Positions 1-64,000 of a stretch of 64,000 nucleotides of DNA are shown piece after piece. Within the stretch, counting starts at the first letter, position 1. Every line of letters begins with the position of its first letter. Made by a program: the position numbers and the translations under genes. Origin of the DNA: Phorcus lineatus (taxonomy: Eukaryota; Mollusca; Gastropoda; Trochida; Trochidae); assembly GCA_921293015.1 (NCBI GenBank), contig OV121086.1:42053402-42117401 (forward strand), written 5' to 3'. Under the pieces are notes generated by a model. That model saw only the letters and a program-made list of their open reading frames with translations. It made no database searches and had not been told where the DNA came from.

Positions 1-1726
1 GAACACATTGTGATGTACATTTGATGAAAGTTTGGTTTGGAAATATGCATTTTTAAGAAAGTTATCGTGCTCGGTATAACATAATGCATATTTTCGACTT
101 AGTCTTTTTCCGCGATTTTGGTCAAAATCGGCTATTTGTAAGTGGTTAAGCTCGAATCTGGAGCCCAAACGAAAAATCCGACTGAAAATTTGTTTTGCTC
201 AATCGATAGAACACATTGTGATGTACATTTGATGAAAGTTTGGTTTGGAAATATGCATTTTTAAGAAAGTTATCGTGCTCGGTATAACATAATGCATATT
301 TTCGACTTAGTCTTTTTCCGCGATTTTGGTCAAAATCGGCTATTTGTAAGTGGTTAAGCTCGACTCTGGAGCCCAAACGAAAAATCCGACTGAAAATGTG
401 TTTTGCTCATTCAATAGAACACATTATGATGTACATTTAAAGAAAGTTTGGTTTGGAAATATGCAATTTTAAGAAAGTTATCGTGCTCGGTACAACATAA
501 TGCATATTTTCGACTTAGTCTTTTTCCGCGATTTTGGTCAAAATCGGCTATTTGTAAGTGGTTAAGCTCGAATCTGGAGCCCAAACGAAAAATCCGACTG
601 AAAATTTGTTTTGCTCCATCGATATAACACATTGTGATGTACATTTGATGAAAGTGTGGTTTGGAAATATGCATTTTTAAGAAAGTAATCGTGCTCGGTA
701 CAACATAATGCATATTTTCGACTTAGTCTTTTTCCGCGATTTTGGTCAAAATCGGCTATTTGTAAGTGGTTAAGCTCGAATCTGGAGCCCAAACGAAAAA
801 TCCGACTGAAAATTTGTTTTGCTCAATCGATAGAACACATTGTGATGTACATTTGATGAAAGTTTGGTTTGGAAATATGCAATTTTAAGAAAGTTATCCT
901 GCTCGGTACAACAATATGCATATTTTCGACTTATTTTTTTTCCGCGATTTTGGTCAAAATCGGTTATTTGTAAGTGGTTAAGCTCGAATCTGGAGCCCAA
1001 ACGAAAAATCCGACTGAAAATTTGTTTTGCTCAATCGATAGAACACATTGTGATGTACATTTGATGAAAGTTTGGTTTGGAAATATGCATTTTTAAGAAA
1101 GTTATCGTGCTCGGTACAACATAATGCATATTTTCGACTTAGTCTTTTTCCGCGATTTTGGTCAAAATCGGCTATTTGTAAGTGGTTAAGCTCGAATCTG
1201 GAGCCCAAACGAAAAATCCGACTGAAAATTTGTTTTGCTCCATCGATATAACACATTGTGATGTACATTTGATGAAAGTGTGGTTTGGAAATATGCATTT
1301 TTAAGAAAGTTATCGTGCTCGGTACAACATAATGCATATTTTCGACTTAGTCTTTTTCCGCGATTTTGGTCAAAATCGGCTATTTGTAAGTGGTTAAGCT
1401 CGACTCTGGAGCCCAAACGAAAAATCCGACTGAAAATGTGTTTTGCTCATTCAATAGAACACATTATGATGTACATTTAAAGAAAGTTTGGTTTGGAAAT
1501 ATGCAATTTTAAGAAAGTTATCGTGCTCGGTACAACATAATGCATATTTTCGACTTAGTCTTTTTCCGCGATTTTGGTCAAAATCGGCTATTTGTAAGTG
1601 GTTAAGCTCGAATCTGGAGCCCAAACGAAAAATCCGACTGAAAATTTGTTTTGCTCCATCGATATAACACATTGTGATGTACATTTGATGAAAGTGTGGT
1701 TTGGAAATATGCATTTTTAAGAAAGT
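1..1726 (+). repeat. Left copy of an 18-monomer-offset duplication
   Basis: Copies 1-8 and the start of copy 9 match copies 19-26 and the start of 27, at an offset of 3,744 bp (18 monomers). The match includes the odd copy 5, which has CTTATTTTTTTTCC, CGGTTATT, GTTATCC and AATATGC together. That monomer is seen only here and in copy 23. The match ends at monomer position 63 of copy 9, which reads GTTATCC here and GTAATCG in the partner. Such an offset is what unequal crossover between misaligned arrays leaves behind. Confidence 0.85.
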
Positions 1727-1872
1727 TATCCTGCTCGGTACAACATAATGCATATTTTCGACTTAGTCTTTTTCCGCGATTTTGGTCAAAATCGGCTATT
1801 TGTAAGTGGTTAAGCTCGAATCTGGAGCCCAAACGAAAAATCGGACTGAAAATTTGTTTTGCTCAATCGATA

Positions 1873-2080
1873 GAACACATTGTGATATACATTTGATGAA
1901 AGTTTCGTTGAGAAGTATGCATTTTTAAGAAAGTTATCGTGCTCGGTACAACAATATGCATATTTTCGACTTAGTCTTTTTCCGCGATTTTGGTCAAAAT
2001 CGGCTATTTGTAAGTGGTTAAGCTCGAATCTGGAGCCCAAACGAAAAATCCGACTGAAAATTTGTTTTGCTCAATCGATA
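1873..2080 (+). repeat. Divergent monomer class with TTTCGTTGAGAAGTATG (copy 10)
   Basis: This copy differs from consensus by a cluster at positions 16-43: TGATATAC for TGATGTAC and TTTCGTTGAGAAGT for TTTGGTTTGGAAAT. It also carries the TA-to-AT swap at 82-83, which creates the 12-bp palindrome AATATGCATATT at 1,953-1,964. Sister copies lie at 2,913, 3,121, 3,537, 6,865 and 8,529; copy 43 (8,737) is a recombinant carrying only part of the cluster. The class is confined to zone A. It may be an older lineage now being replaced, since it holds several linked differences at once. Confidence 0.85.
1953..1964. repeat. 12-bp perfect palindrome AATATGCATATT (variant form)
   Basis: In most copies this site reads CATAATGCATATT. 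A swap of two adjacent bases (positions 82-83, TA to AT) extends the ATGCAT core to a perfect 12-bp palindrome. The variant occurs in zone A (for example copies 5, 10, 15-18, 23, 34, 42-44), singly in zones C and D (copies 68, 113, 124), and regularly in the zone E cassette. Copy 130 carries a further change, AATAAGCAT, that breaks it. Confidence 0.85.
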
Positions 2081-2816
2081 GAACACATTGTGATGTACAT
2101 TTGATGAAAGTTTGGTTTGGAAATATGCATTTTTAAGAAAGTTATCGTGCTCGGTATAACATAATGCATATTTTCGACTTAGTCTTTTTCCGCGATTTTG
2201 GTCAAAATCGGCTATTTGTAAGTGGTTAAGCTCGAATCTGGAGCCCAAACGAAAAATCCGACTGAAAATGTGTTTTGCTCATTCAATAGAACACATTATG
2301 ATGTACATTTAAAGAAAGTTTGGTTTGGAAATATGCAATTTTAAGAAAGTTATCGTGCTCGGTACAACATAATGCATATTTTCGACTTAGTCTTTTTCCG
2401 CGATTTTGGTCAAAATCGGCTATTTGTAAGTGGTTAAGCTCGAATCTGGAGCCCAAACGAAAAATCCGACTGAAAATTTGTTTTGCTCCATCGATATAAC
2501 ACATTGTGATGTACATTTGATGAAAGTGTGGTTTGGAAATATGCATTTTTAAGAAAGTAATCGTGCTCGGTACAACATAATGCATATTTTCGACTTAGTC
2601 TTTTTCCGCGATTTTGGTCAAAATCGGCTATTTGTAAGTGGTTAAGCTCGAATCTGGAGCCCAAACGAAAAATCCGACTGAAAATTTGTTTTGCTCAATC
2701 GATAGAACACATTGTGATGTACATTTGATGAAAGTTTGGTTTGGAAATATGCATTTTTAAGAAAGTTATCGTGCTCGGTACAACATAATGCATATTTTCG
2801 ACTTAGTCTTTTTCCG

Positions 2817-2834
2817 CGATTTTGGTCAAAATCG
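2817..2834. repeat. Dyad CGATTTTG-GT-CAAAATCG, present in nearly every copy (shown in copy 14)
   Basis: Two perfect 8-base inverted arms flank a 2-base centre (GT) at monomer positions 113-130. The dyad recurs about 300 times in the window. It is the strongest internal symmetry of the monomer and could be a dimeric protein-binding site or a small hairpin or cruciform. Variants cluster in it. The centre is GATC in copies 16 and 43, making a full palindrome. It is GACC, the flipped centre, in copies 168, 177, 210 and 218. It reads GGAC in copies 65, 70, 80 and 89. One arm is broken by T118G in the zone D/E monomers, and by AA to CC in copies 113 and 124. A role in binding is inference; the symmetry itself is seen directly. 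Confidence 0.9.
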
Positions 2835-2905
2835 GCTATTTGTAAGTGGTTAAGCTCGAATCTGGAGCCCAAACGAAAAATCCGACTGAAAATTTGTTTT
2901 GCTCA

Positions 2906-2911
2906 ATCGAT
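2906..2911. repeat. ATCGAT box at the variable copy junction (shown in copy 14)
   Basis: Monomer positions 200-209, ending in ATCGATA and the first base of the next copy, form the most polymorphic stretch. Forms seen include CTCAATCGATA, CTCCATCGATA, CTCATTCGATA, CTCATTCAATA, CTCAATTGATA, CTAAATCGATA and one CTTAATCGATA, followed by G, T or A. The 6-base palindrome is intact in most copies but lost in the CATTCAATA, CATTCGATA and CAATTGATA forms. These junction forms are the best tags for following HOR units. For example, CATTCAATA nearly always follows a copy with CGACTC at 153-158. A TaqI/ClaI-type digest should therefore give a 208-bp ladder with some doublets. Confidence 0.85.
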
Positions 2912-3232
2912 AGAACACATTGTGATATACATTTGATGAAAGTTTCGTTGAGAAGTATGCATTTTTAAGAAAGTTATCGTGCTCGGTACAACAATATGCA
3001 TATTTTCGACTTAGTCTTTTTCCGCGATTTTGGTCAAAATCGTCTATTTGTAAGTGGTTAAGCTCGAATCTGGAGCCCAAACGAAAAATCCGACTGAAAA
3101 TTTGTTTTGCTCAATCGATAGAACACATTGTGATATACATTTGATGAAAGTTTCGTTGAGAAGTATGCATTTTTAAGAAAGTTATCGTGCTCGGTACAAC
3201 AATATGCATATTTTCGACTTAGTCTTTTTCCG

Positions 3233-3250
3233 CGATTTTGATCAAAATCG
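3233..3250. repeat. Dyad turned into a full 18-bp palindrome (copy 16)
   Basis: The central GT has become AT (G to A at 3,241), giving CGATTTTGATCAAAATCG, which equals its own reverse complement. The same change appears at 8,849-8,866 in copy 43. Both copies also carry GAAAGATCC nearby and sit between two copies of the same types (15/42 before, 17/44 after), so they descend from one event that was then duplicated. Confidence 0.88.
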
Positions 3251-3744
3251 GCTATTTGTAAGTGGTTAAGCTCGAATCTGGAGCCCAAACGAAAGATCCG
3301 ACTGAAAATTTGTTTTGCTCAATCGATAGAACACATTGTGATGTACATTTGATGAAAGTTTGGTTTTGAAATATGCATTTTTAAGAAAGTTATCGTGCTC
3401 GGTACAACAATATGCATATTTTCGACTTAGTCTTTTTCCGCGATTTTGGTCAAAATCGGCTATTTGTAAGTGATTAAGCTCGAATCTGGAGCCCAAACGA
3501 AAAATCCGACTGAAAATTTGTTTTGCTCAATCGATAGAACACATTGTGATATACATTTGATGAAAGTTTCGTTGAGAAGTATGCATTTTTAAGAAAGTTA
3601 TCGTGCTCGGTACAACAATATGCATATTTTCGACTTAGTCTTTTTCCGCGATTTTGGTCAAAATCGGCTATTTGTAAGTGGTTAAGCTCGAATCTGGAGC
3701 CCAAACGAAAAATCCGACTGAAAATTTGTTTTGCTCAATCGATA

Positions 3745-5470
3745 GAACACATTGTGATGTACATTTGATGAAAGTTTGGTTTGGAAATATGCATTTTTAA
3801 GAAAGTTATCGTGCTCGGTATAACATAATGCATATTTTCGACTTAGTCTTTTTCCGCGATTTTGGTCAAAATCGGCTATTTGTAAGTGGTTAAGCTCGAA
3901 TCTGGAGCCCAAACGAAAAATCCGACTGAAAATTTGTTTTGCTCAATCGATAGAACACATTGTGATGTACATTTGATGAAAGTTTGGTTTGGAAATATGC
4001 ATTTTTAAGAAAGTTATCGTGCTCGGTATAACATAATGCATATTTTCGACTTAGTCTTTTTCCGCGATTTTGGTCAAAATCGGCTATTTGTAAGTGGTTA
4101 AGCTCGACTCTGGAGCCCAAACGAAAAATCCGACTGAAAATGTGTTTTGCTCATTCAATAGAACACATTATGATGTACATTTAAAGAAAGTTTGGTTTGG
4201 AAATATGCAATTTTAAGAAAGTTATCGTGCTCGGTACAACATAATGCATATTTTCGACTTAGTCTTTTTCCGCGATTTTGGTCAAAATCGGCTATTTGTA
4301 AGTGGTTAAGCTCGAATCTGGAGCCCAAACGAAAAATCCGACTGAAAATTTGTTTTGCTCCATCGATATAACACATTGTGATGTACATTTGATGAAAGTG
4401 TGGTTTGGAAATATGCATTTTTAAGAAAGTAATCGTGCTCGGTACAACATAATGCATATTTTCGACTTAGTCTTTTTCCGCGATTTTGGTCAAAATCGGC
4501 TATTTGTAAGTGGTTAAGCTCGAATCTGGAGCCCAAACGAAAAATCCGACTGAAAATTTGTTTTGCTCAATCGATAGAACACATTGTGATGTACATTTGA
4601 TGAAAGTTTGGTTTGGAAATATGCAATTTTAAGAAAGTTATCCTGCTCGGTACAACAATATGCATATTTTCGACTTATTTTTTTTCCGCGATTTTGGTCA
4701 AAATCGGTTATTTGTAAGTGGTTAAGCTCGAATCTGGAGCCCAAACGAAAAATCCGACTGAAAATTTGTTTTGCTCAATCGATAGAACACATTGTGATGT
4801 ACATTTGATGAAAGTTTGGTTTGGAAATATGCATTTTTAAGAAAGTTATCGTGCTCGGTACAACATAATGCATATTTTCGACTTAGTCTTTTTCTGCGAT
4901 TTTGGTCAAAATCGGCTATTTGTAAGTGGTTAAGCTCGAATCTGGAGCCCAAACGAAAAATCCGACTGAAAATTTGTTTTGCTCCATCGATATAACACAT
5001 TGTGATGTACATTTGATGAAAGTGTGGTTTGGAAATATGCATTTTTAAGAAAGTTATCGTGCTCGGTACAACATAATGCATATTTTCGACTTAGTCTTTT
5101 TCCGCGATTTTGGTCAAAATCGGCTATTTGTAAGTGGTTAAGCTCGACTCTGGAGCCCAAACGAAAAATCCGACTGAAAATGTGTTTTGCTCATTCAATA
5201 GAACACATTATGATGTACATTTAAAGAAAGTTTGGTTTGGAAATATGCAATTTTAAGAAAGTTATCGTGCTCGGTACAACATAATGCATATTTTCGACTT
5301 AGTCTTTTTCCGCGATTTTGGTCAAAATCGGCTATTTGTAAGTGGTTAAGCTCGAATCTGGAGCCCAAACGAAAAATCCGACTGAAAATTTGTTTTGCTC
5401 CATCGATATAACACATTGTGATGTACATTTGATGAAAGTGTGGTTTGGAAATATGCATTTTTAAGAAAGT
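3745..5470 (+). repeat. Right copy of the 18-monomer-offset duplication
   Basis: Partner of bases 1-1,726. The one difference I noticed inside the paired stretch is C to T at 4,895 (TTTCTGCG against TTTCCGCG in copy 6). The rare copy 5 type recurs here as copy 23 (4,577-4,784). The very low divergence indicates a recent event compared with the spread between monomer classes. Confidence 0.84.
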
Positions 5471-8400
5471 AATCGTGCTCGGTACAACATAATGCATATT
5501 TTCGACTTAGTCTTTTTCCGCGATTTTGGTCAAAATCGGCTATTTGTAAGTGGTTAAGCTCGACTCTGGAGCCCAAACGAAAAATCCGACTGAAAATTTG
5601 TTTTGCTCATTCGATAGAACACATTGTGATGTACATTTGATGAAAGTTTGGTTTGGAAATATGCATTTTTAAGAAAGTTATCGTGCTCGGTATAACATAA
5701 TGCATATTTTCGACTTAGTCTTTTTCCGCGATTTTGGTCAAAATCGGCTATTTGTAAGTGGTTAAGCTCGAATCTGGAGCCCAAACGAAAAATCCGACTG
5801 AAAATTTGTTTTGCTCAATCGATAGAACACATTGTGATGTACATTTGATGAAAGTTTGGTTTGGAAATATGCATTTTTAAGAAAGTTATCGTGCTCGGTA
5901 TAACATAATGCATATTTTCGACTTAGTCTTTTTCCGCGATTTTGGTCAAAATCGGCTATTTGTAAGTGGTTAAGCTCGACTCTGGAGCCCAAACGAAAAA
6001 TCCGACTGAAAATGTGTTTTGCTCATTCAATAGAACACATTATGATGTACATTTAAAGAAAGTTTGGTTTGGAAATATGCAATTTTAAGAAAGTTATCGT
6101 GCTCGGTACAACATAATGCATATTTTCGACTTAGTCTTTTTCCGCGATTTTGGTCAAAATCGGCTATTTGTAAGTGGTTAAGCTCGAATCTGGAGCCCAA
6201 ACGAAAAATCCGACTGAAAATTTGTTTTGCTCCATCGATATAACACATTGTGATGTACATTTGATGAAAGTGTGGTTTGGAAATATGCATTTTTAAGAAA
6301 GTAATCGTGCTCGGTACAACATAATGCATATTTTCGACTTAGTCTTTTTCCGCGATTTTGGTCAAAATCGGCTATTTGTAAGTGGTTAAGCTCGAATCTG
6401 GAGCCCAAACGAAAAATCCGACTGAAAATTTGTTTTGCTCAATCGATAGAACACATTGTGATGTACATTTGATGAAAGTTTGGTTTGGAAATATGCATTT
6501 TTAAGAAAGTTATCGTGCTCGGTACAACATAATGCATATTTTCGACTTAGTCTTTTTCCGCGATTTTGGTCAAAATCGGCTATTTGTAAGTGGTTAAGCT
6601 CGAATCTGGAGCCCAAACGAAAAATCCGACTGAAAATTTGTTTTGCTCCATCGATATAACACATTGTGATGTACATTTGATGAAAGTGTGGTTTGGAAAT
6701 ATGCATTTTTAAGAAAGTTATCCTGCTCGGTACAACATAATGCATATTTTCGACTTAGTCTTTTTCCGCGATTTTGGTCAAAATCGGCTATTTGTAAGTG
6801 GTTAAGCTCGAATCTGGAGCCCAAACGAAAAATCGGACTGAAAATTTGTTTTGCTCAATCGATAGAACACATTGTGATATACATTTGATGAAAGTTTCGT
6901 TGAGAAGTATGCATTTTTAAGAAAGTTATCGTGCTCGGTACAACAATATGCATATTTTCGACTTAGTCTTTTTCCGCGATTTTGGTCAAAATCGGCTATT
7001 TGTAAGTGGTTAAGCTCGAATCTGGAGCCCAAACGAAAAATCCGACTGAAAATTTGTTTTGCTCAATCGATAGAACACATTGTGATGTACATTTGATGAA
7101 AGTTTGGTTTGGAAATATGCATTTTTAAGAAAGTTATCGTGCTCGGTATAACATAATGCATATTTTCGACTTAGTCTTTTTCCGCGATTTTGGTCAAAAT
7201 CGGCTATTTGTAAGTGGTTAAGCTCGAATCTGGAGCCCAAACGAAAAATCCGACTGAAAATTTGTTTTGCTCAATCGATAGAACACATTGTGATGTACAT
7301 TTGATGAAAGTTTGGTTTGGAAATATGCATTTTTAAGAAAGTTATCGTGCTCGGTATAACATAATGCATATTTTCGACTTAGTCTTTTTCCGCGATTTTG
7401 GTCAAAATCGGCTATTTGTAAGTGGTTAAGCTCGACTCTGGAGCCCAAACGAAAAATCCGACTGAAAATGTGTTTTGCTCATTCAATAGAACACATTATG
7501 ATGTACATTTAAAGAAAGTTTGGTTTGGAAATATGCAATTTTAAGAAAGTTATCGTGCTCGGTACAACATAATGCATATTTTCGACTTAGTCTTTTTCCG
7601 CGATTTTGGTCAAAATCGGCTATTTGTAAGTGGTTAAGCTCGAATCTGGAGCCCAAACGAAAAATCCGACTGAAAATTTGTTTTGCTCCATCGATATAAC
7701 ACATTGTGATGTACATTTGATGAAAGTGTGGTTTGGAAATATGCATTTTTAAGAAAGTAATCGTGCTCGGTACAACATAATGCATATTTTCGACTTAGTC
7801 TTTTTCCGCGATTTTGGTCAAAATCGGCTATTTGTAAGTGGTTAAGCTCGAATCTGGAGCCCAAACGAAAAATCCGACTGAAAATTTGTTTTGCTCAATC
7901 GATAGAACACATTGTGATGTACATTTGATGAAAGTTTGGTTTGGAAATATGCATTTTTAAGAAAGTTATCGTGCTCGGTATAACATAATGCATATTTTCG
8001 ACTTAGTCTTTTTCCGCGATTTTGGTCAAAATCGGCTATTTGTAAGTGGTTAAGCTCGACTCTGGAGCCCAAACGAAAAATCCGACTGAAAATGTGTTTT
8101 GCTCATTCAATAGAACACATTATGATGTACATTTAAAGAAAGTTTGGTTTGGAAATATGCAATTTTAAGAAAGTTATCGTGCTCGGTACAACATAATGCA
8201 TATTTTCGACTTAGTCTTTTTCCGCGATTTTGGTCAAAATCGGCTATTTGTAAGTGGTTAAGCTCGAATCTGGAGCCCAAACGAAAAATCCGACTGAAAA
8301 TTTGTTTTGCTCATTCGATAGAACACATTGTGATGTACATTTGATGAAAGTTTGGTTTGGAAATATGCATTTTTAAGAAAGTTATCGTGCTCGGAATAAC

Positions 8401-8848
8401 ATAATGCATATTTTTGACTTAGTCTTTTTCCGCGATTTTGGTCAAAATCGGCTATTTGTAAGTGGTTAAGCTCGAATCTGGAGCCCAAACGAAAAATCGG
8501 ACTGAAAATGTGTTTTGCTCAATCGATAGAACACATTGTGATATACATTTGATGAAAGTTTCGTTGAGAAGTATGCATTTTTAAGAAAGTTATCGTGCTC
8601 GGTACAACAATATGCATATTTTCGACTTAGTCTTTTTCCGCGATTTTGGTCAAAATCGTCTATTTGTAAGTGGTTAAGCTCGAATCTGGAGCCCAAACGA
8701 AAGATCGGACTGAAAATTTGTTTTGCTTAATCGATAGAACACATTGTGATGTACATTTGATGAAAGTTTCGTTGAGAAATATGCATTTTTAAGAAAGTTA
8801 TCGTGCTCGGTACAACAATATGCATATTTTCGACTTAGTCTTTTTCCG

Positions 8849-8866
8849 CGATTTTGATCAAAATCG
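8849..8866. repeat. Second full 18-bp palindrome (copy 43)
   Basis: Same GATC centre as at 3,233-3,250, here with the variant base at 8,857. The flanking copies 42 and 44 match copies 15 and 17 (CGTCTATT and AAGTGATTAAG markers), which supports common descent by a block duplication at an offset of 27 monomers. Confidence 0.87.
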
Positions 8867-10192
8867 GCTATTTGTAAGTGGTTAAGCTCGAATCTGGAGC
8901 CCAAACGAAAGATCCGACTGAAAATTTGTTTTGCTCAATCGATAGAACACATTGTGATGTACATTTGATGAAAGTTTGGTTTTGAAATATGCATTTTTAA
9001 GAAAGTTATCGTGCTCGGTACAACAATATGCATATTTTCGACTTAGTCTTTTTCCGCGATTTTGGTCAAAATCGGCTATTTGTAAGTGATTAAGCTCGAA
9101 TCTGGAGCCCAAACGAAAAATCCGACTGAAAATTTGTTTTGCTCAATCGATAGAACACATTGTGATGTACATTTGATGAAAGTTTGGTTTGGAAATATGC
9201 ATTTTTAAGAAAGTTATCGTGCTCGGTATAACATAATGCATATTTTCGACTTAGTCTTTTTCCGCGATTTTGGTCAAAATCGGCTATTTGTAAGTGGTTA
9301 AGCTCGACTCTGGAGCCCAAACGAAAAATCCGACTTAAAATGTGTTTTGCTCATTCAATAGAACACATTATGATGTACATTTAAAGAAAGTTTGGTTTGG
9401 AAATATGCAATTTTAAGAAAGTTATCGTGCTCGGTACAACATAATGCATTTTTTCGACTTAGTCTTTTTCCGCGATTTTGGTCAAAATCGGCTATTTGTA
9501 AGTGGTTAAGCTCGAATCTGGAGCCCAAACGAAAAATCCTACTGAAAATTTGTTTTGCTCCATCGATATAACACATTGTGATGTACATTTGATGAAAGTG
9601 TGGTTTGGAAATATGCATTTTTAAGAAAGTAATCGTGCTCGGTACAACATAATGCATATTTTCGACTTAGTCTTTTTCCGCGATTTTGGTCAAAATCGGC
9701 TATTTGTAAGTGGTTAAGCTCGAATCTGGAGCCCAAACGAAAAATCCGACTGAAAATTTGTTTTGCTCCATCGATATAACACATTGTGATGTACATTTGA
9801 TGAAAGTGTGGTTTGGAAATATGCATTTTTAAGAAAGTTATCCTGCTCGGTACAACATAATGCATATTTTCGACTTAGTCTTTTTCCGCGATTTTGGTCA
9901 AAATCGGCTATTTGTAAGTGGTTAAGCTCGAATCTGGAGCCCAAACGAAAAATCGGACTGAAAATTTGTTTTGCTCATTCGATAGAACACATTGTGATGT
10001 ACATTTGATGAAAGTTTGGTTTGGAAATATGCATTTTTAAGAAAGTTATCGTGCTCGGAATAACATAATGCATATTTTCGACTTAGTCTTTTTCCGCGAT
10101 TTTGGTCAAAATCGGCTATTTGTAAGTGGTTAAGCTCGACTCTGGAGCCCAAACGAAAAATCCGACTGAAAATTTGTTTTGCTCCATCGATA

Positions 10193-13100
10193 GAACACAT
10201 TGTGATGTACATTTGATGAAAGTTTGGTTTGGAAATATGCATTTTTAAGAAAGTTATCGTGCTCGGTACAACATAATGCATTTTTTCGACTTAGTCTTTT
10301 TCCGCGATTTTGGTCAAAATCGGCTATTTGTAAGTGGTTAAGCTCGACTCTGGAGCCCAAACGAAAAATCGGACTGAAAATTTGTTTTGCTCCATCGATA
10401 GAACACATTGTGATGTACATTTGATGAAAGTGTGGTTTGGAAATATGCATTTTTAAGAAAGTTATCGTGCTCGGAATAACATAATGCATATTTTCGACTT
10501 AGTCTTTTTCCGCGATTTTGGTCAAAATCGGCTATTTGTAAGTGGTTAAGCTCGACTCTGGAGCCCAAACGAAAAATCCGACTGAAAATGTGTTTTGCTC
10601 ATTCAATAGAACACATTATGATGTACATTTAAAGAAAGTTTGGTTTGGAAATATGCAATTTTAAGAAAGTTATCGTGCTCGGTACAACATAATGCATATT
10701 TTCGACTTAGTCTTTTTCCGCGATTTTGGTCAAAATCGGCTATTTTTAAGTGGTTAAGCTCGAATCTGGAGCCCAAACGAAAAATCCGACTGAAAATTTG
10801 TTTTGCTCCATCGATATAACACATTGTGATGTACATTTGATGAAAGTGTGGTTTGGAAATATGCATTTTTAAGAAAGTAATCGTGCTCGGTACAACATAA
10901 TGCATATTTTCGACTTAGTCTTTTTCCGCGATTTTGGTCAAAATCGGCTATTTGTAAGTGGTTAAGCTCGAATCTGGAGCCCAAACGAAAAATCCGACTG
11001 AAAATTTGTTTTGCTCAATCGATAAAACACATTGTGATGTACATTTGATGAAAGTTTGGTTTGGAAATATGCATTTTTAAGAAAGTTATCGTGCTCGGTA
11101 CAACATAATGCATATTTTCGACTTAGTCTTTTTCCGCGATTTTGGTCAAAATCGGCTATTTGTAAGTGGTTAAGCTCGAATCTGGAGCCCAAACGAAAAA
11201 TCCGACTGAAAATTTGTTTTGCTCCATCGATAGAACACATTGTGATGTACATTTGATGAAAGTTTGGTTTGGAAATATGCATTTTTAAGAAAGTTATCGT
11301 GCTCGGTACAACATAATGCATTTTTTCGACTTAGTCTTTTTCCGCGATTTTGGTCAAAATCGGCTATTTGTAAGTGGTTAAGCTCGACTCTGGAGCCCAA
11401 ACGAAAAATCGGACTGAAAATTTGTTTTGCTCCATCGATAAAACACATTGTGATGTACATTTGATGAAAGTGTGGTTTGGAAATATGCATTTTTAAGAAA
11501 GTTATCGTGCTCGGAATAACATAATGCATATTTTCGACTTAGTCTTTTTTTGCGATTTTGGTCAAAATCGGCTATTTGTAAGTGGTTAAGCTCGACTCTG
11601 GAGCCCAAACGAAAAATCCGACTGAAAATGTGTTTTGCTCATTCAATAGAACACATTATGATGTACATTTAAAGAAAGTTTGGTTTGGAAATATGCAATT
11701 TTAAGAAAGTTATCGTGCTCGGTACAACATAATGCATATTTTCGACTTAGTCTTTTTCCGCGATTTTGGTCAAAATCGGCTATTTGTAAGTGGTTAAGCT
11801 CGAATCTGGAGCCCAAACGAAAAATCCGACTGAAAATTTGTTTTGCTCCATCGATATAACACATTGTGATGTACATTTGATGAAAGTGTGGTTTGGAAAT
11901 ATGCATTTTTAAGAAAGTAATCGTGCTCGGTACAACATAATGCATATTTTCGACTTAGTCTTTTTCCGCGATTTTGGTCAAAATCGGCTATTTGTAAGTG
12001 GTTAAGCTCGAATCTGGAGCCCAAACGAAAAATCCGACTGAAAATTTGTTTTGCTCAATCGATAAAACACATTGTGATGTACATTTGATGAAAGTTTGGT
12101 TTGGAAATATGCATTTTTAAGAAAGTTATCGTGCTCGGTACAACATAATGCATATTTTCGACTTAGTCTTTTTCCGCGATTTTGGTCAAAACCGGCTATT
12201 TGTAAGTGGTTAAGCTCGACTCTGGAGCCCAAACGAAAAATCCGACTGAAAATTTGTTTTGCTCCATCGATAGAACACATTGTGATGTACATTTGATGAA
12301 AATTTGGTTTGGAAATATGCATTTTTAAGAAAGTTATCGTGCTCGGTACAACATAATGCATATTTTCGACTTAGTCTTTTTCCGCGATTTTGGTCAAAAT
12401 CGGCTATTTGTAAGTGGTTAAGCTCGACTCTGGAGCCCAAACGAAAAATCGGACTGAAAATTTGTTTTGCTCCATCGATAGAACACATTGTGATGTACAT
12501 TTGATGAAAGTGTGGTTTGGAAATATGCATTTTTAAGAAAGTTATCGTGCTCGGAATAACATAATGCATATTTTCGACTTAGTCTTTTTCCGCGATTTTG
12601 GTCAAAATCGGCTATTTGTAAGTGGTTAAGCTCGACTCTGGAGCCCAAACGAAAAATCCGACTGAAAATGTGTTTTGCTCATTCAATAGAACACATTATG
12701 ATGTACATTTAAAGAAAGTTTGGTTTGGAAATATGCAATTTTAAGAAAGTTATCGTGCTCGGTACAACATAATGCATATTTTCGACTTAGTCTTTTTCCG
12801 CGATTTTGGTCAAAATCGGCTATTTGTAAGTGGTTAAGCTCGAATCTGGAGCCCAAACGAAAAATCCGACTGAAAATTTGTTTTGCTCCATCGATATAAC
12901 ACATTGTGATGTACATTTGATGAAAGTGTGGTTTGGAAATATGCATTTTTAAGAAAGTAATCGTGCTCGGTACAACATAATGCATATTTTCGACTTAGTC
13001 TTTTTCCGCGATTTTGGTCAAAATCGGCTATTTGTAAGTGGTTAAGCTCGAATCTGGAGCCCAAACGAAAAATCCGACTGAAAATTTGTTTTGCTCAATC

Positions 13101-13312
13101 GATAAAACACATTGTGATGTACATTTGATGAAAGTTTGGTTTGGAAATATGCATTTTTAAGAAAGTTATCGTGCTCGGTACAACATAATGCATATTTTCG
13201 ACTTAGTCTTTTTCCGCGATTTTGGTCAAAATCGGCTATTTGTAAGTGGTTAAGCTCGAATCTGGAGCCCAAACGAAAAATCCGACTGAAAATTTGTTTT
13301 GCTCCATCGATA
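10193..13312 (+). repeat. Zone B: 5-mer higher-order repeat, three copies of 1,040 bp
   Basis: Copies 50-54, 55-59 and 60-64 repeat the same order of five monomer types. (1) CGACTC with TCGGAC. (2) GTGTGG with GGAATAAC, CGACTC and AATGTG. (3) ACATTATG with GCAATTTT. (4) TAACAC with GTAATCG. (5) AAACAC at the junction, nearly consensus elsewhere. Unit starts are 10,193, 11,233 and 12,273. Small differences between units include GCATTTTTTCG in units 1 and 2 only, TTTTTTTGCG in copy 56, and AAACCGG in copy 59. The last unit diverges in its fifth monomer, which passes into zone C. This is the clearest short-period HOR in the window. Confidence 0.88.
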
Positions 13313-14768
13313 TAACACATTGTGATGTACATTTGATGAAAGTGTGGTTTGGAAATATGCATTTTTAAGAAAGTTATCGTGCTCGGTATAACATAATGCA
13401 TATTTTCGACTTAGTCTTTTTCCGCGATTTTGGACAAAATCGGCTATTTGTAAGTGGTTAAGCTCGACTCTGGAGCCCAAACGAAAAATCCGACTGAAAA
13501 TTTGTTTTGCTCATTCAATAGAACACATTGTGATGTACATTTGATGAAAGTTTGGTTTGGAAATATGCAATTTTAAGAAAGTTATCGTGCTCGGTACAAC
13601 ATAATGCATATTTTCGACTTAGTCTTTTTCCGCGATTTTGGTCAAAATCGGCTATTTGTAAGTGGTTAAGCTCGAATCTGGAGCCCAAACGAAAAATCCG
13701 ACTGAAAATTTGTTTTGCTCCATCGATATAACACATTGTGATGTACATTTGATGAAAGTGTGGTTTGGAAATATGCATTTTTAAGAAAGTAATCGTGCTC
13801 GGTACAACATAATGCATATTTTCGACTTAGTCTTTTTCCGCGATTTTGGTCAAAATCGGCTATTTGTAAGTGGTTAAGCTCGAATCTGGAGCCCAAACGA
13901 AAAATCGGACTGAAAATGTGTTTTGCTCAATCGATAGAACACATTGTGATGTACATTTGATGAAAGTTTGGTTTGGAAATATGCATTTTTAAGAAAGTTA
14001 TCGTGCTCGGTACAACAATATGCATATTTTCGACTTAGTCTTTTTCCGCGATTTTGGTCAAAATCGGCTATTTGTAAGTGGTTAAGCTCGAATCTGGAGC
14101 CCAAACGAAAAATCCGACTGAAAATTTGTTTTGCTCAATCGATAGAACACATTGTGATGTACATTTGATGAAAGTGTGGTTTGGAAATATGCATTTTTAA
14201 GAAAGTAATCGTGCTCGGTACAACATAATGCATATTTTCGACTTAGTCTTTTTCCGCGATTTTGGTCAAAATCGGCTATTTGTAAGTGGTTAAGCTCGAA
14301 TCTGGAGCCCAAACGAAAAATCCGACTGAAAATTTGTTTTGCTCCATCGATATAACACATTGTGATGTACATTTGATGAAAGTGTGGTTTGGAAATATGC
14401 ATTTTTAAGAAAGTTATCGTGCTCGGTATAACATAATGCATATTTTCGACTTAGTCTTTTTCCGCGATTTTGGACAAAATCGGCTATTTGTAAGTGGTTA
14501 AGCTCGACTCTGGAGCCCAAACGAAAAATCCGACTGAAAATTTGTTTTGCTCATTCAATAGAACACATTGTGATGTACATTTGATGAAAGTTTGGTTTGG
14601 AAATATGCAATTTTAAGAAAGTTATCGTGCTCGGTACAACATAATGCATATTTTCGACTTAGTCTTTTTCCGCGATTTTGGTCAAAATCGGCTATTTGTA
14701 AGTGGTTAAGCTCGAATCTGGAGCCCAAACGAAAAATCCGACTGAAAATTTGTTTTGCTCCATCGATA

Positions 14769-16016
14769 TAACACATTGTGATGTACATTTGATGAAAGTG
14801 TGGTTTGGAAATATGCATTTTTAAGAAAGTAATCGTGCTCGGTACAACATAATGCATATTTTCGACTTAGTCTTTTTCCGCGATTTTGGTCAAAATCGGC
14901 TCTTTGTAAGTGGTTAAGCTCGAATCTGGAGCCCAAACGAAAAATCCGACTGAAAATTTGTTTTGCTCAATCGATAGAACACATTGTGATGTACATTTGA
15001 TGAAAGTTTGGTTTGGAAATATGCATTTTTAAGAAAGTTATCGTGCTCGGTACAACATAATGCATATTTTCGACTTAGTCTTTTTCCGCGATTTTGGTCA
15101 AAATCGGCTATTTGTAAGTGGTTAAGCTCGAATCTGGAGCCCAAACGAAAAATCCGACTGAAAATTTGTTTTGCTCCATCGATAGAACACATTGTGATGT
15201 ACATTTGATGAAAGTTTGGTTTGGAAATATGCAATTTTAAGAAAGTTATCGTGCTCGGTACAACATAATGCATATTTTCGACTTAGTCTTTTTCCGCGAT
15301 TTTGGTCAAAATCGGCTATTTGTAAGTGGTTAAGCTCGAATCTGGAGCCCAAACGAAAAATCCGACTGAAAATTTGTTTTGCTCCATCGATATAACACAT
15401 TGTGATGTACATTTGATGAAAGTGTGGTTTGGAAATATGCATTTTTAAGAAAGTAATCGTGCTCGGTACAACATAATGCATATTTTCGACTTAGTCTTTT
15501 TCCGCGATTTTGGTCAAAATCGGCTCTTTGTAAGTGGTTAAGCTCGAATCTGGAGCCCAAACGAAAAATCCGACTGAAAATTTGTTTTGCTCAATCGATA
15601 GAACACATTGTGATGTACATTTGATGAAAGTTTGGTTTGGAAATATGCATTTTTAAGAAAGTTATCGTGCTCGGTACAACATAATGCATATTTTCGACTT
15701 AGTCTTTTTCCGCGATTTTGGTCAAAATCGGCTATTTGTAAGTGGTTAAGCTCGAATCTGGAGCCCAAACGAAAAATCCGACTGAAAATTTGTTTTGCTC
15801 CATCGATAGAACACATTGTGATGTACATTTGATGAAAGTTTGGTTTGGAAATATGCAATTTTAAGAAAGTTATCGTGCTCGGTACAACATAATGCATATT
15901 TTCGACTTAGCCGATTTTGACCAAAATCGCGGAAAAAGACTATTTGTAAGTGGTTAAGCTCGAATCTGGAGCCCAAACGAAAAATCCGACTGAAAATTTG
16001 TTTTGCTCCATCGATA
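14769..16016 (+). repeat. 3-mer tandem duplication, 624 bp twice
   Basis: Copies 72-74 (14,769-15,392) and 75-77 (15,393-16,016) repeat the same three monomers. (1) TAACAC, GTGTGG, GTAATCG and CTCTTTG. (2) Near consensus with a CCATCGATAG end. (3) GCAATTTT with a CCATCGATAT end. The two units look identical except that the last copy of the second unit carries the 31-bp inversion. The inversion therefore arose after this duplication. Confidence 0.88.
15910..15940 (-). other. 31-bp micro-inversion within copy 77
   Basis: Where every other copy reads GTCTTTTTCC...ATCGGC (monomer positions 102-132), this copy reads GCCGATTTTGACC... through to GGAAAAAGAC. That is exactly the reverse complement of the normal segment, in place, with no bases gained or lost. 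The end bases are G and C in both orientations, so the breakpoints are ambiguous by one base on each side (29-31 bp). The segment contains the dyad of positions 113-130, but its centre (position 117) is off the dyad centre by about 4-5 bp. I see it in this copy only. It is strong evidence for a local template-switch or hairpin-associated event. Confidence 0.95.
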
Positions 16017-16224
16017 TAACACATTGTGATGTACATTTGATGAAAGTTTGGTTTGGAAATATGCATTTTTAAGAAAGTAATCGTGCTCGGTACAACATAA
16101 TGCATATTTTCGACTTAGTCTTTTTCCGCGATTTTGGTCAAAATCGGCTCTTTGTAAGTGGTTAAGCTCGAATCTGGAGCCCAAACGAAAAATCCGACTG
16201 AAAATTTGTTTTGCTCAATCGATA

Positions 16225-17672
16225 GAACACATTGTGATGTACATTTGATGAAAGTTTGGTTTGGAAATATGCATTTTTAAGAAAGTTATCGTGCCCGGTA
16301 CAACATAATGCATATTTTCGACTTAGTCTTTTTCCGCGATTTTGGTCAAAATCGGCTCTTTGTAAGTGGTTAAGCTCGAATCTGGAGCCCAAACGAAAAA
16401 TCCGACTGAAAATTTGTTTTGCTCAATCGATAGAACACATTGTGATGTACATTTGATGAAAGTTTGGTTTGGAAATATGCATTTTTAAGAAAGTTATCGT
16501 GCTCGGTACAACATAATGCATATTTTCGACTTAGTCTTTTTCCGCGATTTTGGACAAAATCGGCTATTTGTAAGTGGTTAAGCTCGACTCTGGAGCCCAA
16601 ACGAAAAATCCGACTGAAAATTTGTTTTGCTCATTCAATAGAACACATTGTGATGTACATTTGATGAAAGTTTGGTTTGGAAATATGCAATTTTAAGAAA
16701 GTTATCGTGCTCGGTACAACATAATGCATATTTTCGACTTAGTCTTTTTCCGCGATTTTGGTCAAAATCGGCTATTTGTAAGTGGTTAAGCTCGAATCTG
16801 GAGCCCAAACGAAAAATCCGACTGAAAATTTGTTTTGCTCCATCGATATAACACATTGTGATGTACATTTGATGAAAGTGTGGTTTGGAAATATGCATTT
16901 TTTTGAAAGTAATCGTGCTCGGTACAACATAATGCATATTTTCGACTTAGTCTTATTCCGCGATTTTGGTCAAAATCGGCTCTTTGTAAGTGGTTAAGCT
17001 CGAATCTGGAGCCCAAACGAAAAATCCGACTGAAAATTTGTTTTGCTCAATCGATAGAACACATTGTGATGTACATTTGATGAAAGTTTGGTTTGGAAAT
17101 ATGCATTTTTAAGAAAGTTATCGTGCTCGGTACAACATAATGCATATTTTCGACTTAGTCTTTTTCCGCGATTTTGGTCAAAATCGGCTATTTGTAAGTG
17201 GTTAAGCTCGAATCTGGAGCCCAAACGAAAAATCCGACTGAAAATTTGTTTTGCTCCATCGATAGAACACATTGTGATGTACATTTGATGAAAGTTTGGT
17301 TTGGAAATATGCAATTTTAAGAAAGTTATCGTGCTCGGTACAACATAATGCATATTTTCGACTTAGTCTTTTTCCGCGATTTTGGTCAAAATCGGCTATT
17401 TGTAAGTGGTTAAGCTCGAATCTGGAGCCCAAACGAAAAATCCGACTGAAAATTTGTTTTGCTCCATCGATATAACACATTGTGATGTACATTTGATGAA
17501 AGTGTGGTTTGGAAATATGCATTTTTAAGAAAGTTATCGTGCTCGGTACAACATAATGCATATTTTCGACTTAGTCTTTTTCCGCGATTTTGGTCAAAAT
17601 CGGCTCTTTGTAAGTGGTTAAGCTCGAATCTGGAGCCCAAACGAAAAATCCGACTGAAAATTTGTTTTGCTC
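16225..17672 (+). repeat. Left copy of a 9-monomer-offset duplication
   Basis: Copies 79 to most of 85 match copies 88 to most of 94 at an offset of 1,872 bp. They share the rare CTTATTCCG change (T to A in the T-run) in copies 82 and 91. The left copy alone has TTTTTTTGAAAG at about 16,900 (AA to TT), a double change that came after the duplication. The match stops at position 201 of copy 85, which ends CCATCGATA here and CAATCGATA in the partner. Confidence 0.85.
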
Positions 17673-18096
17673 CATCGATAGAACACATTGTGATGTACAT
17701 TTGATGAAAGTTTGGTTTGGAAATATGCAATTTTAAGAAAGTTATCGTGCTCGGTACAACATAATGCATATTTTCGACTTAGTCTTTTTCCGCGATTTTG
17801 GTCAAAATCGGCTATTTGTAAGTGGTTAAGCTCGAATCTGGAGCCCAAACGAAAAATCCGACTGAAAATTTGTTTTGCTCCATCGATATAACACATTGTG
17901 ATGTACATTTGATGAAAGTGTGGTTTGGAAATATGCATTTTTAAGAAAGTTATCGTGCTCGGTACAACATAATGCATATTTTCGACTTAGTCTTTTTCCG
18001 CGATTTTGGTCAAAATCGGCTATTTGTAAGTGGTTAAGCTCGAATCTGGAGCCCAAACGAAAAATCCGACTGAAAATTTGTTTTGCTCAATCGATA

Positions 18097-19544
18097 GAAC
18101 ACATTGTGATGTACATTTGATGAAAGTTTGGTTTGGAAATATGCATTTTTAAGAAAGTTATCGTGCCCGGTACAACATAATGCATATTTTCGACTTAGTC
18201 TTTTTCCGCGATTTTGGTCAAAATCGGCTCTTTGTAAGTGGTTAAGCTCGAATCTGGAGCCCAAACGAAAAATCCGACTGAAAATTTGTTTTGCTCAATC
18301 GATAGAACACATTGTGATGTACATTTGATGAAAGTTTGGTTTGGAAATATGCATTTTTAAGAAAGTTATCGTGCTCGGTACAACATAATGCATATTTTCG
18401 ACTTAGTCTTTTTCCGCGATTTTGGACAAAATCGGCTATTTGTAAGTGGTTAAGCTCGACTCTGGAGCCCAAACGAAAAATCCGACTGAAAATTTGTTTT
18501 GCTCATTCAATAGAACACATTGTGATGTACATTTGATGAAAGTTTGGTTTGGAAATATGCAATTTTAAGAAAGTTATCGTGCTCGGTACAACATAATGCA
18601 TATTTTCGACTTAGTCTTTTTCCGCGATTTTGGTCAAAATCGGCTATTTGTAAGTGGTTAAGCTCGAATCTGGAGCCCAAACGAAAAATCCGACTGAAAA
18701 TTTGTTTTGCTCCATCGATATAACACATTGTGATGTACATTTGATGAAAGTGTGGTTTGGAAATATGCATTTTTAAGAAAGTAATCGTGCTCGGTACAAC
18801 ATAATGCATATTTTCGACTTAGTCTTATTCCGCGATTTTGGTCAAAATCGGCTCTTTGTAAGTGGTTAAGCTCGAATCTGGAGCCCAAACGAAAAATCCG
18901 ACTGAAAATTTGTTTTGCTCAATCGATAGAACACATTGTGATGTACATTTGATGAAAGTTTGGTTTGGAAATATGCATTTTTAAGAAAGTTATCGTGCTC
19001 GGTACAACATAATGCATATTTTCGACTTAGTCTTTTTCCGCGATTTTGGTCAAAATCGGCTATTTGTAAGTGGTTAAGCTCGAATCTGGAGCCCAAACGA
19101 AAAATCCGACTGAAAATTTGTTTTGCTCCATCGATAGAACACATTGTGATGTACATTTGATGAAAGTTTGGTTTGGAAATATGCAATTTTAAGAAAGTTA
19201 TCGTGCTCGGTACAACATAATGCATATTTTCGACTTAGTCTTTTTCCGCGATTTTGGTCAAAATCGGCTATTTGTAAGTGGTTAAGCTCGAATCTGGAGC
19301 CCAAACGAAAAATCCGACTGAAAATTTGTTTTGCTCCATCGATATAACACATTGTGATGTACATTTGATGAAAGTGTGGTTTGGAAATATGCATTTTTAA
19401 GAAAGTTATCGTGCTCGGTACAACATAATGCATATTTTCGACTTAGTCTTTTTCCGCGATTTTGGTCAAAATCGGCTCTTTGTAAGTGGTTAAGCTCGAA
19501 TCTGGAGCCCAAACGAAAAATCCGACTGAAAATTTGTTTTGCTC
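18097..19544 (+). repeat. Right copy of the 9-monomer-offset duplication
   Basis: Partner of 16,225-17,672, beginning with the GTGCCCGG monomer and including the GGACAAAA/CGACTC monomer, the GCAATTTT monomer and the CTTATTCCG monomer in the same order. It keeps the ordinary TTTTTAAGAAAG where the left copy has TTTTTTTGAAAG. Confidence 0.85.
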
Positions 19545-21424
19545 AATCGATAGAACACATTGTGATGTACATTTGATGAAAGTTTGGTTTGGAAATATGC
19601 ATTTTTAAGAAAGTTATCGTGCCCGGTACAACATAATGCATATTTTCGACTTAGTCTTTTTCCGCGATTTTGGTCAAAATCGGCTCTTTGTAAGTGGTTA
19701 AGCTCGAATCTGGAGCCCAAACGAAAAATCCGACTGAAAATTTGTTTTGCTCAATCGATAGAACACATTGTGATGTACATTTGATGAAAGTTTGGTTTGG
19801 AAATATGCATTTTTAAGAAAGTTATCGTGCTCGGTACAACATAATGCATATTTTCGACTTAGTCTTTTTCCGCGATTTTGGTCAAAATCGGCTATTTGTA
19901 AGTGGTTAAGCTCGAATCTGGAGCCCAAACGAAAAATCCGACTGAAAATTTGTTTTGCTCCATCGATAGAACACATTGTGATGTACATTTGATGAAAGTT
20001 TGGTTTGGAAATATGCAATTTTAAGAAAGTTATCGTGCTCGGTACAACATAATGCATATTTTCGACTTAGTCTTTTTCCGCGATTTTGGTCAAAATCGGC
20101 TATTTGTAAGTGGTTAAGCTCGAATCTGGAGCCCAAACGAAAAATCCGACTGAAAATTTGTTTTGCTCCATCGATATAACACATTGTGATGTACATTTGA
20201 TGAAAGTTTGGTTTGGAAATATGCATTTTTAAGAAAGTAATCGTGCTCGGTACAACATAATGCATATTTTCGACTTAGTCTTTTTCCGCGATTTTGGTCA
20301 AAATCGGCTCTTTGTAAGTGGTTAAGCTCGAATCTGGAGCCCAAACGAAAAATCCGACTGAAAATTTGTTTTGCTCAATCGATAGAACACATTGTGATGT
20401 ACATTTGATGAAAGTTTGGTTTGGAAATATGCATTTTTAAGAAAGTTATCGTGCCCGGTACAACATAATGCATATTTTCGACTTAGTCTTTTTCCGCGAT
20501 TTTGGTCAAAATCGGCTCTTTGTAAGTGGTTAAGCTCGAATCTGGAGCCCAAACGAAAAATCCGACTGAAAATTTGTTTTGCTCAATCGATAGAACACAT
20601 TGTGATGTACATTTGATGAAAGTTTGGTTTGGAAATATGCATTTTTAAGAAAGTTATCGTGCTCGGTACAACATAATGCATATTTTCGACTTAGTCTTTT
20701 TCCGCGATTTTGGTCAAAATCGGCTCTTTGTAAGTGGTTAAGCTCGAATCTGGAGCCCAAACGAAAAATCCGACTGAAAATTTGTTTTGCTCAATCGATA
20801 GAACACATTGTGATGTACATTTGATGAAAGTTTGGTTTGGAAATATGCATTTTTAAGAAAGTTATCGTGCTCGGTACAACATAATGCATATTTTCGACTT
20901 AGTCTTTTTCCGCGATTTTGGTCAAAATCGGCTATTTGTAAGTGGTTAAGCTCGAATCTGGAGCCCAAACGAAAAATCCGACTGAAAATGTGTTTTGCTC
21001 AATCGATAGAACACATTGTGATGTACATTTGATGAAAGTTTGGTTTGGAAATATGCATTTTTAAGAAAGTTATCGTGCTCGGTACAACATAATGCATTTT
21101 TTCGACTTAGTCTTTTTCCGCGATTTTGGTCAAAATCGGCTCTTTGTAAGTGGTTAAGCTCGAATCTGGAGCCCAAACGAAAAATCCGACTGAAAATTTG
21201 TTTTGCTCAATCGATAGAACACATTGTGATGTACATTTGATGAAAGTTTGGTTTGGAAATATGCATTTTTAAGAAAGTTATCGTGCCCGGTACAACATAA
21301 TGCATATTTTCGACTTAGTCTTTTTCCGCGATTTTGGTCAAAATCGGCTCTTTGTAAGTGGTTAAGCTCGAATCTGGAGCCCAAACGAAAAATCCGACTG
21401 AAAATTTGTTTTGCTCAATCGATA

Positions 21425-24400
21425 GAACACATTGTGATGTACATTTGATGAAAGTTTGGTTTGGAAATATGCATTTTTAAGAAAGTTATCGTGCTCGGTA
21501 CAACATAATGCATATTTTCGACTTAGTCTTTTTCCGCGATTTTGGTCAAAATCGGCTATTTGTAAGTGGTTAAGCTCGACTCTGGAGCCCAAACGAAAAA
21601 TCCGACTGAAAATGTGTTTTGCTCATTTAATAGAACACATTATGATGTACATTTAAAGAAAGTTTGGTTTGGAAATATGCAATTTTAAGAAAGTTATCGT
21701 GCTCGGTACAACATAATGCATATTTTCGACTTAGTCTTTTTCCGCGATTTTGGTCAAAATCGGCTATTTGTAAGTGGTTAAGCTCGAATCTGGAGCCCAA
21801 ACGAAAAATCCGACTGAAAATTTGTTTTGCTCCATCGATATAACACATTGTGATGTACATTTGATGAAAGTGTGGTTTGGAAATATGCATTTTTAAGAAA
21901 GTAATCGTGCTCGGTACAACATAATGCATATTTTCGACTTAGTCTTTTTCCGCGATTTTGGTCAAAATCGGCTATTTGTAAGTGGTTAAGCTCGAATCTG
22001 GAGCCCAAACGAAAAATCCGACTGAAAATTTGTTTTGCTCAATCGATAAAACACATTGTGATGTACATTTGATGAAAGTTTGGTTTGGAAATATGCATTT
22101 TTAAGAAAGTTATCGTGCTCGGTACAACATAATGCATATTTTCGACTTAGTCTTTTTCCGCGATTTTGGTCAAAATCGGCTATTTGTAAGTGGTTAAGCT
22201 CGAATCTGGAGCCCAAACGAAAAATCCGACTGAAAATTTGTTTTGCTCCATCGATATAACACATTGTGATGTACATTTGATGAAAGTGTGGTTTGGAAAT
22301 ATGCATTTTTAAGAAAGTTATCGTGCTCGGTACAACATAATGCATTTTTTCGACTTAGTCTTTTTCCGCGATTTTGGTCAAAATCGGCTATTTGTAAGTG
22401 GTTAAGCTCGACTCTGGAGCCCAAACGAAAAATCGGACTGAAAATTTGTTTTGCTCCATCGATATAACACATTGTGATGTACATTTGATGAAAGTTTGGT
22501 TTGGAAATATGCATTTTTAAGAAAGTTATCGTGCTCGGTACAACATAATGCATTTTTTCGACTTAGTCTTTTTCCGCGATTTTGGTCAAAATCGGCTATT
22601 TGTAAGTGGTTAAGCTCGACTCTGGAGCCCAAACGAAAAATCCGACTGAAAATTTGTTTTGCTCCATCGATATAACACATTGTGATGTACATTTGATGAA
22701 AATGTGGTTTGGAAATATGCATTTTTAAGAAAGTAATCGTGCTCGGTATAACATAATGCATATTTTCGACTTAGTCTTTTTCCGCGATTTTGGTCAAAAT
22801 CGGCTCTTTGTAAGTGGTTAAGCTCGAATCTGGAGCCCAAACGAAAAATCCGACTGAAAATTTGTTTTGCTCAATCGATAAAACACATTGTGATGTACAT
22901 TTGATGAAAGTTTGGTTTGGAAATATGCATTTTTAAGAAAGTTATCGTGCTCGGTACAACATAATGCATATTTTCGACTTAGTCTTTTTCCGCGATTTTG
23001 GTCAAAATCGGCTATTTGTAAGTGGTTAAGCTCGAATCTGGAGCCCAAACGAAAAATCCGACTGAAAATTTGTTTTGCTCAATCGATAGAACACATTGTG
23101 ATGTACATTTGATGAAAGTTTGGTTTGGAAATATGTATTTTTAAGAAAGTTATCGTGCTCGGTACAACATAATGCATATTTTCGACTTAGTCTTTTTCCG
23201 CGATTGTGGTCAAAATCGGCTATTTGTAAGTGGTTAAGCTCGAATCTGGAGCCCAAACGAAAAATCCGACTGAAAATTTGTTTTGCTCCATCGATAGAAC
23301 ACATTGTGATGTACATTTGATGAAAGTTTGGTTTGGAAATATGCATTTTTAAGAAAGTTATCGTGCTCGGTACAACAATATGCATATTTTCGACTTAGTC
23401 TTTTTCCGCGATTTTGGTCACCATCGGCTATTTGTAAGTGGTTAAGCTCGAATCTGGAGCCCAAACGGAAAATCCGACTGAAAATTTGTTTTGCTCAATT
23501 GATAGAACACATTGTGATGTACATTTGATGAAAGTTTGGTTTGGAAATATGCATTTTTAAGAAAGTTATCGTGCTCGGTACAACATAATGCATATTTTCG
23601 ACTTAGTCTTTTTCCGCGATTTTGGTCAAAATCGGCTATTTGTAAGTGGTTAAGCTCGAATCTGGAGCCCAAACGAAAAATCCGACTGAAAATTTGTTTT
23701 GCTCAATCGATAGAACACATTGTGATGTACATTTGATGAAAGTTTGGTTTGGAAATATGCATTTTTAAGAAAGTTATCGTGCTCGGTACAACATAATGCA
23801 TATTTTCGACTTAGTCTTTTTCCGCGATTTTGGTCAAAATCGGCTATTTGTAAGTGGTTAAGCTCGACTCTGGAGCCCAAACGAAAAATCCGACTGAAAA
23901 TGTGTTTTGCTCATTTAATAGAACACATTATGATGTACATTTAAAGAAAGTTTGGTTTGGAAATATGCAATTTTAAGAAAGTTATCGTGCTCGGTACAAC
24001 ATAATGCATATTTTCGACTTAGTCTTTTTCCGCGATTTTGGTCAAAATCGGCTATTTGTAAGTGGTTAAGCTCGAATCTGGAGCCCAAACGAAAAATCCG
24101 ACTGAAAATTTGTTTTGCTCCATCGATATAACACATTGTGATGTACATTTGATGAAAGTGTGGTTTGGAAATATGCATTTTTAAGAAAGTAATCGTGCTC
24201 GGTACAACATAATGCATATTTTCGACTTAGTCTTTTTCCGCGATTTTGGTCAAAATCGGCTATTTGTAAGTGGTTAAGCTCGAATCTGGAGCCCAAACGA
24301 AAAATCCGACTGAAAATTTGTTTTGCTCAATCGATAAAACACATTGTGATGTACATTTGATGAAAGTTTGGTTTGGAAATATGCATTTTTAAGAAAGTTA

Positions 24401-26000
24401 TCGTGCTCGGTACAACATAATGCATATTTTCGACTTAGTCTTTTTCCGCGATTTTGGTCAAAATCGGCTATTTGTAAGTGGTTAAGCTCGAATCTGGAGC
24501 CCAAACGAAAAATCCGACTGAAAATTTGTTTTGCTCCATCGATATAACACATTGTGATGTACATTTGATAAAAGTGTGGTTTGGAAATATGCATTTTTAA
24601 GAAAGTTATCGTGCTCGGTACAACATAATGCATTTTTTCGACTTAGTCTTTTTCCGCGATTTTGGTCAAAATCGGCTATTTGTAAGTGGTTAAGCTCGAC
24701 TCTGGAGCCCAAACGAAAAATCGGACTGAAAATTTGTTTTGCTCCATCGATATAACACATTGTGATGTACATTTGATGAAAGTTTGGTTTGGAAATATGC
24801 ATTTTTAAGAAAGTTATCGTGCTCGGTACAACATAATGCATTTTTTCGACTTAGTCTTTTTCCGCGATTTTGGTCAAAATCGGCTATTTGTAAGTGGTTA
24901 AGCTCGACTCTGGAGCCCAAACGAAAAATCCGACTGAAAATTTGTTTTGCTCCATCGATATAACACATTGTGATGTACATTTGATGAAAATGTGGTTTGG
25001 AAATATGCATTTTTAAGAAAGTAATCGTGCTCGGTATAACATAATGCATATTTTCGACTTAGTCTTTTTCCGCGATTTTGGTCAAAATCGGCTCTTTGTA
25101 AGTGGTTAAGCTCGAATCTGGAGCCCAAACGAAAAATCCGACTGAAAATTTGTTTTGCTCAATCGATAAAACACATTGTGATGTACATTTGATGAAAGTT
25201 TGGTTTGGAAATATGCATTTTTAAGAAAGTTATCGTGCTCGGTACAACATAATGCATATTTTCGACTTAGTCTTTTTCCGCGATTTTGGTCAAAATCGGC
25301 TATTTGTAAGTGGTTAAGCTCGAATCTGGAGCCCAAACGAAAAATCCGACTGAAAATTTGTTTTGCTCAATCGATAGAACACATTGTGATGTACATTTGA
25401 TGAAAGTTTGGTTTGGAAATATGTATTTTTAAGAAAGTTATCGTGCTCGGTACAACATAATGCATATTTTCGACTTAGTCTTTTTCCGCGATTGTGGTCA
25501 AAATCGGCTATTTGTAAGTGGTTAAGCTCGAATCTGGAGCCCAAACGAAAAATCCGACTGAAAATTTGTTTTGCTCCATCGATAGAACACATTGTGATGT
25601 ACATTTGATGAAAGTTTGGTTTGGAAATATGCATTTTTAAGAAAGTTATCGTGCTCGGTACAACAATATGCATATTTTCGACTTAGTCTTTTTCCGCGAT
25701 TTTGGTCACCATCGGCTATTTGTAAGTGGTTAAGCTCGAATCTGGAGCCCAAACGGAAAATCCGACTGAAAATTTGTTTTGCTCAATTGATAGAACACAT
25801 TGTGATGTACATTTGATGAAAGTTTGGTTTGGAAATATGCATTTTTAAGAAAGTTATCGTGCTCGGTACAACATAATGCATATTTTCGACTTAGTCTTTT
25901 TCCGCGATTTTGGTCAAAATCGGCTATTTGTAAGTGGTTAAGCTCGAATCTGGAGCCCAAACGAAAAATCCGACTGAAAATTTGTTTTGCTCAATCGATA
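21425..26000 (+). repeat. Zone D: 11-mer higher-order repeat, two copies of 2,288 bp
   Basis: Copies 104-114 (21,425-23,712) and 115-125 (23,713-26,000) repeat eleven monomers in the same order. Shared rare markers include CATTTAATA at the first junction, two successive GCATTTTTTCG monomers, GATGAAAATGTGG, GTATTTTTAAG with GATTGTGG, and a monomer with GGTCACCATCGG, ACGGAAAATC and CAATTGATA. The one difference I noticed inside the unit is G to A at 24,570 (GATAAAAG). The unit opens with an ACATTATG/AAAGAAAG monomer otherwise known only from zones A and B, so it captured older material. A third unit does not follow; zone E starts with two further GTATTTTTAAG/GATTGTGG monomers. Confidence 0.93.
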
Positions 26001-26416
26001 GAACACATTGTGATTTACATTTGATGAAAGTTTGGTTTGGAAATATGTATTTTTAAGAAAGTTATCGTGCTCGGTACAACATAATGCATATTTTCGACTT
26101 AGTCTTTTTCCGCGATTGTGGTCAAAATCGGCTATTTGTAAGTGGTTAAGCTCGAATCTGGAGCCCAAACGAAAAATCCGACTGAAAATTTGTTTTGCTC
26201 AATCGATAGAACACATTGTGATGTACATTTGATGAAAGTTTGGTTTGGAAATATGTATTTTTAAGAAAGTTATCGTGCTCGGTACAACATAATGCATATT
26301 TTCGACTTAGTCTTTTTCCGCGATTGTGGTCAAAATCGGCTATTTGTAAGTGGTTAAGCTCGAATCTGGAGCCCAAACGAAAAATCCGACTGAAAATTTG
26401 TTTTGCTCCATCGATA

Positions 26417-27456
26417 GAACACATTGTGATGTACATTTGATGAAAGTGTGGTTTGGAAATATGCATTTTTAAGAAAGTAATCGTGCTCGGTACAACATAA
26501 TGCATATTTTCGACTTAGTCTTTTTCCGCGATTGTGGTCAAAATCGGCTATTTTTAAGTGGTTAAGCTCGAATCTGGAGCCCAAACGAAAAATCCGACTG
26601 AAAATTTGTTTTGCTCAATCGATAGAACACATTGTGATGTACATTTGATGAAAGTTTGGTTTGGAAATATGCATTTTTAAGAAAGTTATCGTGCTCGGTA
26701 CAACAATATGCATATTTTCGACTTAGTCTTTTTCCGCGATTTTGGTCAAAATCGGCTATTTGTAAGTGGTTAAGCTCGAATCTGGAGCCCAAACGAAAAA
26801 TCCGACTGAAAATTTGTTTTGCTCAATTGATAGAACACATTGTGATGTACATTTGATGAAAGTTTGGTTTGGAAATATGCATTTTTAAGAAAGTTATCGT
26901 GCTCGGTACAACAATAAGCATATTTTCGACTTAGTCTTTTTCCGCGATTTTGGTCAAAATCGGCTATTTGTAAGTGGTTAAGCTCGAATCTGGAGCCCAA
27001 ACGAAAAATCCGACTGAAAATTTGTTTTGCTCCATCGATAGAACACATTGTGATGTACATTTGATGAAAGTGTGGTTTGGAAATATGCATTTTTAAGAAA
27101 GTTATCGTGCTCGGTACAACAATATGCATATTTTCGACTTAGTCTTTTTCCGCGATTTTGGTCAAAATCGGCTATTTGTAAGTGGTTAAGCTCGAATCTG
27201 GAGCCCAAACGAAAAATCCGACTGAAAATTTGTTTTGCTCAATCGATAGAACACATTGTGATGTACATTTGATGAAAGTTTGGTTTGGAAATATGTATTT
27301 TTAAGAAAGTTATCGTGCTCGGTACAACATAATGCATATTTTCGACTTAGTCTTTTTCCGCGATTGTGGTCAAAATCGGCTATTTGTAAGTGGTTAAGCT
27401 CGACTCTGGAGCCCAAACGAAAAATCCGACTGAAAATTTGTTTTGCTCATTCAATA
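26417..27456 (+). repeat. GATTGTGG/AATATGC cassette, occurrence 1
   Basis: Five monomers in fixed order. X: GTGTGG, GTAATCG, GATTGTGG and CTATTTTTAAG. Y: AATATGC with a CAATTGATA end. Z: AATATGC with a CCATCGATA end. W: GTGTGG, GTTATCG and AATATGC. V: GTATTTTTAAG, GATTGTGG, CGACTC and a CATTCAATA end. In this occurrence Z reads AATAAGCAT instead of AATATGCAT. This is the leftmost full cassette, next to zone D, whose own unit contains Y- and V-like monomers and is a likely source. Confidence 0.85.
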
Positions 27457-29120
27457 GAACACATTGTGATGTACATTTGATGAAAGTTTGGTTTGGAAAT
27501 ATGCAATTTTAAGAAAGTTATCGTGCTCGGTACAACATAATGCATATTTTCGACTTAGTCTTTTTCCGCGATTTTGGTCAAAATCGGCTATTTGTAAGTG
27601 GTTAAGCTCGAATCTGGAGCCCAAACGAAAAATCCGACTGAAAATTTGTTTTGCTCCATCGATATAACACATTGTGATGTACATTTGATGAAAGTGTGGT
27701 TTGGAAATATGCATTTTTAAGAAAGTAATCGTGCTCGGTACAACATAATGCATATTTTCGACTTAGTCTTTTTCCGCGATTTTGGTCAAAATCGGCTCTT
27801 TGTAAGTGGTTAAGCTCGAATCTGGAGCCCAAACGAAAAATCCGACTGAAAATTTGTTTTGCTCAATCGATAGAACACATTGTGATGTACATTTGATGAA
27901 AGTTTGGTTTGGAAATATGCATTTTTAAGAAAGTTATCGTGCTCGGTACAACATAATGCATATTTTCGACTTAGTCTTTTTCCGCGATTTTGGTCAAAAT
28001 CGGCTATTTGTAAGTGGTTAAGCTCGAATCTGGAGCCCAAACGAAAAATCCGACTGAAAATTTGTTTTGCTCCATCGATAGAACACATTGTGATGTACAT
28101 TTGATGAAAGTTTGGTTTGGAAATATGCAATTTTAAGAAAGTTATCGTGCTCGGTACAACATAATGCATATTTTCGACTTAGTCTTTTTCCGCGATTTTG
28201 GTCAAAATCGGCTATTTGTAAGTGGTTAAGCTCGAATCTGGAGCCCAAACGAAAAATCCGACTGAAAATTTGTTTTGCTCCATCGATAGAACACATTGTG
28301 ATGTACATTTGATGAAAGTGTGGTTTGGAAATATGCATTTTTAAGAAAGTAATCGTGCTCGGTACAACATAATGCATATTTTCGACTTAGTCTTTTTCCG
28401 CGATTTTGGTCAAAATCGGCTCTTTGTAAGTGGTTAAGCTCGAATCTGGAGCCCAAACGAAAAATCCGACTGAAAATTTGTTTTGCTAAATCGATAGAAC
28501 ACATTGTGATGTACATTTGATGAAAGTTTGGTTTGGAAATATGCATTTTTAAGAAAGTTATCGTGCCCGGTACAACATAATGCATATTTTCGACTTAGTC
28601 TTTTTCCGCGATTTTGGTCAAAATCGGCTCTTTGTAAGTGGTTAAGCTCGAATCTGGAGCCCAAACGAAAAATCCGACTGAAAATTTGTTTTGCTCAATC
28701 GATAGAACACATTGTGATGTACATTTGATGAAAGTTTGGTTTGGAAATATGCATTTTTAAGAAAGTTATCGTGCTCGGTACAACATAATGCATATTTTCG
28801 ACTTAGTCTTTTTCCGCGATTTTGGTCAAAATCGGCTATTTGTAAGTGGTTAAGCTCGAATCTGGAGCCCAAACGAAAAATCCGACTGAAAATTTGTTTT
28901 GCTCCATCGATAGAACACATTGTGATGTACATTTGATGAAAGTGTGGTTTGGAAATATGCATTTTTAAGAAAGTAATCGTGCTCGGTACAACATAATGCA
29001 TATTTTCGACTTAGTCTTTTTCCGCGATTGTGGTCAAAATCGGCTATTTGTAAGTGGTTAAGCTCGAATCTGGAGCCCAAACGAAAAATCCGACTGAAAA
29101 TTTGTTTTGCTCCATCGATA

Positions 29121-30160
29121 GAACACATTGTGATGTACATTTGATGAAAGTGTGGTTTGGAAATATGCATTTTTAAGAAAGTAATCGTGCTCGGTACAAC
29201 ATAATGCATATTTTCGACTTAGTCTTTTTCCGCGATTGTGGTCAAAATCGGCTATTTTTAAGTGGTTAAGCTCGAATCTGGAGCCCAAACGAAAAATCCG
29301 ACTGAAAATTTGTTTTGCTCAATCGATAGAACACATTGTGATGTACATTTGATGAAAGTTTGGTTTGGAAATATGCATTTTTAAGAAAGTTATCGTGCTC
29401 GGTACAACAATATGCATATTTTCGACTTAGTCTTTTTCCGCGATTTTGGTCAAAATCGGCTATTTGTAAGTGGTTAAGCTCGAATCTGGAGCCCAAACGA
29501 AAAATCCGACTGAAAATTTGTTTTGCTCAATTGATAGAACACATTGTGATGTACATTTGATGAAAGTTTGGTTTGGAAATATGCATTTTTAAGAAAGTTA
29601 TCGTGCTCGGTACAACAATATGCATATTTTCGACTTAGTCTTTTTCCGCGATTTTGGTCAAAATCGGCTATTTGTAAGTGGTTAAGCTCGAATCTGGAGC
29701 CCAAACGAAAAATCCGACTGAAAATTTGTTTTGCTCCATCGATAGAACACATTGTGATGTACATTTGATGAAAGTGTGGTTTGGAAATATGCATTTTTAA
29801 GAAAGTTATCGTGCTCGGTACAACAATATGCATATTTTCGACTTAGTCTTTTTCCGCGATTTTGGTCAAAATCGGCTATTTGTAAGTGGTTAAGCTCGAA
29901 TCTGGAGCCCAAACGAAAAATCCGACTGAAAATTTGTTTTGCTCAATCGATAGAACACATTGTGATGTACATTTGATGAAAGTTTGGTTTGGAAATATGT
30001 ATTTTTAAGAAAGTTATCGTGCTCGGTACAACATAATGCATATTTTCGACTTAGTCTTTTTCCGCGATTGTGGTCAAAATCGGCTATTTGTAAGTGGTTA
30101 AGCTCGACTCTGGAGCCCAAACGAAAAATCCGACTGAAAATTTGTTTTGCTCATTCAATA
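29121..30160 (+). repeat. GATTGTGG/AATATGC cassette, occurrence 2
   Basis: Order X-Y-Z-W-V as in the first occurrence. It is preceded by an additional X-like monomer (28,913-29,120) that has GATTGTGG but the ordinary CTATTTGTAAG, an arrangement shared with occurrences 3, 6 and 7. It forms the left end of the long duplication that reappears at 37,856. Confidence 0.85.
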
Positions 30161-33100
30161 GAACACATTGTGATGTACATTTGATGAAAGTTTGGTTTGG
30201 AAATATGCATTTTTAAGAAAGTTATCGTGCTCGGTACAACATAATGCATATTTTCGACTTAGTCTTTTTCCGCGATTTTGGTCAAAATCGGCTATTTGTA
30301 AGTGGTTAAGCTCGAATCTGGAGCCCAAACGAAAAATCCGACTGAAAATTTGTTTTGCTCCATCGATATAACACATTGTGATGTACATTTGATGAAAGTT
30401 TGGTTTGGAAATATGCAATTTTAAGAAAGTTATCGTGCTCGGTACAACATAATGCATATTTTCGACTTAGTCTTTTTCCGCGATTTTGGTCAAAATCGGC
30501 TATTTGTAAGTGGTTAAGCTCGAATCTGGAGCCCAAACGAAAAATCCGACTGAAAATTTGTTTTGCTCCATCGATATAACACATTGTGATGTACATTTGA
30601 TGAAAGTGTGGTTTGGAAATATGCATTTTTAAGAAAGTAATCGTGCTCGGTACAACATAATGCATATTTTCGACTTAGTCTTTTTCCGCGATTTTGGTCA
30701 AAATCGGCTCTTTGTAAGTGGTTAAGCTCGAATCTGGAGCCCAAACGAAAAATCCGACTGAAAATTTGTTTTGCTCAATCGATAGAACACATTGTGATGT
30801 ACATTTGATGAAAGTTTGGTTTGGAAATATGCATTTTTAAGAAAGTTATCGTGCTCGGTACAACATAATGCATATTTTCGACTTAGTCTTTTTCCGCGAT
30901 TTTGGTCAAAATCGGCTATTTGTAAGTGGTTAAGCTCGAATCTGGAGCCCAAACGAAAAATCCGACTGAAAATTTGTTTTGCTCCATCGATAGAACACAT
31001 TGTGATGTACATTTGATGAAAGTTTGGTTTGGAAATATGCAATTTTAAGAAAGTTATCGTGCTCGGTACAACATAATGCATATTTTCGACTTAGTCTTTT
31101 TCCGCGATTTTGGTCAAAATCGGCTATTTGTAAGTGGTTAAGCTCGAATCTGGAGCCCAAACGAAAAATCCGACTGAAAATTTGTTTTGCTCCATCGATA
31201 GAACACATTGTGATGTACATTTGATGAAAGTGTGGTTTGGAAATATGCATTTTTAAGAAAGTTATCGTGCTCGGTACAACATAATGCATATTTTCGACTT
31301 AGTCTTTTTCCGCGATTTTGGTCAAAATCGGCTCTTTGTAAGTGGTTAAGCTCGAATCTGGAGCCCAAACGAAAAATCCGACTGAAAATTTGTTTTGCTA
31401 AATCGATAGAACACATTGTGATGTACATTTGATGAAAGTTTGGTTTGGAAATATGCATTTTTAAGAAAGTTATCGTGCCCGGTACAACATAATGCATATT
31501 TTCGACTTAGTCTTTTTCCGCGATTTTGGTCAAAATCGGCTCTTTGTAAGTGGTTAAGCTCGAATCTGGAGCCCAAACGAAAAATCCGACTGAAAATTTG
31601 TTTTGCTCAATCGATAGAACACATTGTGATGTACATTTGATGAAAGTTTGGTTTGGAAATATGCATTTTTAAGAAAGTTATCGTGCTCGGTACAACATAA
31701 TGCATATTTTCGACTTAGTCTTTTTCCGCGATTTTGGTCAAAATCGGCTATTTGTAAGTGGTTAAGCTCGAATCTGGAGCCCAAACGAAAAATCCGACTG
31801 AAAATTTGTTTTGCTCCATCGATAGAACACATTGTGATGTACATTTGATGAAAGTGTGGTTTGGAAATATGTATTTTTAAGAAAGTAATCGTGCTCGGTA
31901 CAACATAATGCATATTTTCGACTTAGTCTTTTTCCGCGATTTTGGTCAAAATCGGCTCTTTGTAAGTGGTTAAGCTCGAATCTGGAGCCCAAACGAAAAA
32001 TCCGACTGAAAATTTGTTTTGCTCAATCGATAGAACACATTGTGATGTACATTTGATGAAAGTTTGGTTTGGAAATATGCATTTTTAAGAAAGTTATCGT
32101 GCTCGGTACAACATAATGCATATTTTCGACTTAGTCTTTTTCCGCGATTTTGGTCAAAATCGGCTCTTTGTAAGTGGTTAAGCTCGAATCTGGAGCCCAA
32201 ACGAAAAATCCGACTGAAAATTTGTTTTGCTCAATCGATAGAACACATTGTGATGTACATTTGATGAAAGTTTGGTTTGGAAATATGCATTTTTAAGAAA
32301 GTTATCGTGCTCGGTACAACATAATGCATATTTTCGACTTAGTCTTTTTCCGCGATTTTGGTCAAAATCGGCTATTTGTAAGTGGTTAAGCTCGAATCTG
32401 GAGCCCAAACGAAAAATCCGACTGAAAATTTGTTTTGCTCCATCGATAGAACACATTGTGATGTACATTTGATGAAAGTTTGGTTTGGAAATATGCAATT
32501 TTAAGAAAGTTATCGTGCTCGGTACAACATAATGCATATTTTCGACTTAGTCTTTTTCCGCGATTTTGGTCAAAATCGGCTATTTGTAAGTGGTTAAGCT
32601 CGAATCTGGAGCCCAAACGAAAAATCCGAATGAAAATTTGTTTTGCTCCATCGATATAACACATTGTGATGTACATTTGATGAAAGTGTGGTTTGGAAAT
32701 ATGCATTTTTAAGAAAGTAATCGTGCTCGGTACAACATAATGCATATTTTCGACTTAGTCTTTTTCCGCGATTTTGGTCAAAATCGGCTCTTTGTAAGTG
32801 GTTAAGCTCGAATCTGGAGCCCAAACGAAAAATCCGACTGAAAATTTGTTTTGCTCAATCGATAGAACACATTGTGATGTACATTTGATGAAAGTTTGGT
32901 TTGGAAATATGCATTTTTAAGAAAGTTATCGTGCCCGGTACAACATAATGCATATTTTCGACTTAGTCTTTTTCCGCGATTTTGGTCAAAATCGGCTCTT
33001 TGTAAGTGGTTAAGCTCGAATCTGGAGCCCAAACGAAAAATCCGACTGAAAATTTGTTTTGCTCAATCGATAGAACACATTGTGATGTACATTTGATGAA

Positions 33101-34320
33101 AGTTTGGTTTGGAAATATGCATTTTTAAGAAAGTTATCGTGCTCGGTACAACATAATGCATATTTTCGACTTAGTCTTTTTCCGCGATTTTGGTCAAAAT
33201 CGGCTATTTGTAAGTGGTTAAGCTCGAATCTGGAGCCCAAACGAAAAATCCGACTGAAAATTTGTTTTGCTCCATCGATAGAACACATTGTGATGTACAT
33301 TTGATGAAAGTTTGGTTTGGAAATATGCAATTTTAAGAAAGTTATCGTGCTCGGTACAACATAATGCATATTTTCGACTTAGTCTTTTTCCGCGATTTTG
33401 GTCAAAATCGGCTATTTGTAAGTGGTTAAGCTCGAATCTGGAGCCCAAACGAAAAATCCGACTGAAAATTTGTTTTGCTCCATCGATATAACACATTGTG
33501 ATGTACATTTGATGAAAGTGTGGTTTGGAAATATGCATTTTTAAGAAAGTAATCGTGCTCGGTACAACATAATGCATATTTTCGACTTAGTCTTTTTCCG
33601 CGATTTTGGTCAAAATCGGCTCTTTGTAAGTGGTTAAGCTCGAATCTGGAGCCCAAACGAAAAATCCGACTGAAAATTTGTTTTGCTCAATCGATAGAAC
33701 ACATTGTGATGTACATTTGATGAAAGTTTGGTTTGGAAATATGCATTTTTAAGAAAGTTATCGTGCCCGGTACAACATAATGCATATTTTCGACTTAGTC
33801 TTTTTCCGCGATTTTGGTCAAAATCGGCTCTTTGTAAGTGGTTAAGCTCGAATCTGGAGCCCAAACGAAAAATCCGACTGAAAATTTGTTTTGCTCAATC
33901 GATAGAACACATTGTGATGTACATTTGATGAAAGTTTGGTTTGGAAATATGCATTTTTAAGAAAGTTATCGTGCTCGGTACAACATAATGCATATTTTCG
34001 ACTTAGTCTTTTTCCGCGATTTTGGTCAAAATCGGCTATTTGTAAGTGGTTAAGCTCGAATCTGGAGCCCAAACGAAAAATCCGACTGAAAATTTGTTTT
34101 GCTCCATCGATAGAACACATTGTGATGTACATTTGATGAAAGTGTGGTTTGGAAATATGCATTTTTAAGAAAGTAATCGTGCTCGGTACAACATAATGCA
34201 TATTTTCGACTTAGTCTTTTTCCGCGATTGTGGTCAAAATCGGCTATTTGTAAGTGGTTAAGCTCGAATCTGGAGCCCAAACGAAAAATCCGACTGAAAA
34301 TTTGTTTTGCTCCATCGATA

Positions 34321-34527
34321 GAACACATTGTGATGTACATTTGATGAAAGTGTGGTTTGGAAATATGCATTTTTAAGAAAGTAATCGTGCTCGGTACAAC
34401 ATAATGCATATTTTCGACTTAGTCTTTTTCCGCGATTGTGGTCAAATCGGCTATTTTTAAGTGGTTAAGCTCGAATCTGGAGCCCAAACGAAAAATCCGA
34501 CTGAAAATTTGTTTTGCTCAATCGATA
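34321..34527 (+). repeat. The only 207-bp monomer (copy 166)
   Basis: GGTCAAATCGG replaces GGTCAAAATCGG, one A fewer in a run of four. Every other full copy keeps 208 bp, so all downstream landmarks shift by one base. It is private to this copy; the long-duplication partner at 43,056 has four A. A one-base loss in a short run may be real or may be a consensus error of the assembly. Confidence 0.93.
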
Positions 34528-34847
34528 GAACACATTGTGATGTACATTTGATGAAAGTTTGGTTTGGAAATATGCATTTTTAAGAAAGTTATCGTGCTCG
34601 GTACAACAATATGCATATTTTCGACTTAGTCTTTTTCCGCGATTTTGGTCAAAATCGGCTATTTGTAAGTGGTTAAGCTCGAATCTGGAGCCCAAACGAA
34701 AAATCCGACTGAAAATTTGTTTTGCTCAATTGATAGAACACATTGTGATGTACATTTGATGAAAGTTTGGTTTGGAAATATGCATTTTTAAGAAAGTTAT
34801 CGTGCTCGGTACAACAATATGCATATTTTCGACTTAGTCTTTTTCCG

Positions 34848-34865
34848 CGATTTTGACCAAAATCG
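34848..34865. repeat. Dyad with reverse-complemented centre, GACC (copy 168)
   Basis: The centre reads TTTTGACCAAAA where consensus reads TTTTGGTCAAAA. Two adjacent bases (GT) are replaced by AC, which is what inverting the dyad in place would give. The same form is found at 36,720-36,737, 43,584-43,601 and 45,248-45,265, always in the Z monomer of the zone E cassette. All four therefore probably come from one event later copied with the cassette. Confidence 0.92.
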
Positions 34866-35983
34866 GCTATTTGTAAGTGGTTAAGCTCGAATCTGGAGCC
34901 CAAACGAAAAATCCGACTGAAAATTTGTTTTGCTCCATCGATAGAACACATTGTGATGTACATTTGATGAAAGTGTGGTTTGGAAATATGCATTTTTAAG
35001 AAAGTTATCGTGCTCGGTACAACAATATGCATATTTTCGACTTAGTCTTTTTCCGCGATTTTGGTCAAAATCGGCTATTTGTAAGTGGTTAAGCTCGAAT
35101 CTGGAGCCCAAACGAAAAATCCGACTGAAAATTTGTTTTGCTCAATCGATAGAACACATTGTGATGTACATTTGATGAAAGTTTGGTTTGGAAATATGTA
35201 TTTTTAAGAAAGTTATCGTGCTCGGTACAACATAATGCATATTTTCGACTTAGTCTTTTTCCGCGATTGTGGTCAAAATCGGCTATTTGTAAGTGGTTAA
35301 GCTCGACTCTGGAGCCCAAACGAAAAATCCGACTGAAAATTTGTTTTGCTCATTCAATAGAACACATTGTGATGTACATTTGATGAAAGTTTGGTTTGGA
35401 AATATGCAATTTTAAGAAAGTTATCGTGCTCGGTACAACATAATGCATATTTTCGACTTAGTCTTTTTCCGCGATTTTGGTCAAAATCGGCTATTTGTAA
35501 GTGGTTAAGCTCGAATCTGGAGCCCAAACGAAAAATCCGACTGAAAATTTGTTTTGCTCCATCGATATAACACATTGTGATGTACATTTGATGAAAGTGT
35601 GGTTTGGAAATATGCATTTTTAAGAAAGTAATCGTGCTCGGTACAACATAATGCATATTTTCGACTTAGTCTTTTTCCGCGATTTTGGTCAAAATCGGCT
35701 CTTTGTAAGTGGTTAAGCTCGAATCTGGAGCCCAAACGAAAAATCCGACTGAAAATTTGTTTTGCTCAATCGATAGAACACATTGTGATGTACATTTGAT
35801 GAAAGTTTGGTTTGGAAATATGCATTTTTAAGAAAGTTATCGTGCTCGGTACAACATAATGCATATTTTCGACTTAGTCTTTTTCCGCGATTTTGGTCAA
35901 AATCGGCTATTTGTAAGTGGTTAAGCTCGAATCTGGAGCCCAAACGAAAAATCCGACTGAAAATTTGTTTTGCTCCATCGATA

Positions 35984-37231
35984 GAACACATTGTGATGTA
36001 CATTTGATGAAAGTGTGGTTTGGAAATATGCATTTTTAAGAAAGTAATCGTGCTCGGTACAACATAATGCATATTTTCGACTTAGTCTTTTTCCGCGATT
36101 GTGGTCAAAATCGGCTATTTTTAAGTGGTTAAGCTCGAATCTGGAGCCCAAACGAAAAATCCGACTGAAAATTTGTTTTGCTCAATCGATAGAACACATT
36201 GTGATGTACATTTGATGAAAGTTTGGTTTGGAAATATGCATTTTTAAGAAAGTTATCGTGCTCGGTACAACAATATGCATATTTTCGACTTAGTCTTTTT
36301 CCGCGATTTTGGTCAAAATCGGCTATTTGTAAGTGGTTAAGCTCGAATCTGGAGCCCAAACGAAAAATCCGACTGAAAATTTGTTTTGCTCAATTGATAG
36401 AACACATTGTGATGTACATTTGATGAAAGTTTGGTTTGGAAATATGCATTTTTAAGAAAGTTATCGTGCTCGGTACAACAATATGCATATTTTCGACTTA
36501 GTCTTTTTCCGCGATTTTGGTCAAAATCGGCTATTTGTAAGTGGTTAAGCTCGAATCTGGAGCCCAAACGAAAAATCCGACTGAAAATTTGTTTTGCTCA
36601 ATTGATAGAACACATTGTGATGTACATTTGATGAAAGTTTGGTTTGGAAATATGCATTTTTAAGAAAGTTATCGTGCTCGGTACAACAATATGCATATTT
36701 TCGACTTAGTCTTTTTCCGCGATTTTGACCAAAATCGGCTATTTGTAAGTGGTTAAGCTCGAATCTGGAGCCCAAACGAAAAATCCGACTGAAAATTTGT
36801 TTTGCTCCATCGATAGAACACATTGTGATGTACATTTGATGAAAGTGTGGTTTGGAAATATGCATTTTTAAGAAAGTTATCGTGCTCGGTACAACAATAT
36901 GCATATTTTCGACTTAGTCTTTTTCCGCGATTTTGGTCAAAATCGGCTATTTGTAAGTGGTTAAGCTCGAATCTGGAGCCCAAACGAAAAATCCGACTGA
37001 AAATTTGTTTTGCTCAATCGATAGAACACATTGTGATGTACATTTGATGAAAGTTTGGTTTGGAAATATGTATTTTTAAGAAAGTTATCGTGCTCGGTAC
37101 AACATAATGCATATTTTCGACTTAGTCTTTTTCCGCGATTGTGGTCAAAATCGGCTATTTGTAAGTGGTTAAGCTCGACTCTGGAGCCCAAACGAAAAAT
37201 CCGACTGAAAATTTGTTTTGCTCATTCAATA
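35984..37231 (+). repeat. GATTGTGG/AATATGC cassette, occurrence 4 with doubled Y (six monomers)
   Basis: Order X-Y-Y-Z-W-V: the AATATGC/CAATTGATA monomer is present twice (36,192 and 36,400). The Z monomer (36,608) has the flipped GACC centre. The extra Y shows that single-monomer gain happens inside an otherwise conserved cassette. Confidence 0.86.
36720..36737. repeat. Dyad with GACC centre (copy 177)
   Basis: Same two-base flip as at 34,848-34,865, in the Z monomer of the six-monomer cassette. Confidence 0.92.
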
Positions 37232-37855
37232 GAACACATTGTGATGTACATTTGATGAAAGTTTGGTTTGGAAATATGCAATTTTAAGAAAGTTATCGTG
37301 CTCGGTACAACATAATGCATATTTTCGACTTAGTCTTTTTCCGCGATTTTGGTCAAAATCGGCTATTTGTAAGTGGTTAAGCTCGAATCTGGAGCCCAAA
37401 CGAAAAATCCGACTGAAAATTTGTTTTGCTCCATCGATATAACACATTGTGATGTACATTTGATGAAAGTGTGGTTTGGAAATATGCATTTTTAAGAAAG
37501 TAATCGTGCTCGGTACAACATAATGCATATTTTCGACTTAGTCTTTTTCCGCGATTTTGGTCAAAATCGGCTCTTTGTAAGTGGTTAAGCTCGAATCTGG
37601 AGCCCAAACGAAAAATCCGACTGAAAATTTGTTTTGCTCAATCGATAGAACACATTGTGATGTACATTTGATGAAAGTTTGGTTTGGAAATATGCATTTT
37701 TAAGAAAGTTATCGTGCTCGGTACAACATAATGCATATTTTCGACTTAGTCTTTTTCCGCGATTTTGGTCAAAATCGGCTATTTGTAAGTGGTTAAGCTC
37801 GAATCTGGAGCCCAAACGAAAAATCCGACTGAAAATTTGTTTTGCTCCATCGATA

Positions 37856-38895
37856 GAACACATTGTGATGTACATTTGATGAAAGTGTGGTTTGGAAATA
37901 TGCATTTTTAAGAAAGTAATCGTGCTCGGTACAACATAATGCATATTTTCGACTTAGTCTTTTTCCGCGATTGTGGTCAAAATCGGCTATTTTTAAGTGG
38001 TTAAGCTCGAATCTGGAGCCCAAACGAAAAATCCGACTGAAAATTTGTTTTGCTCAATCGATAGAACACATTGTGATGTACATTTGATGAAAGTTTGGTT
38101 TGGAAATATGCATTTTTAAGAAAGTTATCGTGCTCGGTACAACAATATGCATATTTTCGACTTAGTCTTTTTCCGCGATTTTGGTCAAAATCGGCTATTT
38201 GTAAGTGGTTAAGCTCGAATCTGGAGCCCAAACGAAAAATCCGACTGAAAATTTGTTTTGCTCAATTGATAGAACACATTGTGATGTACATTTGATGAAA
38301 GTTTGGTTTGGAAATATGCATTTTTAAGAAAGTTATCGTGCTCGGTACAACAATATGCATATTTTCGACTTAGTCTTTTTCCGCGATTTTGGTCAAAATC
38401 GGCTATTTGTAAGTGGTTAAGCTCGAATCTGGAGCCCAAACGAAAAATCCGACTGAAAATTTGTTTTGCTCCATCGATAGAACACATTGTGATGTACATT
38501 TGATGAAAGTGTGGTTTGGAAATATGCATTTTTAAGAAAGTTATCGTGCTCGGTACAACAATATGCATATTTTCGACTTAGTCTTTTTCCGCGATTTTGG
38601 TCAAAATCGGCTATTTGTAAGTGGTTAAGCTCGAATCTGGAGCCCAAACGAAAAATCCGACTGAAAATTTGTTTTGCTCAATCGATAGAACACATTGTGA
38701 TGTACATTTGATGAAAGTTTGGTTTGGAAATATGTATTTTTAAGAAAGTTATCGTGCTCGGTACAACATAATGCATATTTTCGACTTAGTCTTTTTCCGC
38801 GATTGTGGTCAAAATCGGCTATTTGTAAGTGGTTAAGCTCGACTCTGGAGCCCAAACGAAAAATCCGACTGAAAATTTGTTTTGCTCATTCAATA
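37856..38895 (+). repeat. GATTGTGG/AATATGC cassette, occurrence 5
   Basis: Order X-Y-Z-W-V, with Z reading the ordinary GGTC centre as in occurrence 2. It matches occurrence 2 at an offset of 8,735 bp and is the left end of the right-hand long duplication. Confidence 0.85.
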
Positions 38896-41800
38896 GAACA
38901 CATTGTGATGTACATTTGATGAAAGTTTGGTTTGGAAATATGCATTTTTAAGAAAGTTATCGTGCTCGGTACAACATAATGCATATTTTCGACTTAGTCT
39001 TTTTCCGCGATTTTGGTCAAAATCGGCTATTTGTAAGTGGTTAAGCTCGAATCTGGAGCCCAAACGAAAAATCCGACTGAAAATTTGTTTTGCTCCATCG
39101 ATATAACACATTGTGATGTACATTTGATGAAAGTTTGGTTTGGAAATATGCAATTTTAAGAAAGTTATCGTGCTCGGTACAACATAATGCATATTTTCGA
39201 CTTAGTCTTTTTCCGCGATTTTGGTCAAAATCGGCTATTTGTAAGTGGTTAAGCTCGAATCTGGAGCCCAAACGAAAAATCCGACTGAAAATTTGTTTTG
39301 CTCCATCGATATAACACATTGTGATGTACATTTGATGAAAGTGTGGTTTGGAAATATGCATTTTTAAGAAAGTAATCGTGCTCGGTACAACATAATGCAT
39401 ATTTTCGACTTAGTCTTTTTCCGCGATTTTGGTCAAAATCGGCTCTTTGTAAGTGGTTAAGCTCGAATCTGGAGCCCAAACGAAAAATCCGACTGAAAAT
39501 TTGTTTTGCTCAATCGATAGAACACATTGTGATGTACATTTGATGAAAGTTTGGTTTGGAAATATGCATTTTTAAGAAAGTTATCGTGCTCGGTACAACA
39601 TAATGCATATTTTCGACTTAGTCTTTTTCCGCGATTTTGGTCAAAATCGGCTATTTGTAAGTGGTTAAGCTCGAATCTGGAGCCCAAACGAAAAATCCGA
39701 CTGAAAATTTGTTTTGCTCCATCGATAGAACACATTGTGATGTACATTTGATGAAAGTTTGGTTTGGAAATATGCAATTTTAAGAAAGTTATCGTGCTCG
39801 GTACAACATAATGCATATTTTCGACTTAGTCTTTTTCCGCGATTTTGGTCAAAATCGGCTATTTGTAAGTGGTTAAGCTCGAATCTGGAGCCCAAACGAA
39901 AAATCCGACTGAAAATTTGTTTTGCTCCATCGATAGAACACATTGTGATGTACATTTGATGAAAGTGTGGTTTGGAAATATGCATTTTTAAGAAAGTAAT
40001 CGTGCTCGGTACAACATAATGCATATTTTCGACTTAGTCTTTTTCCGCGATTTTGGTCAAAATCGGCTCTTTGTAAGTGGTTAAGCTCGAATCTGGAGCC
40101 CAAACGAAAAATCCGACTGAAAATTTGTTTTGCTAAATCGATAGAACACATTGTGATGTACATTTGATGAAAGTTTGGTTTGGAAATATGCATTTTTAAG
40201 AAAGTTATCGTGCCCGGTACAACATAATGCATATTTTCGACTTAGTCTTTTTCCGCGATTTTGGTCAAAATCGGCTCTTTGTAAGTGGTTAAGCTCGAAT
40301 CTGGAGCCCAAACGAAAAATCCGACTGAAAATTTGTTTTGCTCAATCGATAGAACACATTGTGATGTACATTTGATGAAAGTTTGGTTTGGAAATATGCA
40401 TTTTTAAGAAAGTTATCGTGCTCGGTACAACATAATGCATATTTTCGACTTAGTCTTTTTCCGCGATTTTGGTCAAAATCGGCTATTTGTAAGTGGTTAA
40501 GCTCGAATCTGGAGCCCAAACGAAAAATCCGACTGAAAATTTGTTTTGCTCCATCGATAGAACACATTGTGATGTACATTTGATGAAAGTGTGGTTTGGA
40601 AATATGCATTTTTAAGAAAGTAATCGTGCTCGGTACAACATAATGCATATTTTCGACTTAGTCTTTTTCCGCGATTTTGGTCAAAATCGGCTCTTTGTAA
40701 GTGGTTAAGCTCGAATCTGGAGCCCAAACGAAAAATCCGACTGAAAATTTGTTTTGCTCAATCGATAGAACACATTGTGATGTACATTTGATGAAAGTTT
40801 GGTTTGGAAATATGCATTTTTAAGAAAGTTATCGTGCTCGGTACAACATAATGCATATTTTCGACTTAGTCTTTTTCCGCGATTTTGGTCAAAATCGGCT
40901 CTTTGTAAGTGGTTAAGCTCGAATCTGGAGCCCAAACGAAAAATCCGACTGAAAATTTGTTTTGCTCAATCGATAGAACACATTGTGATGTACATTTGAT
41001 GAAAGTTTGGTTTGGAAATATGCATTTTTAAGAAAGTTATCGTGCTCGGTACAACATAATGCATATTTTCGACTTAGTCTTTTTCCGCGATTTTGGTCAA
41101 AATCGGCTATTTGTAAGTGGTTAAGCTCGAATCTGGAGCCCAAACGAAAAATCCGACTGAAAATTTGTTTTGCTCCATCGATAGAACACATTGTGATGTA
41201 CATTTGATGAAAGTTTGGTTTGGAAATATGCAATTTTAAGAAAGTTATCGTGCTCGGTACAACATAATGCATATTTTCGACTTAGTCTTTTTCCGCGATT
41301 TTGGTCAAAATCGGCTATTTGTAAGTGGTTAAGCTCGAATCTGGAGCCCAAACGAAAAATCCGAATGAAAATTTGTTTTGCTCCATCGATATAACACATT
41401 GTGATGTACATTTGATGAAAGTGTGGTTTGGAAATATGCATTTTTAAGAAAGTAATCGTGCTCGGTACAACATAATGCATATTTTCGACTTAGTCTTTTT
41501 CCGCGATTTTGGTCAAAATCGGCTCTTTGTAAGTGGTTAAGCTCGAATCTGGAGCCCAAACGAAAAATCCGACTGAAAATTTGTTTTGCTCAATCGATAG
41601 AACACATTGTGATGTACATTTGATGAAAGTTTGGTTTGGAAATATGCATTTTTAAGAAAGTTATCGTGCCCGGTACAACATAATGCATATTTTCGACTTA
41701 GTCTTTTTCCGCGATTTTGGTCAAAATCGGCTCTTTGTAAGTGGTTAAGCTCGAATCTGGAGCCCAAACGAAAAATCCGACTGAAAATTTGTTTTGCTCA

Positions 41801-43055
41801 ATCGATAGAACACATTGTGATGTACATTTGATGAAAGTTTGGTTTGGAAATATGCATTTTTAAGAAAGTTATCGTGCTCGGTACAACATAATGCATATTT
41901 TCGACTTAGTCTTTTTCCGCGATTTTGGTCAAAATCGGCTATTTGTAAGTGGTTAAGCTCGAATCTGGAGCCCAAACGAAAAATCCGACTGAAAATTTGT
42001 TTTGCTCCATCGATAGAACACATTGTGATGTACATTTGATGAAAGTTTGGTTTGGAAATATGCAATTTTAAGAAAGTTATCGTGCTCGGTACAACATAAT
42101 GCATATTTTCGACTTAGTCTTTTTCCGCGATTTTGGTCAAAATCGGCTATTTGTAAGTGGTTAAGCTCGAATCTGGAGCCCAAACGAAAAATCCGACTGA
42201 AAATTTGTTTTGCTCCATCGATATAACACATTGTGATGTACATTTGATGAAAGTGTGGTTTGGAAATATGCATTTTTAAGAAAGTAATCGTGCTCGGTAC
42301 AACATAATGCATATTTTCGACTTAGTCTTTTTCCGCGATTTTGGTCAAAATCGGCTCTTTGTAAGTGGTTAAGCTCGAATCTGGAGCCCAAACGAAAAAT
42401 CCGACTGAAAATTTGTTTTGCTCAATCGATAGAACACATTGTGATGTACATTTGATGAAAGTTTGGTTTGGAAATATGCATTTTTAAGAAAGTTATCGTG
42501 CCCGGTACAACATAATGCATATTTTCGACTTAGTCTTTTTCCGCGATTTTGGTCAAAATCGGCTCTTTGTAAGTGGTTAAGCTCGAATCTGGAGCCCAAA
42601 CGAAAAATCCGACTGAAAATTTGTTTTGCTCAATCGATAGAACACATTGTGATGTACATTTGATGAAAGTTTGGTTTGGAAATATGCATTTTTAAGAAAG
42701 TTATCGTGCTCGGTACAACATAATGCATATTTTCGACTTAGTCTTTTTCCGCGATTTTGGTCAAAATCGGCTATTTGTAAGTGGTTAAGCTCGAATCTGG
42801 AGCCCAAACGAAAAATCCGACTGAAAATTTGTTTTGCTCCATCGATAGAACACATTGTGATGTACATTTGATGAAAGTGTGGTTTGGAAATATGCATTTT
42901 TAAGAAAGTAATCGTGCTCGGTACAACATAATGCATATTTTCGACTTAGTCTTTTTCCGCGATTGTGGTCAAAATCGGCTATTTGTAAGTGGTTAAGCTC
43001 GAATCTGGAGCCCAAACGAAAAATCCGACTGAAAATTTGTTTTGCTCCATCGATA

Positions 43056-44095
43056 GAACACATTGTGATGTACATTTGATGAAAGTGTGGTTTGGAAATA
43101 TGCATTTTTAAGAAAGTAATCGTGCTCGGTACAACATAATGCATATTTTCGACTTAGTCTTTTTCCGCGATTGTGGTCAAAATCGGCTATTTTTAAGTGG
43201 TTAAGCTCGAATCTGGAGCCCAAACGAAAAATCCGACTGAAAATTTGTTTTGCTCAATCGATAGAACACATTGTGATGTACATTTGATGAAAGTTTGGTT
43301 TGGAAATATGCATTTTTAAGAAAGTTATCGTGCTCGGTACAACAATATGCATATTTTCGACTTAGTCTTTTTCCGCGATTTTGGTCAAAATCGGCTATTT
43401 GTAAGTGGTTAAGCTCGAATCTGGAGCCCAAACGAAAAATCCGACTGAAAATTTGTTTTGCTCAATTGATAGAACACATTGTGATGTACATTTGATGAAA
43501 GTTTGGTTTGGAAATATGCATTTTTAAGAAAGTTATCGTGCTCGGTACAACAATATGCATATTTTCGACTTAGTCTTTTTCCGCGATTTTGACCAAAATC
43601 GGCTATTTGTAAGTGGTTAAGCTCGAATCTGGAGCCCAAACGAAAAATCCGACTGAAAATTTGTTTTGCTCCATCGATAGAACACATTGTGATGTACATT
43701 TGATGAAAGTGTGGTTTGGAAATATGCATTTTTAAGAAAGTTATCGTGCTCGGTACAACAATATGCATATTTTCGACTTAGTCTTTTTCCGCGATTTTGG
43801 TCAAAATCGGCTATTTGTAAGTGGTTAAGCTCGAATCTGGAGCCCAAACGAAAAATCCGACTGAAAATTTGTTTTGCTCAATCGATAGAACACATTGTGA
43901 TGTACATTTGATGAAAGTTTGGTTTGGAAATATGTATTTTTAAGAAAGTTATCGTGCTCGGTACAACATAATGCATATTTTCGACTTAGTCTTTTTCCGC
44001 GATTGTGGTCAAAATCGGCTATTTGTAAGTGGTTAAGCTCGACTCTGGAGCCCAAACGAAAAATCCGACTGAAAATTTGTTTTGCTCATTCAATA
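43056..44095 (+). repeat. GATTGTGG/AATATGC cassette, occurrence 6
   Basis: Order X-Y-Z-W-V, with the GACC centre in Z at 43,591-43,594. It pairs with occurrence 3, but the X monomer here is the full 208 bp. The 1-bp loss in occurrence 3 is therefore younger than the long duplication, or is an assembly error. Confidence 0.86.
43584..43601. repeat. Dyad with GACC centre (copy 210)
   Basis: Same two-base flip, in the Z monomer of cassette occurrence 6. It is the direct partner of the copy at 34,848 in the long duplication. Confidence 0.92.
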
Positions 44096-44719
44096 GAACA
44101 CATTGTGATGTACATTTGATGAAAGTTTGGTTTGGAAATATGCAATTTTAAGAAAGTTATCGTGCTCGGTACAACATAATGCATATTTTCGACTTAGTCT
44201 TTTTCCGCGATTTTGGTCAAAATCGGCTATTTGTAAGTGGTTAAGCTCGAATCTGGAGCCCAAACGAAAAATCCGACTGAAAATTTGTTTTGCTCAATCG
44301 ATAGAACACATTGTGATGTACATTTGATGAAAGTTTGGTTTGGAAATATGCATTTTTAAGAAAGTTATCGTGCTCGGTACAACATAATGCATATTTTCGA
44401 CTTAGTCTTTTTCCGCGATTTTGGTCAAAATCGGCTATTTGTAAGTGGTTAAGCTCGAATCTGGAGCCCAAACGAAAAATCCGACTGAAAATTTGTTTTG
44501 CTCCATCGATAGAACACATTGTGATGTACATTTGATGAAAGTGTGGTTTGGAAATATGCATTTTTAAGAAAGTAATCGTGCTCGGTACAACATAATGCAT
44601 ATTTTCGACTTAGTCTTTTTCCGCGATTGTGGTCAAAATCGGCTATTTGTAAGTGGTTAAGCTCGAATCTGGAGCCCAAACGAAAAATCCGACTGAAAAT
44701 TTGTTTTGCTCCATCGATA

Positions 44720-45759
44720 GAACACATTGTGATGTACATTTGATGAAAGTGTGGTTTGGAAATATGCATTTTTAAGAAAGTAATCGTGCTCGGTACAACA
44801 TAATGCATATTTTCGACTTAGTCTTTTTCCGCGATTGTGGTCAAAATCGGCTATTTTTAAGTGGTTAAGCTCGAATCTGGAGCCCAAACGAAAAATCCGA
44901 CTGAAAATTTGTTTTGCTCAATCGATAGAACACATTGTGATGTACATTTGATGAAAGTTTGGTTTGGAAATATGCATTTTTAAGAAAGTTATCGTGCTCG
45001 GTACAACAATATGCATATTTTCGACTTAGTCTTTTTCCGCGATTTTGGTCAAAATCGGCTATTTGTAAGTGGTTAAGCTCGAATCTGGAGCCCAAACGAA
45101 AAATCCGACTGAAAATTTGTTTTGCTCAATCGATAGAACACATTGTGATGTACATTTGATGAAAGTTTGGTTTGGAAATATGCATTTTTAAGAAAGTTAT
45201 CGTGCTCGGTACAACAATATGCATATTTTCGACTTAGTCTTTTTCCGCGATTTTGACCAAAATCGGCTATTTGTAAGTGGTTAAGCTCGAATCTGGAGCC
45301 CAAACGAAAAATCCGACTGAAAATTTGTTTTGCTCCATCGATAGAACACATTGTGATGTACATTTGATGAAAGTGTGGTTTGGAAATATGCATTTTTAAG
45401 AAAGTTATCGTGCTCGGTACAACAATATGCATATTTTCGACTTAGTCTTTTTCCGCGATTTTGGTCAAAATCGGCTATTTGTAAGTGGTTAAGCTCGAAT
45501 CTGGAGCCCAAACGAAAAATCCGACTGAAAATTTGTTTTGCTCAATCGATAGAACACATTGTGATGTACATTTGATGAAAGTTTGGTTTGGAAATATGTA
45601 TTTTTAAGAAAGTTATCGTGCTCGGTACAACATAATGCATATTTTCGACTTAGTCTTTTTCCGCGATTGTGGTCAAAATCGGCTATTTGTAAGTGGTTAA
45701 GCTCGACTCTGGAGCCCAAACGAAAAATCCGACTGAAAATTTGTTTTGCTCATTCAATA
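44720..45759 (+). repeat. GATTGTGG/AATATGC cassette, occurrence 7
   Basis: Order X-Y-Z-W-V, with the GACC centre in Z at 45,255-45,258. Its Y monomer ends CAATCGATA where the other six have CAATTGATA, so it has lost or never had that change. It is separated from occurrence 6 by only three monomers. Confidence 0.84.
45248..45265. repeat. Dyad with GACC centre (copy 218)
   Basis: Same two-base flip, in the Z monomer of cassette occurrence 7. Confidence 0.92.
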
Positions 45760-46383
45760 GAACACATTGTGATGTACATTTGATGAAAGTTTGGTTTGGA
45801 AATATGCAATTTTAAGAAAGTTATCGTGCTCGGTACAACATAATGCATATTTTCGACTTAGTCTTTTTCCGCGATTTTGGTCAAAATCGGCTATTTGTAA
45901 GTGGTTAAGCTCGAATCTGGAGCCCAAACGAAAAATCCGACTGAAAATTTGTTTTGCTCCATCGATATAACACATTGTGATGTACATTTGATGAAAGTGT
46001 GGTTTGGAAATATGCATTTTTAAGAAAGTAATCGTGCTCGGTACAACATAATGCATATTTTCGACTTAGTCTTTTTCCGCGATTTTGGTCAAAATCGGCT
46101 CTTTGTAAGTGGTTAAGCTCGAATCTGGAGCCCAAACGAAAAATCCGACTGAAAATTTGTTTTGCTCAATCGATAGAACACATTGTGATGTACATTTGAT
46201 GAAAGTTTGGTTTGGAAATATGCATTTTTAAGAAAGTTATCGTGCTCGGTACAACATAATGCATATTTTCGACTTAGTCTTTTTCCGCGATTTTGGTCAA
46301 AATCGGCTATTTGTAAGTGGTTAAGCTCGAATCTGGAGCCCAAACGAAAAATCCGACTGAAAATTTGTTTTGCTCCATCGATA

Positions 46384-49300
46384 GAACACATTGTGATGTA
46401 CATTTGATGAAAGTGTGGTTTGGAAATATGCATTTTTAAGAAAGTAATCGTGCTCGGTACAACATAATGCATATTTTCGACTTAGTCTTTTTCCGCGATT
46501 TTGGTCAAAATCGGCTCTTTGTAAGTGGTTAAGCTCGAATCTGGAGCCCAAACGAAAAATCCGACTGAAAATTTGTTTTGCTAAATCGATAGAACACATT
46601 GTGATGTACATTTGATGAAAGTTTGGTTTGGAAATATGCATTTTTAAGAAAGTTATCGTGCCCGGTACAACATAATGCATATTTTCGACTTAGTCTTTTT
46701 CCGCGATTTTGGTCAAAATCGGCTCTTTGTAAGTGGTTAAGCTCGAATCTGGAGCCCAAACGAAAAATCCGACTGAAAATTTGTTTTGCTCAATCGATAG
46801 AACACATTGTGATGTACATTTGATGAAAGTTTGGTTTGGAAATATGCATTTTTAAGAAAGTTATCGTGCTCGGTACAACATAATGCATATTTTCGACTTA
46901 GTCTTTTTCCGCGATTTTGGTCAAAATCGGCTATTTGTAAGTGGTTAAGCTCGAATCTGGAGCCCAAACGAAAAATCCGACTGAAAATTTGTTTTGCTCC
47001 ATCGATAGAACACATTGTGATGTACATTTGATGAAAGTGTGGTTTGGAAATATGCATTTTTAAGAAAGTAATCGTGCTCGGTACAACATAATGCATATTT
47101 TCGACTTAGTCTTTTTCCGCGATTTTGGTCAAAATCGGCTCTTTGTAAGTGGTTAAGCTCGAATCTGGAGCCCAAACGAAAAATCCGACTGAAAATTTGT
47201 TTTGCTCAATCGATAGAACACATTGTGATGTACATTTGATGAAAGTTTGGTTTGGAAATATGCATTTTTAAGAAAGTTATCGTGCTCGGTACAACATAAT
47301 GCATATTTTCGACTTAGTCTTTTTCCGCGATTTTGGTCAAAATCGGCTCTTTGTAAGTGGTTAAGCTCGAATCTGGAGCCCAAACGAAAAATCCGACTGA
47401 AAATTTGTTTTGCTCAATCGATAGAACACATTGTGATGTACATTTGATGAAAGTTTGGTTTGGAAATATGCATTTTTAAGAAAGTTATCGTGCTCGGTAC
47501 AACATAATGCATATTTTCGACTTAGTCTTTTTCCGCGATTTTGGTCAAAATCGGCTATTTGTAAGTGGTTAAGCTCGAATCTGGAGCCCAAACGAAAAAT
47601 CCGACTGAAAATTTGTTTTGCTCCATCGATAGAACACATTGTGATGTACATTTGATGAAAGTTTGGTTTGGAAATATGCAATTTTAAGAAAGTTATCGTG
47701 CTCGGTACAACATAATGCATATTTTCGACTTAGTCTTTTTCCGCGATTTTGGTCAAAATCGGCTATTTGTAAGTGGTTAAGCTCGAATCTGGAGCCCAAA
47801 CGAAAAATCCGAATGAAAATTTGTTTTGCTCCATCGATATAACACATTGTGATGTACATTTGATGAAAGTGTGGTTTGGAAATATGCATTTTTAAGAAAG
47901 TAATCGTGCTCGGTACAACATAATGCATATTTTCGACTTAGTCTTTTTCCGCGATTTTGGTCAAAATCGGCTCTTTGTAAGTGGTTAAGCTCGAATCTGG
48001 AGCCCAAACGAAAAATCCGACTGAAAATTTGTTTTGCTCAATCGATAGAACACATTGTGATGTACATTTGATGAAAGTTTGGTTTGGAAATATGCATTTT
48101 TAAGAAAGTTATCGTGCCCGGTACAACATAATGCATATTTTCGACTTAGTCTTTTTCCGCGATTTTGGTCAAAATCGGCTCTTTGTAAGTGGTTAAGCTC
48201 GAATCTGGAGCCCAAACGAAAAATCCGACTGAAAATTTGTTTTGCTCAATCGATAGAACACATTGTGATGTACATTTGATGAAAGTTTGGTTTGGAAATA
48301 TGCATTTTTAAGAAAGTTATCGTGCTCGGTACAACATAATGCATATTTTCGACTTAGTCTTTTTCCGCGATTTTGGTCAAAATCGGCTATTTGTAAGTGG
48401 TTAAGCTCGAATCTGGAGCCCAAACGAAAAATCCGACTGAAAATTTGTTTTGCTCCATCGATAGAACACATTGTGATGTACATTTGATGAAAGTTTGGTT
48501 TGGAAATATGCAATTTTAAGAAAGTTATCGTGCTCGGTACAACATAATGCATATTTTCGACTTAGTCTTTTTCCGCGATTTTGGTCAAAATCGGCTATTT
48601 GTAAGTGGTTAAGCTCGAATCTGGAGCCCAAACGAAAAATCCGACTGAAAATTTGTTTTGCTCCATCGATATAACACATTGTGATGTACATTTGATGAAA
48701 GTGTGGTTTGGAAATATGCATTTTTAAGAAAGTAATCGTGCTCGGTACAACATAATGCATATTTTCGACTTAGTCTTTTTCCGCGATTTTGGTCAAAATC
48801 GGCTCTTTGTAAGTGGTTAAGCTCGAATCTGGAGCCCAAACGAAAAATCCGACTGAAAATTTGTTTTGCTCAATCGATAGAACACATTGTGATGTACATT
48901 TGATGAAAGTTTGGTTTGGAAATATGCATTTTTAAGAAAGTTATCGTGCCCGGTACAACATAATGCATATTTTCGACTTAGTCTTTTTCCGCGATTTTGG
49001 TCAAAATCGGCTCTTTGTAAGTGGTTAAGCTCGAATCTGGAGCCCAAACGAAAAATCCGACTGAAAATTTGTTTTGCTCAATCGATAGAACACATTGTGA
49101 TGTACATTTGATGAAAGTTTGGTTTGGAAATATGCATTTTTAAGAAAGTTATCGTGCTCGGTACAACATAATGCATATTTTCGACTTAGTCTTTTTCCGC
49201 GATTTTGGTCAAAATCGGCTATTTGTAAGTGGTTAAGCTCGAATCTGGAGCCCAAACGAAAAATCCGACTGAAAATTTGTTTTGCTCCATCGATAGAACA

Positions 49301-49410
49301 CATTGTGATGTACATTTGATGAAAGTGTGGTTTGGAAATATGCATTTTTAAGAAAGTAATCGTGCTCGGTACAACATAATGCATATTTTCGACTTAGTCT
49401 TTTTCCGCGA
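46384..49410 (+). repeat. Third, shorter copy of part of the long duplication (about 3.0 kb)
   Basis: Starting at the CTAAATCGATA-ending monomer, about 14.5 monomers repeat the order seen from 39,936 and from 31,201, including the CCGAATGAAAA monomer at about 47,812. The match ends where this copy has GATTTTGG with CTCTTTG and the other two have GATTGTGG. The offset to the middle copy is 6,448 bp (31 monomers). Three copies at unequal offsets argue for repeated unequal exchange, not one segmental duplication. Confidence 0.84.
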
Positions 49411-52190
49411 TTTTGGTCAAAATCGGCTCTTTGTAAGTGGTTAAGCTCGAATCTGGAGCCCAAACGAAAAATCCGACTGAAAATTTGTTTTGCTCAATCG
49501 ATAGAACACATTGTGATGTACATTTGATGAAAGTTTGGTTTGGAAATATGCATTTTTAAGAAAGTTATCGTGCTCGGTACAACATAATGCATATTTTCGA
49601 CTTAGTCTTTTTCCGCGATTTTGGTCAAAATCGGCTATTTGTAAGTGGTTAAGCTCGAATCTGGAGCCCAAACGAAAAATCCGACTGAAAATTTGTTTTG
49701 CTCAATCGATAGAACACATTGTGATGTACATTTGATGAAAGTTTGGTTTGGAAATATGCATTTTTAAGAAAGTTATCGTGCTCGGTACAACATAATGCAT
49801 ATTTTCGACTTAGTCTTTTTCCGCGATTTTGGTCAAAATCGGCTATTTGTAAGTGGTTAAGCTCGAATCTGGAGCCCAAACGAAAAATCCGACTGAAAAT
49901 TTGTTTTGCTCCATCGATATAACACATTGTGATGTACATTTGATGAAAGTTTGGTTTGGAAATATGCATTTTTAAGAAAGTAATCGTGCTCGGTACAACA
50001 TAATGCATATTTTCGACTTAGTCTTTTTCCGCGATTTTGGTCAAAATCGGCTATTTGTAAGTGAATAAGCTCGAATCTGGAGCCCAAACGAAAAATCGGA
50101 CTGAAAATTTGTTTTGCTCCATCGATAGAACACATTGTGATGTACATTTGATGAAAGTTTGGTTTGGAAATATGCATTTTTAAGAAAGTAATCGTGCTCG
50201 GTATAACATAATGCATATTTTCGACTTAGTCTTTTTCCGCGATTTTGGTCAAAATCGGCTATTTGTAAGTGGTTAAGCTCGACTCTGGAGCCTAAACGAA
50301 AAATCCGACTGAAAATTTGTTTTGCTCCATCGATAGAACACATTGTGATGTACATTTGATGAAAGTTTGGTTTGGAAATATGCATTTTTAAGAAAGTTAT
50401 CGTGCTCGGTACAACATAATGCATTTTTTCGACTTAGTCTTTTTCCGCGATTTTGGTCAAAATCGGCTATTTGTAAGTGGTTAAGTTTGAATCTGGAGCC
50501 CAAATGAAAAATCGGACTGAAAATTTGTTTTGCTCAATCGATAGAACACATTGTGATGTACATTTAAAGAAAGTTTGGTTTGGAAATATGCATTTTTAAG
50601 AAAGTTATCGTGCTCGGAATAACATAATGCATATTTTCGACTTAGTCTTTTTCCGCGATTTTGGTCAAAATCGGCTATTTGTAAGTGGTTAAGCTCGAAT
50701 CTGGAGCCCAAACGAAAAATCCGACTGAAAATTTGTTTTGCTCAATCGATAGAACACATTGTGATGTACATTTGATGAAAGTGTGGTTTGGAAATATGCA
50801 TTTTTAAGAAAGTTATCGTGCTCGGTACAACATAATGCATATTTTCGACTTAGTCTTTTTCCGCGATTTTGGTCAAAATCGGCTCTTTGTAAGTGGTTAA
50901 GCTCGAATCTGGAGCCCAAACGAAAAATCCGACTGAAAATTTGTTTTGCTCAATCGATAGAACACATTGTGATGTACATTTGATGAAAGTTTGGTTTGGA
51001 AATATGCATTTTTAAGAAAGTTATCGTGCCCGGTACAACATAATGCATATTTTCGACTTAGTCTTTTTCCGCGATTTTGGTCAAAATCGGCTCTTTGTAA
51101 GTGGTTAAGCTCGAATCTGGAGCCCAAACGAAAAATCCGACTGAAAATTTGTTTTGCTCAATCGATAGAACACATTGTGATGTACATTTGATGAAAGTTT
51201 GGTTTGGAAATATGCATTTTTAAGAAAGTTATCGTGCTCGGTACAACATAATGCATATTTTCGACTTAGTCTTTTTCCGCGATTTTGGTCAAAATCGGCT
51301 ATTTGTAAGTGGTTAAGCTCGAATCTGGAGCCCAAACGAAAAATCCGACTGAAAATTTGTTTTGCTCCATCGATAGAACACATTGTGATGTACATTTGAT
51401 GAAAGTTTGGTTTGGAAATATGCATTTTTAAGAAAGTTATCGTGCTCGGTACAACATAATGCATATTTTCGACTTAGTCTTTTTCCGCGATTTTGGTCAA
51501 AATCGGCTCTTTGTAAGTGGTTAAGCTCGAATCTGGAGCCCAAACGAAAAATCCGACTGAAAATTTGTTTTGCTCAATCGATAGAACACATTGTGATGTA
51601 CATTTGATGAAAGTTTGGTTTGGAAATATGCATTTTTAAGAAAGTTATCGTGCTCGGTACAACATAATGCATATTTTCGACTTAGTCTTTTTCCGCGATT
51701 TTGGTCAAAATCGGCTATTTGTAAGTGGTTAAGCTCGAATCTGGAGCCCAAACGAAAAATCCGACTGAAAATTTGTTTTGCTCCATCGATAGAACACATT
51801 GTGATGTACATTTGATGAAAGTTTGGTTTGGAAATATGCAATTTTAAGAAAGTTATCGTGCTCGGTACAACATAATGCATATTTTCGACTTAGTCTTTTT
51901 CCGCGATTTTGGTCAAAATCGGCTATTTGTAAGTGGTTAAGCTCGAATCTGGAGCCCAAACGAAAAATCGGACTGAAAATTTGTTTTGCTCCATCGATAT
52001 AACACATTGTGATGTACATTTGATGAAAGTGTGGTTTGGAAATATGCATTTTTAAGAAAGTAATCGTGCTCGGTATAACATAATGCATATTTTCGACTTA
52101 GTCTTTTTCCGCGATTTTGGTCAAAATCGGCTATTTGTAAGTGGTTAAGCTCGACTCTGGAGCCCAAACGAAAAATCCGACTGAAAATTT
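49223..52190 (+). repeat. Left block of the zone F duplication (41/42-monomer offset)
   Basis: From 49,223 to about 51,408 it matches 57,751-59,936 at an offset of 8,528 bp (41 monomers). From about 51,530 to 52,190 it matches about 60,266-60,926 at 8,736 bp (42 monomers). One extra monomer was therefore gained or lost in between. Shared rare markers are GTGAATAAGC, GAGCCTAAAC, TTAAGTTTGA and a TTTAAAGAAAG monomer. Copy 245 has CTCTTTG where its partner has CTATTTG. Confidence 0.82.
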
Positions 52191-54287
52191 GTTTTGCTAA
52201 ATCGATAGAACACATTGTGATGTACATTTGATGAAAGTTTGGTTTGGAAATATGCATTTTTAAGAAAGTTATCGTGCCCGGTACAACATAATGCATATTT
52301 TCGACTTAGTCTTTTTCCGCGATTTTGGTCAAAATCGGCTCTTTGTAAGTGGTTAAGCTCGAATCTGGAGCCCAAACGAAAAATCCGACTGAAAATTTGT
52401 TTTGCTCCATCGATAGAACACATTGTGATGTACATTTGATGAAAGTTTGGTTTGGAAATATGCATTTTTAAGAAAGTTATCGTGCTCGGTACAACATAAT
52501 GCATATTTTCGACTTAGTCTTTTTCCGCGATTTTGGTCAAAATCGGCTATTTGTAAGTGGTTAAGCTCGAATCTGGAGCCCAAACGAAAAATCGGACTGA
52601 AAATTTGTTTTGCTCCATCGATATAACACATTGTGATGTACATTTGATGAAAGTGTGGTTTGGAAATATGCATTTTTAAGAAAGTAATCGTGCTCGGTAT
52701 AACATAATGCATATTTTCGACTTAGTCTTTTTCCGCGATTTTGGTCAAAATCGGCTATTTGTAAGTGGTTAAGCTCGACTCTGGAGCCCAAACGAAAAAT
52801 CCGACTGAAAATTTGTTTTGCTAAATCGATAGAACACATTGTGATGTACATTTGATGAAAGTTTGGTTTGGAAATATGCATTTTTAAGAAAGTTATCGTG
52901 CCCGGTACAACATAATGCATATTTTCGACTTAGTCTTTTTCCGCGATTTTGGTCAAAATCGGCTCTTTGTAAGTGGTTAAGCTCGAATCTGGAGCCCAAA
53001 CGAAAAATCCGACTGAAAATTTGTTTTGCTCCATCGATAGAACACATTGTGATGTACATTTGATGAAAGTTTGGTTTGGAAATATGCATTTTTAAGAAAG
53101 TTATCGTGCTCGGTACAACATAATGCATATTTTCGACTTAGTCTTTTTCCGCGATTTTGGTCAAAATCGGCTATTTGTAAGTGGTTAAGCTCGAATCTGG
53201 AGCCCAAACGAAAAATCCGACTGAAAATTTGTTTTGCTCCATCGATAGAACACATTGTGATGTACATTTGATGAAAGTTTGGTTTGGAAATATGCAATTT
53301 TAAGAAAGTTATCGTGCTCGGTACAACATAATGCATATTTTCGACTTAGTCTTTTTCCGCGATTTTGGTCAAAATCGGCTATTTGTAAGTGGTTAAGCTC
53401 GAATCTGGAGCCCAAACGAAAAATCGGACTGAAAATTTGTTTTGCTCCATCGATATAACACATTGTGATGTACATTTGATGAAAGTGTGGTTTGGAAATA
53501 TGCATTTTTAAGAAAGTAATCGTGCTCGGTATAACATAATGCATATTTTCGACTTAGTCTTTTTCCGCGATTTTGGTCAAAATCGGCTATTTGTAAGTGG
53601 TTAAGCTCGACTCTGGAGCCCAAACGAAAAATCCGACTGAAAATTTGTTTTGCTAAATCGATAGAACACATTGTGATGTACATTTGATGAAAGTTTGGTT
53701 TGGAAATATGCATTTTTAAGAAAGTTATCGTGCCCGGTACAACATAATGCATATTTTCGACTTAGTCTTTTTCCGCGATTTTGGTCAAAATCGGCTCTTT
53801 GTAAGTGGTTAAGCTCGAATCTGGAGCCCAAACGAAAAATCCGACTGAAAATTTGTTTTGCTCAATCGATAGAACACATTGTGATGTACATTTGATGAAA
53901 GTTTGGTTTGGAAATATGCATTTTTAAGAAAGTTATCGTGCTCGGTACAACATAATGCATATTTTCGACTTAGTCTTTTTCCGCGATTTTGGTCAAAATC
54001 GGCTATTTGTAAGTGGTTAAGCTCGAATCTGGAGCCCAAACGAAAAATCCGACTGAAAATTTGTTTTGCTCCATCGATAGAACACATTGTGATGTACATT
54101 TGATGAAAGTGTGGTTTGGAAATATGCATTTTTAAGAAAGTAATCGTGCTCGGTACAACATAATGCATATTTTCGACTTAGTCTTTTTCCGCGATTTTGG
54201 TCAAAATCGGCTCTTTGTAAGTGGTTAAGCTCGAATCTGGAGCCCAAACGAAAAATCCGACTGAAAATTTGTTTTGCTCAATCGATA

Positions 54288-57200
54288 GAACACATTGTGA
54301 TGTACATTTGATGAAAGTTTGGTTTGGAAATATGCATTTTTAAGAAAGTTATCGTGCTCGGTACAACATAATGCATATTTTCGACTTAGTCTTTTTCCGC
54401 GATTTTGGTCAAAATCGGCTCTTTGTAAGTGGTTAAGCTCGAATCTGGAGCCCAAACGAAAAATCCGACTGAAAATTTGTTTTGCTCAATCGATAGAACA
54501 CATTGTGATGTACATTTGATGAAAGTTTGGTTTGGAAATATGCATTTTTAAGAAAGTTATCGTGCTCGGTACAACATAATGCATATTTTCGACTTAGTCT
54601 TTTTCCGCGATTTTGGTCAAAATCGGCTATTTGTAAGTGGTTAAGCTCGAATCTGGAGCCCAAACGAAAAATCCGACTGAAAATTTGTTTTGCTCCATCG
54701 ATAGAACACATTGTGATGTACATTTGATGAAAGTTTGGTTTGGAAATATGCAATTTTAAGAAAGTTATCGTGCTCGGTACAACATAATGCATATTTTCGA
54801 CTTAGTCTTTTTCCGCGATTTTGGTCAAAATCGGCTATTTGTAAGTGGTTAAGCTCGAATCTGGAGCCCAAACGAAAAATCCGACTGAAAATTTGTTTTG
54901 CTCCATCGATATAACACATTGTGATGTACATTTGATGAAAGTGTGGTTTGGAAATATGCATTTTTAAGAAAGTAATCGTGCTCGGTACAACATAATGCAT
55001 ATTTTCGACTTAGTCTTTTTCCGCGATTTTGGTCAAAATCGGCTCTTTGTAAGTGGTTAAGCTCGAATCTGGAGCCCAAACGAAAAATCCGACTGAAAAT
55101 TTGTTTTGCTCAATCGATAGAACACATTGTGATGTACATTTGATGAAAGTTTGGTTTGGAAATATGCATTTTTAAGAAAGTTATCGTGCCCGGTACAACA
55201 TAATGCATATTTTCGACTTAGTCTTTTTCCGCGATTTTGGTCAAAATCGGCTCTTTGTAAGTGGTTAAGCTCGAATCTGGAGCCCAAACGAAAAATCCGA
55301 CTGAAAATTTGTTTTGCTCAATCGATAGAACACATTGTGATGTACATTTGATGAAAGTTTGGTTTGGAAATATGCATTTTTAAGAAAGTTATCGTGCTCG
55401 GTACAACATAATGCATATTTTCGACTTAGTCTTTTTCCGCGATTTTGGTCAAAATCGGCTATTTGTAAGTGGTTAAGCTCGAATCTGGAGCCCAAACGAA
55501 AAATCCGACTGAAAATTTGTTTTGCTCCATCGATATAACACATTGTGATGTACATTTGATGAAAGTGTGGTTTGGAAATATGCATTTTTAAGAAAGTTAT
55601 CCTGCTCGGTACAACATAATGCATATTTTCGACTTAGTCTTTTTCCGCGATTTTGGTCAAAATCGGCTCTTTGTAAGTGGTTAAGCTCGAATCTGGAGCC
55701 CAAACGAAAAATCCGACTGAAAATTTGTTTTGCTCAATCGATAGAACACATTGTGATGTACATTTGATGAAAGTTTGGTTTGGAAATATGCATTTTTAAG
55801 AAAGTTATCGTGCCCGGTACAACATAATGCATATTTTCGACTTAGTCTTTTTCCGCGATTTTGGTCAAAATCGGCTCTTTGTAAGTGGTTAAGCTCGAAT
55901 CTGGAGCCCAAACGAAAAATCCGACTGAAAATTTGTTTTGCTCAATCGATAGAACACATTGTGATGTACATTTGATGAAAGTTTGGTTTGGAAATATGCA
56001 TTTTTAAGAAAGTTATCGTGCTCGGTACAACATAATGCATATTTTCGACTTAGTCTTTTTCCGCGATTTTGGTCAAAATCGGCTCTTTGTAAGTGGTTAA
56101 GCTCGAATCTGGAGCCCAAACGAAAAATCCGACTGAAAATTTGTTTTGCTCAATCGATAGAACACATTGTGATGTACATTTGATGAAAGTTTGGTTTGGA
56201 AATATGCATTTTTAAGAAAGTTATCGTGCTCGGTACAACATAATGCATATTTTCGACTTAGTCTTTTTCCGCGATTTTGGTCAAAATCGGCTATTTGTAA
56301 GTGGTTAAGCTCGAATCTGGAGCCCAAACGAAAAATCCGACTGAAAATTTGTTTTGCTCCATCGATAGAACACATTGTGATGTACATTTGATGAAAGTTT
56401 GGTTTGGAAATATGCAATTTTAAGAAAGTTATCGTGCTCGGTACAACATAATGCATATTTTCGACTTAGTCTTTTTCCGCGATTTTGGTCAAAATCGGCT
56501 ATTTGTAAGTGGTTAAGCTCGAATCTGGAGCCCAAACGAAAAATCCGACTGAAAATTTGTTTTGCTCCATCGATATAACACATTGTGATGTACATTTGAT
56601 GAAAGTGTGGTTTGGAAATATGCATTTTTAAGAAAGTAATCGTGCTCGGTACAACATAATGCATATTTTCGACTTAGTCTTTTTCCGCGATTTTGGTCAA
56701 AATCGGCTCTTTGTAAGTGGTTAAGCTCGAATCTGGAGCCCAAACGAAAAATCCGACTGAAAATTTGTTTTGCTCAATCGATAGAACACATTGTGATGTA
56801 CATTTGATGAAAGTTTGGTTTGGAAATATGCATTTTTAAGAAAGTTATCGTGCCCGGTACAACATAATGCATATTTTCGACTTAGTCTTTTTCCGCGATT
56901 TTGGTCAAAATCGGCTCTTTGTAAGTGGTTAAGCTCGAATCTGGAGCCCAAACGAAAAATCCGACTGAAAATTTGTTTTGCTCAATCGATAGAACACATT
57001 GTGATGTACATTTGATGAAAGTTTGGTTTGGAAATATGCATTTTTAAGAAAGTTATCGTGCTCGGTACAACATAATGCATATTTTCGACTTAGTCTTTTT
57101 CCGCGATTTTGGTCAAAATCGGCTATTTGTAAGTGGTTAAGCTCGAATCTGGAGCCCAAACGAAAAATCCGACTGAAAATTTGTTTTGCTCCATCGATAT

Positions 57201-57615
57201 AACACATTGTGATGTACATTTGATGAAAGTGTGGTTTGGAAATATGCATTTTTAAGAAAGTTATCCTGCTCGGTACAACATAATGCATATTTTCGACTTA
57301 GTCTTTTTCCGCGATTTTGGTCAAAATCGGCTCTTTGTAAGTGGTTAAGCTCGAATCTGGAGCCCAAACGAAAAATCCGACTGAAAATTTGTTTTGCTCA
57401 ATCGATAGAACACATTGTGATGTACATTTGATGAAAGTTTGGTTTGGAAATATGCATTTTTAAGAAAGTTATCGTGCCCGGTACAACATAATGCATATTT
57501 TCGACTTAGTCTTTTTCCGCGATTTTGGTCAAAATCGGCTCTTTGTAAGTGGTTAAGCTCGAATCTGGAGCCCAAACGAAAAATCCGACTGAAAATTTGT
57601 TTTGCTCAATCGATA
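54288..57615 (+). repeat. 8-mer tandem duplication, 1,664 bp twice
   Basis: Copies 262-269 (54,288-55,951) and 270-277 (55,952-57,615) repeat eight monomers in order. The second-last unit member has GTTATCCTGC with CTCTTTG, and each unit ends with a GTGCCCGG monomer. I noticed no difference between the two units. Confidence 0.88.
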
Positions 57616-57750
57616 GAACACATTGTGATGTACATTTGATGAAAGTTTGGTTTGGAAATATGCATTTTTAAGAAAGTTATCGTGCTCGGTACAACATAAT
57701 GCATATTTTCGACTTAGTCTTTTTCCGCGATTTTGGTCAAAATCGGCTCT

Positions 57751-60700
57751 TTGTAAGTGGTTAAGCTCGAATCTGGAGCCCAAACGAAAAATCCGACTGA
57801 AAATTTGTTTTGCTCCATCGATAGAACACATTGTGATGTACATTTGATGAAAGTGTGGTTTGGAAATATGCATTTTTAAGAAAGTAATCGTGCTCGGTAC
57901 AACATAATGCATATTTTCGACTTAGTCTTTTTCCGCGATTTTGGTCAAAATCGGCTCTTTGTAAGTGGTTAAGCTCGAATCTGGAGCCCAAACGAAAAAT
58001 CCGACTGAAAATTTGTTTTGCTCAATCGATAGAACACATTGTGATGTACATTTGATGAAAGTTTGGTTTGGAAATATGCATTTTTAAGAAAGTTATCGTG
58101 CTCGGTACAACATAATGCATATTTTCGACTTAGTCTTTTTCCGCGATTTTGGTCAAAATCGGCTATTTGTAAGTGGTTAAGCTCGAATCTGGAGCCCAAA
58201 CGAAAAATCCGACTGAAAATTTGTTTTGCTCAATCGATAGAACACATTGTGATGTACATTTGATGAAAGTTTGGTTTGGAAATATGCATTTTTAAGAAAG
58301 TTATCGTGCTCGGTACAACATAATGCATATTTTCGACTTAGTCTTTTTCCGCGATTTTGGTCAAAATCGGCTATTTGTAAGTGGTTAAGCTCGAATCTGG
58401 AGCCCAAACGAAAAATCCGACTGAAAATTTGTTTTGCTCCATCGATATAACACATTGTGATGTACATTTGATGAAAGTTTGGTTTGGAAATATGCATTTT
58501 TAAGAAAGTAATCGTGCTCGGTACAACATAATGCATATTTTCGACTTAGTCTTTTTCCGCGATTTTGGTCAAAATCGGCTATTTGTAATTGAATAAGCTC
58601 GAATCTGGAGCCCAAACGAAAAATCGGACTGAAAATTTGTTTTGCTCCATCGATAGAACACATTGTGATGTACATTTGATGAAAGTTTGGTTTGGAAATA
58701 TGCATTTTTAAGAAAGTAATCGTGCTCGGTATAACATAATGCATATTTTCGACTTAGTCTTTTTCCGCGATTTTGGTCAAAATCGGCTATTTGTAAGTGG
58801 TTAAGCTCGACTCTGGAGCCTAAACGAAAAATCCGACTGAAAATTTGTTTTGCTCCATCGATAGAACACATTGTGATGTACATTTGATGAAAGTTTGGTT
58901 TGGAAATATGCATTTTTAAGAAAGTTATCGTGCTCGGTACAACATAATGCATTTTTTCGACTTAGTCTTTTTCCGCGATTTTGGTCAAAATCGGCTATTT
59001 GTAAGTGGTTAAGTTTGAATCTGGAGCCCAAATGAAAAATCGGACTGAAAATTTGTTTTGCTCAATCGATAGAACACATTGTGATGTACATTTAAAGAAA
59101 GTTTGGTTTGGAAATATGCATTTTTAAGAAAGTTATCGTGCTCGTAATAACATAATGCATATTTTCGACTTAGTCTTTTTCCGCGATTTTGGTCAAAATC
59201 GGCTATTTGTAAGTGGTTAAGCTCGAATCTGGAGCCCAAACGAAAAATCCGACTGAAAATTTGTTTTGCTCAATCGATAGAACACATTGTGATGTACATT
59301 TGATGAAAGTGTGGTTTGGAAATATGCATTTTTAAGAAAGTTATCGTGCTCGGTACAACATAATGCATATTTTCGACTTAGTCTTTTTCCGCGATTTTGG
59401 TCAAAATCGGCTATTTGTAAGTGGTTAAGCTCGAATCTGGAGCCCAAACGAAAAATCCGACTGAAAATTTGTTTTGCTCAATCGATAGAACACATTGTGA
59501 TGTACATTTGATGAAAGTTTGGTTTGGAAATATGCATTTTTAAGAAAGTTATCGTGCCCGGTACAACATAATGCATATTTTCGACTTAGTCTTTTTCCGC
59601 GATTTTGGTCAAAATCGGCTCTTTGTAAGTGGTTAAGCTCGAATCTGGAGCCCAAACGAAAAATCCGACTGAAAATTTGTTTTGCTCAATCGATAGAACA
59701 CATTGTGATGTACATTTGATGAAAGTTTGGTTTGGAAATATGCATTTTTAAGAAAGTTATCGTGCTCGGTACAACATAATGCATATTTTCGACTTAGTCT
59801 TTTTCCGCGATTTTGGTCAAAATCGGCTATTTGTAAGTGGTTAAGCTCGAATCTGGAGCCCAAACGAAAAATCCGACTGAAAATTTGTTTTGCTCCATCG
59901 ATAGAACACATTGTGATGTACATTTGATGAAAGTGTGGTTTGGAAATATGCATTTTTAAGAAAGTAATCGTGCTCGGTACAACATAATGCATATTTTCGA
60001 CTTAGTCTTTTTCCGCGATTTTGGTCAAAATCGGCTCTTTGTAAGTGGTTAAGCTCGAATCTGGAGCCCAAACGAAAAATCCGACTGAAAATTTGTTTTG
60101 CTCAATCGATAGAACACATTGTGATGTACATTTGATGAAAGTTTGGTTTGGAAATATGCATTTTTAAGAAAGTTATCGTGCTCGGTACAACATAATGCAT
60201 ATTTTCGACTTAGTCTTTTTCCGCGATTTTGGTCAAAATCGGCTCTTTGTAAGTGGTTAAGCTCGAATCTGGAGCCCAAACGAAAAATCCGACTGAAAAT
60301 TTGTTTTGCTCAATCGATAGAACACATTGTGATGTACATTTGATGAAAGTTTGGTTTGGAAATATGCATTTTTAAGAAAGTTATCGTGCTCGGTACAACA
60401 TAATGCATATTTTCGACTTAGTCTTTTTCCGCGATTTTGGTCAAAATCGGCTATTTGTAAGTGGTTAAGCTCGAATCTGGAGCCCAAACGAAAAATCCGA
60501 CTGAAAATTTGTTTTGCTCCATCGATAGAACACATTGTGATGTACATTTGATGAAAGTTTGGTTTGGAAATATGCAATTTTAAGAAAGTTATCGTGCTCG
60601 GTACAACATAATGCATATTTTCGACTTAGTCTTTTTCCGCGATTTTGGTCAAAATCGGCTATTTGTAAGTGGTTAAGCTCGAATCTGGAGCCCAAACGAA

Positions 60701-60926
60701 AAATCGGACTGAAAATTTGTTTTGCTCCATCGATATAACACATTGTGATGTACATTTGATGAAAGTGTGGTTTGGAAATATGCATTTTTAAGAAAGTAAT
60801 CGTGCTCGGTATAACATAATGCATATTTTCGACTTAGTCTTTTTCCGCGATTTTGGTCAAAATCGGCTATTTGTAAGTGGTTAAGCTCGACTCTGGAGCC
60901 CAAACGAAAAATCCGACTGAAAATTT
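57751..60926 (+). repeat. Right block of the zone F duplication
   Basis: Partner of 49,223-52,190. Private changes here include G to T at 58,589 (TTGTAATTG) and CTCGTAATAAC at about 59,155, where the left block has CTCGGAATAAC. The few private changes indicate a young duplication. Confidence 0.82.
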
Positions 60927-60943
60927 GTTTTGCTCAATCGATA

Positions 60944-63855
60944 GAACACATTGTGATGTACATTTGATGAAAGTTTGGTTTGGAAATATGCATTTTTAAG
61001 AAAGTTATCGTGCTCGGTATAACATAATGCATATTTTCGACTTAGTCTTTTTCCGCGATTTTGGTCAAAATCGGCTATTTGTAAGTGGTTAAGCTCGAAT
61101 CTGAAACCCAAACGAAAAATCCGACTGAAAATTTGTTTTGCTCAATCGATAGAACACATTGTGATGTACATTTGATGAAAGTTTGGTTTGGAAATATGCA
61201 TTTTTAAGAAAGTTATCGTGCTCGGTACAACATAATGCATATTTTCGACTTAGTCTTTTTCCGCGATTTTGGTCAAAATCGGCTATTTGTAAGTGGTTAA
61301 GCTCGAATCTGGAGCCCAAACGAAAAATCCGACTGAAAATTTGTTTTGCTCCATCGATATAACACATTGTGATGTACATTTGATGAAAGTGTGGTTTGGA
61401 AATATGCATTTTTAAGAAAGTAATCGTGCTCGGTACAACATAATGCATATTTTCGACTTAGTCTTTTTCCGCGATTTTGGTCAAAATCGGCTATTTGTAA
61501 GTGGTTAAGCTCGAATCTGGAGCCCAAACGAAAAATCCGACTGAAAATTTGTTTTGCTCCATCGATATAACACATTGTGATGTACATTTGATGAAAGTGT
61601 GGTTTGGAAATATGCATTTTTAAGAAAGTAATCGTGCTCGGTACAACATAATGCATATTTTCGACTTAGTCTTTTTCCGCGATTTTGGTCAAAATCGGCT
61701 CTTTGTAAGTGGTTAAGCTCGAATCTGGAGCCCAAACGAAAAATCCGACTGAAAATTTGTTTTGCTCCATCGATATAACACATTGTGATGTACATTTGAT
61801 GAAAGTGTGGTTTAGAAATATGCATTTTTAAGAAAGTTATCCTGCTCGGTACAACATAATGCATATTTTCGACTTAGTCTTTTTCCGCGATTTTGGTCAA
61901 AATCGGCTATTTGTAAGTGGTTAAGCTCGAATCTGGAGCCCAAACGAAAAATCCGACTGAAAATTTGTTTTGCTCATTCGATAGAACACATTGTGATGTA
62001 CATTTGATGAAAGTTTGGTTTGGAAATATGCATTTTTAAGAAAGTTATCGTGCTCGGAATAACATAATGCATATTTTTGACTTAGTCTTTTTCCGCGATT
62101 TTGGTCAAAATCGGCTATTTGTAAGTGGTTAAGCTCGAATCTGGAGCCCAAACGAAAAATCGGACTGAAAATTTGTTTTGCTCCATCGATAGAACACATT
62201 GTGATGTACATTTGATGAAAGTTTGGTTTGGAAATATGCATTTTTAAGAAAGTTATCGTGCTCGGTATAACATAATGCATATTTTCGACTTAGTCTTTTT
62301 CCGCGATTTTGGTCAAAATCGGCTATTTGTAAGTGGTTAAGCTCGAATCTGAAACCCAAACGAAAAATCCGACTGAAAATTTGTTTTGCTCAATCGATAG
62401 AACACATTGTGATGTACATTTGATGAAAGTTTGGTTTGGAAATATGCATTTTTAAGAAAGTTATCGTGCTCGGTATAACATAATGCATATTTTCGACTTA
62501 GTCTTTTTCCGCGATTTTGGTCAAAATCGGCTATTTGTAAGTGGTTAAGCTCGAATCTGAAACCCAAACGAAAAATCCGACTGAAAATTTGTTTTGCTCA
62601 ATCGATAGAACACATTGTGATGTACATTTGATGAAAGTTTGGTTTGGAAATATGCATTTTTAAGAAAGTTATCGTGCTCGGTACAACATAATGCATATTT
62701 TCGACTTAGTCTTTTTCCGCGATTTTGGTCAAAATCGGCTATTTGTAAGTGGTTAAGCTCGAATCTGGAGCCCAAACGAAAAATCCGACTGAAAATTTGT
62801 TTTGCTCCATCGATATAACACATTGTGATGTACATTTGATGAAAGTGTGGTTTGGAAATATGCATTTTTAAGAAAGTAATCGTGCTCGGTACAACATAAT
62901 GCATATTTTCGACTTAGTCTTTTTCCGCGATTTTGGTCAAAATCGGCTATTTGTAAGTGGTTAAGCTCGAATCTGGAGCCCAAACGAAAAATCCGACTGA
63001 AAATTTGTTTTGCTCCATCGATATAACACATTGTGATGTACATTTGATGAAAGTGTGGTTTGGAAATATGCATTTTTAAGAAAGTAATCGTGCTCGGTAC
63101 AACATAATGCATATTTTCGACTTAGTCTTTTTCCGCGATTTTGGTCAAAATCGGCTCTTTGTAAGTGGTTAAGCTCGAATCTGGAGCCCAAACGAAAAAT
63201 CCGACTGAAAATTTGTTTTGCTCCATCGATATAACACATTGTGATGTACATTTGATGAAAGTGTGGTTTAGAAATATGCATTTTTAAGAAAGTTATCGTG
63301 CTCGGTACAACATAATGCATATTTTCGACTTAGTCTTTTTCCGCGATTTTGGTCAAAATCGGCTATTTGTAAGTGGTTAAGCTCGAATCTGGAGCCCAAA
63401 CGAAAAATCCGACTGAAAATTTGTTTTGCTCATTCGATAGAACACATTGTGATGTACATTTGATGAAAGTTTGGTTTGGAAATATGCATTTTTAAGAAAG
63501 TTATCGTGCTCGGAATAACATAATGCATATTTTTGACTTAGTCTTTTTCCGCGATTTTGGTCAAAATCGGCTATTTGTAAGTGGTTAAGCTCGAATCTGG
63601 AGCCCAAACGAAAAATCGGACTGAAAATTTGTTTTGCTCCATCGATAGAACACATTGTGATGTACATTTGATGAAAGTTTGGTTTGGAAATATGCATTTT
63701 TAAGAAAGTTATCGTGCTCGGTATAACATAATGCATATTTTCGACTTAGTCTTTTTCCGCGATTTTGGTCAAAATCGGCTATTTGTAAGTGGTTAAGCTC
63801 GAATCTGAAACCCAAACGAAAAATCCGACTGAAAATTTGTTTTGCTCAATCGATA
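60944..63855 (+). repeat. Zone G: 7-mer higher-order repeat, 1,456 bp twice
   Basis: Copies 294-300 and 301-307 repeat seven monomers. The marker is CTGAAACCC in place of CTGGAGCCC (two G to A changes), at about 61,103, 62,351, 62,559 and 63,807. Other shared markers are GTTTAGAAATATG and GGAATAAC with TTTTTGACTT. A difference is GTTATCCTGC at about 61,838-61,847 against GTTATCGTGC in the second unit. The CTGAAACCC change is not seen outside this zone, so this HOR is the youngest local innovation at the right side of the window. Confidence 0.88.
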
Positions 63856-64000
63856 GAACACATTGTGATGTACATTTGATGAAAGTTTGGTTTGGAAATA
63901 TGCATTTTTAAGAAAGTTATCGTGCTCGGTACAACATAATGCATATTTTCGACTTAGTCTTTTTCCGCGATTTTGGTCAAAATCGGCTATTTGTAAGTGG
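63856..64000 (+). repeat. Partial final monomer (145 bp), cut by the window edge
   Basis: Copy 308 begins GAACACATTGTG at 63,856 and runs to the last base at monomer position 145 without any change of structure. The array therefore continues beyond the window on this side. The left edge also starts inside the array. Confidence 0.97.

Follow-up and report, generated by a model that had tools for sequence, protein, structure and literature searches.

A 31-bp inversion with identical ends in four arrays of a 208-bp satellite of Phorcus lineatus

The window analyzed here, a stretch of 64,000 nucleotides (C11:42053402-42117401), is a single array of a 208-bp satellite with 307.7 copies and 97% matches. 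In one of its approximately 308 units of 208 bp, the normal core is replaced by its exact reverse complement at positions 15910-15940. On the + strand, the window contains the normal 31-mer 264 times and a single reverse complement of it, at 15910. Compared with the consensus, the copy beginning at 15814 has 20 mismatches, of which reverse-complementing unit positions (idx) 97-125 removes 17; the next best window copy gains 2 in the same test. Since its remaining 177 bases, outside the core, are identical to those of 20 unflipped window copies, the flip is not a chance resemblance. The 31-mer counts and the mismatch gain bear out the initial annotation, which had described an exact 31-bp reverse complement, single in the window, with flanks and length intact. 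Both of its junction words lie where it had placed them, at 15905 and 15935, with one occurrence each. The features are as follows.

15814..16021, + strand: 208-bp monomer carrying the inversion (copy 76), with 177 non-core bases equal to those of 20 unflipped copies
15910..15940, - strand: 31-bp inverted segment (minimal 15911-15939, maximal 15908-15942), with 17 mismatches removed by flipping
15908..15910, + strand: left microhomology TAG, with its partner the nearest inverted repeat of at least 3 bp enclosing the dyad in the consensus
15940..15942, + strand: right microhomology CTA, partner of the left TAG
15912..15929, no strand: 18-bp dyad with 8-bp arms and a 2-bp spacer, AC here and GT in normal copies
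15190..15397, + strand: sister copy 73, with identical flanks and a normal core (comparison outside the core)
34856..34857, no strand: spacer turned from GT into AC in the copy starting at 34741; also at 36728-36729, 43592-43593, and 45256-45257

Normal copies read CTTAG...GGCTATT, and the flipped copy has CTTAG at its left end and CTATT at its right end. Because TAG and CTA form a 3-bp inverted repeat, the ends are ambiguous and the change may be 29, 31, 33, or 35 bp long, a correction to the single placement at 15910 and 15940 proposed earlier. Inside the flipped segment lies the dyad CGATTTTG-GT-CAAAATCG; the unit has no other inverted repeat whose arms reach 6 bp and whose spacer is no longer than 14. 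The segment had been said to span this dyad off-center, and the two centers are indeed 4.5 bp apart. It also holds that a flip about the dyad center would not give these ends, as it would only turn the 2-bp spacer GT into AC. When arms of 3 bp or more and a spacer of 15-60 are required, the C11 consensus contains 161 inverted-repeat pairs, and TAG/CTA is the tightest of the 17 that enclose the dyad.

Folded as single-stranded DNA, the normal core is predicted to form a hairpin at -5 kcal/mol, matched by 10 of 200 shuffles (z -1.7), and the inverted core one at -4.6 kcal/mol, matched by 16 of 200. For the whole unit, the z of the fold is -0.8, and by these predictions neither the hairpin of the normal core nor the whole-unit fold appears exceptional. 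In the common core of the C19 array, the dyad arms are interrupted by GAATTT, and the best fold reaches -1.4 kcal/mol, with 144 of 200 shuffles as good. A subfamily at C7:6.26 Mb (sample L040) has lost the right dyad arm (GCTCCCAAATGGC), and a diverged relative of the satellite core at C32:31.27 Mb (L050) has a palindromic center, CCATTTTGACCAAATTGG.

The flipped copy lies in a run of 3-mer units (copies 70-72, 73-75, and 76-78). Outside the core, copies 73-75 equal 70-72 exactly; copy 76 differs from copy 73 at 0 of 177 bases, copy 77 from 74 at one, and copy 78 from 75 at three. The sister unit had been described as lacking the flip, and copy 73 does have a normal core between flanks identical to those of copy 76. 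As the sister copies are near-identical outside the core and do not carry the flip, it is probably young and later than the 3-mer duplication, unless conversion restored a sister afterwards. The comparison of copies 70-78 outside the core thus supports the relative date given in the initial annotation.

Anchor matches of the satellite family number at least 59,172 across the genome (29,691 + 29,481; up to 3 mismatches), which as regards a centromeric role indicate abundance only. In the 74 contigs of the assembly (957.8 Mb), exact junction searches, together with the reading of individual arrays, identified 23 copies of the full 31-bp inversion with identical ends, in four arrays. C11 has one, the window copy, and C13 has one, at 7232642. 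Six are on C39 (33693461, 33700949, 33740666, 33744202, 33745242, and 33746074), including two with GTC in place of GAC near the right end, one of which has one more change, and 15 are on C19, between 37830360 and 37900066. We read 21 of the 23 in sequence; C19:37881849 and C19:37885801 (left junctions) were identified by both junctions alone. In the window and in the other arrays, the changed segments are longer than 15 nt and are exact or near-exact reverse complements of the ancestral segment, as is typical of microinversions, and the window copy, with an exact core and 0 of 177 flank differences, has no sign of any other mutation at birth.

If flipped, 982 of 1093 unflipped monomers from 12 samples would match either junction pattern; the census misses some subfamilies, with 0 of 46 monomers detectable on C7 and 7 of 42 on C9. 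The 12-mer proposed for searching in the initial annotation occurs 53 times in the assembly, compared with 48 times for a control, so it is mostly background, and it was its clusters, with spacings mostly multiples of 208, that pointed to C39. A 48-base search with up to 3 mismatches returned the window copy only and suggested a private event; this was wrong, as the flanks of the other arrays differ. All counts are based on exact searches, as mismatch-tolerant lists omitted C39 places that the exact ones show. A literature search with a 19-base word of the satellite gave no match.

Some listed places were not counted. From one exact junction list (37 places), these were C11:41275852 and C16:25227134, which are not satellite, three on C5 whose sequence was not read, and seven + strand places on C19 (five of them in stretches that were read) that are normal units on the opposite strand with a variant flank. 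From the other exact junction list (19 places), we left out C12:32558600, which was not read, and C39:33742807 and C19:37888894, which are by-products. The 53-place list contributed 13 places at C19:2.0 Mb and two on C22 that were judged normal from the listed letters, two on C32 that belong to the diverged relative (one read), and others outside known arrays, e.g., on C1 and C25. Six places at C19:36.94-36.99 Mb in a 34-place list have an inverted dyad center behind a normal left part and were likewise not counted; they may be spacer flips or palindromes.

The position of the inversion was compared with all others by scanning 1114 monomers of 208 bp from 12 samples, part of which were chosen for holding the junction, for an in-place inversion anywhere, using the array consensus and eight common sequences as references. 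Gains of 15-17 were found only at idx 97-125, and no gain exceeded 5 at any other position among these monomers. The other signals, one 5-bp match on C7 (gain 5) and a 3-bp pattern at 7.65 Mb on C19 (gain 3, 24 copies), were taken as chance. The scan output of 13 for C13 is an artefact, as the flipped copy was among the references and 12 normal neighbors were scored; the true count is 1. Samples outside the window that were not picked for the junction (L013, L014, and L040-L047) contained no large inversion. Assembly lists, partly read, were also searched for an inverted dyad center at most 30 bases from ACTTAG or ACTCAG, without a clear case of an inversion whose left end differs. As the genome searches were designed around these junctions, the exclusion of other ends covers only the 1114 monomers and products with an intact ACTTAG/ACTCAG left flank.

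The longest inverted repeat of the unit, with 11-bp arms AAATATGCATT/AATGCATATTT and a 31-nt spacer (idx 35-45 and 77-87 of the C11 consensus), served as an internal control. An exact-junction search found 0 flips of this repeat in the assembly; such flips would be detectable in 619 of 1093 units, whereas the test junctions would detect 982 of 1093. The test events number only about four, and the difference between control and test is weak evidence.

Outside the core, the 21 flips that were read have 0-4 mismatches in 177 bases to normal copies of their own array. Their distances to normal copies of the other five sampled arrays are larger (at least 11 for C11, 10 for C39, 5 for C19, and 5 for C13). 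Flipped cores also carry local letters in two arrays. Among the 13 C19 copies whose flipped core was read, seven match the commonest local core (52 copies, GAATTT...CAGC) in reverse complement, five derive from a core seen 7 times, and one derives from a core seen 17 times. The C13 flipped core is the reverse complement of the local AATAAGC variant, which occurs in 2 of 12 normal copies and in 14 of 47 in a neighboring sample. C11 and C39 have the same flipped core letters and are distinguished by their flanks only. In a flank tree of 140 rows (21 flipped and 119 normal; quick search, SH-aLRT support only), a branch with a support of 99 splits the C11 copy from the other three groups, and the C13 flipped copy is identical to one C13 normal copy. 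With the flipped groups taken by themselves, the C19 flips need one change (support 82) and the C39 flips one (93). Over all rows, the minimum between flipped and normal is 11 changes, and several of these fall in arrays whose flipped and normal copies share one flank. Given these local flanks and the local core variants in C13 and C19, the sequence comparisons point to at least three, and probably four, independent origins, followed by local spread within C39 and C19. With the same-ended inversion present in three further arrays on other contigs, each time in the local background, the change looks like a recurrent event at a preferred site rather than a one-off.

C39 and C19 also contain by-products with cores of other lengths. 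On C39, there is a 40-bp palindromic core (33742954) and two 22-bp palindromic cores (33741697, with a one-base variant, and another with its left junction at 33738079); on C19, there is a 41-bp core (37889042) and a 33-bp core (37904020). The center of the 40- and 22-bp cores reads AC; therefore, one of the two strand changes fell within an 8-bp dyad arm, and TAG or CTA was the site of the second. The junction of the 41-bp core is at AGC, like that of a local TTTTTCAGCG variant (10 copies), and in the 33-bp core the return lies within a run of A. The flanks of the two tabulated C39 units are 0 and 1 mismatch from local normal copies, and that of the 33-bp unit is 0 from C19 normal copies; the 41-bp unit is 3 mismatches from C19 and 3 from C13 normal copies. 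The by-products may have arisen directly, by alternative switches, or in C39 by recombination between flipped and normal copies, which could also give the 40- and 22-bp cores.

The smaller change expected of a flip about the dyad center is present as well. The spacer reads AC instead of GT in four window copies (34741-34948, 36613-36820, 43477-43684, and 45141-45348), elsewhere in C11, and, with other flanks, on C9 and C40. This is exactly what a dyad-center flip gives, and two transitions would explain it as well; GATC intermediates are present twice in the window. A cluster at C19:7.90-8.01 Mb (GCCGATTTCC...) was excluded from the flips, as it may reflect a partial switch or point changes and an intermediate, GCCGTTTT, exists. 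At C19:7.90-7.94 Mb (L010 and L016), a subset of monomers has GCCGATTT at the left end of the core, complementary to the right end. Pairs of copies with an inverted dyad center are spaced 10,192 bp (49 units) apart both on C9 (5907087/5917279) and on C11 (41985274/41995466). The equal spacing had suggested a satellite block common to C9 and C11; this was rejected, as an ungapped comparison gave 869 mismatches in 4987, no better than shifted controls.

We favor, with a probability of roughly 0.75, a microinversion produced when microhomology drove a template switch onto the complementary strand, with a DNA break or fork stalling at the dyad as the probable trigger. The sole short-spacer dyad of the monomer would stall the fork or break. 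A free 3' end in TAG would then pair with the inverted copy across the dyad, on the sister strand or the sister chromatid, and synthesis would run back through the segment as far as the left end. The new CTA end would re-pair with the original template and normal synthesis would resume, with flanks and length kept. The nearest inverted microhomology around the dyad is proposed to set the ends, which would explain both the off-center position of the inversion and the recurrence of the same ends. The full flips, the by-products, and the spacer flips can all be explained by jumps between complementary stretches near the dyad, as expected of template switching at a quasi-palindrome. An opposite-strand template switch, within a fork or during break repair, had already been suggested for the window copy and is in outline still the best reading; the recurrence in other arrays was beyond the view of that suggestion.

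Several observations count against this reading. The flanking microhomology is just 3 bp (TAG/CTA in C11, C13, and C39) and 2 bp in C19 (AG...CT); the dyad is weaker in the common C19 core, yet C19 has the most flips; and the predicted folds of the normal core and of the whole unit are unremarkable. The exact flip, its ends, its presence in four arrays, and the local source of the flipped letters in C13 and C19 are seen in the sequences, whereas a part played by the dyad, an initial break or fork stalling, and the succession of jumps are inferred. With 3 nt (2 in C19) of microhomology and a dyad where a break or stalled fork is plausible, our analysis slightly favors the break-initiated form over a fork switch, two forms that leave the same sequence scar. 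The small dyad appears to be a site where copying or break repair repeatedly errs in the same way.

A single ancient inversion could instead have moved from chromosome to chromosome through gene conversion or exchange. Inside C39 (6 copies) and C19 (15), the flips are most simply read as local spread, the flipped core letters of C11 and C39 are equal, and the C13 and C19 arrays are closely related, with consensuses 8 differences apart. We nevertheless consider one ancient origin unlikely, given the local flanks in every array, the local core variants in C13 and C19, and the position of the C11 copy across the SH-aLRT 99 branch from the other three groups. Conversion between C11 and C39 would have to act through a tract of about 45 bp that pairs on few bases, as the closest differences between the two consensuses are 10 and 4 bases away from the core. 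A pair of breaks at a distance of 31 bp, followed by end joining of the fragment in reverse orientation, is quite improbable, too. This route would require two close breaks with the same ends each time, it does not alone give the 22-, 33-, 40-, and 41-bp by-products, and it is rejected as unlikely in the available part of PMC8755829, even though length and flanks would likewise be unchanged and a 2-3 bp microhomology might be used.

The identical ends in four arrays, with TA on both sides in three of the four, are what a site-specific enzyme (a recombinase or transposase-derived protein) using TA-flanked ends might produce. Such an enzyme would act at a defined end motif and give full flips only. 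In C19, however, the left end is CA in flipped and normal copies alike, the by-products have other ends, and the segment would be too short and stiff to loop for synapsis, an argument made in the available part of PMC8755829. We regard inversion by an enzyme as highly improbable. That the flipped copy is single in the window could suggest an assembly or polishing artefact. Polishing errors, however, are not usually exact 31-bp reverse complements with intact flanks, and the same-ended change is present in three other arrays, in 15 and 6 copies in two of them and with local variants inside. The worry about an artefact is thus much reduced for the window copy, and we give this explanation hardly any credence.

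It is conceivable, at somewhat less than even odds, that the dyad extrudes a hairpin or cruciform in the germline with a frequency sufficient to break or stall forks at the same base pairs across several chromosomes, with the 31-bp flip as the scar. Cruciform formation by satellite dyads at centromeres has been proposed; to our knowledge, mutation-scar evidence for centromeric satellite cruciforms is scarce. A recurrent flip with the same ends would be a countable, datable scar of one event class at a defined dyad, in a genome that offers natural replicates in the tens of thousands, and it suggests a split rule in which the dyad fixes the place and the nearest inverted microhomology fixes the ends. 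Were germline extrusion the correct reading, dyad-induced template switches could be counted in nature across the at least 59,000 related copies, and the 3-bp microhomology that most closely encloses the dyad would fix their ends.

As far as our searches go, the mutation class (microinversion) is known and its recurrence in separate arrays of one genome is new; titles and abstract openings of the open literature, a scope that mostly leaves out subscription journals, contained no report of a recurrent same-ended microinversion in a satellite. Small inversions of chloroplast DNA are flanked by longer stems. According to the available part of PMC2903610, such inversions are frequent, linked to palindromes, and found in multiple lineages, a similarity to the satellite flips, though they occur in organelle DNA. 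Loop inversions in RNA genes, in the part of PMC8794818 available, are in-place flips that are likewise read as an inter-strand switch, unlike the present case in that the loops are typically 4 and at most 7-8 nt long. The yeast inverted-repeat case of PMC8604942, in its available part, involves inversion of the spacer via an intermolecular template switch, with a switch to the other strand and back and a reported reoccurrence of events. There, however, 2-5 bp spacer substitutions lie inside arms of more than 9 bp, whereas the satellite dyad lies within the flipped piece, between outer arms of 2-3 bp. The available parts of PMC8604942 and PMC8794818 together support inter-strand switching as a cause of in-place flips.

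The available part of PMC8755829 describes 59 human-chimpanzee microinversions of 17-33 nt, all bounded by inverted repeats, eight of which have 3 nt only. Its authors find two polymerase jumps within 3-4 nt hard to imagine, and the shortest repeats are held there to be better fit by microhomology-mediated break-induced replication of a break inside the segment. The satellite flips resemble these microinversions in size and in being mostly exact reverse-complement copies; the inverted repeats at the edges, down to 3 nt in the human-chimpanzee cases, have 3 nt in C11, C13, and C39 and 2 nt in C19. Those cases are at separate loci and the word stem "recurren" is absent from the main text of that paper, whereas here one breakpoint pair is used in four arrays, in tandem repeats that let recurrence be seen as replicate experiments.
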